Assembly (NCBI GenBank): GCA_018262505.1 | Contig: JAGSYV010000009.1 | Location: forward strand, 1-64,000 | Origin: Pseudomonadota bacterium | GTDB taxonomy: Bacteria > Pseudomonadota > Alphaproteobacteria > Rhizobiales > Pleomorphomonadaceae | Direction: 5' to 3' | Length of the DNA: 64,000 nucleotides | Shown: positions 1 through 64,000 of the stretch, one piece after another | Layout of the letters: each line of letters opens with the position of its first letter | How positions within the stretch are numbered: the stretch's first letter is position 1 | Notes under the pieces: generated by a model | What the model saw: the letters and a program-made list of their open reading frames with translations, nothing else | Told to the model about the DNA's origin: nothing | Databases searched by the model: none | Translations under genes and position numbers: made by a program

Positions 1-2781
1 GCGCAGGCCGAACTTCTCGGCGTAGAGCTTGCGCGTCGTCTCCTTCACCGCCTCGGCGCCGGCAACGAGCAGCCGCAGCGAGCGGAAGTCGTAGGGGTGG
101 GCCATGCGGCCATAGCCGGAGAGGAACGTGTCGGTGCCGAACAGCACGGTGGCGTTGGTCTGGTAGACCAGCTCCGGGATGATCCGGTAGTGCAGCGGTG
201 TCGGGTAGAGGAACACCGGCACGCCGGAGACCAGCGGCAGGATCAGCCCGGCGCTGAGGCCGAAGGAATGGAAGATCGGCAGCGCGTTGAAGGCCGTGTC
301 GGTGCGCGAGAAATCGATGCGCGCCGCCACCTGCGCCACGTTGGCGAGAATGTTGCGGTGGCTGAGCACCACGCCCTTGGGCGTTCCCTCCGAGCCCGAG
401 GTGAACAGGGTGGCCGCCGCGTCGTTCGGCCCGGCCTTCACCAGCCGGCGCGCCCAGTTGAAGACAGCGTCGAGCTTGTCGAGCCTCGTCACGCTGGCGC
501 GCAGATCCTCCAGCCAGACGATCCTGAGCTTGCCCTCGATGGCGGCGATCACCGGCTCCAGCCGCCCCTTCTCGACGAACACCCGCGAGGTGACGAATAC
601 CTTGGCCTCGCATGCCGCGCAGGCGGCCAGAATGTTGGCCGGACCAGCCGTGAAGTTGATCATCGCCGGCACGCGACCTGATGATTGCAGGCCGAGGAAG
701 GTCACGGCGCCGCCGACGGCGTTGGGCACCATCAGCGCCACCGTTTCGCCCGGCGCGGCCAGCGGCATCAGCTTGCGGCCGAGGATGCGCGCGCCCATCA
801 GCATGCGGCGATAGCTGAGCTTGCCGCCCACCGGGTCGCTCACCGCCTGGCGCCCGGCGCCATGCTGGTGGGCAGCACCGACCATCGCCTCGAAAATGGT
901 GAGGTCGGTGTCGGTGGTGCGGAACATCATGTCCGACATGATGCCGTAGAGCGCATTGCCGGCCGCCTGCCGGCGCAGCTTGCCCTTGAGATTGTCAGGC
1001 AGGGAAAGCCGCACCGGCTCGGTGATATTGACCGTCACCTTGGGGAACCAGCGGCGCTTGACCTGCAGCGAATTCAGGCGGCTGAAGACGGTGGATTCCA
1101 GGCCCGACAGGCGCACCGGCACGATCGGCGCGCCGGACTTTTCGGCGATCAGGCCGACGCCGTCATAGACCTTCATCAGCGCGCCGGTGACGGTGATCCG
1201 CCCCTCGGGGAAGATGATCAGCGTCTCGCCAGCCTTGACGGCGGCGATCAGCGAGCGGGTGGCCAGCGGCTTGCTCGGGTCGAGCGGCATGGCGCGGGTA
1301 AAGCGCAGGAAAGGCTTCACCCACCACGCCTCGGCAATGGTGTGGTCGATGGCGAACACCGGGTCGCGGTCGAGCAAGGAGACGGCGACCACCGCGTCGA
1401 GGAAGCTCGTATGGTTGAGCGCGACGATGGCGCCCTCCCCGGCCGGCGGCACGTTGTGAAGGCCGGTCACCTCCATGCGGAACACGGCGCGCAGCAGGAT
1501 GGAGACGAGGTCACTCAGCGGGTTGGTCGGCAGCGCGCGGAAGATCCACACCGCCGCGCCGAAGGCGATGAGGCCGAGCGCCACCAGCACCATCGGCACC
1601 GTGGCGCCCAGCGCCTGGGCCACCGCCACAGCACCGGCGCCGGCCACCATGAACAGCGCCGTCAACGCATTGATGGCGCCCACGACGCGGGCGCGCCGTG
1701 TCACCGGCGCCCAATGCTGGGCGGCGGCAAACGACGGCACGATGAACACGCCGCCGGCAATCGCCAGGGCGGCCAGATCGATGGCCGCGTGAATGGCCCC
1801 GGGGTGGCCGAAGAACTCGCGGAGGCTGTCGGTCGGCGTCACCGGCGCCAGGCCGGACAGCGTTGAGGCGAGATCCAGCGCCGCAAGGCCGATCATAACC
1901 GAGGCCACCGGCACCGGCAGCAGCACGATGCGGCCGGCCGACAGCCAGGCACCGAGGCCGGAGCCCACGGCGATCGACACCGCGAACACCGTGAGATAGG
2001 CCGACACCGCCGCCTCGCGGCCGCCGAGAATATCCTTGACGAAGGTCGGCATCAGCGCCATCGCCACCACGCCGAACAGCCAGAACAGGCTGACCATGAC
2101 GCCGGTGCGCCACAGCCGCGCCTCGGTCCAGAGTTCGCCGATGAGGCGCACGGTGGAGCGGGCGACATTCGGGTCGATCACCGCCTCGGGGCTGGCGGCG
2201 CCCACCTTGGGCACGTAGAGCGCGGCGATCCAGCTGCCGACGGCCAGCACCATCATGGCGACGCCGAACACCCATGGGCCGCCATGGGCGCCGGTGGCAA
2301 AACCGCCGGCATAGGTGCCGACCAGGATGGCGACGAAGGTCGCCCCTTCCACCAGCGCATTGCCGCGCGGCAGCTCGGAGGGGGCGAGCAGGTCCGGCAG
2401 GATGCCGTATTTGATCGGCCCGAACAGGGCGGAGATGACGCCGAACAACACCAGCGCCGTCATCAGCACGACGATCGACTGGAGGGCGAAACCGAGAACC
2501 GCGAGGCCGGCGATGGCGATCTCGACCAGCTTCAGCCACTGCGCCACGCGCGCCTTGTCATAACGGTCGGCCAACTGACCGCCCAACCCCGACAGGAAGA
2601 TGAACGGCAGCATCAGAATGCCGGTGGCGATCGTCACCAGCGCCTCGCCGCCAGCAACGCCCATCTGGAAGAGTATGGTGAACACCAGGGCGTTCTTCAG
2701 GAAATTGTCGTTGAAGGCCGAGAAGAACTGCACGAGGAACAGCGGCCCGAACCGGCGCTGAATGAGGAGCGGCTTGGTCAT
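1..2781 (-). CDS. aas: MFS / PlsC acyltransferase / acyl-ACP synthetase fusion (Aas-type), C-terminus beyond window
   Basis: The reading frame starts at the ATG at 2781 and stays open to the left edge, so the C-terminus is missing. Residues 1 to about 400 are a transporter of the LplT/MFS type (N-terminal FFSAFNDNFLKN). Residues about 430-640 form a PlsC-type acyltransferase, with NHTSFLD at about residue 456 and a downstream FPEGR. From about residue 660 an AMP-binding acyl synthetase begins, with TSGSEGTPKG near residue 794. Family knowledge: E. coli Aas re-acylates lysophospholipids imported by LplT; alphaproteobacteria often fuse all three. The gene is divergent from a TetR gene across paired palindromes, so its repression by that protein is likely. 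Membrane location inferred. Confidence 0.93.
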   Translation of the reverse strand, partial: MTKPLLIQRRFGPLFLVQFFSAFNDNFLKNALVFTILFQMGVAGGEALVTIATGILMLPFIFLSGLGGQLADRYDKARVAQWLKLVEIAIAGLAVLGFALQSIVVLMTALVLFGVISALFGPIKYGILPDLLAPSELPRGNALVEGATFVAILVGTYAGGFATGAHGGPWVFGVAMMVLAVGSWIAALYVPKVGAASPEAVIDPNVARSTVRLIGELWTEARLWRTGVMVSLFWLFGVVAMALMPTFVKDILGGREAAVSAYLTVFAVSIAVGSGLGAWLSAGRIVLLPVPVASVMIGLAALDLASTLSGLAPVTPTDSLREFFGHPGAIHAAIDLAALAIAGGVFIVPSFAAAQHWAPVTRRARVVGAINALTALFMVAGAGAVAVAQALGATVPMVLVALGLIAFGAAVWIFRALPTNPLSDLVSILLRAVFRMEVTGLHNVPPAGEGAIVALNHTSFLDAVVAVSLLDRDPVFAIDHTIAEAWWVKPFLRFTRAMPLDPSKPLATRSLIAAVKAGETLIIFPEGRITVTGALMKVYDGVGLIAEKSGAPIVPVRLSGLESTVFSRLNSLQVKRRWFPKVTVNITEPVRLSLPDNLKGKLRRQAAGNALYGIMSDMMFRTTDTDLTIFEAMVGAAHQHGAGRQAVSDPVGGKLSYRRMLMGARILGRKLMPLAAPGETVALMVPNAVGGAVTFLGLQSSGRVPAMINFTAGPANILAACAACEAKVFVTSRVFVEKGRLEPVIAAIEGKLRIVWLEDLRASVTRLDKLDAVFNWARRLVKAGPNDAAATLFTSGSEGTPKGVVLSHRNILANVAQVAARIDFSRTDTAFNALPIFHSFGLSAGLILPLVSGVPVFLYPTPLHYRIIPELVYQTNATVLFGTDTFLSGYGRMAHPYDFRSLRLLVAGAEAVKETTRKLYAEKFGLR

Positions 2782-2925
2782 GAGACCTCCGAGGGGAGAG
2801 GCTGAACGTCTGCGTCAGGATAAGGATGCGAAGCGCCGCTGAAAGGCAATGGCGGCGACCGAACGCCGTTGGCCACCCGCGTCGGGCAGCCACATTGCCC
2901 CTTCATCGCGCCCCGCCTCCGTGGT

Positions 2926-3004
2926 ATGAACATTGTTCATGAACCAGCTATAGCCGAGATTTGAACGGCGTTCAAGACGAAAATGAACGCCGTTCAAATC
3001 TCGG
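2926..3004. promoter_or_regulatory. Three TetR-type operators between aas and tetR
   Basis: Three 13-bp palindromes of form TGAAC-N3-GTTCA are centred near 2933, 2968 and 2990. The last two lie inside a larger perfect inverted repeat with 21-bp arms (2954-2974 and 2984-3004) and a 9-bp spacer. The centre-to-centre distances of 35 and 22 bp suggest cooperative dimers. They sit between the divergent starts at 2781 and 3024, where the TetR protein would repress both promoters. Binding is inferred from symmetry and position. Confidence 0.8.
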
Positions 3005-3023
3005 TCGACACAGGTAGACGACG

Positions 3024-3722
3024 ATGAATCCCCCCCTCTCCGACCGGCGCCCGGAAAAGCGCAAGGCCCAGCTTGTGGCGCTGACCGACGCCGCCGAACG
3101 CCGCATCGCCGAGGGCGGCGCGGCAAGCCTTCGGGCGCGCGATCTCGCCGCCGACATCGGCATCGCGCTTGGCGGCCTCTACAACATCGTCGCCGATCTC
3201 GACGAACTCCTGCTTCGCGTCTCCTCGCGCACCCTCGGCCGCCTCGGCGAGGCGCTCACCGCCGCCTCAGGCGCGCTGCCGCTTCAAACCAAGGACGACG
3301 CGGTGAACCGCCTCGTCGCCATCGCTCATGCCTACCTGCATTTCGCGCGGGACAACCTCCTGTTATGGCGCACCCTGTTCGAGCTGCATTTTGCCGACGA
3401 CATGGTGCTCCCCGCCTGGGCCGCCGACGACCAGCTCCGCCTGTTCCGCCACGTCGCCGAACCGCTCGCCCTCCTCCTCCCCGACATGGACGAGCCCCGC
3501 CAGACCCTCGCCGCCCGCACCCTGTTCGCCGCCGTCCACGGCATCGTCACCTTGGGGCTGGAGGAAAGGCTGGTGGCGGTGCCGCTGACGGCGCTGGAGG
3601 CGCAGATCGAATGGCTGGTAAGGGCGACGTGCCGGGGGCTGAGGGAGCAAGAGAGCCCGATACCACCCGCTCAATTTCTCGTCCTGGGATCCTCTGCCTG
3701 CGCAGAGGAAGACAACCTATAA
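3024..3722 (+). CDS. TetR/AcrR family transcriptional regulator
   Basis: A 232-residue protein with the N-terminal TetR helix-turn-helix at about residues 25-65 (ASLRARDLAADIGIALGGLY) and a helical ligand-binding C-terminal domain. It is divergent from the Aas-type gene and almost certainly controls it through the palindromes between the two starts. Ligand unknown; an acyl-CoA or lysolipid signal would fit the target but is a guess. The last 15 or so residues (SSACAEEDN) are encoded by an intergenic palindromic repeat that begins at about 3676, so the native C-terminus has probably been replaced by repeat sequence. Confidence 0.9.
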   Translation: MNPPLSDRRPEKRKAQLVALTDAAERRIAEGGAASLRARDLAADIGIALGGLYNIVADLDELLLRVSSRTLGRLGEALTAASGALPLQTKDDAVNRLVAIAHAYLHFARDNLLLWRTLFELHFADDMVLPAWAADDQLRLFRHVAEPLALLLPDMDEPRQTLAARTLFAAVHGIVTLGLEERLVAVPLTALEAQIEWLVRATCRGLREQESPIPPAQFLVLGSSACAEEDNL

Positions 3723-3820
3723 CGACGCTATCCGGCTGTCCTACCTATATAAACCCGTCTTCCTCTGCGCGGGCAGAGGATCTCGGGCAGGATGGATCAA
3801 GCGGCCGATATCGCGCTCCC
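3676..3820. repeat. Family A palindromic repeat, copy A1 (paired arms)
   Basis: The left hairpin is CCTCTGC-CTGC-GCAGAGG at 3691-3708 and the right one CCTCTGC-GCGG-GCAGAGG at 3764-3781. The right end has the family tail CAGGATGGA..GCGGCCGATATCGCGCTCCC. The copy overlaps the 3' end of the TetR gene. Confidence 0.8.
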
Positions 3821-3947
3821 GGATCGGCAATCGGCGCGACAGATCCAGCTGACCCATTGGCTCTTGGGCCTCAACGACCTAATAAAATCGGCAAGGAACG
3901 CTGGGAGCTACGGATTGCCAGGCGAGCGGCGCTCACGGCACAGCCCT

Positions 3948-4871
3948 TCATGTTTCACCCAGTTGCTGGAGTTCATCGACCACCGCGCGAAGACCTCGGT
4001 TAAGATGCTTGTCTCGCCTAAGGACCATCCCAAGGGGCCGCCTCAGCCTGGGAGACAAGGACTGTGTCGAGATATGTTGCATCGTGTCTTGCTGGCTCAC
4101 GGCAAGGCGGGGCAACACCGCCCACCCCAGACCGACTCCGACCAACTGCTTGATGGCCTCGACGCTTCCGAGTTCCATCACGGGTTTCGGGGAATATCCC
4201 GCCCGAGAGAACCAACCGTCGATTATGCCGCGCGTGTTTCCACCGCCTTCATAGAGAAGCAACGGCTTCTCGCTGAGAAGTTTCGGCGTGATGGGCTTGC
4301 CGGTCGCCCCGTCCTGCGTGGGGAAAACCGCCACGAGTTCATCATCATAGATTTTCCTGACGTCGAACGAACGGCCGCGCGCAGGAAGCGTGACCAATGC
4401 AAGATCCAGAGCATTGCTCTCCAAGCGTTTCAAAATGTCGGACGTGTTCCCGGTCTGGACGGTGATCTCCAGCCCAGGCATGCGCTCTCGCAGCCGTCGA
4501 AGCGCCGGCGGAAGCAGATAGATGCAGGCGGTGGCTCCAGTCCCGATCCGCACCCGGCCCAAAGCGCCATTCCGGTGGGGAGCTATGGCTTCCAGGGCGT
4601 TTGCCACCTCCTCCCGAATGCGAGTGGCGTGGATGAGCAGGTCAGCTCCGGCGAGTGTCGCCTGGGCTCGCCGTCCAACTCGCTCGATGAGCTTGACGCC
4701 CAGATGCCGCTCAAGCTGCCGAACCTGAAGGCTCACTGCCGGCTGGGTGATGCCCAGGCGCTCCGCGGCGGCCGAGAAGCTGCCGAGTTCTACGACATCG
4801 GAGAACGTCTGAAGCTGATCGAAGCTGATGCCTTTCATCAAAGTTTTTCTTATCCTTTGCATAATTGACAT
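3948..4871 (-). CDS. LysR family transcriptional regulator
   Basis: A 307-residue LysR protein. The winged helix-turn-helix is at about residues 15-75 (FSAAAERLGITQPAVSLQVR), followed by a periplasmic-binding-like effector domain. ATG codons at 4871 and 4838 are both possible; neither has a strong ribosome site. It is divergent from a GNAT/MFS pair 60 bp away and is the natural candidate regulator of that pair. The three genes are visibly less GC-rich than their surroundings, and the unit is flanked by a repeat on one side and a broken epimerase on the other, which points to acquisition as a block. Confidence 0.9.
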   Translation of the reverse strand: MSIMQRIRKTLMKGISFDQLQTFSDVVELGSFSAAAERLGITQPAVSLQVRQLERHLGVKLIERVGRRAQATLAGADLLIHATRIREEVANALEAIAPHRNGALGRVRIGTGATACIYLLPPALRRLRERMPGLEITVQTGNTSDILKRLESNALDLALVTLPARGRSFDVRKIYDDELVAVFPTQDGATGKPITPKLLSEKPLLLYEGGGNTRGIIDGWFSRAGYSPKPVMELGSVEAIKQLVGVGLGWAVLPRLAVSQQDTMQHISTQSLSPRLRRPLGMVLRRDKHLNRGLRAVVDELQQLGET

Positions 4872-4931
4872 AAGCTTCTTTCAAATCGTCGCGTGGTGCA
4901 AGATCGACTCGCTCTCAATCAAAAGGAGATC

Positions 4932-5483
4932 GTGTTGATCACTTCCGCGGCCATCGAACCAAACCTGAGACCCTGCGAAACGCAGGATATTGCTGCGATC
5001 GCAGCGATCTATGGTCATGCCGTGCGCCATGGATGCGCCACGTTCGAACTGGAGGCTCCCGACGAACGCGAGATGGCCTCCCGCCGCGAGGCGCTTCTCG
5101 CCGCCGGCTATTCCTACGTCGTGGCGGAGATCGGGGGCGAGATCGCTGGCTACGCGTATGCGAGTGCCTATCGGCCACGTCCGGCCTACGGCGGCACCGT
5201 CGAAAACTCGGTTTACGTCAAAGAAAGCTTTCAGCGACGAGGCGTGGGGCGGGCTCTTCTCGAGCGTCTGATCGCCGAAGTCGAGGCCCGCGGCTTCCGG
5301 CAGATGGTGGCCGTCATCGGAGACTCGGCCAACCGCCCTTCGGTGAGATTGCACGAGAGCGTCGGCTTCCAAATGGTCGGAACACTGCGGTCGGTCGGCT
5401 GGAAGCACAATCGCTGGCTCGACACGGTGCTCATGCAGCGTGCCTTGGGGCACGGCGATACGCTCGCATTACGGGGCGCGTAA
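4932..5483 (+). CDS. GNAT family N-acetyltransferase, phosphinothricin acetyltransferase-like
   Basis: A 183-residue GNAT protein resembling Pat/Bar/YncA enzymes, which transfer an acetyl group from acetyl-CoA to the amino group of phosphinothricin or related compounds such as methionine sulfoximine. The acetyl-CoA loop is visible as QRRGVGRALLERLI at about residues 100-113, and the family C-terminal part (VGFQMVGTLRSVGWKHNRW) follows. AGGAG at 4924-4928 supports a GTG start at 4932 or TTG at 4935 rather than an upstream ATG. The stop TAA overlaps the ATG of the MFS gene, so the two are translationally coupled, suggesting acetylate-and-export detoxification. Substrate not proven. Confidence 0.85.
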   Translation: MLITSAAIEPNLRPCETQDIAAIAAIYGHAVRHGCATFELEAPDEREMASRREALLAAGYSYVVAEIGGEIAGYAYASAYRPRPAYGGTVENSVYVKESFQRRGVGRALLERLIAEVEARGFRQMVAVIGDSANRPSVRLHESVGFQMVGTLRSVGWKHNRWLDTVLMQRALGHGDTLALRGA

Positions 5484-6715
5484 TGATCGGCCGAGGCTTG
5501 GTCGCCGTGCTTGGGCTGTCGCAACTAATAAGCTGGGGCGTCTCCTACTATCTGATCGGCGTGTTCGGTGAACGGATGGCCCACGATCTCGGCTGGTCGA
5601 TCACACTCACCTACGGCGGCTTTGCCGAGGCACTGGTCGTGATGGGGCTGGTGTCCAGTCTCATCGGTCGGCTTATCGACCGGTACGGTGGGCGGATCAT
5701 CATGTCGACGGGTTCGCTGCTGATGGCCCTTGCTTGCCTTGGCCTCAGCCAGTCGGAGAACCTGCCTTTGTACGGCGCGTCGTGGGCCTGCCTCGGCCTG
5801 GCCATGCGGATGACTCTCTATGAGGCGGCATTTGCAACTCTGGTCCGGATCGGGGGCAGGTCCGCCCGCCCCGCGATCTCCCAAATCACCCTGCTGGGCG
5901 GCCTTTCATCGACCGTGTTCTGGCCGATCGGTCACGGCCTAGCAAGCCAGTTCGGCTGGCGCGGTGCCCTCGTCGGCTATGCCCTGCTGGCCCTGGCGAT
6001 GGTGCCTCTTCATTGGTCGATTCCCAACGGAGAGCATGATCCTTCCGCGGGCGGCGAATTCGCCGCCGCACCGCCGCTCGCACAAAGCCGGGTCGATCGC
6101 ATGCTCGCCGGGGCGCTCTACATGGCCGTCATAACCATCGCCGCCTTCCTGAACTCCGGAATGTCGACCCACATGATCGGCATCCTGACCGGCTTGGGAG
6201 TTAGCGCGGAAGCGGCCTTGTGGCTTTCGACCTTGCGCGGAATGGGGCAGTCGGCAGCCCGGCTCTGCGAGGTAGCCTTCGGAAAGACTCTCAGCCCTCT
6301 GACTTTGTGCGTCCTTGCCGCGGCGATGTTGCCGATTTGCTTCGTCGCCGGTTTGTTCAGTGGCAGGTCCGTTGTCTTGGGGGCATGCTTCACGCTGGCA
6401 TATGGTGCAAGCAGCGGTCTTCTGACGATCGTACGGGGAACACAGCCATTGGTGCTCTTCGACGACCGAGCCTATGGCACGTTGATCGGCCGCCTGACTG
6501 CTCCAAGTTTTCTCGTGTCGGCATTGGCACCTGTGGCATATGCCAGAATCGTCGAGACGGGCGGATACGGCACCGCACTCTATCTCTCCGCTCTGCTATC
6601 GGGCCTTCAGCTCGCCTGCGCCGTGCTGCTGTGGTGGCGATTCCGCTCGCCGTCGTCGATGGCCCGGCCGGCGCAACGGTGCGCGGCGTCATCAGCCTGG
6701 AAAGCCAGGTCATGA
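5483..6715 (+). CDS. MFS transporter
   Basis: A 410-residue major facilitator with about 12 hydrophobic segments. The loop 2-3 signature resembles GRLIDRYGGR at about residues 56-65. The ATG overlaps the TAA of the upstream acetyltransferase gene (TAATG). The final ~20 residues (after the last helix, LLWWRFRSPSS) are hydrophilic and run into sequence that in another frame encodes the tail of an NAD-dependent epimerase. The native C-terminus may therefore be lost at an insertion junction near 6650. Substrate unknown; partnership with the acetyltransferase suggests a drug or amino-acid analogue. Confidence 0.87.
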   Translation: MIGRGLVAVLGLSQLISWGVSYYLIGVFGERMAHDLGWSITLTYGGFAEALVVMGLVSSLIGRLIDRYGGRIIMSTGSLLMALACLGLSQSENLPLYGASWACLGLAMRMTLYEAAFATLVRIGGRSARPAISQITLLGGLSSTVFWPIGHGLASQFGWRGALVGYALLALAMVPLHWSIPNGEHDPSAGGEFAAAPPLAQSRVDRMLAGALYMAVITIAAFLNSGMSTHMIGILTGLGVSAEAALWLSTLRGMGQSAARLCEVAFGKTLSPLTLCVLAAAMLPICFVAGLFSGRSVVLGACFTLAYGASSGLLTIVRGTQPLVLFDDRAYGTLIGRLTAPSFLVSALAPVAYARIVETGGYGTALYLSALLSGLQLACAVLLWWRFRSPSSMARPAQRCAASSAWKARS

Positions 6716-6954
6716 TTGCGCCGATCGAAGGTCTGGTGCTGCGCTATGGCCGCTTCTACGGCCCCGGCACCGGCTTCGACGCCCCCGGCGGCCCGCCCCC
6801 TGTTCATGTCGATGCGGCGGCCAGGGCGGCGGCGCTCGCCGTCACCCGCGGCGCCCCCGGCATCTATAACGTCGCCGAGGACAACGGCGCGGTGGCAACC
6901 GACAAGGCCAAGCGGGAGCTCGGCTGGTCGGCGGATTGGCGAAGCGGCCCTTGA
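6690..6954 (+). pseudogene. 3' fragment of an NAD-dependent epimerase/dehydratase gene
   Basis: This frame encodes only the C-terminal ~85 residues of an extended SDR sugar-epimerase-like protein: EGLVLRYGRFYGPGTGFD, then PVHVDAAARAAALAVTRGAPGIYNVAED and the terminal KRELGWSADWR. The Rossmann nucleotide-binding part and active site are absent. The fragment lies directly behind the LysR/GNAT/MFS block, as expected if that block replaced or landed in the 5' part of the gene. Confidence 0.75.
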
Positions 6955-7083
6955 AAGTCGGCTCCCCAAGGACGATCGGCCCACTGTATTTATACCAGGC
7001 GCAATCGCGGTTGCAGCCCATTGCCGTCTCGCCTTTCAGTCGACATAGTCGGCGCGGTTGAGTCGGGGTGGGAGCCTTTCATC

Positions 7084-7440
7084 GTGCTGGCGATTGCAGT
7101 GAAAACCTTCGGTATTGCCTCTATTCTCTTGGGATTGACGGGCTGCGCGACGACAACCGTCAATCTCTCGGATAGCGACGCCGAGAAGGTAGGCAGCCTC
7201 GTCATGATGACGGCATGTCTCAATAAATATGCTGAGAAGCTCGATGACGGTAAGACGGACCCGGCCAAGCTTGCCGTTGCCATCGTCAGGGGCCCGTGTG
7301 CAAAGCAACATGCCGCCTTGATCGAGGTTGTGCGGCACGACATGTCCCCCGAAAAACGCCGGCTTTTCGACCAGAATATCTACTCCATATCCTACACGGC
7401 CGCACAGAGCGCCATCCTGCAACACAGAATGGCCCGGTAA
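7084..7440 (+). CDS. Small lipoprotein, first of three paralogues
   Basis: From the GTG at 7084 the product is 118 residues: a short signal peptide ending in lipobox LLGLTGC, then a soluble helical domain. The features shared with the downstream paralogues are an early Cys (MMTACLNKYAEKLDDGKTD), a VRGPCA motif and a terminal region rich in Ser/Ala. The likely ribosome site is GGTGGGAG at about 7066-7073. Two cysteines besides the lipidated one could form a disulfide in the periplasm. Function unknown. A GTG at 7096 is an alternative start. Confidence 0.7.
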   Translation: MLAIAVKTFGIASILLGLTGCATTTVNLSDSDAEKVGSLVMMTACLNKYAEKLDDGKTDPAKLAVAIVRGPCAKQHAALIEVVRHDMSPEKRRLFDQNIYSISYTAAQSAILQHRMAR

Positions 7441-7468
7441 AGCGGCAGAGTATCGGGGGGCGATTGTC

Positions 7469-7778
7469 GTGCAGAGCAGCCTGTTAAGCGTAGCCGGTTT
7501 CGGCATTCTTCTTCTGGTGATGGCGGGCTGCGTGTCGACTGCTGGCAGCACGCCACCCAGCAAAGCCGAACAAGCGGAAAACGTCGCGCAGTTGAAGGCG
7601 TGCGTCCTGCGAAACCGCGCAAAATTCGATAACGGCAAGTCAGGAGGGTGCCGCCGTGCACGATATGCTGGGGCGCCTCCTACCTCCCGGAAAGCGCGGA
7701 ACCTACAACGATGAGGTCTACCCCATCTCCTACCCGCTCGCCCAGCTCGAGATCGAGATTGCCAGAGCGACCCGCTGA
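7469..7778 (+). pseudogene. Frameshifted small lipoprotein, second paralogue
   Basis: Begins with GTG at 7469, signal peptide and lipobox LLVMAGC, then the family motif QLKACVLRNRAKFDNGKSG. After about 7640 the homologous continuation (VHDMLGRLLPPGKRGTYN, then YPISYPLAQLEIEI) is in a different frame and ends at the TGA at 7776-7778. Compared with the first and third copies the VRGPCA block is also missing, so a deletion as well as a frameshift occurred. Confidence 0.7.
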
Positions 7779-7859
7779 TCCGGCGGGCGCAGCAGGGTGT
7801 TTCGGGTCCCCCGTGGCACCATGGTCGATGCGAATAGAGTGGCGCTGGGAGCCCTGAGC

Positions 7860-8270
7860 ATGCAAATAAGCCTGTTGAAGACCGTCGGCATCATGGCCGT
7901 TTTTCTGGCATTGGCGGCCTGCACCACCACGCCGCGGCTGCCGCCGGCCAGCGAAGAGGAACAATCGGCCAGCGTCGCCAAGTTCGTCACCTGCCTCGAC
8001 AAGAACGTGGCGAAGGTGGATGACCGCGTCTCCGATGCGTCAACCATCGCCGCGGCGCTGGTCGAGGGCCCGTGCGCGGCCGATTACGCGGCCTCGAAGG
8101 AAACCTATACGCGCAACATGAGCGACAGGGAGCGCATCATGTTCGAGGCCAAACTCACCACGACGCATCAGGTCGCCGTCGACATCGTCTTGCGCCACAG
8201 GAAAGGCGCCAAGGCACCGGCCCGAACCTCGCCTCAGGATGCCCCAAGCAAGCGGATGCAGGGCGACTAG
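7860..8270 (+). CDS. Small lipoprotein, third paralogue
   Basis: The ATG at 7860 gives 136 residues: signal peptide with lipobox FLALAAC, then KFVTCLDKNVAKVDDRVSD and VEGPCAADYA, matching the first copy at the same spacing (Cys in both motifs conserved). A basic, Pro/Ala-rich tail of ~25 residues is unique to this copy. Outer-membrane or inner-membrane anchored; function unknown. Confidence 0.72.
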   Translation: MQISLLKTVGIMAVFLALAACTTTPRLPPASEEEQSASVAKFVTCLDKNVAKVDDRVSDASTIAAALVEGPCAADYAASKETYTRNMSDRERIMFEAKLTTTHQVAVDIVLRHRKGAKAPARTSPQDAPSKRMQGD

Positions 8271-8273
8271 ATC

Positions 8274-8385
8274 GTCTTGCCTCCTGACGGACGCAGGTTG
8301 ACGATCCAGTTCTTTGTTCGCGCGTCGGATTTTCCGAAGGCCGGATTCCCCTTTTCGGTCCGATGCTCTAGGCACCAGCCACCTG
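8274..8385. repeat. Family C repeat, copy C1
   Basis: About 105 bp closely matching 29710-29812: CCTGACGGACGCA near the left end and a terminal half ending TTTTCGGTCCGATGCT. The inner GGATTTTCCGAA / TTTTCGG segments are self-complementary. Related sequences are widespread in Rhizobiales intergenic DNA. Confidence 0.7.
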
Positions 8386-8417
8386 ATCGGCGGACAAGGC
8401 TTGCCAGACGCCGGGCG

Positions 8418-8996
8418 TCATCTCAAGAAATTCGCCCAGAAGCCCCCGGACTTGCCGCTGTCACCGGCCTTGGCTGTCGGGTCGCCAGAGGGGGGATTGA
8501 GTTTGGCATGGTTGACGGCGGCGTTGCCGAAGGCGGTGGCCATCGAGCCGAAGGCGCTGAGCATGCCCGCCGTGCGGCTGTTCTTGGCCTGCATGGTGAG
8601 AAGGGCCGCTTGGTTGCGATAGCTGACCGCCTGATTGCGCACGTCATCAGCCTGTCGATAGGTAGTGGTTTTGATGGTCAACGCGTCGACGGCGCCTTGC
8701 ATGGCCGTGTTCACCATGTGATCGAGCGGCGAGCCGAAGGTGGTATCGACGCCGTTGGCGGCCGCGGTCGCCTGCTGCTTGGCCATCAGCTGGGTGGTCA
8801 GGGCTTTCTGCTTCTGCTCCTCGCGCGAGCCGGAATCGATGATGTTTCTGGCCTGCCGGTCGGCCATCAAGGCGTTATTCCGCGCCTGATTGGCGTTGTA
8901 CTTGGCGGCGTCGGCCTCGGCATTGGCGCTGGAAATCTGGCCGGCGCCACCGAGGATGCCGCCGCCGATCATCAGAGCCGTGGAGAGTTCGCACAT
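8418..8996 (-). CDS. Phage internal virion protein, T7 gp14-like (copy 2)
   Basis: A 192-residue protein starting MCELSTALMIGGGILGGAGQ, paralogous along its full length to the protein at 9526-10122. It shows a hydrophobic Gly-rich N-terminus, an Ala/Gln/Asn-rich helical middle (NANQARNNALMADRQARNI) and NGVDTTFGSPLDHMVN. In T7-like phages gp14 is ejected and forms an outer-membrane pore for DNA entry. A GAGGAC ribosome site precedes the ATG. This copy is separated from the tail operon by a family A repeat, so it is probably a duplicate left after decay of the rest of the prophage. Confidence 0.72.
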   Translation of the reverse strand: MCELSTALMIGGGILGGAGQISSANAEADAAKYNANQARNNALMADRQARNIIDSGSREEQKQKALTTQLMAKQQATAAANGVDTTFGSPLDHMVNTAMQGAVDALTIKTTTYRQADDVRNQAVSYRNQAALLTMQAKNSRTAGMLSAFGSMATAFGNAAVNHAKLNPPSGDPTAKAGDSGKSGGFWANFLR

Positions 8997-9154
8997 ATCA
9001 TGTCCTCAGCCTGAGAGATCGAACGGCGAGCCGCTATTTTCGCCTGAAGCAACAGTCTCAAGACGGCATAGCGCTTGAGGAGTTTCGGCCGCCACTTCAT
9101 GCGGTGGCGTGGCGGAACCCACCCGCTCTTAAACGCCCGATAGAAGCCGCTCGC

Positions 9155-9330
9155 CCACCCGTCCCGAGGTCCTCGCTTTCGCAAGGATGACAGATTTATA
9201 TATATATGGAACAAATGGATAACGAAGAGCCCCTCCGTATCGAGCTGCCGCCTCCATCTATATCAGGCTGTCATCCTTGCGAAAGCGAGGACCTCGGGCA
9301 GAACGGGACAACCGGCCGATATGGATCTCC
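9155..9330. repeat. Family A palindromic repeat, copy A2 (paired arms)
   Basis: A 31-bp perfect inverted repeat, arms at about 9160-9190 and 9268-9300, each arm containing CCTCGC-TTTC-GCAAGG. An A/T-rich centre (TATATATATATGG) separates them, and the tail is CGGCCGATATGGATCTCCC. It lies between the two gp14-like genes. Confidence 0.8.
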
Positions 9331-9364
9331 CGTTCAAGCGCTAACGCCGTATTCATCCCCACGC

Positions 9365-9470
9365 CAAACAGGGTTGCATCCGATTGCCGCCTCGCCTTTC
9401 ACGCGACATAGTGGTCGGGCAGAGTTGCCGGGGAGCCATTGTCGCGCAGAGAAGGTGGGTGCCAACGCGA
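9365..9470 (+). other. Relic of a lipoprotein-gene leader
   Basis: CGATTGCCGCCTCGCCTTTC, GCGACATAGT and GGGGAGCCATTGTCGCGCAG resemble the leader and start regions of the small lipoprotein genes at 7015-7085 and 7449-7475. No open frame follows. It appears to be the 5' stub of a fourth copy, so the tail genes and lipoproteins were once interleaved or duplicated together. Confidence 0.45.
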
Positions 9471-9525
9471 ACTCAAGACGCGAAGCGGGCGCCGTGACGT
9501 GTCATGAGCGAGCGAGAGGCTCTGG

Positions 9526-10122
9526 TCACAACTGCCACCAGTGATGCTCGTAGGCGCCGTAAATTGATTTTCCGCCCATGTACGGGGAAGTCTTGGCAAT
9601 GGGGCTCGAGCCCGAGCTCGGATTCGCCTTCGCGGCGTTGGCGTACGCACTGCCAAACGCGCTGGCCATCGTGCCGAAGGCGCCCAATATGCCCGCCGTG
9701 CGGCTGTTCTTGGCCTGCATGTCGTAGAGGGCGGCCTGGTTGCGAGAACTGACCGCCTGGTTGCGCGCGTCGTCGTAATTCCGATAGGCGTTGGTGCGGA
9801 TGGTCAGCGCGTCGACGGCGCCCATCTTGGCCGTGTCGACCATCAGGTCGAGCGGCGTGCCGAAGGTCACATCGACGCCGTTGGCCGCCTGGGTCGCCTG
9901 CTGCCTGGACATCAGCTGCGCGGTGAGCGCCTTCTGCTTCTGCTCTTCGCGCATGCCGGCATCGAGCACGTTCCTGGCCTGCCGATCGGCCAGCATGGCG
10001 TTATTCCGCTGCACCTCGGCGTTATATTTGGCGGCCTTGGCATCGGCATTGGCGCTGGCGATCTGGCCGGCGCCGCTGAGGATGCCGCCACCGATCATCA
10101 GCGCGGTTCCCAGATCACACAT
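9526..10122 (-). CDS. Phage internal virion protein, T7 gp14-like (copy 1)
   Basis: A 198-residue protein, about two-thirds identical by eye to the product at 8418-8996 (MCDLGTALMIGGGILSGAG; QARNVLDAGMREEQKQKALT; NGVDVTFGTPLDLMVD), with a longer Ser/Gly-rich C-terminus. The ATG at 10122 lies 8 bp inside the upstream gp13-like gene, giving translational coupling. Position after adaptor, nozzle and gp13-like genes matches T7 gene order 11-12-13-14. Confidence 0.78.
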   Translation of the reverse strand: MCDLGTALMIGGGILSGAGQIASANADAKAAKYNAEVQRNNAMLADRQARNVLDAGMREEQKQKALTAQLMSRQQATQAANGVDVTFGTPLDLMVDTAKMGAVDALTIRTNAYRNYDDARNQAVSSRNQAALYDMQAKNSRTAGILGAFGTMASAFGSAYANAAKANPSSGSSPIAKTSPYMGGKSIYGAYEHHWWQL

Positions 10123-10582
10123 CGGAGCGCTTCCTCATCTCGAACAGAATGAAGGGGTGACCGTGGACGTCGATCTCCATGAGGAACGTGGCGCCCAACC
10201 ATTTCAGCCAGCGCAGCGAGGGGAAGTTGTCCCGGTCCACCGCATTTCGCAGCACCGTATGACGCGTGAACAGGCTGGGCAGCCCCTCGGCCGTCGCCCT
10301 CAGGAACCAGCGCCAGTTGCGGGTGATGGCGTCGGTCCCGAGCAGCCAGACGCCGCCGACGCCGGCGAGCACGTCGAGGTCGCCGACGCCGTACATGATC
10401 TCCGGTTGACCATCGATCAGCACGGTGAAGGCGGTCGACTGGTTCATCGACCGGCGTAGCGCCTCCACCGGCCCCACCCGTCCGGCCCGCCACACCTCCA
10501 CCTCGTCGCTGAGCCGCAGGCGCTCGCCGATCGACTGGCAGTGATCGGCGAGCGCTGGCACGATTTTGAAATCAACGGCCAA
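10115..10582 (-). CDS. T7 gp13-like phage protein (GNAT-fold)
   Basis: A 155-residue protein similar to T7 gp13 / DUF2833 proteins, which look like degenerate GNAT acetyltransferases and are needed for virion assembly. Visible: SMNQSTAFTVLIDGQPEIMY, GVGGVWLLGTDAI and WLKWLGATF, the pattern of GNAT strands with a blocked acetyl-CoA site. It overlaps the nozzle gene by 11 bp upstream and the gp14-like gene by 8 bp downstream, so all four tail genes form one tightly packed minus-strand operon. Confidence 0.75.
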   Translation of the reverse strand: MAVDFKIVPALADHCQSIGERLRLSDEVEVWRAGRVGPVEALRRSMNQSTAFTVLIDGQPEIMYGVGDLDVLAGVGGVWLLGTDAITRNWRWFLRATAEGLPSLFTRHTVLRNAVDRDNFPSLRWLKWLGATFLMEIDVHGHPFILFEMRKRSDV

Positions 10583-12668
10583 GCGTCACCTCCGGCATGA
10601 TGGCCAGGATCGACATCGGCAGCGGGTCGAATTGTTTCACGAACATGCCGCCCGCCCGGTTCCAGTCGGGCGGCGGCGTCATGTCGATGTCGCCGGTGTA
10701 AAGGCCGATCGCCGCGTTCCACGCCTCGGTGGAGCGCTGCTTGAACTCGACGATCTTGTCGCTGTCGCGCCCCTCGTCGCGAGGGCCGACGAAGATGCCG
10801 CGCGTCTTCTCCACGCGGAGCACCACCTTGGAGATCGACTTGAAGCGCCCCTGCACCGAGCCCAGTTCGTTGACGGCGCCGAGGTCGAGGTCCAGCGTCC
10901 TCAGCACGGCGGCGTAGGGCAAGCCGATGTGGATCTTGGCGGCGGCAACCGGCAGGTTCACCGCGCCACCCTGAACCGTGAGTCCGCGCACCACGTTGCC
11001 GTCGGCCAGCGCCACCACCTCGCATCCCTCAAGATGGGAAAGCCCCGTCAGATGGCTCACCGGCGCCCCGACATAGGTCAGCCCGCAATCGACGAAGAAG
11101 GCGTCTTCCACATGGTCGAAGGCGCGGCTGTGCAGCCGCTCGATATAGCGCTTCGTCTGGCCGTTGATGGTGCGCCGCACCACGAAATACGGCACGTCCT
11201 CGCCGTTCTCGGCGATGCAGGTCACGTCCTCGAAGACGGCGCCGGCGCCGCTTTCATGCCGCGTCCAGGCCCACACTTCGTGCTCCTTCATGTAGGTGAG
11301 CGACACCAAGGAGCCGTCGTCGAGCACCACCCAGACGATGGAACTCGGCGCCTGCGCATAGGCCCAGGCCTTGATCGACCGGTTTTCGAACAGGTGGCGG
11401 CTCATGATGGTGAGGTCCTTGCCCACCCAGGCGTCGTCGCCGTAGCTGTAGGAAAAGTCGCGGACAACGCCGCCCGACCGCTGGGCGAACAGCACGATTT
11501 CACCGACGTTGATCGGCTGCACCTGTGCCGCGCCGCGATAGCCCTGGTTGGCGATGACGATGGACGACGGCGTGATGGCATCCGACGCCTGCCCGCCCGT
11601 CACCACCCATTCGGCCGACGAGGTCATCAACAGCAGGCCATAGCGGGCGGCCAGCATGGAGCGCACGATGTTCACCTGTCGCGCCCGCATGCGGAAGGTG
11701 ATGGCGTCGCTATCCTTGGCCGGCGAGGCATAGCCAAAATTCTCGTAGTTGGCGGTCTGGCTGAGATAGACCGCCTGCGGCTCGTTATCGGTGGAAGCCA
11801 GCGCCAGCCGCTGCTGGATGAAGGTGACGGCGCGCGGATAGTTGCCGGCGCCGGAAAACGGGTTGCGGCCGATCTGCGGCCCGTCGGCGGTGTCGGCGGT
11901 GATGTTCTCGTCGTCGATGAGCAGCTCGGTGGTCGAGCCGATATAGCCGAACGAGCCGTTGGAGAATTTGTAGACCACGTATTTGGAAGCGCCCGCCACG
12001 GCCGGCCAGGCCACCCGGTTGATGCCGCCGTCGATACTGAGGTCGTTGACGCAGGAGGCCTCCACTGAGGGCAGGCTTTCCTCGCCGGTCGCCGCGCTGA
12101 CGGCGGCCACCTTGTAGCGATAGGTATGGGCGATATAGCCGGTCTTGCCGGAAGTGCCCGCCTGCACCGACGCCGTCACGCCGGTGGGCGCCACCATGGC
12201 CGGCGTGAAGCTCGGCTCGGTCAGCGTCCAGTTGGCGTCGGCATAGCGGGCAAGCTTCTTCACCGGATACCTGGGGTGGACGATGTACATCACGTCCGCT
12301 TCCTGGGCGAACACCAGTTCGTCGAGGTCGGCCGAGGCATAGGGCGCGGCAACCTCGTAGACGCCGCCGCCCGAGGCGAGGATCAGCCCGCCGTTGCGCC
12401 AGAAGCGCAGATAGCCGGTGCCGAACTCGATCACATAGGCCTGCGCTTCGTTGAACTGAAAGGGGATCAGCCGCGTGGGATTGGCGCTCGCCTTCACCTC
12501 CCCGAGAAATTCCAGACCAGCGCGGTTGCTCGCCCCGCCGTGGGCCTGGATGGTCAGGTTCAGCGCCGTCTTGAGGCCGAGAGCATAGTTCTTGGTATCC
12601 ACCCGCGCCCACAGCGCCGGAGAGAGTTCGCCGCCGGCAAACGCCGGCTGATAGGCCCGGAGCGTCAT
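10572..12668 (-). CDS. Phage tail nozzle protein (tail tubular protein B / T7 gp12-like)
   Basis: A 698-residue protein from the ATG at 12668, which overlaps the stop of the adaptor gene (ATGA). The N-terminus (YQPAFAGGELSPALWARVD), RAGLEFLGEVK and FQFNEAQAYVIEFG are typical of podovirus nozzle proteins. Residues about 165-255 (GYIAHTYRYKVAAV, then AGASKYVVYKF) look like an inserted fibronectin-III-type domain, seen in some of these proteins. It would form the hexameric tail tube attached to the adaptor. No tail fibre gene follows. Confidence 0.8.
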   Translation of the reverse strand: MTLRAYQPAFAGGELSPALWARVDTKNYALGLKTALNLTIQAHGGASNRAGLEFLGEVKASANPTRLIPFQFNEAQAYVIEFGTGYLRFWRNGGLILASGGGVYEVAAPYASADLDELVFAQEADVMYIVHPRYPVKKLARYADANWTLTEPSFTPAMVAPTGVTASVQAGTSGKTGYIAHTYRYKVAAVSAATGEESLPSVEASCVNDLSIDGGINRVAWPAVAGASKYVVYKFSNGSFGYIGSTTELLIDDENITADTADGPQIGRNPFSGAGNYPRAVTFIQQRLALASTDNEPQAVYLSQTANYENFGYASPAKDSDAITFRMRARQVNIVRSMLAARYGLLLMTSSAEWVVTGGQASDAITPSSIVIANQGYRGAAQVQPINVGEIVLFAQRSGGVVRDFSYSYGDDAWVGKDLTIMSRHLFENRSIKAWAYAQAPSSIVWVVLDDGSLVSLTYMKEHEVWAWTRHESGAGAVFEDVTCIAENGEDVPYFVVRRTINGQTKRYIERLHSRAFDHVEDAFFVDCGLTYVGAPVSHLTGLSHLEGCEVVALADGNVVRGLTVQGGAVNLPVAAAKIHIGLPYAAVLRTLDLDLGAVNELGSVQGRFKSISKVVLRVEKTRGIFVGPRDEGRDSDKIVEFKQRSTEAWNAAIGLYTGDIDMTPPPDWNRAGGMFVKQFDPLPMSILAIMPEVTLGR

Positions 12669-13282
12669 GCTCGCACCTGCTCGTAATCGGAGACGAAGCT
12701 GCTGCCGCTCCATTCGTCATTGGCTTCAGTGGCGCTGGCCGCCGCCTGCGTCTGCAAGGCCATCTGGAACGCCGCCTGCCGCTGACCGGCGTCGCGCGTC
12801 AGCGGCATGGCAAGGCGGGCCGCCAGATGCCAGGACAGCGTCTCGACGAACAGCGGCGGGAACTTGCTGGGATCGTCGACCCGGCGGATATAGCTGAGCG
12901 TGGCCGGCGACAGGTCCGAGAGAAGCCAGTCGCCGAACAGCTCGTAAGGCGAACCGCCCGCATCATCGGCCGTGAGATCGCCGGGCAGCATGACGCCGGA
13001 GAGCGGCCCATTGGGCGGCCGCACCTCGCGCACACGGATCAGGTCGACCGGCAGCGCGTAGGCATGCGCCCAGCGGCCGACGCTTACACCCGTCACCTCG
13101 GCCAGCACCGCCTCATGGCGGGCAAAGCGCCAGGGCGGACCTGCCGCCAAGAGCGCGTCGAGCGTCTGTCCGTAAAAGCGATTGCAGGCGCGCGCCTCGG
13201 TGCTCGCCTCGGTGAGCGCGTCGATCTTGTCGGCGCCGAGGTGGCCAAGGGCCAGATTGCAAATGGAAACTGTCGATGCCAT
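12665..13282 (-). CDS. Phage tail adaptor (tail tubular protein A / T7 gp11-like)
   Basis: A 205-residue protein starting MASTVSICNLALGHLGAD, the usual opening of gp11-type adaptors, with ACNRFYGQTLDALLAAGPPW and LSWHLAARLAMPLT. In T7 twelve copies link the portal to the nozzle. It is the first gene of the remnant tail operon; no portal, capsid or terminase gene precedes it, since a toxin-antitoxin pair starts 140 bp upstream. The prophage has therefore lost its head genes. Confidence 0.8.
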   Translation of the reverse strand: MASTVSICNLALGHLGADKIDALTEASTEARACNRFYGQTLDALLAAGPPWRFARHEAVLAEVTGVSVGRWAHAYALPVDLIRVREVRPPNGPLSGVMLPGDLTADDAGGSPYELFGDWLLSDLSPATLSYIRRVDDPSKFPPLFVETLSWHLAARLAMPLTRDAGQRQAAFQMALQTQAAASATEANDEWSGSSFVSDYEQVRA

Positions 13283-13381
13283 GGACCACCCCGAAAACCG
13301 TGCCGCACTCTAGGCAAGGGGTGGTTTTCGCGGTGGCGGGGCAATTGGGGTCAGGCCAATCGTCTTGGCAGGTCCACTCAA

Positions 13382-13402
13382 TGGTAGTAATATTTACTAC
13401 CA
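13382..13402 (+). promoter_or_regulatory. parDE operator
   Basis: Inverted repeat with 9-bp arms TGGTAGTAA and TTACTACCA around a 3-bp centre, ending 18 bp before the parD start. It resembles autoregulatory sites of ribbon-helix-helix antitoxins. Confidence 0.75.
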
Positions 13403-13420
13403 AATGAACAGGAGGCACCG

Positions 13421-13702
13421 ATGCCGAACGTCGAGAAAATGAGCTTGGCGCTCACAGCTCAACAAGCCGCCATGATGCGGGACGCCGTCAGCACCGGCGC
13501 CTACGCAACCACCAGCGAGATCGTCCGCGAAGCCATGCGCGACTGGGAGACCAAGTGGATGGCGCGCAACGAAGAGATCCGCCGCCTCAGGGCGCTTTGG
13601 GACGAAGGCAAGGCCAGCGGCCCCGCCCAGCCGATCGACTTCGATGAACTCCGCAAAGAGGCCTCAGCCAAGCTCAAGGACGCCTCGCGGAATGGCGCCT
13701 GA
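13421..13702 (+). CDS. parD: ParD-type antitoxin
   Basis: A 93-residue antitoxin. Residues 5-50 form a ribbon-helix-helix ([17 protein letters not shown], then [14 protein letters not shown]) and the C-terminal half is a charged helix that would cover the toxin. An AGGAGG ribosome site precedes the ATG. The gene overlaps the toxin start by 11 bp. A palindrome directly upstream fits conditional autorepression by the complex. Confidence 0.92.
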
Positions 13703-14009
13703 ACTCATCTGGACGCCGCAAGCCAGAGCCGACCTGATCGACATCTATCTGACGATTGGCGCGGAGCAACCGGCGGCGGCCGAACGCTATCTGGCACGGA
13801 TGGAACAGAAGACCAGACTCCTGATCGATCAGCCGCGCCTCGGTGTCCGAAAGCCGGGAATCCATCCGGCGGCGCGCATGCTCATCGAAAGCCCTTATGT
13901 CCTGCTTTACGAAACCGAGCCGGACACCGATGACGGCCCCATCAAAACCGTCGAGATCGTCCGCGTCATCGACGGCCGGCGCGACCTCATGAACCTGCTG
14001 CCGGCGTGA
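13692..14009 (+). CDS. parE: ParE/RelE-superfamily toxin
   Basis: A 105-residue toxin from the ATG at 13692, inside the antitoxin gene. It has the ParE pattern: [18 protein letters not shown], then [10 protein letters not shown], an Arg/Tyr-rich strand ([12 protein letters not shown]) and [17 protein letters not shown]. Characterised ParE toxins poison DNA gyrase; RelE relatives cleave mRNA. The DGRRD motif with an overall ParE-like layout favours ParE. Confidence 0.9.
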
Positions 14010-14076
14010 CCCGGATGACATGCCCCTTCGAGACGGCTGACCCTGGGGTGTTCCGTCAGCCGTCTCAGGTGAGGCG

Positions 14077-14235
14077 CTAGATGCGTCCCATCAACATCAA
14101 GATAACGATGATCAGCAGGATCAGGCCCAAGCCGCCGCTGGGGCCGTAGCCCCACCGCGAGCTATGCGGCCAAGTCGGCAACGCGCCGAGGAGAACCAGA
14201 ACCAGGACGATGATCAGGATTGTGCCGAGCGACAT
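14077..14235 (-). CDS. DUF3309 family small membrane protein
   Basis: A 52-residue protein: two hydrophobic helices (LGTILIIVLVLVLLGALP and LGLILLIIVILMLMGR) joined by the hallmark TWPHSSRWGYGPSGG loop. That loop and the length define DUF3309, common in alpha- and betaproteobacteria and usually found near stress-related genes. Function unknown. It lies between two toxin-antitoxin pairs on the opposite strand. Confidence 0.9.
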   Translation of the reverse strand: MSLGTILIIVLVLVLLGALPTWPHSSRWGYGPSGGLGLILLIIVILMLMGRI

Positions 14236-14436
14236 GGACGGTCTCCATAGCAAAGGGCGGAGAGGACAGGAGAAATCCCCCCAATAAATACCAACCTACC
14301 CTAAGCAAATTCGCGAGAAGCCCGACGGTTCCATAGAGACGACTGTGGACAGGCAAAGTGGGCGGCGGATATCCGTCCCCCGGTTTATCTGCGCACCTCC
14401 TCACCCAACAAAGGTGTATGAGATACCCTTGAATTT

Positions 14437-14453
14437 TTACCCTAAAAGGGTAA
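14437..14453 (+). promoter_or_regulatory. mqsRA operator
   Basis: TTACCCT-AAA-AGGGTAA, a 17-bp palindrome just upstream of the mqsR start. Its form matches the AACCT/AGGTT-type sites bound by MqsA, with a C-for-A-shifted core; a further ACCCT half-site lies at 14425-14429. Confidence 0.7.
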
Positions 14454-14462
14454 TATCCACAT

Positions 14463-14749
14463 ATGGAAAAGCGGACAGCCATTATGACCTGTCGGCCATG
14501 GTCGTGCTCGTGCGGCAACGCCGGGCAGCCGCCTTCACCAAGACGGCGCTTGATGGTGGCAGGCGAATGGGCCTCACGGTTTCGGAGATGATCGAGGTGG
14601 TCTGTCGGCTCACGCTACGCTGCCCCTACAAGTCGATGACCACCTACGCCGATAGCGCCTACCACGCCGACACACCAGCCGGGAAAGCTTACATCACGCT
14701 GAGGGCCGATGGCGCGCCGGTCATCCAGTTCAAGGAGTTGGAACCATGA
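14463..14749 (+). pseudogene. mqsR: MqsR-like toxin gene with 5' frameshift
   Basis: The ATG at 14463 reads MEKRTA, the usual MqsR start. The family continuation HYDLSA, then RAAAFTKTALDGGRRMGLT, YKSMTTYAD and GKAYITLRADG..VIQFKEL is in another frame; one base appears missing near 14478. The segment that usually contains W-Q-D-V-Y after YADxT is also absent. MqsR is a GCU-specific mRNA interferase. This copy is probably inactive unless an internal start (ATG near 14500) is used. The end overlaps mqsA by 4 bp. Confidence 0.72.
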
Positions 14750-15153
14750 GCCGAGTTTGCCTGTGCTGCGATGCCGGCCCGGAAATGGTGCCGTTTTCGG
14801 GCGAGACGCATCGGGTCGACTATCGTGGCGCCACGGTTGATGTCGAGGGTCTCTCTGGTTTCCGTTGCCCGGTCTGCGGCGAGATCGAATATGACGCCGA
14901 CAGCGCCGAGCGCTACGCGGCGGCCGGCGACGCGCTGGTGCTGGCGGCGCGCCGGGCTGATGGCGAAGAACTGCGCCGCATCCGCAAGAAGCTGAAGCTC
15001 AACCAAGTGGAGGCCTCCCGGCTCACCGGCGGCGGTCACAATGCCTTCTCGCGCTACGAGACGGGAAAGGTCGTTCCTGCCCCGGCCGTCGTCAACCTGT
15101 TCCGGCTGCTCGATCGCCACCCCGAGGAGGTCGAGAGGCTGAAGCGGGCTTAG
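14746..15153 (+). CDS. mqsA: MqsA-type antitoxin with zinc finger and HTH
   Basis: A 135-residue antitoxin with CLCC near the N-terminus and CPVCG at about residue 42, a four-cysteine zinc site that holds the toxin-binding domain. An XRE-type helix-turn-helix follows at about residues 80-125 (LRRIRKKLKLNQVEASRLTG, then NAFSRYETGK). MqsA binds MqsR and represses the promoter. The gene appears intact although the toxin is damaged. Confidence 0.9.
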   Translation: MSRVCLCCDAGPEMVPFSGETHRVDYRGATVDVEGLSGFRCPVCGEIEYDADSAERYAAAGDALVLAARRADGEELRRIRKKLKLNQVEASRLTGGGHNAFSRYETGKVVPAPAVVNLFRLLDRHPEEVERLKRA

Positions 15154-15195
15154 GATCTCGGGTCGAATGGCGCGGGCGGCCGATATAGGCCCCAT
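15152..15195. repeat. Family A repeat, right-end fragment A3
   Basis: GGATCTCGGGTCGAATGG then GCGGCCGATATAGGCCCC, matching only the right-hand end of family A. It fills the gap between mqsA and the convergent ccdB. Confidence 0.55.
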
Positions 15196-15202
15196 CCGCC
15201 CT

Positions 15203-15502
15203 TCAGAACCCCACGAACAGCATGTCCAAGGCGTTGCCGATCTCCGCGTCATGTCCGGCAAGGCTTGCGACCGGAGCCTTGAGAATCGTCACCGGCACCG
15301 CCGCCATGAACTGCGTGACCATCACATGCGGCTCGGCTTCGATGGCGAAGGTGGGGTTGAGCCGTTTGGCCGGCATCGGCGCCGATGACGCCGGGATCAG
15401 CGGCACGACGAGCCGGGTATTGAGGCCGTCGAGAAGGTTGGCCTGAACATCCAGCAAGAAGCCGTTCCCGTCCGGATTTGGGAAGACGTCGAACCGAGCC
15501 AT
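15203..15502 (-). CDS. ccdB: CcdB-type toxin
   Basis: A 99-residue protein with the CcdB pattern: RFDVFPNPDG at the N-terminus, LLDVQANLLDGLNTRLVVPL, RLNPTFAIEAEPHVMVTQFM and the C-terminal GHDAEIGNALDMLFVGF. F-plasmid CcdB traps DNA gyrase; the C-terminal Trp-Gly-Ile there contacts GyrA and is replaced here by Val-Gly-Phe, as in many chromosomal homologues. The ATG overlaps the ccdA stop by one base. Confidence 0.92.
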   Translation of the reverse strand: MARFDVFPNPDGNGFLLDVQANLLDGLNTRLVVPLIPASSAPMPAKRLNPTFAIEAEPHVMVTQFMAAVPVTILKAPVASLAGHDAEIGNALDMLFVGF

Positions 15503-15738
15503 CAGAACGGACGATAGCGCTCAAGCGGAAGTCCGTTCGCTTCCACCCAGCGGTTGGAACTGGCCAGGGCCTCGGCATTGTCGCGACGCCATTGCCCGGC
15601 CTTTGCCTCGACGACCGCACGCCGCACGCCCGCCTCGGCCGCCTGCGAGATGTTCACGCCGAAGGAGCGCGCCTCCTGGATGAGGTCGGCATCCAGCGAC
15701 AGGTTGGTCGCCTTGCGTGGAGACTGTTGCGTCGACAT
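15502..15738 (-). CDS. ccdA: CcdA-type antitoxin
   Basis: A 78-residue antitoxin. The N-terminal ribbon-helix-helix (KATNLSLDADLIQEARSFGV, NISQAAEAGVRRAV) binds DNA; the C-terminal part ending SSNRWVEANGLPLERYRPF is the flexible CcdB-binding tail, with the conserved W-x-x-x-N-G-L-P-L motif. First gene of the ccdAB operon. Confidence 0.93.
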   Translation of the reverse strand: MSTQQSPRKATNLSLDADLIQEARSFGVNISQAAEAGVRRAVVEAKAGQWRRDNAEALASSNRWVEANGLPLERYRPF

Positions 15739-15753
15739 CGGCCGTCCTCATAT

Positions 15754-15778
15754 TCATGCGCACGCAGTATGCGCATAA
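15754..15778 (-). promoter_or_regulatory. ccdAB operator region
   Basis: ATGCGCA occurs twice (about 15756 and 15770), the second within the 10-bp palindrome TATGCGCATA at 15769-15778, just upstream of ccdA. This is a plausible CcdA autoregulatory site. Confidence 0.55.
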
Positions 15779-15808
15779 TATCGCCGCGGCGCAAACCGAT
15801 CCGCGCCC

Positions 15809-15940
15809 CTACCGCCCCTGCTTCTCGATGAACTTGCCGATTGCCGGGGCGGCGATGAGGGCCACGGCCACCCAGATGAGCGCCCATTTCATGCCGTTGC
15901 ACGTGCCACGACGGGCCTTCCGATCCGGTTGCAGATGCAT
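15809..15940 (-). CDS. Small basic/transmembrane protein, paralogue of the one at 21.7 kb
   Basis: A 43-residue frame from the ATG at 15940: a basic N-terminus (QPDRKARRG), then MKWALIWVAVALIAAPAIG and a KFIEKQGR end. A second copy at 21738-21881 keeps the KWALxWxAVAxxAAPAxGK(F/Y)I(E/D)KQG pattern behind a different Arg-rich N-terminus. Conservation of the protein pattern despite synonymous change argues that it is translated. The ATG at 15892 is an alternative start. Function unknown. Confidence 0.55.
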   Translation of the reverse strand: MHLQPDRKARRGTCNGMKWALIWVAVALIAAPAIGKFIEKQGR

Positions 15941-16403
15941 TCTGGATCCCGGCCTCACGGCCGCCTCCCCTGTTTCAGCGCGCGTGACCGATGATGCATG
16001 CTGGCGCGCCAGGAGAACAATGCCTTGGGGCCCTCTCCGGTTCCCGATGGCTCTGGCACAAAGTCGTTTATCCCCAAAGGCCCGCCTCTCGCCCCATCGG
16101 CCGAGAGCACCAAACGTCGCGCGGCGCCCGAATGCCCAGGGTGGCCTCCCCCTTGCTGTGAAACGAAGCCCGGCGGCGCTCCACCGAAATCTGGGATCAA
16201 ATGGCGGGCAGGGTCATCAAATTCTGTTCCGCATCAGCCGCTTATGTTACATCCGCCAGCAAAGAACGGTCGCCCGAATGGACAGGGTTGGCCCGGCAGT
16301 GGCTTTGCAGGCTCTTGTTTCCGAATTTGGCAGCAGAGATACAGTGGGTCTTTTCGAGAGTGCCGGACAGCGGGCCGACGAGATAGGTATTCGAGGTGAG
16401 CAA
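15941..16403. other. Gap with no recognised gene
   Basis: Between the small transmembrane protein and the methyltransferase. No coherent frame in either direction and no family A or B repeat. GAGGTGAG at 16393-16400 is the ribosome site of the next gene. Confidence 0.6.
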
Positions 16404-17345
16404 ATGGTTGAAAGCGTGAATTCATATCTCGATCAGCTGCTGCATATCCACTGGTTGCGACCGGAAACGGCCCTCTGGCGTACGTTTGATTGCCTGCTGA
16501 TGGAGAAGTACGGAAATATTTCTGGCTGCTCCGCCGACCTCGGATGCGGCGATGGCACCATGAGCTTCGTCATGGCTGGCGGTCGACTGCGAGACTACGA
16601 CGTGTTCCTCGATGTGGGCGACCTGAAAAGCTACAATTCAGGCGCCGACATCTACAACCAGCACACCAGTGTTTCGGTAGAGACCGACCAGAACCACTTG
16701 CGATATGGCTTCGAGTGGGGCATCGACCACAAGGAAGGCCTGATCGACAAGGCGAAGCGCTTTGCCCCCTTCTACCGGAACAACCTTGTCTTCGACCTGA
16801 ACAAGAAGCTGCCGTTCGATGACGGGTACTTCGACTCGGCCTTCTCCAACATACTTTACTGGCTGGACGACATGGACGTCGTGCTGTCCGAGTGGCAGCG
16901 GGTGATCAAGGACAAGGGCCGGCTGCACATTTTTGTCCCCAACAACACCTTCAAGCAAAAGGCCTGGCTTTACTACCAAGCGCCGCACTCCGGAAACCTG
17001 AGGTATCTCAATTACTTCGATCGGGGATACAATGCCCTGATCCACCACTGCTACGATCGCGCGACATGGCAAGCGATCTTCAAGAAAAACGGCTTCGCGG
17101 TCTCGGACCACCACCTCTACCTGACCGATCCGGTGATGGATGTCTGGAACATCGGCACGCGGCCGGTTGCTCCCCTGCTGATCAACATGGCCGCCAAGCT
17201 GGCGTCGGCCGACAGGGGAGCGGTGAAGGAAGAGTGGGTCGACTATTTCCGCCGCTTTTTCGCTCCCATCGTCGAAGGTGAATTCGAGCGCGTGGTTCCC
17301 GAGCAAGAAGCTGCCTTCCATTTCTTCGTGCTGGAGAGAAGCTGA
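16404..17345 (+). CDS. Class I SAM-dependent methyltransferase
   Basis: A 313-residue protein. Motif I is DLGCGDGTMSF at about residues 45-55, followed by LDVGD and, further on, a motif-IV-like FDDGYFDSAFSNILYWLDD and ELQ-type helix (LSEWQRVIKDKGRLHIFVPN), the layout of Methyltransf_11-type enzymes. The ATG at 16404 is chosen for its good ribosome site; an open frame extends far upstream but lacks family similarity. Composition is less GC-rich than the neighbours, suggesting transfer. Substrate unknown; related enzymes act on lipids, glycans or small metabolites. Confidence 0.85.
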   Translation: MVESVNSYLDQLLHIHWLRPETALWRTFDCLLMEKYGNISGCSADLGCGDGTMSFVMAGGRLRDYDVFLDVGDLKSYNSGADIYNQHTSVSVETDQNHLRYGFEWGIDHKEGLIDKAKRFAPFYRNNLVFDLNKKLPFDDGYFDSAFSNILYWLDDMDVVLSEWQRVIKDKGRLHIFVPNNTFKQKAWLYYQAPHSGNLRYLNYFDRGYNALIHHCYDRATWQAIFKKNGFAVSDHHLYLTDPVMDVWNIGTRPVAPLLINMAAKLASADRGAVKEEWVDYFRRFFAPIVEGEFERVVPEQEAAFHFFVLERS

Positions 17346-17496
17346 CCGGCTGACGGCGGGACAGGACGGGCGACCGCCGACACCCCCGGAAAACCGCAAT
17401 ATCGTCCAAGCCGCGCGCATCTGCCGCTGTCATCCCGTCAGCCGTGATCCGTGGGGGGCCAAACCGCCCCACGCTCAATTCACGAAAGGCAGGATC

Positions 17497-17994
17497 ATGC
17501 AGTCGTTCATCGAACGGATGGCCGAAGGAAACCGCGCGGCCCCCACCACCGCCGCCGAGGGCTGGACGGCCCATCCCAGCTTTCCCGGCGTCGAACTGAA
17601 GTCGCTCGTCCGGGGAGCTGCTACCGGCGGCGCCTTCTCGACGCTGATGGTCCGCATCGCCCCGGGTGGCGCCATGCTGCCGCACCGGCACGACGGGCAG
17701 GTGGAGCAGCACTTCGTCGTTTCAGGCCAGGGCGTTGTCGATCTCGCCGGGCGGGCCGTCGACTATGCCGAAGGCGCGCTGCTGATCATCCCCCGCGCCA
17801 CCGAGCACTCGATCCGGGCCGGCGAGACTGGTATGACGCTGATGGCGCTGCATGCGGCGGCGGAAGCCGGACGCCAGGACACGGCCGACCTTCGCCGTGC
17901 CCTGCTCAGGGAAACAAATCGCCTTGCCCCACGCGCCGCGCCGGCGCATCCAGCGCCCCGACCGTTGCGCGCTGCCCGGCGAGCGGCTCGATGA
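17497..17994 (+). CDS. Cupin domain protein
   Basis: A 165-residue frame. A single cupin barrel spans about residues 35-130. Metal ligands are visible in LPHRHDGQVEQHFVVSGQG (two His plus Glu/His) and PRATEHSIRAG (second motif His). The likely ribosome site is GAAAGGCAGG before the ATG. The last ~30 residues are Ala/Pro/Arg-rich and overlap, in another frame, the remains of an AraC C-terminal domain, so the true protein may originally have been a cupin-AraC regulator that was frameshifted near 17930. Confidence 0.7.
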   Translation: MQSFIERMAEGNRAAPTTAAEGWTAHPSFPGVELKSLVRGAATGGAFSTLMVRIAPGGAMLPHRHDGQVEQHFVVSGQGVVDLAGRAVDYAEGALLIIPRATEHSIRAGETGMTLMALHAAAEAGRQDTADLRRALLRETNRLAPRAAPAHPAPRPLRAARRAAR

Positions 17995-18169
17995 GGCCAT
18001 CGATCTCGAAGCGCGATTGCGCCTCGCGCGACGGCTGATCCTTGCCGGCGTCGCCCTCGCCGAGACGGCGGCCAGCGCCGGCTTTGCCGACCAGAGCCAC
18101 CTCAACCGCGCCTTCCGCAAGCTGATGGGCACCTCGCCCGGCCGCTGGGCGCGCCAGATGCGCCGTTAA
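17972..18169 (+). pseudogene. AraC-type HTH fragment
   Basis: Encodes EARLRLARRLILAGVALAE followed by TAASAGFADQSHLNRAFRK and GTSPGRWARQMRR, the second helix-turn-helix of an AraC/XylS regulator up to its natural end. No first helix-turn-helix precedes it. It is in a different frame from the cupin gene in front, consistent with a broken cupin-AraC gene. Confidence 0.7.
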
Positions 18170-18288
18170 CGAGGCGGGCAAAATAAACCGTTGATCGGCT
18201 TCGCCTGATTGTATCTCAGTTGTAATCGAGCTACCCTGGGTAGGTATCACTTGCCGCTTCCGGTTGAGGAACCGAAACGCGCTGGCGC

Positions 18289-18780
18289 ATGCCTCTGTCA
18301 GAAGAGTTCGCGAAATTGGCCCGAAACTATGTGATTTGTTGTGAAGCGCGGCGGCTCGCAGCCAAGGCATGGAGTGTCCTGAAGGGCCGGGAAACGGAGT
18401 TCGACAGGGACGAGGCCATGGCTCTCTTCGCGGATCTGCGATCCGTCGACGAGAACTACTACCACTACAACATATGCAAGCTGCTCTTTCAGAGAGGCGA
18501 CGGCGAATTCACCGCCTTCGCCGACTGCAAATTCGGCCCGACGCAATTCCTCGTCGCGCAGGGCTACCGGTGGGGAAAAGGCGTGGCGCCCGACCTCGAC
18601 CTGGCGCGGCAGCATTACGCCATGGGCTTTCGCCTCGGCAATATCCCCTGCTTCCTGGCGCTCTTCAGCATGCTTTCCCTGCGCGCCAAGCTCGCCAACA
18701 TCGCCGCCATGCTCCTGCGATCCGTCGAGTTCGTCTACCTGAAGTCCAAATCGGAAGACGACACGCGGATCCTGTACTGA
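18289..18780 (+). CDS. Hypothetical protein with Sel1-like repeat character
   Basis: A 163-residue protein without signal peptide. The helical pairs (DEAMALFADLRSVDENYYHY; then YRWGKGVAPDLDLARQHYAM and GFRLGNIPCFLALF) resemble degenerate Sel1/TPR units: Y-x-W-G-x-G-V-x-x-D-x-x-x-A is a typical Sel1 turn. Such repeats mediate protein-protein contacts. Start uncertain (no strong ribosome site). Genes on both sides are unrelated. Confidence 0.6.
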   Translation: MPLSEEFAKLARNYVICCEARRLAAKAWSVLKGRETEFDRDEAMALFADLRSVDENYYHYNICKLLFQRGDGEFTAFADCKFGPTQFLVAQGYRWGKGVAPDLDLARQHYAMGFRLGNIPCFLALFSMLSLRAKLANIAAMLLRSVEFVYLKSKSEDDTRILY

Positions 18781-18844
18781 GCCGCCGCCAAAAGATCCTG
18801 CCCGCCCCCGAACCGTCGCTCGGGAGCGGTCCTTGTCTTCGCCC

Positions 18845-19612
18845 TCATTTGGGCAGCTTGAACCCCGGCACCAGGATCACCTTCAACAGCTCGGTCGGCG
18901 TTGCCTTGGCCTCCTCGGCCACCGCCTTCAGGCGGTCGGTCCGGCTGGCCTGAACCCCGGCATCCGCCAGCTTCTTGATGATCTCGTCTGGAGAGAGCGC
19001 CAGTTCGGTCGCCACCTGCTCGATGGTCTTGGCGCCAAATCCGGCACCCTCGAAGCGCTGGTCGACCAGCTCGGGCGTCCAGGCGGCGTTGGCATCGATC
19101 GGCGCCGGCAGCACCGACGGCACCCGCTTTGCCACTTCCACCCAGATCTCGGCCGGAGTGGCGCCGTTGCGGTCAGCCACCCGCCGCATGGTCTCGCTCG
19201 TCGAGTCCACCTTGAAGCCGGCATCGCGGATGGCGCCGATAATGGCGCCGGCCGGCGTCGCGGTGCGCAGGGCCAGGGTGTCCAGCGTCGCCTCTTCGGC
19301 GTGTCCGAACGGCGGCTCCATGCTGGCATCCACCGACCAGGACGCCTTGATGGCCGCGCTGAGATCGAGCACCCAGGTGAAAGGCGGCACGCCCCACAAG
19401 GTGCCGGCGACCAGCACGGCGAGCAGCGCGGCGGCGGCCGGCGCTTCCGGCCGGATCGACACCCGCTGCTGGAACCGGTGCCTGAGATAGGCCACGAACT
19501 GCCGCCAGAACAGCATCAGGCCGGTGACCCCCATGATCAGGAAGCCGCCGGTGGTCATCATCGAGGTTACTGCCCGCCAGCTGAATTGCCGGCCATCGCT
19601 CAAATCGGTCAT
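18845..19612 (-). CDS. Membrane protein with long C-terminal helical region, DUF4405-like N-terminus
   Basis: A 255-residue protein. Two membrane segments at about residues 20-42 (MTTGGFLIMGVTGLMLFW) and 57-80 resemble the opening of DUF4405/cytochrome-b-like proteins. The remaining 170 residues are a soluble repeat-like helical region with recurring ATPAEIW, TPELVDQRFE, SPDEIIKKLADAG and TPTELLKVI units, reminiscent of tandem helix-turn-helix repeats. GGAGG five bases before the ATG supports the start. Function unknown. Confidence 0.7.
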   Translation of the reverse strand: MTDLSDGRQFSWRAVTSMMTTGGFLIMGVTGLMLFWRQFVAYLRHRFQQRVSIRPEAPAAAALLAVLVAGTLWGVPPFTWVLDLSAAIKASWSVDASMEPPFGHAEEATLDTLALRTATPAGAIIGAIRDAGFKVDSTSETMRRVADRNGATPAEIWVEVAKRVPSVLPAPIDANAAWTPELVDQRFEGAGFGAKTIEQVATELALSPDEIIKKLADAGVQASRTDRLKAVAEEAKATPTELLKVILVPGFKLPK

Positions 19613-19839
19613 GAATGCCTCCAGCCCATCGCAGCGCCTGATCTTCGGCGAAAGCCGGCCCTGTCCAAAGCCGGCAGCAGGCGCTGCCCAATGCCCGCGA
19701 CTGTCCTTCGCGCACAGTACCTTCGCAATCGCGAATATACTAATGTTTTGTAATCAGCCGTCGCAGCGTCCAGACCGGCGATACAGCCCGATACAATTGC
19801 GCGCGCTTTTCGAAGAGGAGGAGACAAGGCGTGCAATGC

Positions 19840-20010
19840 CCTATATCCGCCCTCGTCCTTTCCGGCTCGAGGTCCTGCGCCTCCGCAGAGGAAGACAGCT
19901 TGATGGAAGGAGACGACGGCCTCTATCGCTTTGTCTCAATTATATAATTCTGCCATCCGAGCGAAGGCTGGGACCTCAGGCAGAACGAAGCGAACCGCCG
20001 GTATAGGTCT
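19840..20010. repeat. Family A palindromic repeat, copy A4 (diverged)
   Basis: The left arm GAGGTCCTGCGCCTCCGCAG and right arm CATCCGAGCGAAGGCTGGGA lie around an A/T-rich centre (TATATAATTC). The tail GCCGGTATAGGTCTCTCTG is altered. It abuts family B copy B1. Confidence 0.6.
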
Positions 20011-20030
20011 CTCTGTCCAGCGGGCTCCGC

Positions 20031-20277
20031 AGAGCCTGCCTCAAAATTCGCTGGGGTGTGGCAGATGGCAACGAACGCGAGAACCGGAGTGGAGCGGACT
20101 TGAAGCAACTCCAGCAAAAGTGCCCAGCGGTTTTGCGTCCGGAGTTGCGTCTTGAAAAACAGTCCGTGAGCACCGGAAGCGCAGGGTTCTAAGCCCAAGC
20201 ATCCGCCCGAAAAGTTGCAGACTTTTCGGGCCAAGCGGCTGCCAGAGTTGCCCACCCCAGTAGAATTTTCAGGCTCT
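20031..20277 (-). repeat. Family B structured repeat, copy B1 (both optional modules)
   Basis: The outer stem is AGAGCCTG (20031-20038) with CAGGCTCT (20270-20277), continued by AAAATTC-GCTGGGGTG against CACCCCAG-TA-GAATTTT. The core hairpin is CGGAC..GTCCG. Module 1 (CAACTCC..GGAGTTG enclosing GCAAAA..TTTTGC) sits in the core loop. Module 2 (CCCGAAAAGT..ACTTTTCGGG) follows. The outer end overlaps the stop codon of the NifX-like gene. Confidence 0.8.
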
Positions 20278-20663
20278 CAGTGGTGGCAGTCCTCACCCTC
20301 GGCGTGTTGGGCGCAGGTATGGTCGGCGGAAAAGGCTGCGAGATCCTGGCTCAGAAAGGCTTCCACCACATCGCCCACCTTGCGGTGGTCGCCGGCGTAA
20401 AACGGCTGGATACCCGAGGCGAGGAAACCGGAAAGCGGCCGCGCGCCCATGCCGTAGGCGACGATGGCGGTCACGCCGCGTTCGGCCAGTTGGCGCACCG
20501 GCGCCAGGCAATTGTCATGCGGCTCGGCCGGCAGGATAGCCGCTTCCGCCACGCTGCCATTCTCGATGCGGAACAGCGAGAAGGCGTCGCAATGGCCGAA
20601 ATGGCCGGAGATATCGGCATCGAAGCCGCCGGGGGCGTCGGAGGGTACGGCAAGCAAGGTCAT
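20277..20663 (-). CDS. NifX/NifB-type iron-molybdenum cluster-binding protein
   Basis: A 128-residue dinitrogenase iron-molybdenum cofactor biosynthesis-like domain: LLAVPSDAPGGFDADISGHFGHCDAFSLF is split as the typical S-x-x-F-G-H-C start, with VTAIVAYGMGARPLSGF near residue 75 and a His/Cys-rich tail (HTCAQHAEGEDCHH) that could bind metal. Such proteins outside nif clusters are thought to carry Fe-S or Mo-Fe clusters; no nif genes are seen here. It is separated from the co-oriented DUF134 gene by family B copy B2, and its own stop codon is the edge of copy B1. Confidence 0.85.
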   Translation of the reverse strand: MTLLAVPSDAPGGFDADISGHFGHCDAFSLFRIENGSVAEAAILPAEPHDNCLAPVRQLAERGVTAIVAYGMGARPLSGFLASGIQPFYAGDHRKVGDVVEAFLSQDLAAFSADHTCAQHAEGEDCHH

Positions 20664-20710
20664 GATCGGTCTTCATCCTTTGGGTTCTCATCGTATTCCC
20701 GGGGAATCTG

Positions 20711-20843
20711 TCCTGAAATTCGCTGGGTCGCGGCAGATAGCGAAGGCTTTGAGAACCGGCGCGGAGCGGACGTTGAGGTCCGTGAGCACCGGAAGCGCAG
20801 AAGCCAAAGCTAGGTGCCCGACCCAGTAGAATTTCGGGGCAGG
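20711..20843 (-). repeat. Family B structured repeat, copy B2 (minimal form)
   Basis: Minimal form without either module. The outer stem is CCTGAAATTC-GCTGGGTC paired with GACCCAG-TA-GAATTTCggggcAGG; the core hairpin is CGGAC-gttgag-GTCCG. It contains the last 11 codons or so and the stop of the DUF134 gene, so the element now supplies that protein's C-terminus. Confidence 0.8.
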
Positions 20844-21184
20844 CTCCCAAGCTCAACGGTGTCCTTCGGCTTGTGCCCGCACCCGCCGCCCTTCGGCCGC
20901 GTCACGTTGCCGCCCTCGATGCGCAGGGCCAGCCCGGCCGTTATGGCGGTGGCGGTCGTCCGCCGCGCCTCGGCGAGGATGCGCGACAGCGTCGACCGCG
21001 ACACGTTCATCCGCCGCGCCGCTTCCTGCTGGTCCAACCCCTCGACATCGACGAGGCGCAAAGCTTCGCAACCATCGAGCGTCAACACGATTTCGCTCAA
21101 TGAAACCAGCGGGATGCCTTGCGGCTTGAAGTAGCTGGCCGGTGCGTCGTCGCCGACGGTGCGGGGTTTCCGAGGTCTCGCCAT
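20810..21184 (-). CDS. DUF134 family DNA-binding protein
   Basis: A 124-residue protein from the ATG at 21184 (MARPRKPR, a typical start). The DUF134/UPF0251 signature is SLSEIVLTLDGCEALRLVD then GLDQQEAARRMNVSRSTLSRIL, a helix-turn-helix of the sigma-70 region 4 type. Family members often sit beside NifX-like proteins, as here, and probably regulate them. The C-terminal GSLPRNSTGSGT is encoded by family B copy B2; relatives end near the Cys-His-rich GGGCGHKP segment. Confidence 0.87.
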   Translation of the reverse strand: MARPRKPRTVGDDAPASYFKPQGIPLVSLSEIVLTLDGCEALRLVDVEGLDQQEAARRMNVSRSTLSRILAEARRTTATAITAGLALRIEGGNVTRPKGGGCGHKPKDTVELGSLPRNSTGSGT

Positions 21185-21361
21185 CCGGTCTCCGTTGTGG
21201 GAATACACCCATAACATGCGCCGCCGATCAGCGGCGCAACAGTCGGTTATGCACGTATACTCATAATAAACGAGGGCACCAGCGACGCGCATGCGACCAT
21301 CGCGGCTCACTAAAGCCGGCAATCGTCTTCCGTCACACCCGCCGTCAGGAGCGGATCGCCG

Positions 21362-21735
21362 CTACGTACAGGCCTCTTCGAGAACCGCGCCTGCTCGCAA
21401 CAGAACCATGTCGCCCTTGTCGACGCAGCGCTTCTTCCTGACCGACCCCGCAAGGTCGAAACCGGCCGGCAAGGCAGCCTTCGCAATGGCCGCCACCCTG
21501 AACCGCTCGGCGATGTTCCCGGTTGCGAAATGCCCACAACCCAGCAAACCCAGCCCGGTTAGCCAATAGACCAAGCCGCGCCGCTGCCAGAACGGCCTGA
21601 TGTCGCGCACCTCCGGGAAGGCACCGCATCAGCCGGACATTGACCAGCGGAATGAAGGCCACCATCGCCGTCTTGGCGTGGCCGTAGGCGTCGCACGACC
21701 TGACCGCCCCGGCCCGGCATCGCTGATGCCGCCCG
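21362..21735 (-). pseudogene. Remnant of the repeated membrane-protein family, copy 1
   Basis: Encodes RSCDAYGHAKTAMVAFIPLV, the signature also found in the two genes at 22.6-25.3 kb, then after a frameshift near 21610 an RDIRPFWQRRGLVYWLTGLG membrane segment and a terminal part (VRKKRCVDKGDMVLLRAGAV). The upstream half is missing. It is the most decayed of three neighbouring paralogues. Confidence 0.65.
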
Positions 21736-21737
21736 CC

Positions 21738-21881
21738 CTATTTCCCCTGCTTGTCGATGTATTTACCGACAGCCGGCGCCGCGACGATCGCCACCGCCGC
21801 CCAGACCAGCGCCCATTTCAGGCTCCTGCGCCCGTCACGGCGGCGCCGGCCCAGCAGCCTTCGCAAAACCATGCCCAACAT
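21738..21881 (-). CDS. Small Arg-rich/transmembrane protein, paralogue of the one at 15.8 kb
   Basis: 47 residues from the ATG at 21881: MLGMVLRRLLGRRRRDGR, then SLKWALVWAAVAIVAAPAVG and KYIDKQGK. It shares the C-terminal 27 residues' pattern with the protein at 15809-15940 while DNA differs at many third positions, supporting a real small membrane protein. The strong positive charge before the helix predicts cytoplasmic N-terminus. Function unknown. Confidence 0.55.
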   Translation of the reverse strand: MLGMVLRRLLGRRRRDGRRSLKWALVWAAVAIVAAPAVGKYIDKQGK

Positions 21882-22046
21882 CGCCAGTCTCCCGCCATCC
21901 TGCCGCGACCGACCATCGCGGCGTTCCAGGGGACAATGGTTTGGGGCACGTCCGGTTCCGCCTCTCAACCAACGTCGAGGATGGATTTCAGCGCCATCAC
22001 TGGTTACAGATATCCACAACCACACCTCGCCAACCCTCGGAATGAC

Positions 22047-22565
22047 ATGCGAAAACTTGCCGCCGCCGCCCTGCTCTGCCTTGCCATCCTGCCCTCCCCG
22101 GCCGCCGCCCGCTGGGATCACCCGGACCCGTCGAGCCAGTTTCCCGGCTGGTTGTTCCAGATGAATGATGATGATGGGACATTTCGCTACACCTGCGCCG
22201 CGCCTCGGATCTGCGGCGAGGGCTCGATCGTCAGCTACCGCCTGCACGCCGCACCGGCGCCCACCGAGGCCGAGATCCGTTCAGCGCAAAAGGAGCCGCG
22301 CCTGCCGATCACCTGCCGGCGCATCGGCAAAGAAGAGTCCTGCGAGTATCCGAACGCCATCGACAGCAAGGGCCGCCCCACCCACTGGCGGCCGACCTCG
22401 ATCAAGGGCTTGAAGGCCGATGTGTTTCACAGCGGCTATCTGTACAAGCGCCTGCCGGGCGGCGGGCACTCTCTCATCACTATCTCCAGCTCGGCCCTGA
22501 CCTACAAGCAGGCCCGGAAGAACTACGACATGATCAGGTCATCACTGACCGACGCCAGTCTGTAG
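22047..22565 (+). CDS. Secreted hypothetical protein
   Basis: 172 residues with a clear signal peptide (MRKLAAAALLCLAILPSPAAA), predicted cleavage after about residue 21. The mature part has four cysteines (YTCAAPRICGEG; PITCRRIGKEESCEY) spaced for two disulfides. No known domain recognised. It lies between copies of the unknown membrane-protein family on the opposite strand; the location suggests a periplasmic role but no partner can be named. Confidence 0.75.
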   Translation: MRKLAAAALLCLAILPSPAAARWDHPDPSSQFPGWLFQMNDDDGTFRYTCAAPRICGEGSIVSYRLHAAPAPTEAEIRSAQKEPRLPITCRRIGKEESCEYPNAIDSKGRPTHWRPTSIKGLKADVFHSGYLYKRLPGGGHSLITISSSALTYKQARKNYDMIRSSLTDASL

Positions 22566-22606
22566 CCGGCACCGCAACCGTCACCACGCCCCCAGAAAGC
22601 CGGCCG

Positions 22607-24445
22607 CTACAGCCCGCACTCTCTAGCCGTCAGCGTTACGCCGACGAGTTCGCGCGCCCCGTCGCCATAGCTGTTGACGATGGTGGCGCCGGCTTTCAAA
22701 AGCGGAATGAAGGTTCTGCCCTCGCAGACCTCATGACGGGCCATCTTCGGGAAGAAATCGTCGAGGATCGGATTGCCGCGCTTCATCTCCTCGATCACCC
22801 GCGGGGTGACCAGAAAGGTTCTGAAAATCTCCATCCCCCGCGCCTCGTGGGCGAGCTGCGGCACCAGCTTGTCGCCATCAGGCACTGGCGGCTCGGAGGT
22901 CACCGCCTTGATCGTCTCCTCGAGCCCCAGTCTGTTGAGGAAATGCTGAACGCGCAGCTCCGGCGGGAAATCCTCGTTGACCGCCAGGCTCCACATGGTC
23001 CGCGTCCCGATCTCCCGGATCGCCATGTGGGCGACGCCGAGCAGTGCCAGACCGGCCAGAACCGAGGCCAGGACCAGCGCCGGCCGGGACCGCTCGACGA
23101 CCTCGGCCTCCTCCCGCTCCGGCGCCACGATCAGCCAGACGTTGGCAAGCGGGATGAAGGCGAGCGCCGCCGCCTTTCCGTGCCCGTGGGCACTCCGCGA
23201 TCGCGCCGCCGCGAGGCGCCACAGGGCAAAACCGCAGCCGGCCTGCACCAGCGCCCACAGCGCCACCATCGGCGCGACGTGGCCGCCGAGAACCACGCCC
23301 CGCATCGGCATCAGCAGGGCCTTGGACGCCGCCGCCACCAGGATGAGGGCGCAATTGCCCAGGAAATACGCTGCCCGTCCGATCCTCGCCGTCGCCCCCC
23401 GCACCGCGAAGATCGCCGAGAAAAGCCCGCCGATCACCGCGAGACAAAGGCTGGCGATCCAGATCTGCCGGTCGGCCTGCAGGCTGAAGCCGATCGCCCG
23501 ATACTCCAGCGTCATCCCCTGGGGCCAGCCGCCGATCAGGCCGGCAAGGCGCGACCACGCCCCGATCTCGGGCGACAGATGACAGTCGCGGCGGGTGACC
23601 GGCAACTCCCCCGCCTTGCGCCCGCTGCTGTCCGCATAGATTTCGCGCACCGTCGCCCCGGCCTTGATCAGCGGCACCATGAGCTCATTGGTGCAAACCT
23701 CATTCCTGACCGCATCCCAGAAAGCCTCCGACAGCGGCGCGCTAGCCTTGAAGGTGTAGGTCGCGCGGATCTCGGTGCCCGACGCCTCGACGCTCGACAG
23801 CGTGAGGTTGTCGCTCAGCTCATAGGGCGGATGCGCCATGTTGGCGATAAAGGCGACCCCACCCTCCAATCCCTCCACATTCACCAGATACTGAACGCTG
23901 ATGGCCGGCGGCACGCCGTCGGTCTTGCCCAGGACAAGCGCCGTCTCATGGGCGAGATTCGAGCCAAGAAACGCCGACGCCGCCAGAAGAAGAAGACCCA
24001 CGCCCACGACTTGCGGCCGCCCGCCGACGGATGCGACGCCCTCGGCCTCGGGCCGGGAGGGCGCCAGCAGCAGCCAAAGATTGGCGAGCGGCACGAAGGC
24101 GAGTGGCGCCGCCTTTACGTGCCCGAAGGCATCCCGCGAGCGCGCCGCCGACAGAAGGCCGAGACCGAAGCCCCCCACCACCGTCGCCACCATCAGCTTG
24201 ACCGCCAGTGGTCCGGCATGCCCTGTAACGATCGCCTCCGGCCCGCCCACCGCCCAGTATTGGGCGAGGCTGATGCCCAGGACGAACAGGCTGCTCCAGA
24301 AGAAATACGGTATCCGATTCAGCGGCGAGGTCGCCCGGAACCCCATGACGGACCCGATCAGCCCACCGATGCACGTCAGGCCGTGGACGCCCAGCCACAA
24401 GTTGGCAGGGCTCTGAATGAGATAGGCGGTCGCAAACTCTTCCAA
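22607..24445 (-). CDS. Membrane protein of unknown family with internal duplication
   Basis: A 612-residue protein starting at TTG (24445) behind GGGGAGA. It consists of two similar halves. Each has membrane helices, the motif RSRxAxGHxKAAxLAF(V/I)PLAN(L/V)WL (about residues 104-130 and 410-440), another helix, a ~120-residue soluble part (possibly extracytoplasmic) and a terminal motif VPLIKAGATV/IPLLKAGATI followed by R-x-C-x-L. The GHxKAAxxAFxPLANxWL segment looks like a re-entrant or amphipathic element. Not recognised as a named family. Flanked by two broken paralogues on the same strand. Confidence 0.7.
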   Translation of the reverse strand: MEEFATAYLIQSPANLWLGVHGLTCIGGLIGSVMGFRATSPLNRIPYFFWSSLFVLGISLAQYWAVGGPEAIVTGHAGPLAVKLMVATVVGGFGLGLLSAARSRDAFGHVKAAPLAFVPLANLWLLLAPSRPEAEGVASVGGRPQVVGVGLLLLAASAFLGSNLAHETALVLGKTDGVPPAISVQYLVNVEGLEGGVAFIANMAHPPYELSDNLTLSSVEASGTEIRATYTFKASAPLSEAFWDAVRNEVCTNELMVPLIKAGATVREIYADSSGRKAGELPVTRRDCHLSPEIGAWSRLAGLIGGWPQGMTLEYRAIGFSLQADRQIWIASLCLAVIGGLFSAIFAVRGATARIGRAAYFLGNCALILVAAASKALLMPMRGVVLGGHVAPMVALWALVQAGCGFALWRLAAARSRSAHGHGKAAALAFIPLANVWLIVAPEREEAEVVERSRPALVLASVLAGLALLGVAHMAIREIGTRTMWSLAVNEDFPPELRVQHFLNRLGLEETIKAVTSEPPVPDGDKLVPQLAHEARGMEIFRTFLVTPRVIEEMKRGNPILDDFFPKMARHEVCEGRTFIPLLKAGATIVNSYGDGARELVGVTLTARECGL

Positions 24446-24474
24446 GGCCGTCTCCCCGCTTGGTTTCAGCCCGG

Positions 24475-25349
24475 CTAGAGCCCGCAGTCCTGCCGCGCGA
24501 CCGTCACGTTCGCGAGTTCGCGGCCGTTCTGGTTGTTCACGACATGCCTGAAGGTCGCCCCGGCTCGAAGAAGGGGAAAATTGATAGGGGCGCCACAGAT
24601 TTTTTTCGTGGTTTCGCTTTCGGAAAAGCCAAACAACGCACCCAACAAGCCAGCACGATAAGTATATTCCACCGTGTTTTCCGTGACATCGACGCCGACC
24701 AGTATGGTTGTCACATCCACCTCTACAGGAACTTTCATGCCCCCAAAAAGAAAGTCGAGAGTATCTTTGAGACCAATATTATTTACTAGAAACTGAGAAT
24801 ATATTTCTCGAGGCAATGTTTCACTGTTAAACAGAGCCGTCACCCTCTGAGAGGCCGCATTTTTTACGACGGCGTTGCCTGAAATCAAAAAGCCTATACC
24901 CAGCAGAACGCCGACAAAACCGCGCGTCAGCCATATCGGCTTCATGGCAGCGGACACATCTCTCGACCGAGTGAAATAAAGCCAGAGATTGGCCACCGGA
25001 ATGAAGGCGAGAATGGCCCCTTGCGAATGGCCATAGGCATCGCGCGACCTCGCCGCCGCGAGGAGCCCCGTGACCACCCCATAGACAAACCACGAGACCA
25101 TCGATCCAGCATCAATATCCAAGCCGTCCCCGCCACGATCGCCTCTGGTGCGTTCGTCCAGAGAAGAAAGTGCAAGGAATGAACGAGCAAAGCCAGCCCG
25201 GCACCAAAAAAATAAGGAGCCCTGGCGATCCTCAACTGTGATTTGGGAAAGAAGACTGAAGCAAGTCCCCCGGCCCAGAACGACAACAAGCCGTCGAACA
25301 TCATCTGGAACGGACCATGAATCACGTAATTCGTCGCAAACTCTTCCAT
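24475..25349 (-). pseudogene. Frameshifted paralogue of the unknown membrane-protein family, copy 3
   Basis: Starts at the ATG at 25349 (MEEFATNYVIHG, matching MEEFATAYLIQS of the intact gene). The N-terminal helices and NAPEAIVAGTA are in one frame; from about 25105 on, MVSWFVYGVVTGLLAAARS, DAYGHSQGAILAFIPVANLW and the terminal FPLLRAGATFRH..ARQDCGL are in another. It would be a single-unit protein of ~290 residues. The conserved parts on both sides of one shift mean a recent lesion or a sequencing error. Base composition is lower in GC than the neighbours. Confidence 0.7.
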
Positions 25350-25637
25350 TACTTGGCTCCCCAGCCCAAGCATTATGCGCGTCGGACCAATGCCAATCCG
25401 TCGCCATGCCCCAGATGGACACCGCGGACTCGCCCATGGCCTCGATAAGACTCAGAGGAACCAAAACGCGACAGCAGCCACCCGGCGGCAATCTATGCGA
25501 GCACCCGATTCTCGACAATCGCAGACTTCCGGATACCCAGAACATTTTGTGAACAAGATCGAGTAAGGGCCGGCGGCATTCAGTTCAGGAACCTTGTTTC
25601 CCGGCGTTGGAGTCCGCTCTTCGGCGGCATGCCCCCC

Positions 25638-26234
25638 TCACGCCACCGCCTTGTGCTCCTCGCGCGCCGCCTCCCACACCTCGCGCGCCGCGTCGGCGTT
25701 GATCGCGGCGATGGCGAGGCCGACGATCAGGTCGGGCCAGGCCGAGCGCCACAGGAAGGCGGTGACGAGACCGGCGGCGATGATCGCCACGTTGGCCACC
25801 GCGTCGTTGCGGGCCGACAGGAACGCCGCCTTGCCGAGGCTGCCGCCGTGATGGCGCACGCGAGCCAGCAGCAGCGCGCATCCCAGGTTGACGGCGAGCG
25901 CCCCCAGGCCGGCCAGCGACAGCGCCCAAGGCTCCGGCGCCACCGGCACATTGAACTTCTGCCAGGCTGTCCACAGCGTAGCGACGCCCGGCACCATGAG
26001 GATGGCCGCCAGCGCCATGCCGAGCCGGGCACGCGCCCGCACCGACCAGCCGAGCGCCAGCACGATCAGCAGGTTGACCGAAGTATCTTCAAGAAAATCC
26101 ACCGAATCGGCGAACAGCGACACCGAGCCGATCGCCACGGCTACCGCGAATTCCACGCCGAAATAGCCGAGGTTCGCCAGCGCCACGATCCTTGCCGCCC
26201 GGCGCAGCGGAGCCGCGCCCTCGGTCATCTCCAT
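25638..26234 (-). CDS. Cation diffusion facilitator-type transporter
   Basis: A 198-residue integral membrane protein of the CDF/cation efflux family. SLFADSVDFLEDTSVNLLIV near residue 38 is the TM2 metal site (D-x-x-x-D), and AAFLSARNDAVANVAIIAAG near 135 is the TM5 counterpart (N-D-x-x-x-N in place of H-x-x-x-D). Five or six helices; the C-terminal cytoplasmic domain of ZitB/CzcD proteins is absent. Divalent cation efflux (Zn, Co or similar) is likely; the altered TM5 His may change specificity. Confidence 0.85.
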   Translation of the reverse strand: MEMTEGAAPLRRAARIVALANLGYFGVEFAVAVAIGSVSLFADSVDFLEDTSVNLLIVLALGWSVRARARLGMALAAILMVPGVATLWTAWQKFNVPVAPEPWALSLAGLGALAVNLGCALLLARVRHHGGSLGKAAFLSARNDAVANVAIIAAGLVTAFLWRSAWPDLIVGLAIAAINADAAREVWEAAREEHKAVA

Positions 26235-26269
26235 GACGCGATCCCGCTCAGTCCATCAACGCCCTGGCG

Positions 26270-26380
26270 CCCCATATGAACCCCTCGCCCTTTTCGGCCT
26301 GAGGTCCACCTTGAATTCACGTGTGAATTCAAGGTGGACCTCAGGCAGGATAAAGCGATCGGCCGATATAGGGCATCCGT
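26270..26380. repeat. Family A repeat, copy A5 with replaced hairpin
   Basis: Family ends are present (TTTTCGGCCTGAGG and CAGGCAGGATAAAGCGATCG, CCGATATAGGGC), but the centre is one long palindrome, 18-bp arms GGTCCACCTTGAATTCAC (26303-26320) and its complement (26323-26340) around GT. The same hairpin type recurs at 47640 and 62070. Confidence 0.8.
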
Positions 26381-26409
26381 CATTCAACAGCCTGCGGAGC
26401 CTCCGGCCA

Positions 26410-26751
26410 TTATTCGGACGGGTGGGAGAAGCCGCGGTAAAAGCGTGTGGGCTGGAGGAATGAACTGGCGATGTTGGCGACGATCGGCCCATCTCGCTCG
26501 CTCGTCTCTTTTGCTTGCAACCACTCGGGGTCGGACATGAACGCGGTCCATTTCTGCTCGCGCTCCGACAGCGACCGCCACTCGATGAGATAGGTCAGGT
26601 CATTGTTGGAAGGGCCGATCATGGTCGTCCAGAAGCCGAGCGAGCGGATACCGAGGCGTTCCCAGATGGCCAGCGTCGCGGTCTCGAAACGCTGCTGCAG
26701 GGCCGGCAACCTGCCGGGCAGACAAGTATAGATGCGCAATTCGTGGATCAC
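26410..26751 (-). CDS. NIPSNAP family protein
   Basis: A 113-residue ferredoxin-like NIPSNAP protein: ELRIYTCLPGRLPALQQRFE at the N-terminus, SLGFWTTMIGPSNNDLTYLIEW and the Trp-rich FMSDPEWLQAKETSER. GAGGAG six bases before GTG (26751) sets the start. Related bacterial proteins act as small monooxygenase-like or unknown catabolic accessory proteins. Stand-alone gene, between a repeat and a TetR gene. Confidence 0.87.
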   Translation of the reverse strand: MIHELRIYTCLPGRLPALQQRFETATLAIWERLGIRSLGFWTTMIGPSNNDLTYLIEWRSLSEREQKWTAFMSDPEWLQAKETSERDGPIVANIASSFLQPTRFYRGFSHPSE

Positions 26752-26905
26752 GGGATGCTCCTCATGCAGGATCGGGGAGCTCGAGCATATCACTCACCGC
26801 CGGAATAGGGAGAGACCTCTACCATCACGGCGGAAGGAGCAACCAGCCGTCGCCATGCTGGGCAGCGCGACCACAGTGCTGAAATATGGTGGGCGGAAGG
26901 ACCGA

Positions 26906-27487
26906 TTATCCCTCCCCCAGCAAGCGTTCTACCAGCCCCGCCGCATAATCCCCGTCTGCCCCCTCGCGGGTGAACAGGATGCGGTAGATCACCGGCGCGA
27001 TCAGACGATCCATCAGCACGGCCGTATCGGGCGGCGTTTCGCCACGGGCGAGCGCTCTCCTGCGGATGATGTCGAGCTGCTGGCCGGTAAAGGCCGAACA
27101 GATGCAGGCGTTGTCCGCCCGGTCGGCGGAGAGCACGTCGCGCATCATGGCGCGGCCGGGTTCGGAGGCCATCTCCTCGGCATATTGCTCCAGCCATCCC
27201 TTGAGGTCGGCGCGCCAATCGCCGCTGTCGTCGGGTTCGGCATCGGGGCGCAGCCGCTTGACGGCGACGTCGGAGAGCAGCTGCGCCAGGCTGCCCCAGC
27301 GCCGGTAGATGGTCGACGGCGTCACGCCGGCCCGTGCTGCGATCGCCGGCACGGTGAGATCGGCGGGGTCGCCTTGCTTCAGGTCCTCCACCGCCTTGAA
27401 AATCGCCGCCTGGATGCGGGCGGCGCGGCCGCCGGGGCGCGGAGCCGCCTGAGGGGACCTAACCGTATCCGATTGTTTTTGATCCAT
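26906..27487 (-). CDS. TetR family regulator of the divergent MFS exporter
   Basis: 193 residues from ATG 27487 (an ATG at 27514 is possible). The helix-turn-helix is at about residues 35-70 (DLTVPAIAARAGVTPSTIYR, RWGSLAQLL), with the C-terminal TetR_C-type ligand domain beyond. It is divergent from an MFS gene 120 bp away; two AAAGCAAA/TTTGCTTT palindromes lie between, so it should repress the exporter until a substrate binds. Confidence 0.9.
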   Translation of the reverse strand: MDQKQSDTVRSPQAAPRPGGRAARIQAAIFKAVEDLKQGDPADLTVPAIAARAGVTPSTIYRRWGSLAQLLSDVAVKRLRPDAEPDDSGDWRADLKGWLEQYAEEMASEPGRAMMRDVLSADRADNACICSAFTGQQLDIIRRRALARGETPPDTAVLMDRLIAPVIYRILFTREGADGDYAAGLVERLLGEG

Positions 27488-27530
27488 TTTTCCAGAACGT
27501 TCCCGACCAGCCACGGTCCCGTGACGTCAC

Positions 27531-27590
27531 TAAAGCAAAATATTTGCTTTTATTGCCGCCTTACCCTATAAACGCAAACTCTTTGCTTTT
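27531..27590. promoter_or_regulatory. Two TetR operators before the MFS exporter
   Basis: TAAAGCAAA-ATA-TTTGCTTTA (27531-27552, near-perfect) and GCAAA-CTC-TTTGC (27574-27586), centred 39 bp apart. They flank a likely -10 (TATAAA region 27568-27573) and would block both divergent promoters. Confidence 0.75.
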
Positions 27591-27607
27591 ATCACGGAAC
27601 CCATATC

Positions 27608-28819
27608 ATGACCATCCGTTCAGATACCACGCGGGGCGAAGCCGGCAAACGCCGGGGATTGGCCCTGCACGCCGTCACCCTCATTGCCTTCCTCGCCGCC
27701 TCCAGCGCGCCGACACCGCTTTATCCGCTCTATCAGGCAGCCTGGGGCTTTTCCGCCCTCATGATCACCGTCATCTTCGCCGTCTACGCGGCGGCGCTGC
27801 TGACGACGCTGCTGTTCTTCGGCGCGCTGTCCAACCATTGGGGCCGGCGGCCAGTGATCGTGCTGGCGCTCGCCGCCGAACTCCTGGCCATGGCGCTGTT
27901 CCTCATGGCGCAGGATGGCGGCTGGCTGCTGGCGGCCCGCCTCGTTCAGGGCTTTGCCACGGCGCTGGCCACCACCTCGCTGGCCGCCGCCCTGCTCGAT
28001 ATCGATCACAAGGCCGGCGCCACCATCAACTCCATCGCCCCGATGATCGGCATGGGCGTCGGCGCGCTGGGTTCCGGCCTGCTGGCGCAAGTCGCCCCCG
28101 CCCCCCTGCGCTTCGTCTATGGCCTGCTGATCGCCGTGTTCCTGGTGCAGATGCTGCGCAGCGCCCGGTCGGCCGAGACGGCGGCCTCGCTGTCGGCCAC
28201 CAGATGGTCGCCGCGTCCGCGCATCGACGTGCCGGAGGCCGCCCGCAAGGCCTTCCTGCGCGTCGCGCCGCTCAACATCGCCACCTGGGCACTCGGCGGC
28301 TTCTTCCTGTCGCTGATGCCGTCGCTGATCCGCGATATGTCCGGCGGCGCCACCACCTGGCTCGGCGGCGGCGCGGTCGCAGCCCTCACCTTCGCCGGCA
28401 CCGTCGCCATCGTCACCTACCGCAACAAGACCGCGAGCGCCGGGCTCGCCACCGGCGGCCTGATGCTGTCGCTCGGCACGGCCGTCATCCTCGGCGGCGT
28501 CTACCTCGCGAGCCCCACCCTTCTGATGGCCGGCGCCCTCGTCTCCGGCATCGGCTTCGGCGCCGGCTTCCTCGGCGCCATCCGCAGCATCAACGCCAAC
28601 GTCACCGCCAGCGAACGCGCCGGGCTGATGTCGGCCTTCTACTTCGAAAGCTACCTCGCCAACTCCGTTCCCGCCATGATCGCCGGCTACGCCGCCCGCC
28701 ATATCGGCCTCGCCGAGACGGCCACTGGGTTCGGCGCCTTCATCATCGCGCTGGCGCTCCTGTCCCTCGCCCTGCCCGACGCCGAGTGCCCGCGGAAGAC
28801 CGCGGAACAGGGGGCGTGA
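27608..28819 (+). CDS. MFS transporter
   Basis: A 403-residue major facilitator with 12 hydrophobic helices. The motif between helices 2 and 3 is LSNHWGRRPVIV; helix 5 contains the exporter-like GMGVGALGSGLLAQ. SSAPTPLYPLYQ near residue 34 occurs in a large group of uncharacterised MFS exporters with TetR partners. Divergent from the TetR gene. Substrate unknown, probably a toxic small molecule. Confidence 0.9.
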   Translation: MTIRSDTTRGEAGKRRGLALHAVTLIAFLAASSAPTPLYPLYQAAWGFSALMITVIFAVYAAALLTTLLFFGALSNHWGRRPVIVLALAAELLAMALFLMAQDGGWLLAARLVQGFATALATTSLAAALLDIDHKAGATINSIAPMIGMGVGALGSGLLAQVAPAPLRFVYGLLIAVFLVQMLRSARSAETAASLSATRWSPRPRIDVPEAARKAFLRVAPLNIATWALGGFFLSLMPSLIRDMSGGATTWLGGGAVAALTFAGTVAIVTYRNKTASAGLATGGLMLSLGTAVILGGVYLASPTLLMAGALVSGIGFGAGFLGAIRSINANVTASERAGLMSAFYFESYLANSVPAMIAGYAARHIGLAETATGFGAFIIALALLSLALPDAECPRKTAEQGA

Positions 28820-28844
28820 CAATGGGCAAGGCGCCTTATACCGG

Positions 28845-29005
28845 CGCTTCGCCCTTTCCTGCCTGAGGTCCTCTGCCTTCGCAGAGGATGACAATCTAGG
28901 GATAGATTATGTATTTGTTTTATATATATAAATCTGTCATCCCCGCGCAGGCGGGGACCTCAGGCAGAACGAGGAGAACGGCGCATATAGAGCACCCTTC
29001 GCTCC
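28845..29005. repeat. Family A palindromic repeat, copy A6 (paired arms)
   Basis: The left hairpin is CCTCTGC-CTTC-GCAGAGG (28870-28887), the right CCCCGC-GCAG-GCGGGG (28941-28956). The two stems differ completely yet both pair. Centre TTTATATATATAAA; tail GGCGCATATAGAGCACCC. Confidence 0.82.
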
Positions 29006-29013
29006 CCCCGACC

Positions 29014-29607
29014 TCAAGCCAGGAACGCCGCCAGCACCGAAACCACCAGCAACCCCGCAAAGCCCAGGTTCACCAGCCGCCCCACTCTCGGGTTGGTGAC
29101 GGTGCGGCCGAGCAGCGAGCCGGCGGCGAGCCAAGCGACATTGACGATGACCACCAGCGCCAGGAACAGCGCGCCTTTCACCACCTCGTCGGTCACCGGC
29201 TGGCCCGGCATCAAGGTGTAGCGCGACACCACCGCCGCCACCGCCACGTAAGCCTTGGGGTTGGTGAGCGACAGCATCACCCCTGGCGAAAGGCCAGGGG
29301 CGCGGCCGGGCACCGCCGTCGCGCCCAGCGGGGGCGCGGTGGCGATGCGGAAGGCGAGGTAGAGGAGATAGGCGCTGGCGACCACCGTCACCACCGGCGC
29401 GACGCCGGGAGAGGACAGCATCATCGCCCACAATCCCGAGCCGACCAGCGCCACCACCACGACCATGCCGAGGTTGAGGCCGATCATGTAGGGCACGCCC
29501 TGGCGGGTGCCGAAGGCGGCGCCGATCGCCGTCAGGCTCAGCGTGTTGGGCCCGGGGCTGCCGACCAGGGCGAGCGAGGTCATGAGAAACAGCGGCGCGG
29601 CGTTCAT
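29014..29607 (-). CDS. LysE/RhtB family amino-acid exporter
   Basis: 197 residues, about six helices, from the ATG at 29607 behind GAGGGAGG. LysE signature: GSPGPNTLSLTAIGAAFGTR at about residues 16-35 and SLTNPKAYVAVAAVV near 118. Exports amino acids or analogues. A family C repeat and an AraC gene lie upstream on the same strand. Confidence 0.9.
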   Translation of the reverse strand: MNAAPLFLMTSLALVGSPGPNTLSLTAIGAAFGTRQGVPYMIGLNLGMVVVVALVGSGLWAMMLSSPGVAPVVTVVASAYLLYLAFRIATAPPLGATAVPGRAPGLSPGVMLSLTNPKAYVAVAAVVSRYTLMPGQPVTDEVVKGALFLALVVIVNVAWLAAGSLLGRTVTNPRVGRLVNLGFAGLLVVSVLAAFLA

Positions 29608-29709
29608 GCGGCCTCCCTCGCCCGGAACGATTTCAATCCATGGCAAATCCCAGCGCAAGGCAAACCGGACCCCGCCGGTCAGGATGGCGCAACCAAACCG
29701 CAAAAGCCA

Positions 29710-29812
29710 GATCGTCGTGCGTCCTGACGGACGCAAGATGACGATCTGGCTCCTTGTTGTTGCATCGGATTTTCCGAAAACCGGATTCCACTTTTCGGTC
29801 CGATGCTTCGGC
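29710..29812. repeat. Family C repeat, copy C2
   Basis: CGTCCTGACGGACGCAAG at the left (itself a hairpin) and GGATTTTCCGAAAACCGG, TTTTCGGTCCGATGCT at the right; about three-quarters identical to 8274-8385. It fills the gap between the AraC stop and the LysE leader. Confidence 0.75.
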
Positions 29813-30694
29813 TCAGGCAGGGGGAGCCATCGCCTGACGGTCCGATATGGCAGACCGGCGCGGCCTGTCCTCCCCATTGCGGGCATGCCCCCGGATGGCG
29901 GTGGGCGGAAAGCCGAAGCGCTCGCGAAACCGGATGGCGAAGCGGGAGGCCGATTCATAGCCCACCTCCAGCGCGATGCGGTTGACCGCCTGATCGGTCG
30001 ACTGGAGCAGCAGCAAGGCCTGGGACATGCGGACGTCGGTGAGGAGATCGCCGGCCGTCGTGCCCTCGGCGGAGAGCCGCCGGCGCAGCGTCGCCTCGCT
30101 GACGCCCAGGCGTTTCGCCACCCGCTGGATCGTCCAGCGCTCGCCGGTCGAGCTCTCGAACAGCCGCCGCACCTTGATGGCCAGCGTCGGGTTTTCCGCC
30201 GTCGGCAACCGAACGCCCTTCAGCGCCAGCCAGACCAGAACCTCGGTCACCCTGTGCCGCGCCACCGCGTCGGGCACCCGCCGCGTATCGCCGATCGCCT
30301 CGCAGGCGCGATCGAAGGCGGCGGCAAATTCGAGGTCGACCTTGCCCAGCGCCGCCGCGTCGGCCAGCACCGGCCCCGCCGGCGTCGTCCGCTCGAAGCT
30401 CTCAAGGATATCAGGGTCCCATACCAGCCAGCGCGCCTCGTAGAGGCCCCGCTCCGACGGCCGGTTGGTCACGTCGAAGGTCTGCCCGCCGGCAACGGCG
30501 ATCGCCTCGCCCCCCTTCACCGACCATTGCCCCCGAGCCGACTGCAGGATTTTCGTCCCATGGCCGAGCACGATCAGCGTCGGGCGATCGACGACCAGCC
30601 GGCTGAACCTCAGGTCGTTGCGCTGCACGACCACCGCCGTGAAGCCGATCCCGGGGCGCGACCGCGGCCCCTTGACCTCGAGATTATCCGTCAT
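29813..30694 (-). CDS. AraC family transcriptional regulator
   Basis: 293 residues from the ATG at 30694, overlapping the stop of the glyoxalase gene (ATGA). The N-terminal ~170 residues are a cupin-like sensing domain; the two C-terminal helix-turn-helices are WTIQRVAKRLGVSEATLRRR and IALEVGYESASRFAIRFRER, ending in GFPPTAIRG. Probably co-transcribed with the VOC protein and may regulate it and the downstream LysE exporter. Confidence 0.9.
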   Translation of the reverse strand: MTDNLEVKGPRSRPGIGFTAVVVQRNDLRFSRLVVDRPTLIVLGHGTKILQSARGQWSVKGGEAIAVAGGQTFDVTNRPSERGLYEARWLVWDPDILESFERTTPAGPVLADAAALGKVDLEFAAAFDRACEAIGDTRRVPDAVARHRVTEVLVWLALKGVRLPTAENPTLAIKVRRLFESSTGERWTIQRVAKRLGVSEATLRRRLSAEGTTAGDLLTDVRMSQALLLLQSTDQAVNRIALEVGYESASRFAIRFRERFGFPPTAIRGHARNGEDRPRRSAISDRQAMAPPA

Positions 30695-31089
30695 GGCGCC
30701 CCCCGGCACAGCGCGCAGAGCTTGTTGCCATCGGGATCGCGCACATAGGCAAGATAGACCGGCCCGACGACGCCGTTGTGCCTCAGCCCCGGCGGGTCTT
30801 CGATCGACAGGCCGCCATGCGCCACGGCGATATCGTGAAACGCCCGCACCACCTCCGGGGACGCGCATTTGAAGGCGATGGTGCCGCCGTTGGCCGGGGT
30901 GGCAACCTCGCCGTCGATCGGCTCGGTGACGCAGAACGCGCTGCCGTCGTGCCGATAGAACAGGCGCATGGGACCGCTGGCCGCCGGGCTCCGCAGCGGC
31001 GCGCCCGCCCCCAACAGCCCGAGCACGGCGTCATAGAAGCGTTTGGAGCGCTCGATATCGTTCGAGCCGACCATCACATGATTGATCAT
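30691..31089 (-). CDS. VOC (glyoxalase/bleomycin-resistance) family protein
   Basis: 132 residues from the ATG at 31089 behind GAGGAGA. The paired beta-alpha-beta-beta-beta layout is visible: MINHVMVGSNDIERSKRFYD (with metal-ligand His), FYRHDGSAFCV, and VAHGGLSIEDPPG..VYLAYVRDPDGNKLCAL. Similar proteins include glyoxalase I-like enzymes; the substrate is unknown. Translationally coupled to the AraC gene. Confidence 0.88.
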   Translation of the reverse strand: MINHVMVGSNDIERSKRFYDAVLGLLGAGAPLRSPAASGPMRLFYRHDGSAFCVTEPIDGEVATPANGGTIAFKCASPEVVRAFHDIAVAHGGLSIEDPPGLRHNGVVGPVYLAYVRDPDGNKLCALCRGAP

Positions 31090-31379
31090 CGCGTCTCCTC
31101 TCGTCCGCCGGCGCAAGGCCGGCCTGAACAGTGACGCAAAGCTAGCACCGTCCGCCAGCCTTTTCGGTGCGCGATCGCTCCATTTCGGTGCCGATCCGCT
31201 CATCCCGGATCGCCGGCTGTCGGTCCGCGCGCATCGAGATCGTCCGTTTCAAGGCCCGCTTCGCAGCGCCCGGCCGATCACGTTTGATTGCAGGGGGAAC
31301 CTTGGCCTGCTACTGAGGGTTGGTTACGCGATGAGAGCCAGCCCGACTGACGGCTCCCAGCTTTGATAGGAGGTCGGAC

Positions 31380-31589
31380 ATGTCGACACTTCCGAGAACG
31401 CCCGTGGAGACGCTCCACCATATCGCAACCCTCGCCGAGCGGATGGCCCAGCAGGCGCAACGCAACGACCTGCCCTTCGTCGCCTATCTGCTCTCCATGG
31501 CGAGCCAGGAGGCCCGCGCCGAACTGAAGAAGGCTGGGCTCCCGATCGCGCCGGATCAGAGCCCCCACGCCAGCGGCGTCGTGCAGTAA
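31380..31589 (+). CDS. Small hypothetical protein
   Basis: A 69-residue, mostly helical protein (VETLHHIATLAERMAQQAQR, then LPFVAYLLSMASQEARAEL) preceded by a strong AGGAGG ribosome site eight bases from the ATG. No signal peptide or membrane segment. No family recognised. Stands alone between divergent units. Confidence 0.62.
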   Translation: MSTLPRTPVETLHHIATLAERMAQQAQRNDLPFVAYLLSMASQEARAELKKAGLPIAPDQSPHASGVVQ

Positions 31590-31997
31590 CGGCTCGTCCG
31601 TTCGGCCGGCTATTCCGCGTCCTTGGAACCAACCTCTCATCCGGGGAATATCCGTTCCCCGGACGCATTGCGTTTGCGTTTCGCCTGTCGACACCGGAGC
31701 TGGAGCGCCATCGGCGGGTCCGCGGGGATCACAACAAGACGGCATCCAAAAAATAGTTACAAATAACAATATTCAATCAATGCTGTCATAAGTTGCACGA
31801 TTTTTTTACGCTCGCGCAAATACTATCGGGTTCGACGGTCGCAACCTTCACTCGTCGATCGGAATCCATCTTAGAATAGATGGCGCAGGCCCCACCGATA
31901 TTGGAGCAAGGAAAGAGCGCTTCCGGCTGGCTCGTTGAACGCCGACGCGCAAGAATGACGAAGCAGAAGAACATCACTCTATGAGGCATGGCTGTAA
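31590..31997. other. Intergenic region, A/T-rich promoter of the GGDEF-EAL gene
   Basis: No gene seen. The part from 31740 to 31830 is unusually A/T-rich for this chromosome (AAATAGTTACAAATAACAAT) and probably holds the promoter of the diguanylate cyclase/phosphodiesterase gene. Confidence 0.5.
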
Positions 31998-34313
31998 TTG
32001 CGTCTCATAAGTAAAACAAAGCCAGAATCCACGTACAGAGCGATTTCGTGCATCGAAATCGCCGTTCTGGCGATCGATGTGCTTTTGATTTTGTCTATAG
32101 TTGTCTCCACGATCTCCATGACTTCGAAGCTGAGAGCCGTGGCGATCGACAAGCAGCTCAAGATCGAGGCGAACATCGCCGAGATCATGTCCGACGAGAT
32201 CAACCACTCGTTCCAGGCCATGGAACTGGTGCTGATCGGCCTGTCGGACTTCATCCGCTCCAAGGGCATCGAGAACCAACGCAGGCTCGCCGCCGAGTTT
32301 TCGACCCGGCAGTCCAACGACGTGTTGCGCACGCGCATTTCCGCCCTGGCGTTTCTCGACGCGCTCACCGTGATCGATGAAACGGGGCGCGCTCTGGCCG
32401 ACACGCGTGTCTGGCCGGTTCCCTTCTTCAATTTCAGCGACCGGGAATATTTCAAGGCGCTGAAGAGCACGGCCGGAGAGCCGACCTATCTCAGCCCGCC
32501 GCTGATCGGCAAGATCGCCGGTCGCCCCACCCTGGTGCTCGCCCATCGCCTGACCAATTCGGCGGGCGAGTTCCTCGGAACCGTCAACGCCTCGTCGGCC
32601 CAGGCCTATTTTTCGACGCGGCTGTCGCGCATCGACGTCGGCGCCGACAGTCTCGTCAGCTTCATCCTCGACGACGGTACGGTGATGGCCCAGTCGCCGC
32701 CGCCGCCATTTCCCGATGAATCCCCGGCAACGGGGCACCCGGCCAAATACGACACGAAAGCCCTGTTCGGCCTGCCGATCAGCGGCGGGCTAATCCCCGG
32801 CGGCGTGCTCGACGACACGGAGCGCTACACCGCCGTCCGCCGCATCGCCAACTATCCGGCGTCCATCGTCGTCAGCGTCGCCACCAAGACCGTCGATGAC
32901 GAGGTTCGGACGACGCGCATGCCGATTCTGATCGCCTCGCTGGTGATCTGCGCCATCATCGTCATCGTCACCGCCCTGTGGAGCCGCCAGCTTCGGCGGG
33001 AGCGGCGGCAGTCCAGCCTGCAGTATCGCCAGGCGCGCACCGACATGATGACCGGCCTTGCCAACCGGCTGCGCCTCGTCGAGTGGCTGGAAGCCCTGGA
33101 ACACGATGAGGAAGCCCCGCCGTTTGCCCTCTATTTCATCGACCTCGACTACTTCAAGACGATCAACGACACGCTGGGCCACGACGTCGGCGACAAGCTG
33201 CTGACAGCCGTCGCCGCCAGACTGACCGGGGCACTCGGCAACGACAGCCGGCTCGCCCGCCTCGGCGGCGACGAATTTGCCATCATCCGCATGGAGATCG
33301 ACAACGAGGCCGACGCCCTGCGGTTCGCCGGCGCCATTGTCTCCATCATCAAGCGACCGTTCCTGATCGACGGCCAGCAACTCAGCATCACCAACTCCAT
33401 CGGCGGGGCCATCAGCCCGCGCGACGGGCGCGACCTGGTTTCCCTGCTGAAGAGCGCCGACCTCGCGCTGTTCAAGGCGAAGGCCGACGGTCGCGGCGCC
33501 GCCCGCATCTTCTCGGCGGAACTGGCCAGCATCGCCGAAACCCGCCGCAAGCTGCATACCGACCTTGAAGAGGCCTGGAGCCGTCAGCAGTTCCACATCG
33601 CCTACCAGCCGATCTTCGAGGCGGAGAGCCACCGCCTGTCCGGTTTCGAGGCCTTGCTGCGCTGGAAGCACCCCGAGCGCGGCGAGGTTCCGCCGGACGT
33701 GTTCATCCCGGTCGCCGAGGAGACCGGCCTGATCGTCCGCCTGGGCGCCTGGGTGCTGCAACAGGCCTGCGCCGACGCCGCCCGCTGGCCGCAATCGCTG
33801 TTCGTCTCCATCAACCTGTCGCCGATCCAGTTTCGTGACGGCGCGGTGGAAGCGCAGGTCTACCGCGCGCTTCAGGGCTCCGGCCTGCCTGCCGAACGCC
33901 TGGAGCTGGAAATCACCGAGTCGACACTGCTTCGCAAGAAACGCGAGGTGCAGGCGATCCTCGGCAATTTCCGAAGCTCGGGCATCGGCGTCGCGCTCGA
34001 CGACTTCGGAACCGGCTATTCCTCGCTGAGATACCTGACCGACTTCAAGATCGACCGCATCAAGATCGACCGCTGCTTCGTCGAAGGACTCGACAGATCG
34101 TCGAACCACGGGATCATCCAGGCCATTCTGGCCCTCGCCTCCACGCTCGCCCTCCGATGCACCGCCGAGGGGGTGGAAACGGAGGCGCAGGCGGCAATCC
34201 TGAGCGAAGCCGGCTGCAGCCACCTTCAGGGCTACCTCCTCGGTCGCCCGCTGTCGCCCGACCACGCCTTCGCCTTGGCGTGCGAGGCAAACAGTTACCT
34301 CGAAGCCTCCTGA
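31998..34313 (+). CDS. Membrane sensor with GGDEF and EAL domains
   Basis: 771 residues, TTG start at 31998 needed to include the first membrane helix (about residues 18-43). A dCache/PDC-type periplasmic sensor follows (FSDREYFKALKSTAGEPTYL), then a second helix at about 309-329. The GGDEF domain has an intact RLGGDEFAII at about 418-427 but no RxxD inhibitory site five residues before it. The EAL domain has FEALLRWKHP (about 549), NLSPIQF, DDFGTGYSSLRYL (about 667) and AEGVET, all catalytic residues present. It could both make and break cyclic di-GMP in response to an external ligand. Confidence 0.92.
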   Translation: MRLISKTKPESTYRAISCIEIAVLAIDVLLILSIVVSTISMTSKLRAVAIDKQLKIEANIAEIMSDEINHSFQAMELVLIGLSDFIRSKGIENQRRLAAEFSTRQSNDVLRTRISALAFLDALTVIDETGRALADTRVWPVPFFNFSDREYFKALKSTAGEPTYLSPPLIGKIAGRPTLVLAHRLTNSAGEFLGTVNASSAQAYFSTRLSRIDVGADSLVSFILDDGTVMAQSPPPPFPDESPATGHPAKYDTKALFGLPISGGLIPGGVLDDTERYTAVRRIANYPASIVVSVATKTVDDEVRTTRMPILIASLVICAIIVIVTALWSRQLRRERRQSSLQYRQARTDMMTGLANRLRLVEWLEALEHDEEAPPFALYFIDLDYFKTINDTLGHDVGDKLLTAVAARLTGALGNDSRLARLGGDEFAIIRMEIDNEADALRFAGAIVSIIKRPFLIDGQQLSITNSIGGAISPRDGRDLVSLLKSADLALFKAKADGRGAARIFSAELASIAETRRKLHTDLEEAWSRQQFHIAYQPIFEAESHRLSGFEALLRWKHPERGEVPPDVFIPVAEETGLIVRLGAWVLQQACADAARWPQSLFVSINLSPIQFRDGAVEAQVYRALQGSGLPAERLELEITESTLLRKKREVQAILGNFRSSGIGVALDDFGTGYSSLRYLTDFKIDRIKIDRCFVEGLDRSSNHGIIQAILALASTLALRCTAEGVETEAQAAILSEAGCSHLQGYLLGRPLSPDHAFALACEANSYLEAS

Positions 34314-34340
34314 TCGCCAAGCCGATCCGGACCCGAGGCG

Positions 34341-34360
34341 AGGCAAGGCAAGGCAAGGCA
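34341..34360 (+). repeat. Pentanucleotide tandem repeat (AGGCA)x4
   Basis: Four perfect AGGCA units just after the GGDEF-EAL stop and before family B copy B3. Non-coding; a possible slippage site. Confidence 0.75.
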
Positions 34361-34381
34361 AGCGAATGTCAGGCGCTCCGC

Positions 34382-34631
34382 GAGCCTGGCTCGAGATTCG
34401 CTGGTATCGGGCAGATGGCGACGAGTTCGAGAACCGGAGCGGAGCGGACTTTGAGCAACTCCAGCAAAAGTGCCCTGCGGTTTTGCGTCCGGAGTTGCGT
34501 CTTAGGAAAACAGCCCGTGAGCACCGGAAGCGCAGAACTCTAAGCCAAGGCATCCGCCCGAAAAGTTGAAGACTTTTCGGACCAAGTGGATGCCAGGGAT
34601 GCCCGTCTCAGTAGAATTTCCAGCCAGGCTC
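34382..34631 (-). repeat. Family B structured repeat, copy B3 (both optional modules)
   Basis: The outer stem is GAGCCTGGCT (34382-34391) with AGCCAGGCTC (34622-34631), longer than in B1 and different in sequence. Module 1 (CAACTCC..GGAGTTG) and module 2 (CATCCGC-CCGAAAAGT..ACTTTTCGG) are both present. The right end overlaps the stop codon of the SnoaL-like gene. Confidence 0.8.
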
Positions 34632-35019
34632 AGACCATCGGGTTGCCGTTGGCGCTTACCTCCGGCACCGCTTCCTTGACGTCCCAATGCTCGGCGAGCC
34701 GGCCGTCCTCGACGCGGTAGATGTCGACCACCGCCATGCCACGGTCGGCGGGATTGGCCTGGAACAGCGTGTGGGCGACCACCAGATCGCCCTCGGCGAT
34801 CAGCCGCACCAGGGTGAAGCGCGCTTCCGGCAGGCTTTCGAACATCGTCCCGAGGAAGGCTTGAAGCGGCGCCCGGCCGTTGCCGACGTTGGGATTGTGC
34901 TGGATGTAGCCCTCGGCCACGAAATCCGGGAGCGCGGCACTGTCGTGCCCGTTCCACACCTTGGCGTAGAAGTCGGCGACCAGGGCCTTGTTGCGCGCGG
35001 CGATATCGATCGTTGTCAT
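34630..35019 (-). CDS. SnoaL-like / nuclear transport factor 2 family protein
   Basis: 129 residues, alpha+beta cone fold of the SnoaL-like polyketide cyclase family: NKALVADFYAKVWNGHD, FVAEGYIQHNPNVGNGRAPL with the typical Q-H-N-P, and VVDIYRVEDGRLAEHWDV. Such proteins bind or isomerise small hydrophobic compounds. It follows an MFS gene on the same strand 30 bp away, so the two are probably co-transcribed. Family B copy B3 starts at its stop codon. Confidence 0.87.
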   Translation of the reverse strand: MTTIDIAARNKALVADFYAKVWNGHDSAALPDFVAEGYIQHNPNVGNGRAPLQAFLGTMFESLPEARFTLVRLIAEGDLVVAHTLFQANPADRGMAVVDIYRVEDGRLAEHWDVKEAVPEVSANGNPMV

Positions 35020-35049
35020 GGTTCTGTCCTTTCAGGGGGAGTTGGAAAT

Positions 35050-36234
35050 TCAGGCGGTTTCCACGGCGCCGTCGCAGGGCATCGCGGCGGCGCGGCGGGA
35101 CAGCCGCAGCGCCAGGAGGCTGAGCGCCAGGAAGCCGACGGAGACGAGCGGCAGGCCGGCAACGCCGAGGCGCGGCAGCAGGCCGCCGGCGGCGAACGAT
35201 CCAGTGGCCATGCCGACGTAGATCGCCGAGGAATTGAGCGCCAGGACGAGGCCGCGCACCTCCGGCGCCAGTTCCACCATGCGGCGCTGCTGCGACGGCA
35301 TGAAGATGTCGCTGCCCATGGCCCAGAAAACCAGAAGCACGACGGCGAACGGCAGCCAGCCGGGCACCACATAGAGCGCGCCGAACATGATCATCAGCCC
35401 GAGAAGCGCCACCGCCACCGCCCGGTCGGCAGACCACACCTTGGCGATGCGGCGGGCCAGGAAATTGCCGAGCACGCCGGCAAGGCCATAGACCATCAGC
35501 ACGATCGAAATCGTCTCCACACCGGCGCCGAAGCGTTCGGCGATGAGCGGCGCGATCACCGTGTAGGTGGCGAACAGGCCGGCCATCTCCAGCACCATCA
35601 CCGCGATGCCCCAGGCGGGGGCCGGCCGCGTCAGCACCTCCCAGAGGTGGCGGAGCCTGACCGGCGCGCCGGCGCCGTTATCGGCCACGAAGCGGCCGAT
35701 CAGCCCGGCGATCACCAGCGTCGCCAGTCCGACCAGCGCGAAGGTCGGCCGCCAGCCGAGGGCGCTGCCGAGCCAGGTCGAGAGCGGCACGCCGACCACC
35801 GTGGCAATGGTCATGCCGGAAAACACCACGGCCAGCGCGTGGCCCTGCCGTTCCTCCGGCACCAGGCTGGCGCCCAGCGCCGACGCCACCGGGCCGATGG
35901 CCGCCGCCCCCAGCGCGGTGACGACGCGCCAGACGAACAGCAGCGGATAGTTCGGCGCCAGCGCCGTGCCGAGCGTGCCCACGGCCATCACCGCGAGCCC
36001 GATCAGCACCAGCCGCTTGCGCGGCCAGTGGCCGACCAGGATCTGCAAGGCCGGCGCGCTCACCGCGAAGGTGATGGCGAACACCGAAACGAGAAAGGCC
36101 ACGGCGCTGGCGCCGAGCCCCAGCGAGGCGGCCATCGCCGGCAGGGTTCCGACGACGGCCAGCGATGCCGTTCCCATGGCGAAATAGGCAAGGCTCAGAA
36201 GATTGAGCGACAGAGATACGGAGCGATCGAACAT
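35050..36234 (-). CDS. MFS transporter, DHA1/AraJ-like
   Basis: 394 residues with 12 helices. Near residue 63 is QILVGHWPRKRLVLIGLAVM (motif A variant) and helix 5 has GMTIATVVGVPLSTWLG, a pattern of the sugar-efflux/DHA1 group (AraJ, YdhP, NepI). Divergent from a LysR gene 200 bp away, which likely controls it and the SnoaL-like gene behind it. Substrate unknown. Confidence 0.9.
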   Translation of the reverse strand: MFDRSVSLSLNLLSLAYFAMGTASLAVVGTLPAMAASLGLGASAVAFLVSVFAITFAVSAPALQILVGHWPRKRLVLIGLAVMAVGTLGTALAPNYPLLFVWRVVTALGAAAIGPVASALGASLVPEERQGHALAVVFSGMTIATVVGVPLSTWLGSALGWRPTFALVGLATLVIAGLIGRFVADNGAGAPVRLRHLWEVLTRPAPAWGIAVMVLEMAGLFATYTVIAPLIAERFGAGVETISIVLMVYGLAGVLGNFLARRIAKVWSADRAVAVALLGLMIMFGALYVVPGWLPFAVVLLVFWAMGSDIFMPSQQRRMVELAPEVRGLVLALNSSAIYVGMATGSFAAGGLLPRLGVAGLPLVSVGFLALSLLALRLSRRAAAMPCDGAVETA

Positions 36235-36245
36235 GACACCCTCCC

Positions 36246-36362
36246 TAGAGCACCCGCCGATCAGGTTGAATCAACCTGATCGAAAAGCGGCTGCTCCAGC
36301 AAATGAATCTGGCGCATTCGCTTGATGACCAGATGTTTCAATCTGGTCGGCGAATGCTCCAG
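36246..36362. repeat. Two adjacent hairpins of a GAGCA..TGCTC intergenic repeat
   Basis: The first is AGCACCCGCCGATCAGGTTG / CAACCTGATCG..GCGGctGCT at 36246-36297; the second GCATTCGC..ACCAGAT / ATCTGGT..GCGAATGC at 36316-36358. They lie in the promoter region between the divergent MFS and LysR genes. Similar GAGCATT-type elements are common in Rhizobiales. Confidence 0.6.
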
Positions 36363-36437
36363 ACATCGGATGGGTGTTGGATACCGGGCCGCGTGATATA
36401 GCTGAAATCGATTGTCAGTATCAGAGGCATAAGCACC

Positions 36438-37361
36438 ATGGATATGAGGGGCATCGACCTCAACCTTCTCGCCTCGCTCGACGTGCTGATCGAGGAGGAG
36501 AACGTCACCCGCGCCGCCGCCCGGCTCGGCATCAGCCAGCCGGCGCTGTCCGCCCAGCTCGCCCGATTGCGCGACGTGTTCGGCGATCCGCTGCTCGTCC
36601 CCTCCGAAACCGGGCGCGGCATGCTGCCGACCACCCGGGCCTCGGAGCTGCGCGATCCGCTGCACGCGGCGCTGAAGGATCTCGAAACCGTCGTCCGCCG
36701 CCCCGTCCGCTTCGATCCGATGCGTGACACAAGGCGCTTCGCCATCGCCGCCAGCGACAACGCCACCATCGTTCTCGGCCTCACCCTCGTCGAGCGCCTC
36801 AGGACGATCGCCGGCCCCGGCATCCGCGTCAGCTTCCAGACCGCGCTCGGCGAGGCCGTCGGCACCCAGCTCGAGCGCGGCGACATCGACCTGATGATCG
36901 GCTCCGAGCGCATGGTCCAGCCGGCCATGAAGGCGCGCAAGCTCATCGACGAGACCTACGTGATGGTGCAGCGCAAGGGCCACCCGCGCGGCACCGGGCC
37001 GCTCGACCTCGTCGCCTATTGCGCGCTCGACCACGTCCTGGTCTCCACCAGCGGCGGCAGCTTCCACGGCTTCATCGACGAACAGCTCGAACCCCTCGGC
37101 TACAAGCGCAACGTCGCGCTCTCGGTGCACCAGTTCATCCTGGCGCCGATGGTGGTCGAGCACACCGACTTCGTCTCCACCCTGCCCGAGCGCCTGGCCC
37201 GCCGCTTCGCCGATCGGGTGGACCTCTTCGACCTGCCCTTCAAGGCGCAGGGCTTCAGCCTTTATGCCGCCTGGCATCCGCGCAGCCACGACGACCCGGC
37301 CCATCGATGGCTGCGCGAGCATCTGGTGGAGACCAGCCAGGGCTCACGGAACGCGGTATGA
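36438..37361 (+). CDS. LysR family transcriptional regulator
   Basis: 307 residues. N-terminal winged helix (LNLLASLDVLIEEENVTRAA, RLGISQPALSAQLARLRDVF) and a LysR substrate-binding domain (SFQTALGEAVGTQLERGDID). The subgroup resembles NodD/SyrM-like LysR proteins in having the DLNLL start. Divergent from the MFS/SnoaL-like pair. Confidence 0.9.
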   Translation: MDMRGIDLNLLASLDVLIEEENVTRAAARLGISQPALSAQLARLRDVFGDPLLVPSETGRGMLPTTRASELRDPLHAALKDLETVVRRPVRFDPMRDTRRFAIAASDNATIVLGLTLVERLRTIAGPGIRVSFQTALGEAVGTQLERGDIDLMIGSERMVQPAMKARKLIDETYVMVQRKGHPRGTGPLDLVAYCALDHVLVSTSGGSFHGFIDEQLEPLGYKRNVALSVHQFILAPMVVEHTDFVSTLPERLARRFADRVDLFDLPFKAQGFSLYAAWHPRSHDDPAHRWLREHLVETSQGSRNAV

Positions 37362-37501
37362 TGGTCGCGTCATGCGTCCTTTTGGTTGTCACGCGTCTGG
37401 TCTATGATGGGCCGATTGAGGGGCCGAACGCGCGTCATCGAGCGTCTTCCGGAATTGGCCCCAAGCTCGGCTCGACAGACTGCGCGCGAACGGGGGCAAA
37501 C

Positions 37502-39241
37502 ATGTCCGTCGAACTCATCGTTCATCCCGGCGTCGACAGCGCCTTCATCGCCTGGCGGTCGCCTTTCATCGCCGACTGCAGGGGCTTTGCCCTGCGGCGC
37601 CGGATCAAGCGCGCCCCCGGCAGCGCCACCAGCCCCAACACCGTCCCTGAAACCGATGCCGACGGCTTTCGCGAGGAACTCGTCGCCAGCTGGGTCGGCT
37701 TTGCCGATGGCCCGAACGTTCCCGAGGGCACGCGCCGCCCCACCACCGAATGGCCGATCCAGAAGTATCTCTGGTCGGATTTCGCCGTCAGCCCCGGCGA
37801 CAAGGTGGCCTACCGCGTGGTGCCCATGGTCGGCCTGGAAACGGCGCTGACCGAAGCGCTCGACCAAGCCTCCGACTGGAGCACGCCGGTGGCGATCGGC
37901 GCCGAGACCGAGGGCCACGCCGCCGCCTTCTTCAATCGCGGCATCGTCGCCAGCCAATGGCTCAGCCGCCTGCTGCCCGACGAACAACCCTCGCAAAAGC
38001 TGGAAAAGGAGATCGCCGATCCTGACAGCAAGATCCGCCAGTTCCTCGCCGGTCCCATCCGCGACGCGCTGGTGCGCCTGCTGACCGAGGCCGCCAATAC
38101 CAAAGCCAACGTCTACGCCGCGCTGTTCGAGCTGAACGACCCCGAACTCATCCCCCTCCTCAAGGCGCTGAAAAAGCGGGCGCACATCGTCCTCGGCAAT
38201 GGCAGCGTCGCAAAAAAGGGCGAGGACGAGAACGCCGACGCGCGCGCCGCGCTCAGCGGCGTCGACCTGCACGACCGGATGAGCGCGCCCCGGGCGCTCG
38301 CCCACAACAAGTTCCTGGTGCTGACCGACGCCGATGGCAAGCCCGAGGCCGTCTGGACCGGCAGCACCAACTGGACGACCACCGGCCTCTGCACCCAGGC
38401 CAACAACGCGGTGCTGATCCGCAACCCTGACCTCGCCCAGTTCTATCTCGATCAATGGCACGCCCTGGTCGATGCCGGCGACTCGACGCCCAACCGACTT
38501 TACAAGGCCAACGGCAAGCCGAAGACGACCGGCAGCGCCCCCAACAGCCCCAAGGGGACGACGCTGTGGTTCACGCCGCTGCGCGGCGGCCTCGACCTCG
38601 AAGAAGCCGGCGCGCTGATCGCTGAAGCCAAGGACGGCATCCTGTTCCTGATGTTCAACCCCGGCCCGCGCGGCACGCTTCTCAACGACATCATCGAACT
38701 CGCCTCGCCCGGCAGCCCCAACTACAAGCCGGACCTCTACATCCAGGGCGTGGTCAACCAGAACCCCGGCACCAACAAGAACCCCGTCGTGCTGTTCAAT
38801 CGCGGCGAGCGCATCGAGGCCAACGCCGACGTCGTGCTGCCGGCCGCCATCCCCGGCGCCCTCAAATACTGGAAAAAGGAACTCTTGAAGCTGCCGCGCG
38901 CCCACGCCATGGTCCACAGCAAGGTGGTGGTGATCGACCCTTACGGCGACAATCCCGTGGTGATCACCGGCTCGCACAACCTCGGCCCCAAGGCGAGCGG
39001 CGTCAACGACGAGAACCTGCTGATCATCAAGGGCAACAGCGCGCTGGCCAGCCAATACGCCGGCAAGATCATGGAGATCTACGCCCAATACCGCTGGCGG
39101 CAGTCGGTGGGAAAGCAGGCCGGCAAGCCCAAGTGGTCCGGTCTTGCCAACCACGACAAATGGCAAATCGCCGACCCCACCCAGCCTTACGACAAACGCC
39201 GCCTGCGCGAACTGGATTTCTGGTTCGGCAAGGGCGGGTGA
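37502..39241 (+). CDS. Phospholipase D-like protein with two HKD motifs
   Basis: 579 residues from ATG 37502. Two catalytic segments: HNKFLVLTD..AVWTGSTNWT at about residue 267 (one extra residue before the Asp) and HSKVVVID..VVITGSHNLG at about residue 472. The paired HxK and GS motifs fit one PLD active site built from two halves. The N-terminal ~130 residues are a beta-rich domain (VSPGDKVAYRVVPMVG) without catalytic residues. No signal peptide. PLD enzymes act on phosphodiesters of lipids or nucleic acids; substrate unknown. Stands alone. Confidence 0.87.
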   Translation: MSVELIVHPGVDSAFIAWRSPFIADCRGFALRRRIKRAPGSATSPNTVPETDADGFREELVASWVGFADGPNVPEGTRRPTTEWPIQKYLWSDFAVSPGDKVAYRVVPMVGLETALTEALDQASDWSTPVAIGAETEGHAAAFFNRGIVASQWLSRLLPDEQPSQKLEKEIADPDSKIRQFLAGPIRDALVRLLTEAANTKANVYAALFELNDPELIPLLKALKKRAHIVLGNGSVAKKGEDENADARAALSGVDLHDRMSAPRALAHNKFLVLTDADGKPEAVWTGSTNWTTTGLCTQANNAVLIRNPDLAQFYLDQWHALVDAGDSTPNRLYKANGKPKTTGSAPNSPKGTTLWFTPLRGGLDLEEAGALIAEAKDGILFLMFNPGPRGTLLNDIIELASPGSPNYKPDLYIQGVVNQNPGTNKNPVVLFNRGERIEANADVVLPAAIPGALKYWKKELLKLPRAHAMVHSKVVVIDPYGDNPVVITGSHNLGPKASGVNDENLLIIKGNSALASQYAGKIMEIYAQYRWRQSVGKQAGKPKWSGLANHDKWQIADPTQPYDKRRLRELDFWFGKGG

Positions 39242-39394
39242 AGGCTGGCCGTCCACGACCTCGCCGGCGCCACGGCTATATGGTCGCCGCCCCGCATGAT
39301 GTTCGCCCTGGCGACAGGGTGAGGGCGAACATCGCTTAGCGACGCCTGATAGGCGACCTCGCTCTCCCCAGGGCCCCTGATATATCTCCCTCGT

Positions 39395-39535
39395 CGCCCT
39401 TTCCGGCCCGAGGTCCTCCGCCTACGCGGAGAATGACGGTTTGATAAGGAGCGAGAAGCGACTAAGTATTTGCTTATAAATATAAATCTGTCATCCTCGT
39501 GCAGGCGGAGGACCTCGGGACGAGACGTCAATGAG
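39395..39535. repeat. Family A palindromic repeat, copy A7 (paired arms)
   Basis: The left hairpin CTCCGC-CTAC-GCGGAG is near 39417 and the right CCTCGTGCAGGCGGAGG near 39495; centre TTGCTTATAAATATAAATC. Confidence 0.75.
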
Positions 39536-39574
39536 GGTCGCATAAGGCTCCCCGCGTGCCTTGAGCGCGATATC

Positions 39575-39640
39575 AGCCGATCGCTCCATCCTGCCCGAGG
39601 TCCTCTGCCTGCGCAGAGGATGACAATTTATATATAAAAA
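39575..39640. repeat. Family A repeat, half copy A8
   Basis: ATATCAGCCGATCGCTCCAT, then GAGGTCCTCTGCCTGCGCAG AGGATGACA: one end and one hairpin (CCTCTGC-CTGC-GCAGAGG) only. Confidence 0.7.
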
Positions 39641-39679
39641 ACAAAGAAATAGCCGCTCGCGTGGGCTTTCGGTTTCCAT

Positions 39680-39860
39680 CAAACCGTCATCCTCACTGCA
39701 AGACGGAGAGACCTCGATGCGCAACAGAGTTGATGACAACCCTATGGGACCGAAATTCGCGTCTATGTATTTGTTTCCTCTATATAATTTTCCTGTCATC
39801 CTCGCGCAGGCGAGGACCTCGGGCAGGATGGAGCGATCGGCTGATATAGTGCTCCGTCCC
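39680..39860. repeat. Family A palindromic repeat, copy A9 (paired arms)
   Basis: The left arm is degenerate (CGTCATCCTCACTGCAAGAC), the right arm intact (CCTCGC-GCAG-GCGAGG near 39799) with tail CGATCGGCTGATATAGTGCT. It ends at the stop of otnC. Confidence 0.72.
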
Positions 39861-39861
39861 C

Positions 39862-40512
39862 TCACGCCGGCATCGGCGGCAGCTTGAAGGTGGTCACCAG
39901 ATCGTCGATCTGATCTCTCGTGAGCAGCGCCGGGTTGGCATTCCTCAGCAGCATGTAGAGCTTGGCGCTTTCCTCCAGCTCCTCGGCCGCCGACACCGCT
40001 GCTTCGAAGCTCGGGCCGGACACCACCGGGCCGTGGTTGGCGAGCAGGATGGCGCTGTGCTTGCCGCCGAGCCCGCGGATGGCGTCGGCGACCGAGGGAT
40101 CGCCGGGGCGATGGTAGCGCAGGCGGGCAATGCAGCCGCAGCGCATCACCTGATAGGGCGTCAAGGGCGGCAGCATGTTGGTGGGGTCGAGGCCCGGCAG
40201 GATCGACACCGCCACCGAATAGGTCGCGTGCAGGTGCACCACGGCCTTGGCCTTGGGATCGCTCTCGTAGACGGCGGCGTGCAGCGGGATTTCCTTGGTC
40301 GGCTTGTCGCCGCTCAAGTGCTTGCCCGCGGCATCGAGCCGCGACAGGCGCTCGGGCTCCAGAAAGCCGAGCGAGGCGTTGGTCGGCGTCACCAGCCAGC
40401 CGCCATCGTCGAGGCGAACCGACAGGTTGCCGGACGAACCCGGCGTCAGCCCACGGTCGAACAGCGACTTGGCGAGCTTGCACATTTCCTGGCGCAGGCG
40501 GTCTTCGGACAT
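39862..40512 (-). CDS. otnC: 3-oxo-tetronate 4-phosphate decarboxylase (class II aldolase family)
   Basis: 216 residues from ATG 40512 behind GGAGGAAA. Class II aldolase/adducin fold: GLTPGSSGNLSVRLDDG, the metal site AVVHLHATYSVA (H-x-H) and ILLANHGPVVSG. In the acid-sugar pathway OtnC decarboxylates 3-oxo-tetronate 4-phosphate to dihydroxyacetone phosphate. It follows lacI on the minus strand; the remaining pathway genes are divergent. L-fuculose-phosphate aldolase is the other family option, less likely with otnK and otnI close by. Confidence 0.88.
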   Translation of the reverse strand: MSEDRLRQEMCKLAKSLFDRGLTPGSSGNLSVRLDDGGWLVTPTNASLGFLEPERLSRLDAAGKHLSGDKPTKEIPLHAAVYESDPKAKAVVHLHATYSVAVSILPGLDPTNMLPPLTPYQVMRCGCIARLRYHRPGDPSVADAIRGLGGKHSAILLANHGPVVSGPSFEAAVSAAEELEESAKLYMLLRNANPALLTRDQIDDLVTTFKLPPMPA

Positions 40513-40606
40513 TTCAGCTTTCCTCCGGACGTAACAGATCATCCCGAAAAGTCGCGAGACCTTTCGGTTGAAGCGAATGCGTGGAAACTGGTGGAGGGCG
40601 AGTGAA

Positions 40607-41629
40607 CTAAACCGTCGCGCCCTCGATCAGTTCAAACCCAACATCGTAAATCCCAGACGGCTCGTCCGAGCAGACGAGCCGGGCGGCCATCTCGCCGATC
40701 AGCCGGCGCGGCGTGCGAATGGTGGCCAGCGGCTGCGGCGCGAGGCGCGCGACGTCGAGCCCGTTGTAGCCCATCAGCGCCAGCTGCCCCGGCACGGAAA
40801 TGCCCTTGGCCATGCAGTGGAACAGGCCGCCGAGCGCCAGATCGTCGTTGGCGAAATAGACGGCGTCGAGATCGGGCGTCCGGTCGAGCAGCACGGCGAG
40901 GCCGTTGCGGCCGAGTTCGATCGACGACAACGCCGGCACGATCTCGGCGTCGGCCACATGCATGCCGAGCCCGGCCAACGCCTGGCAGAAGCCCTGGTAG
41001 CGCTTGGCGCCGCGCTTGTCGCGGGCGAGATCGTGGCCGACATAGCCGATGCGCCGCTTGCCGCGCGAGGCGAGGAAGCGGGCGCTCGCCCGGCCGGCGT
41101 CGAGGTTGGAATAGCCCACCACGATGTCGATGCCCTCGGCGTCAGTATCGAGGATCTCGGCAATGCGGATGCCGGCGCCGCGCATCATGGCGAAGGCGCG
41201 CGGCGTGTGCTCGAGGCCGGCGACGATCAGCCCCGACGGCCGCCACGCCAGCATGGACTCGATCAGATCTTCCTCGGCCTTCGGGTCATAGTCGGTCACC
41301 GCGAACACCGCCTGATAGCCGGCGCCGGTCAGCGTCGGCGAAGCGCCTGAGAGCACGTCGGCGAACACGATGTTGGTGATCGAGGGGATGACCAGCGCGA
41401 CGAGACGCGAGCCGGTCGAAGCCAGCGTGCCAGCGATGCGGTTGGGCACGTAGCCGAGCCGGCGCACCGTTTGCAGCACCCGCTGGCGCGCCTCGTCCGA
41501 CACCGAACCCTTGCCGCGCAGCACCCGCGACACCGTGCTCTCGCCCACTCCGGCCTCGCGCGCCACGTCGGCCAGCGTGATCGGCGGCGGACGGTCGCCC
41601 GCGCCCTCGGCATTGTCTTGCGGAGCCAT
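40607..41629 (-). CDS. LacI family repressor of the acid-sugar cluster
   Basis: 340 residues. The LacI helix-turn-helix and hinge are at residues about 17-70 (ITLADVAREAGVGESTVSRV, LRGKGSVS), followed by a periplasmic-binding-like effector domain (ALVIPSITNIVFADVLSG). It lies between otnC and the divergent ltnD-otnI-otnK-gntP genes, with three identical TGGCAGCGCTGCCA operators just upstream of its start. The inducer is probably a pathway intermediate or the four-carbon acid. Confidence 0.92.
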   Translation of the reverse strand: MAPQDNAEGAGDRPPPITLADVAREAGVGESTVSRVLRGKGSVSDEARQRVLQTVRRLGYVPNRIAGTLASTGSRLVALVIPSITNIVFADVLSGASPTLTGAGYQAVFAVTDYDPKAEEDLIESMLAWRPSGLIVAGLEHTPRAFAMMRGAGIRIAEILDTDAEGIDIVVGYSNLDAGRASARFLASRGKRRIGYVGHDLARDKRGAKRYQGFCQALAGLGMHVADAEIVPALSSIELGRNGLAVLLDRTPDLDAVYFANDDLALGGLFHCMAKGISVPGQLALMGYNGLDVARLAPQPLATIRTPRRLIGEMAARLVCSDEPSGIYDVGFELIEGATV

Positions 41630-41695
41630 TCCTCACCGCCTCCCCTATCTCAAGCGGACCATAATCCCCGTTCGGCAATCGATGCAAGAAATTTG

Positions 41696-41762
41696 TGGCA
41701 GCGCTGCCAAAACGTATTGGCAGCGCTGCCAAGTGGTGCTATCAACGTTGGCAGCGCTGCCA
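41696..41762. promoter_or_regulatory. Three LacI operators, helically phased
   Basis: TGGCAGCGCTGCCA occurs perfectly at 41696-41709, 41718-41731 and 41749-41762. Centres are 22 and 31 bp apart, close to two and three helical turns, so all three face the same side of the DNA. The palindrome has the central CG typical of LacI-family sites. They control both divergent operons. Confidence 0.92.
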
Positions 41763-41950
41763 CAGCAGCGATTCCATGCCTGGAGGAGACCTCGCATGGG
41801 ACAGCGCCGGCAGATGAGGAGTTGGAGGAGTCCATATGCCCACGGTGTTCGTTCACCCGCCGTAACCGGCCCGCCGTCTTGCCACGACTTCGATAGAGCG
41901 CGCGCCGTTGCCACGGGCCGCCGACGCTTATCCTTTTTTCCAGGGTCTTA

Positions 41951-42092
41951 GTGCCCGACCCAAAACTCGCTGGGGCGAGGCAGATAGCGATGAATTCGAG
42001 AACCGGAGCGGAGCGAACATAAGGTTCGTGAGCACCGGAAGCGCAGAAATCGAAGCTAGATGCCCGTACCAGTAGAGTTTTGGGTCAGGCAC
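41951..42092 (-). repeat. Family B structured repeat, copy B4 (minimal form)
   Basis: Outer stem GTGCC..GACCCAAAACTC-GCTGG paired with CCAG-TA-GAGTTTTGGGTC..GGCAC; core hairpin CGAAC-ataag-GTTCG (both strands changed relative to CGGAC/GTCCG of other copies). Neither module is present. Unlike the other copies it lies between the LacI operators and the ltnD start, so it would be part of the ltnD leader transcript. Confidence 0.8.
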
Positions 42093-42157
42093 TTACGCGG
42101 GCAGCGCGCCGATCATGATCGATCCCGCACGCCCATTCCAATCCAGCAGGTAATCAA

Positions 42158-43072
42158 ATGACCAACACTTCCAAACCAACGGCCGCCGTCATCGGCCTCG
42201 GCTCGATGGGCCTCGGCATGGCCTTGTCGCTTCTGCGCGAGGGCATCGCCGTCACAGGTTGCGACGTGGTCGCCGCCTCTGTCGCCAAGCTGGTCGAGGC
42301 CGGCGGCAAGGCCGCCGCCAACCCGGCCGAGGCGGCGCGCGGTGCCGACGTGGTCATTTCCGTGGTGGTCAACGCCGCCCAGACCGAGGGCGTGCTGTTC
42401 GGCGAGCATGGCGCCGCCGAAACCATGGCGCCCGGCGCCGTCTTCGTCTCCGCCGCCACCATGGACCCGGAAATCGCCCGTCGCCTCGCCGCTCGGCTGG
42501 AAGCCACCGGCCGGCTCTATCTCGACGCGCCGATCTCCGGCGGCGCCGTGAAGGCGGCCGCCGGCCAGCTGACCATCCTCGCCTCCGGCTCGGCCGCCGC
42601 CTTCGCCAAGGCCCGCCCAGCCCTCGATGCCATGGCCGGCAAGCTCTATGAACTCGGCGACAGCGCCGGCACCGGCGCCGCCTTCAAGATGATCAATCAG
42701 TTGCTCGCCGGCGTCCACATCGCCGCCGCCTGCGAGGCGATCACGCTGGCCGCCCGCCAGGGGCTCGACCTCCACAAGGTCTACGAGGTGATCACCGCCT
42801 CGGCCGGCAATTCCTGGATGTTCGAAAACCGCGTGCCGCATGTGCTCGACGGCGACTACAGCCCCAAGAGCGCCGTCGACATCTTCGTCAAGGATCTCGG
42901 CATCATCCAGGACATGGCGCGCGGCGCCAAGTATCCGGTGCCCGTCGCCGCCTCGGCGCTGCAGATGTTCCTCGCCGCCTCCGGCTCGGGCCTCGGCCGC
43001 GAGGATGACAGCGCCGTCGCCAAGATTTATGCCCAGCTGGCCGGCGTCAGCCTGCCCACCGCCAAAAGCTGA
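42158..43072 (+). CDS. ltnD: L-threonate (or D-erythronate) dehydrogenase, beta-hydroxyacid dehydrogenase family
   Basis: 304 residues. N-terminal NAD-binding IGLGSMGLGMALSLLREG, substrate motif DAPISGGAVKAAAGQLTI at about residue 120, and catalytic Lys in GTGAAFKMINQLLAGVHIAA. It oxidises the 2-hydroxyl (L-threonate) to 2-oxo-tetronate, the first step of the pathway. First gene of the plus-strand operon. The related enzyme for D-erythronate (DenD) belongs to another family, favouring L-threonate. Confidence 0.88.
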   Translation: MTNTSKPTAAVIGLGSMGLGMALSLLREGIAVTGCDVVAASVAKLVEAGGKAAANPAEAARGADVVISVVVNAAQTEGVLFGEHGAAETMAPGAVFVSAATMDPEIARRLAARLEATGRLYLDAPISGGAVKAAAGQLTILASGSAAAFAKARPALDAMAGKLYELGDSAGTGAAFKMINQLLAGVHIAAACEAITLAARQGLDLHKVYEVITASAGNSWMFENRVPHVLDGDYSPKSAVDIFVKDLGIIQDMARGAKYPVPVAASALQMFLAASGSGLGREDDSAVAKIYAQLAGVSLPTAKS

Positions 43073-43084
43073 GGAGACGGGACG

Positions 43085-43864
43085 ATGCCGCGCTTTGCCG
43101 CCAACCTCACCATGATGTTCAACGAGGTGCCGTTCCTCGATCGCTTCGATCGGGCGGCCGCCGCCGGCTTCACCGCCGTCGAATATCTGTTCCCCTATGA
43201 CTTCCCGGTCGACGCCATCGCCGAACGTCTGACCCGCAACAAGCTGACGCAGGCGCTGTTCAACCTGCCGCCCGGCAACTGGGCGGCCGGCGAGCGTGGC
43301 ATCGCCTGCCTGCCGGATCGCTTTGCCGAGCTGAAGGCCGGCGTCGAAACCGCCCTGCCCTATGCGCTGGCCACCGGCGTCAAGCGCGTGCATCTGATGT
43401 CGGGCATCGGCGACCGCGCCAATCCGGCCCACGCCAAGGCCTATCGCGAGGCGGTCAAGACCGCCGCCAACCGGCTCGGCGAGGTCGGCCTCGATCTGGT
43501 GCTGGAGCCGATCAACGGCCGCGACATGCCCGGCTACTTCCTCAACGATTTCGCCTGGGCGGTCGACCTGATCAACGACCTCGCCCTGCCGAACCTCAAG
43601 CTGCAGTTCGACATCTACCACCGCCAGATCATGCATGGCGACGTCACCATGGCGCTGCGCGCCCTGATGCCGCTCGTCGGTCATATCCAGATCGCCTCGG
43701 TGCCGGCGCGCAACGAACCGTCGGATGGCGAGCTCAACTACGGCTTCCTGTTCGCCGAACTCGACCGCCTGGGCTACGCCGGTTTCGTCGGCTGCGAGTA
43801 TCGCCCGGCCGGCGTCACCGAAGCCGGCCTTAGCTGGTTCGCCCCCTACGTCGGACAGCGCTGA
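43085..43864 (+). CDS. otnI: 2-oxo-tetronate isomerase (hydroxypyruvate isomerase family)
   Basis: 259 residues, TIM barrel of the xylose isomerase/Hyi family: MMFNEVPFLDRFDRAAAAGF, AVEYLFPYDFP, the metal-site LVLEPINGRDMPGYFL (Glu) and LQFDIYHRQIMHGD (Asp, His), then HIQIASVPARNEP and FVGCEYRPAG (Glu). It converts 2-oxo- to 3-oxo-tetronate. A GAGGAGA ribosome site lies 12 bp after ltnD. Confidence 0.9.
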   Translation: MPRFAANLTMMFNEVPFLDRFDRAAAAGFTAVEYLFPYDFPVDAIAERLTRNKLTQALFNLPPGNWAAGERGIACLPDRFAELKAGVETALPYALATGVKRVHLMSGIGDRANPAHAKAYREAVKTAANRLGEVGLDLVLEPINGRDMPGYFLNDFAWAVDLINDLALPNLKLQFDIYHRQIMHGDVTMALRALMPLVGHIQIASVPARNEPSDGELNYGFLFAELDRLGYAGFVGCEYRPAGVTEAGLSWFAPYVGQR

Positions 43865-43875
43865 AAGGACCCATC

Positions 43876-45141
43876 ATGTCGCTTCTCCTCGGCGTTGTCG
43901 CCGATGACTATACCGGCGCGTCCGACCTTGCCAACGCCCTGACGCGCAACGGCCTGTCCACCATCCAGACCATCGGCGTGCCGGCCGATCTGGACCTGCC
44001 GGAGGTCGACGCCATCGTCGTCGCCCTGAAAAGCCGCTCCATCGAACCGGCCGCCGCCGTGGAGAAATCCGTCGACGCGGCCAGTTGGATGCGCGGCCGC
44101 GGCGCCGAGCACATCCTGTTCAAGATCTGCTCGACCTTCGACTCCACCGACCAGGGCAACATCGGCCCGGTCACCGACGCGCTCGCCGCGCTGACCGGCG
44201 AGAGCGTGGCGCTGGTCAACCCGTCGTTCCCCGAGAACAAGCGCACCGTCTATCAGGGGCACCTGTTCGTCGGCGATCGGCCGCTCAACGAAAGCCCGCT
44301 GAAGGACCATCCGCTCAACCCGATGCACGACGCCGACCTCGTCCGCGTGCTCGGCCGCCAGAGCCGCCGCCCGGTCGGGCTGATCGACCTGCAGACGGTG
44401 GCCGCCGGCAAGGACAGCATCGAGCGGCGGCGCGCCGTTCTCGCCTCGCAAGGCGTCGGCACCGCCATCATCGACGCCATCACCGAGGCGGAGCTTGAGA
44501 TCATCGGCCGCGTCGCCGTCGGCACCAGGCTGTCGGTCGGCGCCTCCGGCATCGGCATCGGCCTCGCCCGTGCCTATGTGGCCGATGGCCGCGCCAAGGG
44601 CACCAAGAGCGCTGCCAGCACCGGCATCGGCGGCCCCGCCGTCTGCCTCGCCGGCTCCTGCTCGCGGGCGACATTGGCCCAGATCGAGGAAGCCAAGGCG
44701 GTCATGCCGGTGCTGCCGCTCGACGTCGAGGACGTGCTGTCGCTCGGCAGCGCCGTCGAGAAGGCGATTGCCTGGGCCGGCGAGCGCCTGCCCAGCGGCC
44801 CGGTGCTGATCGCCTCCAGCGCCGATGCCGACACGGTCGGCCGCATCCAGTCGCGGCACGGTCGCGAGCGGGCCGGCCACGCCATCGAGGCGGCCATGGC
44901 GGCGCTGGCCGAAGCCATGGTGGCGCGCGGCGTCCGCCGTCTGGTGATCGCCGGTGGCGAGACCTCCGGCGCGGTGGTCGATCGCCTCGGCCTCAAGGCC
45001 TTCCTGATCGGCCCGGAAATCGCCCCCGGCGTGCCGGCGCTGTTCACGGTCGGCGACGGGCCGGCCATGGGTCTGGCGCTGAAGTCCGGCAACTTCGGTG
45101 GCCCCAACTTCTTCGCCGACGCCCTGAAGATCATTGCCTAA
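43876..45141 (+). CDS. otnK: 3-oxo-tetronate kinase (DUF1537/four-carbon acid sugar kinase)
   Basis: 421 residues. N-terminal four-carbon acid sugar kinase domain (GVVADDYTGASDLANALTRN, FKICSTFDSTDQGNIGPVTD, NPSFPENKRTVYQGHLFV) and C-terminal nucleotide-binding domain (VCLAGSCSRATLAQIE, VIAGGETSGAVVDRLGLKAF). It phosphorylates 3-oxo-tetronate at O4 for OtnC. 11 bp behind otnI with GAAAGGAC before the ATG. Confidence 0.94.
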   Translation: MSLLLGVVADDYTGASDLANALTRNGLSTIQTIGVPADLDLPEVDAIVVALKSRSIEPAAAVEKSVDAASWMRGRGAEHILFKICSTFDSTDQGNIGPVTDALAALTGESVALVNPSFPENKRTVYQGHLFVGDRPLNESPLKDHPLNPMHDADLVRVLGRQSRRPVGLIDLQTVAAGKDSIERRRAVLASQGVGTAIIDAITEAELEIIGRVAVGTRLSVGASGIGIGLARAYVADGRAKGTKSAASTGIGGPAVCLAGSCSRATLAQIEEAKAVMPVLPLDVEDVLSLGSAVEKAIAWAGERLPSGPVLIASSADADTVGRIQSRHGRERAGHAIEAAMAALAEAMVARGVRRLVIAGGETSGAVVDRLGLKAFLIGPEIAPGVPALFTVGDGPAMGLALKSGNFGGPNFFADALKIIA

Positions 45142-45367
45142 TCCAGCGAATTGACCGTCGGCGGAACACCCGTCGGCGGGGAGGAACTCGGAACCGCCTT
45201 CGGGCGCGTGCCGATGCGAAGGGCCGGACGAGCAACCCGGCCCTTTCAGCCAACAGCGCATCTCACCGGCTCGCCGCTGTCGCGACGGGCAAGGGTCTTT
45301 GCACGCCGATTTTGCTGCCCGGCCGGAGGTGCCGGCACATCGGCTTTCCATTCAAGAGGGGGAAAAC
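45142..45367. other. otnK-gntP spacer
   Basis: 226 bp without a gene. GGGAGGAACTCGG and several GCCGGA/TCCGGC segments could form hairpins, but no convincing terminator or riboswitch is visible. Confidence 0.45.
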
Positions 45368-46720
45368 ATGCCAATTCTGATTGTTGCCGTGGGTATCGCC
45401 GCGCTGCTCATCCTGATCATGCGCTTCAGGATCAACGCCTTCGCCTCGCTGATCCTGGTGTCGTTTGCCGTGGCGCTGGTGCTCGGCCTGCCGATCGACA
45501 AGGTGGTGAAATCCATCGAAAGCGGCATCGGCGGCACGCTCGGCCACATCGCGCTGATCTTCGGCCTCGGCGTCATGCTCGGCCGCCTGATCGCCGAGTC
45601 CGGCGGCGCCCAGCGCATCGCCGTGACGCTGATCGACAAGTTCGGTCCGAAGAACGTCCAGTGGGCGGTCGTCGTCTCGTCCTTCATCATCGGCATCGCC
45701 CTGTTCTTCGAAGTGGGCGTCGTGCTGCTGATCCCCATCGTGCTCACCATGGCCCGCCAGTTGAGGGTGCCGGTGATGTATCTCGGCACGCCCATGGTGG
45801 CCGCGCTGATCACCGCCCACGCCTTCCTGCCGCCGCACCCCGGCCCGACGGTGGTGGCCGGCGAGTTCCATGCCGACATCGGCACGGTGCTGCTCTACGG
45901 CATCCTGATCGCCATCCCCTCGGTGCTCTTGGCCGGCCCGATCTTCACGGTTATCTCCAGGAAGATCGTGCCGTCGGCCTATGAGAAGATCTCGCACGGC
46001 GCCATCGACAGCAGCGACAAGCTGCCCTCGCTCGACAAGACACCGCCCTTCGGCATCTCGGTGCTCACCGCCATGCTGCCGGTGATCCTGATGTCGGTCG
46101 CCGCCATCATCTCCATCATCAAGTCGTCGATGGGCCTGCCCGACAGCACCGCCTTCTCCGTCATCCGCTTTGTCGGCGACGCTTCGGTGGCCATGCTGAT
46201 CTCGCTGTTCTTCGCCACCTACACCATGGGCCTCAAGCGCGGCATGCCGATCGAGAAGATCACCGATTTCTGCGCCGACGCGGCCAAGGACATCGGCATG
46301 ATGCTCTTGATCATCGGCGGCGGCGGCGCGCTGAAGCAGGTGCTGATCGACGGCGGCGTCGGCACCTATGTCGCCGCCCTGTTCGCCGGCAGCTCCATCT
46401 CGCCGCTGGTGTTCGCCTGGGTGGTCGCCGCCATCCTGCGCGTCGCCCTCGGCTCGGCCACGGTGGCGGCCATCTCCACGGTCGGCCTCGTCGCCCCCAT
46501 GCTGGCCTCGCACCCCGACGTCAACCTGGCACTGATCACGCTGGCCACCGGCGCCGGCAGCGCCACCTTCAGCCACGTCAACGACGCCGGCTTCTGGATG
46601 GTCAAGGAATCCTTCGGCCTCTCCATGAAGGAAACATTCGGCACCTGGTCGCTGCTCTGCGCCATCGTGTCACTGGTGGGCCTGGCCGGCGTACTGACGC
46701 TCAACAGCCTGATCGGCTGA
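45368..46720 (+). CDS. GntP family acid-sugar permease
   Basis: 450 residues, about 12-14 helices, from ATG 45368 behind AAGAGGGGG. GntP family marks: LGHIALIFGLGVMLGRLIAE, the EVGVVLLIPIVLTMAR helix, AFLPPHPGPTVVAGEFHAD and SHVNDAGFWMVKESFGLSMK near the C-terminus. Gluconate-type proton symporters of this group import four- to six-carbon acid sugars; here L-threonate or erythronate is the likely substrate. Confidence 0.92.
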   Translation: MPILIVAVGIAALLILIMRFRINAFASLILVSFAVALVLGLPIDKVVKSIESGIGGTLGHIALIFGLGVMLGRLIAESGGAQRIAVTLIDKFGPKNVQWAVVVSSFIIGIALFFEVGVVLLIPIVLTMARQLRVPVMYLGTPMVAALITAHAFLPPHPGPTVVAGEFHADIGTVLLYGILIAIPSVLLAGPIFTVISRKIVPSAYEKISHGAIDSSDKLPSLDKTPPFGISVLTAMLPVILMSVAAIISIIKSSMGLPDSTAFSVIRFVGDASVAMLISLFFATYTMGLKRGMPIEKITDFCADAAKDIGMMLLIIGGGGALKQVLIDGGVGTYVAALFAGSSISPLVFAWVVAAILRVALGSATVAAISTVGLVAPMLASHPDVNLALITLATGAGSATFSHVNDAGFWMVKESFGLSMKETFGTWSLLCAIVSLVGLAGVLTLNSLIG

Positions 46721-46744
46721 AAACCAGCTGTTGTCGAGCTTATG

Positions 46745-46774
46745 AAAGGGGGGCGCCCAGCGCTCCCCTTTTTC
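46745..46774 (+). terminator. Rho-independent terminator of the ltn/otn operon
   Basis: AAAGGGG-GCGC..GCGC-CCCCTTTTT: a GC-rich hairpin followed by a run of T, 25 bp after the gntP stop. Confidence 0.9.
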
Positions 46775-46790
46775 GCTTATCAAAAGAAAA

Positions 46791-46813
46791 CCGGCCCGAA
46801 CGTATCGGGCCGG
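46791..46813 (-). terminator. Rho-independent terminator of the HbpS/GlcG-like gene
   Basis: Perfect stem CCGGCCCG-N7-CGGGCCGG, followed on the minus strand by TTTTCTTTT. It sits 25 bp past the minus-strand stop at 46838. Confidence 0.9.
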
Positions 46814-46837
46814 CCACGATTGATGCGAGAGTGATGA

Positions 46838-47329
46838 TCAGTTGGCGCCGGCGGCACCGGCTTGGGCAACGGCCATGTCATCCTCGACTGACGAACCGGA
46901 CACGCCGATCGCGCCGATGATGACGCCATCCTTGTCCTTGATCAGCTCGCCACCGCCGAAGATCACGAGACCGTCGTTGGTGACTTCGATGCCGTAGAGC
47001 GGTTGGCCAACCTGGGCGAGCGCGCCGAGGTCCTTGGTCGGCATGTTGAACAAGCGGGCGGTCTTGGCCTTCTTGATCGAAATGTCGACGCTGCCGAGGA
47101 AGGCGCCTTCCATGCGGGCGAAAGCCTTCAGGTTGCCGCCGGCATCGACGATGGCGATGTTCATCAGCGTGCCCTGCGCCTTGGCCTTGGCCTTGGCTGC
47201 GTCGATGGCCTTGTCGGCTTGCGCGAGCGTGATGTCACCCGGGAGAATCAGCTTGGAGGCATCGGCGGCAAGAGCCGCGCCGGCCATCAGAGTGCCCAGC
47301 GCGAATGCAATAACGGCTTTACTAAACAT
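46838..47329 (-). CDS. Secreted HbpS/GlcG (DUF336) family protein
   Basis: 163 residues from ATG 47329 behind AGGAGGAG. Signal peptide [20 protein letters not shown] with cleavage after AALA, then the DUF336 domain: [40 protein letters not shown], and [20 protein letters not shown]. Family members bind haem (HbpS) or accompany glycolate or alcohol metabolism. A secreted version near an aldehyde dehydrogenase gene suggests a role in alcohol or aldehyde use, not demonstrated. Confidence 0.9.
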
Positions 47330-47627
47330 AGTAACTCCTCCTGCGAAGACCGGTCTGCCTCTCCTCATCCGGTGGATTGATATTTACGCTTTTCAAGCGG
47401 AATGCCTTTCGAACAAGACTTTGCAGTGCCGAAACACTACAAACCATTCGTTTTGCAGCCGCGTTGGAAGATGTAACATTGAAAAATATATCGATCCATC
47501 ACTATCCACTGCGTCGGTATTTTGCCGGATGAAAGTCAATCCTGCATGGGAGTCTGAAGAACAGGGCATCGTCCGAAGGGCGTGAAGCAAGGATCGAGAA
47601 GATGATGCTTTGATATGTGCCTCATCA
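47330..47627. other. Intergenic region, no gene seen
   Basis: Upstream of the HbpS-like gene. TTACT..AGTAA flanks that gene's ribosome site, and the stretch 47395-47520 is A/T-richer than average, as expected for a promoter. No coherent reading frame. Confidence 0.5.
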
Positions 47628-47700
47628 CCTTCTCGTCCTGAGGTCCACCTTGAATTCACACGTGAATTCAAGCGGCCTGCGCGGGATGACACTTCATTGA
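47628..47700. repeat. Family A repeat, copy A10 with EcoRI-type hairpin
   Basis: CGTCCTGAGGTCCACCTTG and AATTCACACGTGAATTCAAG, then CGGCCTGCGCGGGATGACA. The long hairpin of copy A5 is present, but its right arm has recombined with an ordinary family A arm. Confidence 0.65.
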
Positions 47701-47756
47701 TATGAAACAGAAAGATAGCGCAGCGCTCGTCGCTCGCAGAACGATCTCCCCTCACC

Positions 47757-47830
47757 ATCAAGCTGTCATCCTGGCGCAGGCCAGGACCTCGGGCAGGACA
47801 GAGTGCGATGTCGATATAGCGCTCCCATCA
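47757..47830. repeat. Family A repeat, copy A11 (right half)
   Basis: TGTCATCCTGGCGCAGGCCA then GGACCTCGGGCAGGACAGAG and GATATAGCGCTCCC. Hairpin CCTGGC-GCAG-GCCAGG at 47770-47785, another stem variant that still pairs. Confidence 0.75.
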
Positions 47831-47859
47831 CCAATGCCGCCTGATATCGGCCATCGCGC

Positions 47860-48030
47860 CTCTCGTCCTGAGGTCCTCGCTTTCGCAAGGATGACAGCGT
47901 GATAGTGAGGGGAGCCTACCTGCCAGCGCGACAGATAACGGCACCAGTCTAACCGCTTGTCCCTAAATATAGATTTGTCATCCTTGCGAAAGCGAGGACC
48001 TCGGGCAGAAGGAGGCGAGCGGCGGATATA
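47860..48030. repeat. Family A palindromic repeat, copy A12 (paired arms)
   Basis: Left arm CCTGAGGTCCTCGCTTTCGC (from 47866) and right arm TTGCGAAAGCGAGGACCTCG (near 47983) are exact complements over about 30 bp. The tail GGCGGATATAGCGTCCC runs up to a C9 tract. Confidence 0.8.
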
Positions 48031-48104
48031 GCGTCCCCCCCCCCACCAACAGCTTGAAGCGCCGACCCGGTTCACCCGGATCGGCGCTTCTCATGTTCGC
48101 GACC

Positions 48105-48299
48105 AGAGCCTGAAGCGAAATTCGCTGGGGCGCGGCAGATGGCGACGGCTTCGAGAACCGGAGCGCAGCGGACTTCCTGTCCGTGAGCACCGGAAGCGCA
48201 GAAGACTAAGCCCAAGGCATCCGCCCGAAAAGTTGCAGACTTTTCGGATAAAGCGGATGCCCAGAGATGCCCACCCCAGTAGAATTCCCCTCAGGCTCT
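48105..48299 (-). repeat. Family B structured repeat, copy B5 (module 2 only)
   Basis: Outer stem AGAGCCTGA (48105-48113) with TCAGGCTCT (48291-48299), then AATTC-GCTGGGG against CCCCAG-TA-GAATT. Core hairpin CGGAC-ttcct-GTCCG without module 1; module 2 present (GCATCCGC-CCGAAAAGT..ACTTTTCGG..GCGGATGC). The right end is the TAG stop of the aldehyde dehydrogenase gene. Confidence 0.82.
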
Positions 48300-49815
48300 A
48301 GAAGAAGCCGAGCTTCTTGGGGCTATACGACACCAAGAGGTTCTTGGTCTGCTGATAGTGGTCGAGCATCATCGAGTGGGTTTCGCGGCCGATGCCCGAC
48401 TGCTTGTAGCCACCGAAGGCCGCGTGGGCCGGATAGGCGTGGTAGCAGTTGGTCCATACGCGGCCGGCCTGGATGTTGCGGCCGAAGCGATAGAGGCGGT
48501 TGGCGTCGCGGCTCCATACGCCGGCCCCGAGGCCGTAGAGCGTATCGTTGGCGATCTCCAGCGCTTCGTCCTCGTCCTTGAAGGTGGTGACCGAGACCAC
48601 CGGGCCGAAGATCTCTTCCCGGAACACGCGCATCTTGTTGTTGCCGTGGAAGACGGTCGGCGTCACGTAGTAGCCGCCTTCAAGATCGCCGCCGAGGTGG
48701 GCGCGCGTGCCGCCCGTCAGCACTTGGGCGCCTTCCTCGCGTCCGATGTCGAAGTAGCCGAGGATCTTGTTCATCTGCTCCTCGGACGCCTGGGCGCCGA
48801 TCATCGTCTCCGGGTCGAGCGGGCTGCCCTGCTTGATGGCGTGAACGCGGGCGAGCGCGCGTTCCATGAACTTCTCGTAGATGCTTTCCTGGATCAGGGC
48901 GCGGCTCGGGCAGGTGCAGACCTCGCCCTGGTTGAGGGCGAACATCACGAAGCCCTCGATGGCCTTGTCGAAGAAGTCGTCATCCTCGGCCATCACGTCG
49001 GAAAAGAAGATGTTGGGCGACTTGCCGCCGAGTTCCAGCGTCACCGGGATGAGGTTCTGGCCGGCATACTGCATGATCAGCCGGCCGGTCGACGTCTCGC
49101 CGGTGAAGGCGATCTTGGCGACGCGCGGCGAGGAGGCCAGCGGCTTGCCCGCCTCGAGGCCGAAGCCGTTGACGACGTTGAGCACGCCGGGCGGCAGCAG
49201 GTCGCCGACGAGATCCATCAGCACGAGGATCGAGGCCGGCGTCTGCTCGGCCGGTTTCAGCACCACGCAGTTGCCGGCGGCGAGCGCCGGAGCGAGCTTC
49301 CAGGCGGCCATCAGGATGGGGAAGTTCCAGGGAATGATCTGGCCGACCACGCCGAGCGGCTCGTGGAAATGATAGGCGATGGTGTCGTGGTCGATTTCGG
49401 ACAGCGTGCCTTCCTGCGCGCGCAGGCAGCCCGCGAAATAGCGGAAATGGTCGATGGCCAGCGGAATGTCGGCGGCCATGGTCTCGCGGATCGGCTTGCC
49501 GTTGTCCCAGGTCTCGGCCAGCGCCAGCAGCTGAAGATTTTCTTCCATGCGATCGGCGATGCGGTTCAGGATATAGGCGCGCTGGGCAACGTTGGTCTTG
49601 CCCCACGCCTCGCGCGCCGCATGGGCGGCATCCAGCGCCAGCTCGATATCGGCGGCCTCGGAACGCGCCACTTCGCAGAGCTTCTGGCCGGTGATCGGCG
49701 ACAGGTTGTCAAAGGTGCGCCCGCTCAGCGCGTCCTTGAACTCGCCGCCGATGTAGTTGCCATACTTGGTCCGGAACGGCAGATCTGCGGCCTTGACTGT
49801 GCTCTGATACGTCAT
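48298..49815 (-). CDS. NAD-dependent aldehyde dehydrogenase, ExaC/AcoD-type
   Basis: 505 residues from ATG 49815 behind GGGAGG. ALDH superfamily: [27 protein letters not shown], catalytic Glu in [14 protein letters not shown] and catalytic Cys in [15 protein letters not shown] (two Cys), ending [20 protein letters not shown]. The [16 protein letters not shown] pattern is that of acetaldehyde dehydrogenases used in ethanol or acetoin breakdown. The AcoR-like gene upstream on the same strand and the palindrome between them indicate dedicated control. Confidence 0.93.
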
Positions 49816-49915
49816 TTTGTCCTCCCAGACATGTCGCGCGTTCATCGCGCTGTCAGGAGAGTTGCGTACGCAAAACCCAATATCCAGCCGGCCCACCACG
49901 ACGGCGGGCTGCCAG

Positions 49916-49933
49916 TGTCGCAGTTCTGCGACA
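49916..49933. promoter_or_regulatory. Palindromic activator site for the aldehyde dehydrogenase gene
   Basis: TGTCGCAG-TT-CTGCGACA, a perfect 18-bp palindrome about 100 bp upstream of the aldehyde dehydrogenase start. TGTCGC/GCGACA dyads are typical sites of AcoR-type Fis-domain regulators. Confidence 0.75.
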
Positions 49934-49958
49934 GTCGGATGAGGGGATGTGGATCAGC

Positions 49959-50936
49959 CTAAGCGTGGACCATCCGCTGCTCATGTAACCCGAGCTTGTT
50001 CAGCTTCCGATGCAGCGTGGCGCGGCTGATGCCGAGAAACTCGGCGGCATGCGACACGTTGCCGTGCGCCCGCGCCAAGGCGCGCTGGACCACCGCGCGC
50101 TCGCCGGCGGCGAGGTCGTCGGCCTCGCGCTCTCGGGCGATTAGATCGCCGATCGGGGTGCGCCCGTTGATGTCCGCCGCGCTTAGCTCGAGAAGCTGCC
50201 GGGCGGCGCGGGTGGCACCGACGATCAGGTCGTGCCCGTCGACGGCCACCAGCGCATCGGCCCGTCCCTCCGGCGAAGGCGCCAGAACGATGCGGCTGCC
50301 GGGGAAGGCGCGGCGAAACAGATCGCACTCGATGCGCCGCGCCGCGTCGATCACCGACTGGGCGATCAGCGTCAGGAAGCCCTCGGTCAGATCGGCCCGG
50401 CAGGAGGAGACGTCGATCACCGCCGCCAGTTGGCCGTCGGCATCGTGGATCGGCGAGGAGGTACAGCTCAGGAGAGCATTGCGGCTGAAGAAATGCTGGT
50501 CGCGGTGGATGGTCACCGGGCGTTGCTCGGCGATCGCGGTGCCGATGCCATTGGTGCCCTGGCTGCCTTCGCTCCACTGGGTGCCGATCCACAGGCCCCA
50601 TTGGCTGAAGGTGGCATCGTCGCCGGCCGCGCCCCGCCTTTCGAGCGGCACGCCATTGCGATCGGCCAGCAGCACGCAGCAGCCGACGCCGCCGACGGCG
50701 GCATGCAGGCGGTCCATGGCACTGATCGCACAGGCGATCAACGGCTCCAGCGGCTGCCGTGCCAGCGTGATCTCCTCATCAGTCAACCGCCAGACGGGCG
50801 GGCGCGGCGCCGTCGGATCGAGCTTGTGCAGCTCCTGCGACCGGTGCCATGAGGCGGCAACAACCGAGCGGACCGCTCCGCCGGCGGCCAGCGTGTCCCG
50901 GATGTGCCGTGCGTGAAGTTCATCTGACCTGTCCAC
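49959..50936 (-). CDS. AcoR-like regulator with GAF and Fis HTH domains, no AAA+ domain
   Basis: 325 residues, GTG start at 50936 behind GAGGAGG. The AcoR-type N-terminus (RSVVAASWHRSQELHKLDP), a GAF domain around GVGCCVLLADRNGVPLERRG and WIGTQWSEGSQGTNGIGTAI, then the C-terminal Fis helix-turn-helix AAEFLGISRATLHRKLNKLG. Full AcoR proteins are ~650 residues with a sigma-54-activating ATPase between these parts; here it is absent. It probably controls the downstream aldehyde dehydrogenase. Confidence 0.9.
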   Translation of the reverse strand: MDRSDELHARHIRDTLAAGGAVRSVVAASWHRSQELHKLDPTAPRPPVWRLTDEEITLARQPLEPLIACAISAMDRLHAAVGGVGCCVLLADRNGVPLERRGAAGDDATFSQWGLWIGTQWSEGSQGTNGIGTAIAEQRPVTIHRDQHFFSRNALLSCTSSPIHDADGQLAAVIDVSSCRADLTEGFLTLIAQSVIDAARRIECDLFRRAFPGSRIVLAPSPEGRADALVAVDGHDLIVGATRAARQLLELSAADINGRTPIGDLIAREREADDLAAGERAVVQRALARAHGNVSHAAEFLGISRATLHRKLNKLGLHEQRMVHA

Positions 50937-51229
50937 GCTTTTCCTCCTCGAGAAGCGTTGGCCACGACGTTCTGAAATTCCTCCTGCCCTAATCCGTCCT
51001 CCGCGAAGTCACATGGGGCACCAGCCCGGAGCGCCGGTCCGGTTCCGTCAGACCAAACGGCGCCCTACGGGTAAATCCCGATAGCCGGACACTTCATAAT
51101 CTTGTTTTCGGAAGTAGACAATTCGCCCAAAGGACTCGGGCAAGACCACGGCGGCAACGTCTGGATGCACTGAAACCGACCGTTGACATCGGGCTTCACG
51201 CACAGATGGTGCCGGATACAACCCTCATC
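50937..51229. other. Intergenic region, no gene seen
   Basis: Leader of the AcoR-like gene and beyond. No convincing frame or hairpin up to the family A array at 51232. Confidence 0.5.
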
Positions 51230-51231
51230 GC

Positions 51232-51450
51232 CTTCTCGTCCCGAGGTCCTCGCTTTCGCAAGGATGACAGTATTATATACAGGAAACAGGCGGATAGCGC
51301 TTGCGCACTCTCGCAGGTCGTCGCTCGCGGTTCTGGTGCTGCCGCAGGGGAGCTAGCGAGCGGCTAACCGTTTTCCCCTCTATATAGGACTGTCATCCTT
51401 GCGAAAGCGAGGACCTCAGGACGAGAAGACGCTTCGGCCCATATCAGGCT
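51232..51450. repeat. Family A palindromic repeat, copy A13 (paired arms)
   Basis: The left arm CCCGAGGTCCTCGCTTTCGC (51240) and right arm ATCCTTGCGAAAGCGAGGAC (51395) frame about 120 bp that contain TTTCC, GCGGATAGCGCTTGCGCAC, the counterpart of the MITE target at 51783. Confidence 0.78.
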
Positions 51451-51484
51451 CCCTCGGGCGTTTGAAAGCCCGATAGCTCCCCCT

Positions 51485-51545
51485 CGCCCCATCCTGCCCG
51501 AGGTCCTCGCTTTCGCAAGGATGACAGCATGATATAAAGGGGGAA
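51485..51545. repeat. Family A repeat, half copy A14
   Basis: CCATCCTGCCCGAGGTCCTC then GCTTTCGCAAGGATGACAGC: one left arm, partner of A15 with the MITE inserted between. Confidence 0.75.
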
Positions 51546-51629
51546 AACCGGTTAGCCGCTCGCAAGCTCCTCGCTAGCTCCCCTGCGGCACCACCGGAAC
51601 CGCGAGAGACGATCTATGAAGGTGCGCAA

Positions 51630-51782
51630 GTACCCGGGGCAAATTCCCGGGCAAGCTTGAAAAACTCCGCTTGGAAGACGGTGGCAATGCCCACCAAGTA
51701 CTTGAAATCGCTTAATCTCGCACATGCGACATGCGAGATCGGAAATATTGCACCTGCTTGCCCGGGAATTTGCCCCGGGTAC
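51630..51782. mobile_element. MITE-like element, 153 bp, 27-bp perfect terminal inverted repeats
   Basis: Arms at 51630-51656 (GTACCCGGGGCAAATTCCCG..) and 51756-51782 are exact complements over 27 bp. GGTGCGCAA occurs immediately outside both ends (51621-51629 and 51783-51791), a 9-bp target duplication. The centre has no coding capacity but contains ATCTCGCA..TGCGAGAT. A related empty site, in opposite orientation, is present at about 51290-51312. Confidence 0.85.
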
Positions 51783-51814
51783 GGTGCGCAAGCGCTATCC
51801 GCCTGTTTCCTATA

Positions 51815-51885
51815 TATAATTCTCCTGTCATCCTTGCGAAAGCGAGGACCTCAGGCAGAAAGGGCGAGCGGCCCATATAGATCTC
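51815..51885. repeat. Family A repeat, half copy A15
   Basis: CTATATATAATTCTCCTGTC then ATCCTTGCGAAAGCGAGGAC, CTCAGGCAGAAAGGGCGAGC and CCATATAGATCTCC. With A14 it formed one paired element before the MITE entered. Confidence 0.78.
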
Positions 51886-51904
51886 CACCCGCCCAATCCC
51901 CATC

Positions 51905-52528
51905 TCACCGGCTGAACAGCAGCCGTCCCGCCAGCGCCAGCAAGAGCGCCCCCATCACCGCATCCATCCACCGCCTTGCCCGCGCGTATCCCCGCTGCAC
52001 CGCCGGCAGGGCGAACAGCAGGACCACCGCGCTCCACCAGGCCACCGACACCAGCACCGCCGTCGCGATGGCGCCGGCGAACACCGCCGTCGGCGCGCTG
52101 GCCGGGATCACCACACCGAACAAGCTCGCATAGTAGGCGGCCACCTTGGGGTTGGAGATGGTGGTGAGGAAGCCGGCGCGCAGCGCCCTTCCCCCACTCA
52201 GCACTGGCCGCGACGTGTCAAACCCCACCGCCTTGCCCTGGAAAACGCCCTTGAGCAGCCCCCAGGCGAGCCAGCTGAGATAGGCGGCGCCGACCAGCTT
52301 CAGCCCGAAATACAGCCACCCGAAGCGGGCGATGACGCCGCCGAGGCCGGCCGCCGTCACGCTCGACCAGGTGAGCGTTGCCATCACCACGCCGGCCACC
52401 ACCAGGAAGCCCGAGCGCCTGCTACCGGCCACCGACTGGCTCATCACCACCATCAGCGTCGGGCCAGGGCTGGCGACGGCCAAGAGGTGGATCACCGCGA
52501 TGGTGGCGAACAGGGCGAGCGTGCTCAT
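51905..52528 (-). CDS. LysE family translocator
   Basis: 207 residues from ATG 52528, which overlaps the TGA of the SRPBCC gene (ATGA). About six helices; LysE marks LLAVASPGPTLMVVMSQSVA near residue 16 and TTISNPKVAAYYASLFGVV near 115. Exports amino acids or similar compounds. Second gene of a two-gene operon. Confidence 0.9.
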   Translation of the reverse strand: MSTLALFATIAVIHLLAVASPGPTLMVVMSQSVAGSRRSGFLVVAGVVMATLTWSSVTAAGLGGVIARFGWLYFGLKLVGAAYLSWLAWGLLKGVFQGKAVGFDTSRPVLSGGRALRAGFLTTISNPKVAAYYASLFGVVIPASAPTAVFAGAIATAVLVSVAWWSAVVLLFALPAVQRGYARARRWMDAVMGALLLALAGRLLFSR

Positions 52529-52938
52529 GATGGACGCTTTCCCTCGACGTAGCGGGCAAAGTTGTCGAGGATCGCCTGCCAGCCGGCGCGCTGCTGCTCC
52601 TCGGTATATTCCGTCTCGGCGTCGAAGGTCACCCGCACGACGACGCCCTCGGGCCGCGGCATGAACGCCACCTGCGCCGTCCGGTCGCCGAACGCGAACT
52701 CGATGCGCTCCTGCGGCACGATCTTGGTGTAGGTGCCGGCAAAGTCGAAGCCCATGCTGCCGTCCTTGGCCTCCATGCGCGACGAGAACGCCCCGCCCTC
52801 GGTGAGATCGACGCTGGCCGCCGTGGTGTGCCAGTCGTCGGACGCGGCGTTCCACGCCTTGATATCCTCCGGCGTCACATAGGCGTGCCAGACCTCGGCG
52901 ATCGGCGCGGCGACGGTGGTCTCGACAGTGATCTTCAT
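52525..52938 (-). CDS. SRPBCC / AHSA1 family protein
   Basis: 137 residues, START-like fold: TVAAPIAEVWHAYVTPEDIK, WNAASDDWHTTAASVDLTEG, TYTKIVPQERIEFAFGDR and the terminal helix QQRAGWQAILDNFARYVEG. AHSA1 proteins bind hydrophobic ligands. AGAGGAGGG precedes the ATG. Coupled to the LysE gene. Confidence 0.92.
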   Translation of the reverse strand: MKITVETTVAAPIAEVWHAYVTPEDIKAWNAASDDWHTTAASVDLTEGGAFSSRMEAKDGSMGFDFAGTYTKIVPQERIEFAFGDRTAQVAFMPRPEGVVVRVTFDAETEYTEEQQRAGWQAILDNFARYVEGKRPS

Positions 52939-53029
52939 GGCTTCCCTCCTCTTTCCTGGAATGATCCCAACATGCAGGTAGGACGGTTTCTGTCAGGATG
53001 GGCGGCGAGGTGCGTGATATTTCCGGGGG

Positions 53030-53115
53030 CGTCCCTTTCTGCCTGAGGTTCCCGCCTTCGCGCTATGGCATGCAAAGACCTCAGGAGGAGTGGAGCGAGA
53101 GGGCGATATCTGCCT
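53030..53115. repeat. Family A repeat, degenerate copy A16
   Basis: CCCTTTCTGCCTGAGGTTCC, CGCCTTCGCGCTATGGCATG, CAAAGACCTCAGGAGGAGTG then GGGCGATATCTGCCTCCC. The second half of the hairpin has been altered to GCTATGGCATGCAAAGACC. Confidence 0.55.
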
Positions 53116-53155
53116 CCCTAACCCTATGGACGTCCTGATGCCACACCACCTGCAA

Positions 53156-53566
53156 TTAACGGCCGACGAAAGTTCCACCCCATGCGCCGCTTGCCAGTTT
53201 GATCTGGTCGTTGACAATATAGGCCGACTGCGTGGAGGGCAGCGCCATCCTTGCAAGCATCGGGACGTTGCCGGTGGCTTTGGTATTGCTCAAGGTAATC
53301 TTTGTCGCATTTCCAGAACGACAGACGGACGCTTCCCCGGTCAGCCACGGCTGACCGGCTTTGCTGGCCGAGTAGACAAGACCGCTGGCTCCGTCGGTGA
53401 TGACGATTGTCAGTGGCTTTCCATCATTCTCAGTCGTCTCCTGCCAACTTGCTTTTATATCGCCGGCTTTGAGCTCACTAACGGATGAAAGGCAGCGGGC
53501 CTGAGCAAGCGTGGCGCCGCTCAGAATGAATAAGCAAACAAGCAATTTGAATTTTGTCGGCCCCAT
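53156..53566 (-). CDS. Secreted hypothetical protein
   Basis: 136 residues from ATG 53566 behind AGGAGGAG. Signal peptide with hydrophobic core LLVCLFILSGATLAQA. The mature protein has two cysteines (RCLSSVSELK; EASVCRSGNATKI) and a beta-strand-rich middle (PLTIVITDGASGLVYSA). No family recognised. Alone between repeat and metallo-hydrolase genes; 54-kb side is convergent or unrelated. Confidence 0.75.
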   Translation of the reverse strand: MGPTKFKLLVCLFILSGATLAQARCLSSVSELKAGDIKASWQETTENDGKPLTIVITDGASGLVYSASKAGQPWLTGEASVCRSGNATKITLSNTKATGNVPMLARMALPSTQSAYIVNDQIKLASGAWGGTFVGR

Positions 53567-53840
53567 GTTCTCCTCCTGGGAGACGGAACGGCGGGATATC
53601 GGTCAAATAGTCCACTGAGTGGGAACAAAGACCGCGGTGCAGCCTTGAGCAAGCACAGTCCGGTAAACTGCAGATGACAGCCTTTGTTCCTGAAGAATGA
53701 CGCAAGGTCCATGATGCGTCCCAAGCAAGACCTTGGAGCGCCGGTCTGACTCAATCGGATCGAACGGCGGTCTAGCAGGCTCGCGCACGAACACGCGAAG
53801 GGGGCGCTATCCCGCGCGCCCATTCTTTGCTGCTTCCACC

Positions 53841-54671
53841 CTACCCCTTCAGCGCCTCGCAATACCGCGCGAACGACGCCTCCACCCGCTCCTTGGCGTC
53901 GCCAATGATCTCCCGCCCCGCAAACGAGCCGTAGAGATCCGAGAACGCCAAGGACGTCACATGATCCTCGAGCCGCTTCAGCGCCTTCGGGCCGAGCGGG
54001 ATCAGGTTGGGGTAGCTGCGCATGAAGCTGACGAAGCGGCGGTCCATCGCCACCTGGAGCGCGTCGCCGGGAAAAAGACTGCCGCCGGGGCGCGGGCCGG
54101 TCTTCCACAACAGGCCCGTGCTGCCGGCGAAATGGCCGGGCAGATGCACGAGGTCGAGCGTATCGGACAGCGCGAAACGCTCGCCATCCCAGAGGCGCAG
54201 GAGGGGGCTGTCGAACCGCACCCAGTCCTCGTCCGCCGCGTGGAGATAGATCGGCACGCCGCCGAGCGCCGCGCTCCACTCCAGCATCGCCGCATAGAAA
54301 TGCGGGTGCGAAATGGCGATCGCCTGCACGCCACCCAACTCGGCGATCCGTGCCAGCGCCGCGTCGGTGACGGCGGGCAGGCACTCCCACATCACCAGCC
54401 CGCCGGGCTGCGGGATCAGGAAGGCGCGCTGGCCGATGGCAAACGATGGCTCAAGGCAAAGCGTCGTCACGCCGGCCGCGTCCTCGAAGCGGATCTCGTG
54501 GCTGGCGGCGATCTCCGCCGTGGTCGTCCAGCGCTGCCCCTGCCAGCCGACATATTGCCGCTCGTCGCAGCAGACGGGGCAATCGGTCATCCGCTCCGCT
54601 TCGGGGTATTGCGTGCCGCAGGTCGTGCAGACCGGAACACGCGACAAATCGGGCCGATTGATTTGCGTCAT
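53841..54671 (-). CDS. MBL-fold metallo-hydrolase
   Basis: 276 residues. An N-terminal zinc-ribbon-like VCTTCGTQYP..DCPVCCDERQ precedes a metallo-beta-lactamase-like domain: AIAISHPHFYAAMLEW replaces the usual H-x-H-x-D-H (only H-P-H-F), HLPGHFAGSTGLLW supplies the third His, and SLFPGDALQ the Asp. Loss of the D-H pair means a one-metal or altered site. Divergent from a MarR gene with shared operators, so probably an inducible detoxification enzyme. Confidence 0.88.
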   Translation of the reverse strand: MTQINRPDLSRVPVCTTCGTQYPEAERMTDCPVCCDERQYVGWQGQRWTTTAEIAASHEIRFEDAAGVTTLCLEPSFAIGQRAFLIPQPGGLVMWECLPAVTDAALARIAELGGVQAIAISHPHFYAAMLEWSAALGGVPIYLHAADEDWVRFDSPLLRLWDGERFALSDTLDLVHLPGHFAGSTGLLWKTGPRPGGSLFPGDALQVAMDRRFVSFMRSYPNLIPLGPKALKRLEDHVTSLAFSDLYGSFAGREIIGDAKERVEASFARYCEALKG

Positions 54672-54694
54672 TGCCTTACCTCCGGCAAAAGGAA

Positions 54695-54738
54695 TATCTT
54701 GATATCAAGATAACTGGAGATGTCTTGATGTCAAGACA
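54695..54738. promoter_or_regulatory. Two MarR operators, one over the MarR start codon
   Basis: TATCTTGATATCAAGATA (54695-54712, perfect 18-bp palindrome) and TGTCTTGA-TG-TCAAGACA (54721-54738), centres 26 bp apart. The second contains the MarR ATG (54728-54730), so binding would block its own translation start region as well as transcription. Confidence 0.85.
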
Positions 54739-55252
54739 AAGGAACGAGGCGCAAGACAATATCGATCGGCGGCGGGCGCAATGGACGGCGGAGTTGCCGG
54801 ACCTCGACACGCGCGGCATGGCGATCCTCGGCCGCATGCGCTGGATCACGCTCAACCTGCGCCCGCCCATTGAGGCGATCTTCGAGAAACACGGGCTCGA
54901 CAGCGGCGAGTTCGACGTGATCGCCACGCTGCGGCGCTCCGGCCCGCCATATTGTCTCCGCCCCACCGAGCTTTACTGCTGGCTGATGATCTCTTCCGGC
55001 GGCCTCACCGCCCGCCTCGCCAAGCTGGAAAAGGCCGGTCTCATCACCCGCCTGCCCGATCCGGACGACGCCCGCAGCACGCTGGTGAAACTGACGCCGG
55101 AAGGCATCGACCTCGCCGAACGCGCCTTCCGCGAAGACATGGCCTTCGAAAGCGCGGTGCTCGACGCCCTGACGCCCAACGAATGCGCCGCCCTGGAAAC
55201 CCTGCTCCGCAAACTGGCCCTTGACGTGCTGGCCCGCCGTTCGCAACCCTGA
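54728..55252 (+). CDS. MarR family transcriptional regulator
   Basis: 174 residues. Winged helix: FDVIATLRRSGPPYCLRPTE, LMISSGGLTARLAKLEKAGL, ITRLPDPDDARSTLVKLT with the D-x-R-S wing. The ATG at 54728 lies in the second operator. Divergent from the metallo-hydrolase gene, which it should repress; inducer unknown (often phenolic acids). Confidence 0.92.
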   Translation: MSRQRNEAQDNIDRRRAQWTAELPDLDTRGMAILGRMRWITLNLRPPIEAIFEKHGLDSGEFDVIATLRRSGPPYCLRPTELYCWLMISSGGLTARLAKLEKAGLITRLPDPDDARSTLVKLTPEGIDLAERAFREDMAFESAVLDALTPNECAALETLLRKLALDVLARRSQP

Positions 55253-55274
55253 CACCGCCCTATCGTGTCGCCCC

Positions 55275-55425
55275 ACCCCGTTCGGCCCGAGGTCCTGCGC
55301 CTAAAGTGCAGGATGACGGCCTGATAGGGCGCAAAAGCGACTAAGCTTTTGCTTATAAATATAAATCTGTCATCCTCGCGCAGGCGAGGACCTCAGGCAG
55401 AATGAAGCAATCGGCCGATATCGCG
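55275..55425. repeat. Family A palindromic repeat, copy A17 (paired arms)
   Basis: Left arm diverged (GGTCCTGCGCCTAAAGTGCAGGATGAC), right arm CCTCGC-GCAG-GCGAGG near 55373; centre TTGCTTATAAATATAAATC, as in copy A7; tail CGGCCGATATCGCGCTCCC. Confidence 0.75.
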
Positions 55426-55459
55426 CTCCCTCGATGAAGGACTACCTGATATTTCCCCT

Positions 55460-55615
55460 GCGCCCCTTTCGGCCTGAGATCCTCTGCCTTCGCAGAGGAA
55501 GACAACCTACGGGAAGGCGCGAAATCGGCTATGTATATGTTTTTATTATATAATTCTGTCATCCTCTGCGAAGGCAGAGGACCTCGGGACGAGAAAGTTC
55601 CTCGGCCGATATCGC
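55460..55615. repeat. Family A palindromic repeat, copy A18 (paired arms)
   Basis: Left hairpin CCTCTGC-CTTC-GCAGAGG near 55482 and right hairpin CCTCTGC-GAAG-GCAGAGG (55563-55580); centre TTTTTATTATATAATTC; tail CGGCCGATATCGCGTTCC. Confidence 0.8.
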
Positions 55616-55646
55616 GTTCCCGTCGACCAGCTCCGCCGCCTCGCCG

Positions 55647-56039
55647 CTAATCCTCGAACCGCCCCTCGCTCTCGCGGTCGCGCACGTAGCTGTGCTTCAG
55701 CGGGAACGGCGGCAGCCAGGCCTCGCGGCGGATGGTCCACAGCTCGTAGGTCGGCTGGAACTGGTCGATGTGATCCAGCGCGCCGAGGTTGACCTCGACC
55801 TCGTCGCCGCTGCGCCCGAACACCGACGAGCCGCAACGCGGGCAAAAATACCGCCCATTGTAGTCGCGCGTCTCGCCCTCGATGGTCACCGCCTCCTCGG
55901 GGAAGATCGCCGAGGCGTGGAACAGCGCCCCACCATGCTTGCGGCATTCCAGACAATGGCAGATGCCGACCCGATAGGGCCGCCCGGTTGCCACAAATCG
56001 CACGTCACCACACAGGCAACCACCCTTGACCTCGCTCAT
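55647..56039 (-). CDS. GFA family (glutathione-dependent formaldehyde-activating enzyme-like) protein
   Basis: 130 residues from ATG 56039 behind GGGAGG. Zinc-binding Mss4-like fold: GGCLCGDVRF, ICHCLECRKHGGALFHASAI, and FCPRCGSSVF, giving the C-x-C, C-x-x-C pairs typical of the family. Family members are mostly uncharacterised small-thiol-related proteins. Followed by the convergent MarR region. Confidence 0.9.
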   Translation of the reverse strand: MSEVKGGCLCGDVRFVATGRPYRVGICHCLECRKHGGALFHASAIFPEEAVTIEGETRDYNGRYFCPRCGSSVFGRSGDEVEVNLGALDHIDQFQPTYELWTIRREAWLPPFPLKHSYVRDRESEGRFED

Positions 56040-56199
56040 GCCGGCCTCCCGCTGCTGATGAGGCGCAAATGATCGGCCGACCGGCCCGCCTTGGCAACAC
56101 CCCGCTTCGTCGAGCTCTCGCGCGCCTCGGCCCGTATCGGTCTCCCTCCCCACCCATTCGCTCAATCCTGCGCGGTCGGCCTGATCACGATGCCGCCGA

Positions 56200-56496
56200 T
56201 CACACCTCCGGCAGCCTCCTGCTGGGCATGGGCGGAATGTCGTCCTTGCCGGCCATGACATTCCAATAGGCCCATGAGCGGGCATCCATGATGCCGGGTG
56301 GCGCCTGCTCCACCGCCTCCCTGAACCCGTCGTCGCCGACATAGCGGCGCACCACGGCCAGATCGTCCGGGGTGCCATAGGTCATTACATAGGCGAGGAA
56401 CCGCAGCGGATCGGCCAGCGCCTTCTCCGGCGCTTCGAACCAGACCACACGAGGGGCGACCGCCATGAGGTCGGCGTTGAGAGGAAGCGGCTTCAT
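56200..56496 (-). CDS. Small hypothetical protein
   Basis: 98 residues, helical, with Trp-rich segments (RVVWFEAPEKALADPLRFLA, YGTPDDLAVVRRYVGDDGF, SWAYWNVMAGK). No signal peptide or membrane segment. Similar small proteins occur widely in proteobacteria without known role. Head-to-head with the nuclease-like gene 70 bp away; whether they work together is unknown. Confidence 0.65.
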   Translation of the reverse strand: MKPLPLNADLMAVAPRVVWFEAPEKALADPLRFLAYVMTYGTPDDLAVVRRYVGDDGFREAVEQAPPGIMDARSWAYWNVMAGKDDIPPMPSRRLPEV

Positions 56497-56564
56497 GACT
56501 GAAGACTATCGCATAAGATATTCTCGCGGTAGATACTATATTTAGAGTTGCATGAGTCATCACT

Positions 56565-57464
56565 TTGATGTCTCGGACACCGCTCCTGACACGCCGGAGA
56601 TGGATCGTGGATAGAGTTACCGCTCGAATTGCCGAGCCCATTTGGGGTGACGGTCTATATCAAGAACGCGCTCGGCAAGCACTTCCTATCCTTGTTCGCC
56701 AAGCAGAAGCAGGAAAGCCCATCTTCTATTCCGACCTAGCGAAAGAACTGGGGATGCCGAATCCGCGGAATCTCAATTATGTGCTTGGAAGCATTGGCCG
56801 AACAATGCAAAACATATGCAAGCGCTGGCGGCAAAAAGTACCCCCGATACAATGCCTTGTGATAAACAAACATACATATATGCCCGGTGAGGGTATTGGT
56901 TGGTTCCTTATAGCAAAGGAGGATTTTGGTTCACTCTCATCTGCCCGCAAACGAGCAATTGTTGATGCGGAACTATCGACCATCTATGGATATCCGCGCT
57001 GGCGCGAAGTATTGCAAATACTGGATTTAGCTCCCGTCGCCCAATCCTTCGCAGAACTCAACCAAGTCGCCGCCGGACGAGGTGGAGGCGAGAGCGAGAG
57101 TCACCGCATAATGAAAGAGTTCGTCGCGGCGCACCCTGAGGCCGTTGGCCTTCCGCGTTCTACGGTCAAAGGAAGATGCGAGTTCCCCCTGCCCTCGGGA
57201 GATAGACTTGACGTGTCTTTCTCCACGAGAGCGGGATGGGTGGCCGTGGAGGTCAAATCGGCAATTTCCGACGAAGCTGACATTGTTCGAGGCCTCTATC
57301 AGTGTGTGAAGTACGTTGCCGTAATGCGGGCGGTCGAAGCATCTGAGAAGCGTGAAGTTGGCGCACAAGCCTTGCTCGCCATTGCGCGGTGTTTGCCTAG
57401 CGGTCTAGTTCCTCTCAAAAACATGCTCGGTGTTACCGTAGTTGAGAATGTTCCCTCGAAATAG
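56565..57464 (+). CDS. Candidate PD-(D/E)XK nuclease with N-terminal winged helix
   Basis: 299 residues from ATG 56565 (GTG at 56607 behind GGAG is a good alternative). Residues about 25-85 look like a winged helix (GKPIFYSDLAKELGMPNPRN, LNYVLGSIGRTMQNICKRW). The C-terminal part has RLDVSFSTRAGWVAVEVKSA, i.e. an Asp about 12 residues before E-V-K, the core of PD-(D/E)XK nucleases, followed by a helix with DIVRGLYQCVKYVAVM. Clearly less GC-rich than its surroundings, like many acquired restriction or defence genes. No methylase or helicase adjoins it. Confidence 0.68.
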   Translation: MMSRTPLLTRRRWIVDRVTARIAEPIWGDGLYQERARQALPILVRQAEAGKPIFYSDLAKELGMPNPRNLNYVLGSIGRTMQNICKRWRQKVPPIQCLVINKHTYMPGEGIGWFLIAKEDFGSLSSARKRAIVDAELSTIYGYPRWREVLQILDLAPVAQSFAELNQVAAGRGGGESESHRIMKEFVAAHPEAVGLPRSTVKGRCEFPLPSGDRLDVSFSTRAGWVAVEVKSAISDEADIVRGLYQCVKYVAVMRAVEASEKREVGAQALLAIARCLPSGLVPLKNMLGVTVVENVPSK

Positions 57465-57514
57465 CGCCGGTCACATCCCCAGGTGTCCCGCGATGCTTGG
57501 AAGAGATAAGTGCG

Positions 57515-57560
57515 TCTTCAGTAGAGGCGCCCGGCCCATATAGACCTCCCTCCCCACCCG
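57515..57560. repeat. Family A repeat, right-end fragment A19
   Basis: AGAGGCGCCCGGCCCATATA GACCTCCCTCCCC: only the tail of the family, after the nuclease gene. Confidence 0.5.
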
Positions 57561-57672
57561 TCCCCACCCTCCCCCCCTGTCGGCCGGATGAGACGCCTTC
57601 GAAACGCCAAGCAGGTCCCCCATGGCGTGAGCCATAGGGAACCCGCGAGGAAGGCTTCGTCGGAGGACGGGA

Positions 57673-58797
57673 TTACTTGGCCTTCTCGATCATGACATCG
57701 GCCACCGGGCTTTCGATCTTCTTGGCGATGAACTCCTTGTAGATCATGAAGCACGCGAAGACGATCGCCGAGTAACCGGCGAACGGGAACAGGATGTTGA
57801 CCAGCTTGTCGAACGGCAGGATGCCGCCGAACACGATGCCGACGGCGGCGAGCACCGTGGCGATGATGTTGAACTTCATGGTCTTGTCGGCCGCGAACTT
57901 GCGGACGGTCATCAAGAGGAACGAGGCGACCGCCGAGTAGATGCACAGCACGATCAGCGCCGTGAAGATGAAGCCCAGCACCGGCGAGATGGCGTTGGTG
58001 ATGGCCAGCGTCGGCACCTGCTCGCCGACGATCAGCTTGTAGTAGACCAGCTCGGCGATCACCAGCATGACGATGGCCAGCGTGAACCCGGCCACACCGA
58101 CCAGCGCCGACACGCGCGCCTCTTTCAGGCTGCCGGCCGAGGCGCCGCAGGCCACCTGGAAGGGGATGCTGACGATCAGCGCCAGGAAGGCGTAGAGCGC
58201 GCCCGACCAGGCCCAGTTGGACGAGGCATACTTGAAGCCCAGCGTCGGCATCGCCGCGTTGGCTTCGCTGAGCAGACCGGTCTGCTGCGACAGCGTGTAG
58301 AGGCCGGCGCAACCGACGATCACCATGAAGACGATCTTCACCGGCCCGATGGTGCCGATGATGTTGATCAGCTTTTCAACGCCGAGCAGCGTCGTGCCGA
58401 GCGCCAGCAGGCCGATGATCCAGATCCCCGCATAGGTCGGCAACTGGAAATACTGGTGAAGGGTGGCGCCGGCGCCGGCCAGCATGACCACCATGATGCC
58501 GTAGATCAGGGCGACGCTGTACCAGATGTAGACCTGCCCCACGTACTTGCCGCAGTAATGCTCGAACACGTCATAGGGGTTGGCGAATTGCTTCTTCTGA
58601 CCGACGCTGAACAGCAGATAGGTCAGCACGCTGGTGATCACCATGAAGATCAGGGCGGCGATCAGCCCATTGGTGCCGCTGCTGGAGAAGAACTGCAGGA
58701 TTTCCTGTCCGGTCGAGAAACCGGAGCCGATCCAGTAGGCCGACAACGCGCCGGCTAGCAGAACGACCTTCTTCAGGTTCAGTGATTTTTCCATCAT
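57673..58797 (-). CDS. YkvI-type membrane transporter
   Basis: 374 residues, about 10-12 helices. ALSAYWIGSGFSTGQEILQF at the N-terminus is the unwound-helix ligand site of LeuT-fold transporters and typical of YkvI/branched-chain cation symporter relatives; NPYDVFEHYCGKYVGQVYIW and SIPFQVACGASAGSLKEA follow. Third gene behind the ATC hydrolase and cysteine desulfidase genes, suggesting uptake of cysteine, cystine or a thiazoline. Confidence 0.85.
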   Translation of the reverse strand: MMEKSLNLKKVVLLAGALSAYWIGSGFSTGQEILQFFSSSGTNGLIAALIFMVITSVLTYLLFSVGQKKQFANPYDVFEHYCGKYVGQVYIWYSVALIYGIMVVMLAGAGATLHQYFQLPTYAGIWIIGLLALGTTLLGVEKLINIIGTIGPVKIVFMVIVGCAGLYTLSQQTGLLSEANAAMPTLGFKYASSNWAWSGALYAFLALIVSIPFQVACGASAGSLKEARVSALVGVAGFTLAIVMLVIAELVYYKLIVGEQVPTLAITNAISPVLGFIFTALIVLCIYSAVASFLLMTVRKFAADKTMKFNIIATVLAAVGIVFGGILPFDKLVNILFPFAGYSAIVFACFMIYKEFIAKKIESPVADVMIEKAK

Positions 58798-58891
58798 GTC
58801 ACTCCACGTTTTCAGTTTTTTACTTCGATGGGAAAATTGTTCTCTCCGGCATCACCCATTTAGCCGGATTGAGAAGGCACTGCGTCGGGAA

Positions 58892-60187
58892 TTACCCCCC
58901 GACCATGAGTTTCAATATTTCGAGGTCGGTGGACTTCATCCCCTGGCTGGCCACCTGGCCGATGTTGGCGATGGTGCCCTCGACGTCGCCGGTCACCAGC
59001 CCCTCGCCGTCGGAGAACGCCTGCCCCTCGACGGCGAGGTGATGGGCCATGATCGCCGCGTCGACCGCCGAGGCGATCTTGGCGGCGCAGGACGGCTTGG
59101 CGCCGTCGCAGACGATGCCGCCGACATTGCCGATGGCGTTGGTGATCGTCCGGGAGATCGCCTCATAGTCGCCGCCCAGCATGTAGGTGATGGCCGCCCC
59201 CGCCCCGCAGGCGGCGCTGACCGCGCCGCAGAAGGCGGACAGCTTGCCGATCGACGTCTTCTGATGGATGGCGATCAGGTTGGAGAGCACCAGCGCCCGG
59301 TAGAGCCTGTCGCGGCCGACTTCGAACGCCTCGGCATAGGTGATGACCGGCAGAGAGGCCGTCATGCCCTGGTTGCCGCTGCCCGAGTTGATGATGACGG
59401 GCAGTGCGCAGCCGCTCATCCGGGCGTCGCTGCCGGCGGCGGCCCGCGCCTTGGCCCGCGTCCTGAGGTCGGTTCCCGCGTATTTGAGCAGCGTCCGGCC
59501 GACGCCGACGCCATAGTGGCCGCTCAACCCTTCCTCGGAAATGCGGGTGTTCTTGTCGATCTGCTCGGAAATGATCGGCGCGATATCCTCAAGCTTCACC
59601 GTATCGGCGAAGGTGATGATGTCGCGCACGTTGAGCAGCGACGGCTCGGCCGCCGCCGCCTCTTGCTTGGCGGTCCCATCCCGGTCGATCAGCACCTCGC
59701 CATCGCGGACGACGCGGCAGATGTTGGTGTGCGAGCCCTTGATCGACACCTCGGCCGAGGCTTCGCCCGCGAACACCTTGACGATGATGTGCAGCGTCTC
59801 GTCGCCGAGGAGCAGGTGGGTGCGGCAGAAGCCGCCCGTGAGCAACGCACGGATCTCCGCCTGCTGCTCGTCTTTCACCGCCTCCAGCACCTGCATGCCC
59901 GCCTTGGCGTCGCCGCCGACGATGCCGGCGATGGCCGCCGCGTCGATGCCCTTGAGGCCGCCAGTCTTGGGCACCACCACGCCCTTGACGTTCTTGACGA
60001 TGTTGCCGCTGCACCAGACCTCCGCCCTCTCTGGGCGTTGCTTCAGCACGGCAGCGGCATAGGCGGCGGCATAGGCCACGGCGATCGGCTCGGTGCAGCC
60101 GAGCGCCGGGATCAGCTCCTTCTTGAGGATCTCGACATAGGTGCGGTAGGTTTTGGCGTCGAGCCGGGCGTTTGTCATCACGGTCAT
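58892..60187 (-). CDS. cyuA: L-cysteine desulfidase (CyuA/serine dehydratase-like)
   Basis: 431 residues from ATG 60187, overlapping the stop of the ATC hydrolase gene (ATGA). The [4Fe-4S] cysteines are visible: ALGCTEPIAVAYA, GSDARMSGCALP, CGAVSAACGAG and GGIVCDGAKPSCAAK. GSGNQGMTASLPVI is a further family mark. It breaks L-cysteine down to pyruvate, ammonia and sulfide. Typical anaerobic or microaerobic cysteine catabolism; YkvI-type permease next. Confidence 0.93.
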   Translation of the reverse strand: MTVMTNARLDAKTYRTYVEILKKELIPALGCTEPIAVAYAAAYAAAVLKQRPERAEVWCSGNIVKNVKGVVVPKTGGLKGIDAAAIAGIVGGDAKAGMQVLEAVKDEQQAEIRALLTGGFCRTHLLLGDETLHIIVKVFAGEASAEVSIKGSHTNICRVVRDGEVLIDRDGTAKQEAAAAEPSLLNVRDIITFADTVKLEDIAPIISEQIDKNTRISEEGLSGHYGVGVGRTLLKYAGTDLRTRAKARAAAGSDARMSGCALPVIINSGSGNQGMTASLPVITYAEAFEVGRDRLYRALVLSNLIAIHQKTSIGKLSAFCGAVSAACGAGAAITYMLGGDYEAISRTITNAIGNVGGIVCDGAKPSCAAKIASAVDAAIMAHHLAVEGQAFSDGEGLVTGDVEGTIANIGQVASQGMKSTDLEILKLMVGG

Positions 60188-60687
60188 GTCCGGCGCGAGA
60201 ACTTGACTTCGCAGACGGGGTTGCCCTCGGCGATGGTCTTGCCCAGTTCGAACTCGAAGGCGCCGAACCGGCTGGCAATGCCGCGATCGCCGGACATGGC
60301 GATGTCGCACAGCTTGGCCAGCATGTCGTCGTCAACGCCGATCTGCTTCCAGGCCGCCACCAGCGGGCAATAGCCGTATTCCAGCACCAGCTCGCTCTCG
60401 TCGAGCTTCTTCACCTCGACCTCAAAGATCTTGAGAACGTCTTCGGTGAAGAAGGTCTTGCCGAAGGACACCAGGCTGCCCTCGGTATCCATCCGCTCCT
60501 TGATGCCGTCGCCATGCATGCAGCCGGTGTCGAAGATCGCCTGATGGCCGATGCTCTCCCAGTCGAGACCGCGCTTTTGCGCCTCCTTCAGGATGAGCCC
60601 CATCCACAACCCGCGATGCAGGATGGCGCCGCGCACCTTGTTGATGGTGGCATCGTCAGTATTCCTAGGCTGGTTGAACGCACACAT
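60184..60687 (-). CDS. L-2-amino-thiazoline-4-carboxylate hydrolase family protein
   Basis: 167 residues. The ATC-hydrolase family pattern is visible: GWMHGD-like DTGCMHGDGIKERMD, VLEYGYCPLVAAWKQIG and LCDIAMSGDRGIASRFG, then PVCEVKFSR near the end. In Pseudomonas L-ATC hydrolase opens the thiazoline ring on the way to L-cysteine. Coupled by ATGA to cyuA, so ring opening and cysteine breakdown would be made together. Other substrates cannot be excluded. Confidence 0.85.
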   Translation of the reverse strand: MCAFNQPRNTDDATINKVRGAILHRGLWMGLILKEAQKRGLDWESIGHQAIFDTGCMHGDGIKERMDTEGSLVSFGKTFFTEDVLKIFEVEVKKLDESELVLEYGYCPLVAAWKQIGVDDDMLAKLCDIAMSGDRGIASRFGAFEFELGKTIAEGNPVCEVKFSRRT

Positions 60688-61389
60688 GTCCTTGTCTCCA
60701 CATCAACGGACTGAAAAAATCGCAAGAGTTCAGCCTCGCAGCCGATCGACATCGGCCACGCAAGAAAATCTCTCGGCTTCAAACTGCTATCCGGCGTATT
60801 CCCCCGAACCGCCCCGTTAGCTCATCTGGCCTGAACGGCCCGACGACTTCACCCTCGACCTCAAGTCCCTAGCATCACCCCGGCTTCTACTCACCGGACC
60901 GGCGCCTTTGCCGGCAAACACATTTCGCCAGCGCGGCGGCTTTGCCCCAAAAGGCTATGCCGCGGCAGGGCATCCCGGGCGGCGGAAAGCCGCCAAATCG
61001 GCGCGCCAAAGCCCAGGCCGGTCGGCACCCAACCGCCCGTCCGCCCCGCCTAACACCCTGATATCCTTTCCGGAACCGCTCTCTGCCCGTGGGCCGCCAC
61101 GCCCCGACATCCCGGCAAACGCCCCGCCGCCCCTCAGGCAGCGCCGCGCCTCCCTAAGTAGTCACCCTCGGCGCCCCGCCACCCTCACCCGGCCCTGCCA
61201 GTCACCACGCAACAACCACCGTCTCCCACCAAGCCGACTTACCACCAGCGCGATTTCGCAAAATGAGAAGTGACAACCGCCAACCGACTGACCAGCAACG
61301 GTTTTTCAGCGGTTCGCGATTTCGCAAAATGAGAATGTGTTAAGAGGAGGTAACTGGGGAGCCGCAGGCGGGGACACCAGCTGGCGCTC
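60688..61389. other. Long intergenic region upstream of the ATC hydrolase operon
   Basis: 700 bp without a gene. The part 60830-61240 is C-rich on the plus strand and open in one frame but shows low-complexity composition, no ribosome site and no recognisable domain. Nothing else is seen except the 21-bp direct repeat at 61249-61335. Confidence 0.55.
61249..61335. promoter_or_regulatory. Perfect 21-bp direct repeat, possible regulator sites
   Basis: CGCGATTTCGCAAAATGAGA(A) occurs at 61249-61269 and again at 61315-61335, 66 bp apart (about six helical turns). A/T-rich core in a G/C-rich gap. The nearest gene start is the ATC hydrolase at 60687, over 550 bp away on the minus strand. Tandem activator sites are possible; no regulator gene adjoins. 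Confidence 0.5.
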
Positions 61390-61575
61390 TATACAAGCCC
61401 CTCGCCCTTTTCGGCACGAGGTCCTCGCTTTCGCAAGGATGACAGCTTGATAGGAAGGGGAGCCAAGCTTGAGATCCGCCCTATCCAGTTGTTATCATTT
61501 ATATAATTCTGTCATCCTTGCGAAAGCGAGGACCTCAGGCAGAATAAAGCGATCGGTCGATATAGGGCTCCCCTC
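61390..61575. repeat. Family A palindromic repeat, copy A20 (paired arms)
   Basis: Left arm CACGAGGTCCTCGCTTTCGC, right arm TTGCGAAAGCGAGGACCTCA, centre TTATCATTTATATAATTC. Even the outer ends are complementary in part (GGCGCTCTATA against TATAGGGCTCC), so the whole 180 bp can form one interrupted hairpin. Confidence 0.8.
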
Positions 61576-61589
61576 AACACCGCTCCACC

Positions 61590-61967
61590 TCAACGCCTCC
61601 GGACCAGCAAACCCTTCATATACTCACTGTCATTGTGAAACCTCATGATCCCCGAGATCTCCTCCTCGCTACAGTCGAGCAGGATCTTGATCTCCGAATC
61701 CCGCTTCACAAGATCGACCGTCACGATCGCGCCGGATATACGGTTGCCGCCTCCAGCACCCCGCCAGACATCAATACCCCCGCCATCCATCGACGTCGTA
61801 TCCCTGAGGTAACCGTAGTCCGCCCCATAGATCATGTTGGGATAACGCGGATGGGACGATCCCCGGGGACGATCGATCACCACCTCACTCTCCCGCACCA
61901 ACCGCTCAAGCGCCGCCCAGAAGGCTTCATCGGCGTCGATCCCGGCTCCAGGAAATATCTCGCCCAT
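61590..61967 (-). CDS. Inorganic pyrophosphatase-like protein
   Basis: 125 residues from ATG 61967. The C-terminal three-quarters resemble family I pyrophosphatase: VIDRPRGSSHPRYPNMIYGA, DYGYLRDTTSMDGGGIDVW, TVDLVKRDSEIKILLDCSEE. The DYGY and D-G-x-x-I-D-V-W parts match the Ppa active site, although the full enzyme has ~175 residues and more acidic residues. Such short homologues are widespread and uncharacterised; activity on a nucleoside or inorganic pyrophosphate is possible. Confidence 0.78.
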   Translation of the reverse strand: MGEIFPGAGIDADEAFWAALERLVRESEVVIDRPRGSSHPRYPNMIYGADYGYLRDTTSMDGGGIDVWRGAGGGNRISGAIVTVDLVKRDSEIKILLDCSEEEISGIMRFHNDSEYMKGLLVRRR

Positions 61968-62044
61968 CCCGATATGCCCTCGCCCCTCATGGCCACGACC
62001 GCTCGCCAGCCGCCCTCGCAAGCGGCTATGTACCTGTTATCTAT

Positions 62045-62140
62045 CAATCTCCTGTCATCCTCGCGCAGGCCGCTTGAATTCGCGCGCGAATTCAAGGTGG
62101 ACCTCAGGCAGGATAGGGCGGTCGGCCGCTATAGGGCGCC
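62045..62140. repeat. Family A repeat, copy A21 with EcoRI-type hairpin
   Basis: CTCCTGTCATCCTCGCGCAGG, CCGCTTGAATTCGCGCGCGA, ATTCAAGGTGGACCTCAGGC then GGTCGGCCGCTATAGGGCGC. A hybrid like copy A10: ordinary arm on one side, TTGAATTC hairpin on the other. Confidence 0.7.
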
Positions 62141-62178
62141 CTTATCCCCTCTCCTTGATCTTCGGCATAGACGAAGCT

Positions 62179-62967
62179 TCACAAGGCTGCGCCCCACCGC
62201 AACGCTCTCTCCAAGGCTGTTCCGAAGAAGGTCCAGTCGTGGCCGCCCTCCCATTCCTCGTAGCCGAAGTCAAAGCCGAGCGTATCCATCTCCGAGGCGA
62301 AGCGACGATTGTCGGCGAGGAAAAACGGATCCGACAGGCCACAAGCCATCCGTATCCGGGGCTTGACGCTCGCGCCCTTGAGCGCGCGCGCCAGGGCCGG
62401 AACGTCCAGCCGGGGATCGTAGTCGAGGCCCTCCCCCAGCACGGCCTGGAAGTCGTTGATCAGCCGTTCGCCCCACATCCCTTTCAGCGCCTCGACCGTC
62501 AGGCCGCGTGCCTTCAGGTCGAAATCCTCCCTGAGATTGAGGCCGGGCGAGGAGAAGGCCGCGCACCAGCCGAACCTCTCGGGACGGGAGAGCGCGCACC
62601 GCAGCGCCCCGAACCCGCCCATCGACGCCCCGACCACGCCCGTTCGCTCGCGCGACGCATCCACGTTGAAGAGGTCGGCGCACACCTTGGGCAGCTCGTC
62701 GGCAACATAGCTGAAGTAGTCGAGGCCGTAACGCATGTCGGCATAAAAGCTCCGCGCCACCTCCGGCATGATCAGGATGGCATCGCCTTCGGCCGCGAAC
62801 GTCGCCAGCGTGGTGTAGTCGAGATAGTCGCCGGACCGGCCGCACAGGCCATGCAGCAAATACACGACCGAGCGCTTGCCGCTCGGGCCTCTTCCATTGG
62901 GAATGAACAGGGAAAGTCGCGTCTCCATCTGGAGCGCGGGCGAAAAATACTCACCACGAAGAATCAT
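62179..62967 (-). CDS. Alpha/beta-hydrolase, esterase D / tributyrin esterase family
   Basis: 262 residues from ATG 62967. Oxyanion region VVYLLHGLCGRSGDYLDYTT, nucleophile elbow GVVGASMGGFGALRCALSRP (Ser at about residue 117), Asp in CGLSDPFFLADNRRF and His in WEGGHDWTFFGTAL. The family includes EstA tributyrin esterase and S-formylglutathione hydrolase. No signal peptide. Substrate not determinable. Confidence 0.9.
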   Translation of the reverse strand: MILRGEYFSPALQMETRLSLFIPNGRGPSGKRSVVYLLHGLCGRSGDYLDYTTLATFAAEGDAILIMPEVARSFYADMRYGLDYFSYVADELPKVCADLFNVDASRERTGVVGASMGGFGALRCALSRPERFGWCAAFSSPGLNLREDFDLKARGLTVEALKGMWGERLINDFQAVLGEGLDYDPRLDVPALARALKGASVKPRIRMACGLSDPFFLADNRRFASEMDTLGFDFGYEEWEGGHDWTFFGTALERALRWGAAL

Positions 62968-63058
62968 GTTGCCGTTCCCGAAACCTGCGACGGAACGGAG
63001 GGACGTCGCACGCGTCGATCGAAACCGTCTCGATAGCCACCGAAGAGGATTTGCCCAT

Positions 63059-63814
63059 TCAGAGTTTATATGCGGCACGCAGCCGGTCGGCCACATCCTG
63101 TCGCGTCATATTCACCTTGAATTGCCGGGGATCATAATCGGCCTCCGCCGTCGCCACCTCGACAAACGCTCGCATGTCTTTTGCAACGGTCTCGGGCAGC
63201 GGGTAGCTGGCGTCCGGGCTCAGAAGCTGGATCAGCCGCGCCACATCGTTGCGATGCTTTTTGATGTTTTTCTCATCGACTTTGCCACCCGATGCGCGCT
63301 CCCGGCTGAGATCGAGCCACGCCCGTGCCTTGAACGGGATGATCGCCGCCTCGTTGAGCACGGGGACGCCAGCCGCCGCGCTGACCATCGACTTGAGGAA
63401 GGCGTAGTAGTCCTCGTCGAGCAGGATCGCCGACAGGCTTGCAGCCGCCTCATCGACCGGCAGCGGCGTAAGATGCGAGCCCTCGGCAAGCGCCAATCCT
63501 TCGGGCGACCGCGAGAACAGCTCAAGCATGGCCGGGAAACCTTCGGCCTTCGGCTTCTGGAAGCGGTAGAGGATTTTCTTACCTGGACTTTGCTCCCGGA
63601 TCTCGTATCTGCCCTCCTCGACAAAGGCCCAGAAGCGCTCCGCAAAGGCAGCGTCCAGCGCCTCGACGATCAGCACGATGTCGAGGTCCTTGGTGGCGCG
63701 GAAGTCGAGGCCGACCTCACCCATGATCAGTTCGCAGGCCGCTCCACCGATCAGCACATACTGATGGTCATGACCGACAAAATGCGCGCGGAAGCGATCG
63801 ATTCCGGTCACCAT
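63059..63814 (-). CDS. Nucleotidyltransferase-like protein
   Basis: 251 residues from ATG 63814 behind GGAG. N-terminal nucleotidyltransferase core: YVLIGGAACELIMGEVG followed by FRATKDLDIVLIVEAL (G-G..D-x-D). The remainder is helical with KSMVSAAAGVPVLNEAAIIP and KARAWLDLSRERASGGKVDE, as in AbiEii-like and related stand-alone transferases. It overlaps the 3' end of a partner gene by 7 bp, which fits a type IV toxin-antitoxin or similar pair; assignment as toxin is inference. Confidence 0.72.
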   Translation of the reverse strand: MVTGIDRFRAHFVGHDHQYVLIGGAACELIMGEVGLDFRATKDLDIVLIVEALDAAFAERFWAFVEEGRYEIREQSPGKKILYRFQKPKAEGFPAMLELFSRSPEGLALAEGSHLTPLPVDEAAASLSAILLDEDYYAFLKSMVSAAAGVPVLNEAAIIPFKARAWLDLSRERASGGKVDEKNIKKHRNDVARLIQLLSPDASYPLPETVAKDMRAFVEVATAEADYDPRQFKVNMTRQDVADRLRAAYKL

Positions 63815-64000
63815 TCAAACGTCTCCATTAGCTCTTCCGCCGCCTGCGCAACGCGTTCGTCGGGACTTGCCCGAACACTGAGATACAGCGAGAGGCGATC
63901 GATGACACCGTCCCGCGCCAGGATCTCAGGGTTGTAGGCCCAGGTCTGAATCTCGGTGCACTCATCGTCGAATGCCCCTGCGGGGCTGAGCGCGAGCCGC
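63808..64000 (-). CDS. Partner protein of the nucleotidyltransferase, C-terminal part only
   Basis: The last 63 codons of a minus-strand gene, ending at the TGA at 63808-63810, 7 bp inside the next gene. It reads ECTEIQTWAYNPEILARDG, then VIDRLSLYLSVRASPDERVA and AAEELMETFEW. The V-D-R-L-S-L-Y-L-S segment recurs in small proteins paired with nucleotidyltransferases. The N-terminus lies beyond the window, so a DNA-binding antitoxin domain cannot be checked. Confidence 0.7.
   Translation of the reverse strand, partial: RLALSPAGAFDDECTEIQTWAYNPEILARDGVIDRLSLYLSVRASPDERVAQAAEELMETFEW

Follow-up and report, generated by a model that had tools for sequence, protein, structure and literature searches.

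MITEPye1 of Paracoccus yeei is, in the available part of its description, a short element that lacks a transposase gene; it has inverted-repeat, IS-like ends flanked by direct duplications and a predicted long stem-loop, and its authors tied it to the IS1182 family (PMC11578231). According to the portion of the Frankia study considered here, the IS66 elements of that genus produce 8-bp duplications and have ends beginning GTAAGCG (PMC11946415). ISDge4, a member of the ISBst12 group of IS66, is reported in the excerpts of its source to have one transposase gene encoding a protein of 449 aa, an 8-bp duplication and one end starting GTAA (PMC12898284). REP-inserting IS elements were described by Tobes and Pareja (2006) as inserting recurrently at one exact position of a palindrome, with 100% of the copies doing so in the strict class; that paper names IS3, IS110, IS4, IS256 and IS5 as REP-targeting families, and the term IS66 is absent from its text (PMC1525189).

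The element analyzed in this study lies in a 64,000-nucleotide stretch of DNA (the whole of which is hereafter called the window) from a draft assembly of 257 contigs with 89.85% completeness. It shares all of the above traits of MITEPye1, including the predicted long stem-loop, but its ends point to an IS66-like element rather than to the IS1182 family. The relatives of its presumed helper carry a DDE_Tnp_IS66 domain and resemble ISDge4 in having one transposase gene and, in the nearest ones, ends that start GTAA; they differ from it in the length of the transposase (543-551 versus 449 aa) and in end sequence, and the 9-bp duplications found here are unlike the 8-bp duplications of both ISDge4 and the Frankia elements. 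As with the REP-inserting elements, insertion recurs at one exact position of a palindrome, whereas this was the case for 6 of 17 insertions and not for every copy, and a MITE is included among them. We are confident in the overall reading that this is a gene-free MITE moved in trans by a resident IS66-like helper, with a 9-bp stagger and often into the tail of a REP-like repeat. This reading assigns an IS66-like helper to a bacterial MITE, an attribution that does not occur in the examined passages of the literature on IS66 and MITEs, and it offers a concrete case of a transposase possibly choosing a dispersed palindrome, with occupied and empty repeat copies in one genome. The features of the locus are as follows.

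51630-51782: MITE-like element, whole, 153 bp
51621-51629, unstranded: left copy of the 9-bp target-site duplication, GGTGCGCAA, recurring at 51783-51791
51630-51656, + strand: left terminal inverted repeat, GTACCCGGGGCAAATTCCCGGGCAAGC, 27 nt
51657-51755, + strand: interior of the element, 99 nt, without a contained ORF
51756-51782, - strand: right terminal inverted repeat, the perfect complement of the left arm in the window copy
51783-51791, unstranded: right copy of the 9-bp target-site duplication, GGTGCGCAA
51289-51308, - strand: inverted target paralogue without the element (empty site), recognized by its complementarity to the flanks of the occupied site
51827-51851, + strand: REP-like unit (family A), with the element inserted in its 5' tail
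51244-51268, - strand: REP-like unit beside the empty site
51392-51416, + strand: REP-like unit of the cluster at 51244-51851
51501-51525, - strand: REP-like unit of the cluster at 51244-51851

The initial annotation had described perfect 27-bp terminal inverted repeats, a 9-bp target duplication, an absence of coding capacity and a location inside a family A repeat, and each of these was borne out. The arms are 100% complementary over 27 nt and 99 nt apart, GGTGCGCAA stands on both sides, and the element sits in the 5' tail of a REP-like unit. Seven ORFs of at least 20 aa touch the element, all of which extend beyond one of its ends, so that none is contained within the 153 bp. Allowing up to 3 mismatches, the 27-bp arm occurs just twice in the 64-kb window and was found zero times in 100 shuffles. 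A short central palindrome in the interior (ATCTCGCA...TGCGAGAT) varies from copy to copy. Being short, bounded by inverted repeats and free of a transposase gene, and having dispersed copies, target-site duplications and ends in common with a longer element as described below, the window element is a genuine MITE.

Evidence of insertion came from a paralogue in the window and from orthologous loci in related genomes. Positions 51269-51308 are 95% complementary to 51784-51823, and 51300-51365 are 85% complementary to 51565-51630; the two stretches jointly cover the insertion point in a paralogue without the element, and the inverted empty site previously suspected nearby is therefore real. At the window locus, two congeners (G010 and G001) aligned across both flanks, and both lacked the element along with 533-542 bp of the repeat cluster around it; a further three (G012, G002 and G011) aligned on one side only. 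Presence of the same 153 bp in all strains, which the initial annotation had named as evidence against its own interpretation, was thus not observed. We also compared the copy on contig C89, using as the query both of its flanks joined with one copy of the duplication removed. None of the five congeners that aligned at the orthologous locus had the element: the alignment was gap-free in G010, contained one gapped base per side in G012 and two per side in G003, and had 4-6 gapped bases close to the joint in G005 and G013. The flank of one copy of the longer element (C6) had no orthologue in the congeners that could reveal an empty site.

In the source genome, where a search for copies had been proposed earlier as a check, the 153-bp element aligned at 13 dispersed places over 54-153 bp, three of which are complete (the window, C142 and C89). 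A different 9-bp duplication flanks each complete copy (GGTGCGCAA, AGCGAAAAG and TTTCGGATG). A shortened copy on C10 is also flanked by a 9-bp duplication, CTTGCCGAT, and the copy on C181 has a duplication of 8 bp rather than 9. Of the 10 incomplete places, the one on C44 retains 54 bp, and the other nine break off after approximately 96-103 bp of the element, in three cases where the contig ends. Because contigs entering the longer element stop at a similar distance (97-99 bp), these breaks look like assembly limits and are probably artefacts; broken copies as a biological class were therefore set aside. The initial annotation had also dated the move as recent from the perfect arms. This argument is weak, since all seven of the other right arms of sufficient length for comparison share two differences from the window copy (93% matches), and arm perfection is thus no clock for insertion.

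Outside the source genome, the range of the MITE was narrow. Matches were found in four of 60 genomes sampled from the own genome, genus, family and order, all belonging to this genus; two further species have related copies, and the fourth matching genome (G010) contains a single 27-bp match only. When as many as 3 mismatches were allowed, the first 23 bases of the arm were detected in three of the 397 genomes sampled from the order, again all from one genus, and a reversed control pattern gave one match overall. One copy in Pleomorphomonas sp. NRK KF1 is 146 bp long, with arms identical over 24 bases and the duplication GGGTCACTT, bringing the copies with a 9-bp duplication to the three complete ones, the shortened one and this one. 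An 8-9 bp duplication was absent from the second NRK KF1 copy and from the P. carboxyditropha (SVCO-16) copies at the 11 loci examined. Nothing similar to the 153-bp element was present in the plasmid and phage collections, and an exact scan of the species collection with GTACCNGGGGNAAATTNCNGGGCG, in which records of the own genome may be omitted, gave no match. At five P. carboxyditropha loci (L083-L086 and L088), several MITE arms lie within a few hundred bases of one another near palindromic repeat units, and some of the arm pairs there are just 64-65 bp end to end.

A partner transposon with the same ends had been predicted, and such an element exists in the source genome, with its middle unassembled. 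Seven contigs stop inside a longer element, hereafter the helper, whose ends are identical to those of the MITE at 22 of 24 bases at each end; the autonomy of this element is presumed. C6, C82 and C134 terminate in GTACCCGGGGCAAATTTCCGGGCG..., and C138, C247, C31 and C115 terminate in GTACCTGGGGCAAATTCCCGGGCG..., the C247 end being located 14 kb past the window. Identical 9-bp duplications (TTTGGAAAT, GGCGCCCGT and AACGGTCTG) join six of these ends into three pairs (C6/C138, C82/C31 and C134/C115), and the C247 end has no partner; the four contig ends on one side indicate at least four copies. The helper ends begin GTACCC and GTACCT, and the end common to the helper and the MITE is GTACCYGGGGCAAATTYCCGGGC. 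Both begin GTAC versus GTAA in the nearest relatives among the matches listed, and a GTAC start also occurs in more distant relatives. In the own genome, one 99-nt helper end matched just its three known contig ends, and the other matched, besides its four known ends, a diverged end on C95; no contig with the helper middle was found in the assembly. The MITE interior beyond the arms matched neither helper end, indicating that simple deletion from the 99 nt known at either end of the helper did not produce the MITE. The diverged end on C95 (9799-9896; L082 1104-1896) abuts a short ORF that looks integrase-like by eye, beside a tRNA-Thr(GGT), as though insertion of the element had interrupted an island integrase. 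This ORF was considered as the helper gene and dropped, since relatives with a transposase account for the end.

The two ends of the helper contain what appear to be the two ends of a transposase gene. A GTG start lies at base 67 from one end (63-69 in seven relatives), and the stop codon begins 30 bp from the opposite end; both positions agree with those of the relatives. Of the C-terminal 23 residues, 15 matched those at the end of a Sphingobium transposase, with none of 20,000 shuffles as good. Across seven such comparisons, none of the 20,000 shuffles was as good in three and two were in one, and the remaining three were at chance level (1,683 to 3,136 of 20,000 shuffles). No transposase gene was detected in any of the seven members searched of the own assembly and genus, with both positive controls detected, one of them a genome with five identical copies; a further search gave 0 of 14. 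At a threshold of E 1e-10, a profile built from the seven transposases matched one of 150 genomes sampled from the order and not the own genome, showing that the transposase family is rare in that sample. The C-terminal peptide alone had no match among the plasmids. Nine stretches of P. carboxyditropha searched for arms contained no pair spaced by the length of a transposase gene, and the ORFs listed for four of them included none taken for a transposase.

The relatives were found through the helper ends. A plasmid search with one end retrieved a 1701-bp Mesorhizobium element with the duplication CTGTAGCTC and a broken transposase gene, and a looser scan of the species collection with GTAMCNGGGGCARATTNCCGGG gave at least 104 stretches, 80 of which were examined. 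Among the matches listed, the intact relatives are single-gene alphaproteobacterial elements of approximately 1.7 kb from Sphingobium, Mesorhizobium and others, five of which encode an intact transposase in one sense ORF each. All five scored above the curated cut-off of Pfam DDE_Tnp_IS66 (65-71 versus 23.1 bits) and below that of NCBIfam NF033517 (IS66; 110-120 versus 180 bits). Candidate DDE residues, by our own assignment, are invariant in seven proteins within the motifs VDDT, SDxAGQF and SEND. The IS66 domain and the single gene typical of the ISBst12 group are traits of the relatives, the helper itself being known from its gene ends. Variant forms were also seen among these stretches. 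Two Mesorhizobium elements (L160 5430-7155 and L123 4001-5701) have a transposase split into two overlapping frames, and their relative L205 is intact. A stretch of Mesorhizobium norvegicum (L185 5100-5884) has 785 bp between these ends with a partial transposase gene and is apparently an internal-deletion form intermediate between helper and MITE. In Paracoccus sp. WLY502 (L175 1451-3231), nearly identical ends enclose 1781 bp; the longest ORF there (464 aa) does not resemble the transposase, suggesting a passenger element or two separate ends.

The length of the duplication was 9 bp at all three paired helper sites. Four of five identical Sphingobium copies in one genome also have perfect 9-bp duplications; the fifth (L282) has one recognizable end only and was left unscored. 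In a set of ten relatives, the duplication was 9 bp in three (L123, L132 and L135), 8 bp in L129 and 7 bp in L128, and no convincing duplication was found in the other five (L126, L127, L130, L131 and L134). Among the 80 examined loci, 16 had an arm mate, and these showed 9 bp in four (L160, L162, L205 and one Pleomorphomonas MITE, L162 being one of the Sphingobium copies) and 0-8 bp in the other 12, with L184 and L177 as the 8- or 7-bp exceptions. Most near relatives among the matches listed have ends of GTAACC or GTAACT; GTAAGCG occurs at one end each of L162 and L128 and is not the end of the helper or of most near relatives. Because the helper and the four Sphingobium copies have 9-bp rather than the reported 8-bp duplications, and because the transposases of the relatives fall short of the NCBIfam IS66 cut-off, we regard the helper as IS66-like rather than as a standard IS66 member; the likely helper of the MITE is thus IS66-like but not a textbook IS66.

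The shared ends, the shared duplication length and the shared landing site together suggest mobilization in trans. The helper would be a single-gene element of approximately 1.7 kb, as judged from its relatives, whose transposase may act on the MITE through the near-identical ends and cut the target with a 9-bp stagger, leaving the 9-bp duplication. It is conceivable that another, unseen transposase moves the MITE and that its ends are shared with the helper by coincidence, as the gene is seen at its two ends and GTAC starts extend to more distant relatives. We regard this as improbable: the match of 22 in 24 bases goes along with 9-bp duplications and with one helper copy at the same REP position as the MITE, and ends within 3 mismatches are confined to three species of the genus within the sample of 397 genomes from the order.

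Both the helper and the MITE meet at a REP-like palindrome. Family A is a dispersed palindrome of the form GTCATCC-stem-GGACCTC, of which the 78.5-kb contig contains 18 units; besides the four units of the cluster, 14 lie elsewhere (for example at 9191, 39490, 55369 and 61511), often in head-to-head pairs. The stem sequence differs between copies and species, and most stems are still paired, apparently by compensation, as far as pairing can be judged by eye. At the shared insertion base, the nine flanking bases are followed by three others (GCG in the window copy, after the duplication) and then CTA...GTCATCC. Five MITE copies (the window, C142, C25, C243 and the start of C181) and the helper copy C82 are inserted at this exact base of the tail. 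This corresponds to six of 30 element edges, or six of 17 insertions, against an expectation of 0.0036 from all contig positions or 0.036 if only one tenth of the positions were available; the test was devised after the flanks had been inspected, and its probability is descriptive. The other 24 edges lie away from the preferred position. With a slightly looser pattern, and with element edges extrapolated from alignments, four of 13 copies in two congeners had the exact offset (L028, L029, L037 and L045; one of two in NRK KF1 and three of 11 in P. carboxyditropha), six had other offsets (1, 8, 10, 11, 13 and 14) and three had no match. These congener copies are closer to an independent test than those of the own genome. 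The NRK KF1 copy with the exact offset sits between 22-bp perfect stems.

This recurrence, together with the position of the P. carboxyditropha copies beside or between repeat units at loci devoid of an 8-9 bp duplication, would also fit a composite in which the MITE is part of a family A unit, the two spread together and the duplication at the ends is incidental. Slightly less probable still than an unseen transposase, such a composite is difficult to reconcile with the C89 and C10 copies, which lie away from repeats and have 9-bp duplications, or with the absence of the former from its locus in five congeners. Moreover, the REP-sited copies are flanked by differing 9-mers and occur in both orientations relative to the repeat (two of five reversed), which is unexpected under copying of a unit, and REP copies with the same tail and no element are present. 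That the 153 bp are a structural RNA or regulatory hairpin and not a mobile element is very improbable: the element folds as an RNA strand at -92.2 kcal/mol versus a shuffle mean of -54.35, yet the fold is chiefly pairing between the two arms, no Rfam family reached its cut-off and no promoter-like or terminator-like site was found across 50900-52000, and the signs of a mobile element are complete.

Under mobilization in trans by the helper, both elements would often insert in this genus at a fixed base of the REP-like tail, and the transposase rather than the host would select the repeat, recognizing it by sequence or by its hairpin. No stem spanned the insertion in eight elements lying outside the genus or away from its repeats, nor in four identical Sphingobium copies, suggesting that the REP preference may be particular to this genus. 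The chances seem to us about even that, in Pleomorphomonas, a lineage of IS66-like transposases has come to target one exact position of a REP-like palindrome that occurs throughout the genus, and that the MITE exploits this targeting. If so, the MITE would multiply in harmless intergenic sites, and the class of REP-targeting IS elements would gain an IS66-type member. Other short elements of 124-157 bp with these ends and no ORF of 120 aa were observed in Paracoccus gahaiensis (L184 4111-4234), an Acetobacteraceae MAG (L178 1879-2035) and a Hyphomicrobiales MAG (L177 4182-4327), and these are apparently additional MITEs of IS66-like helpers.
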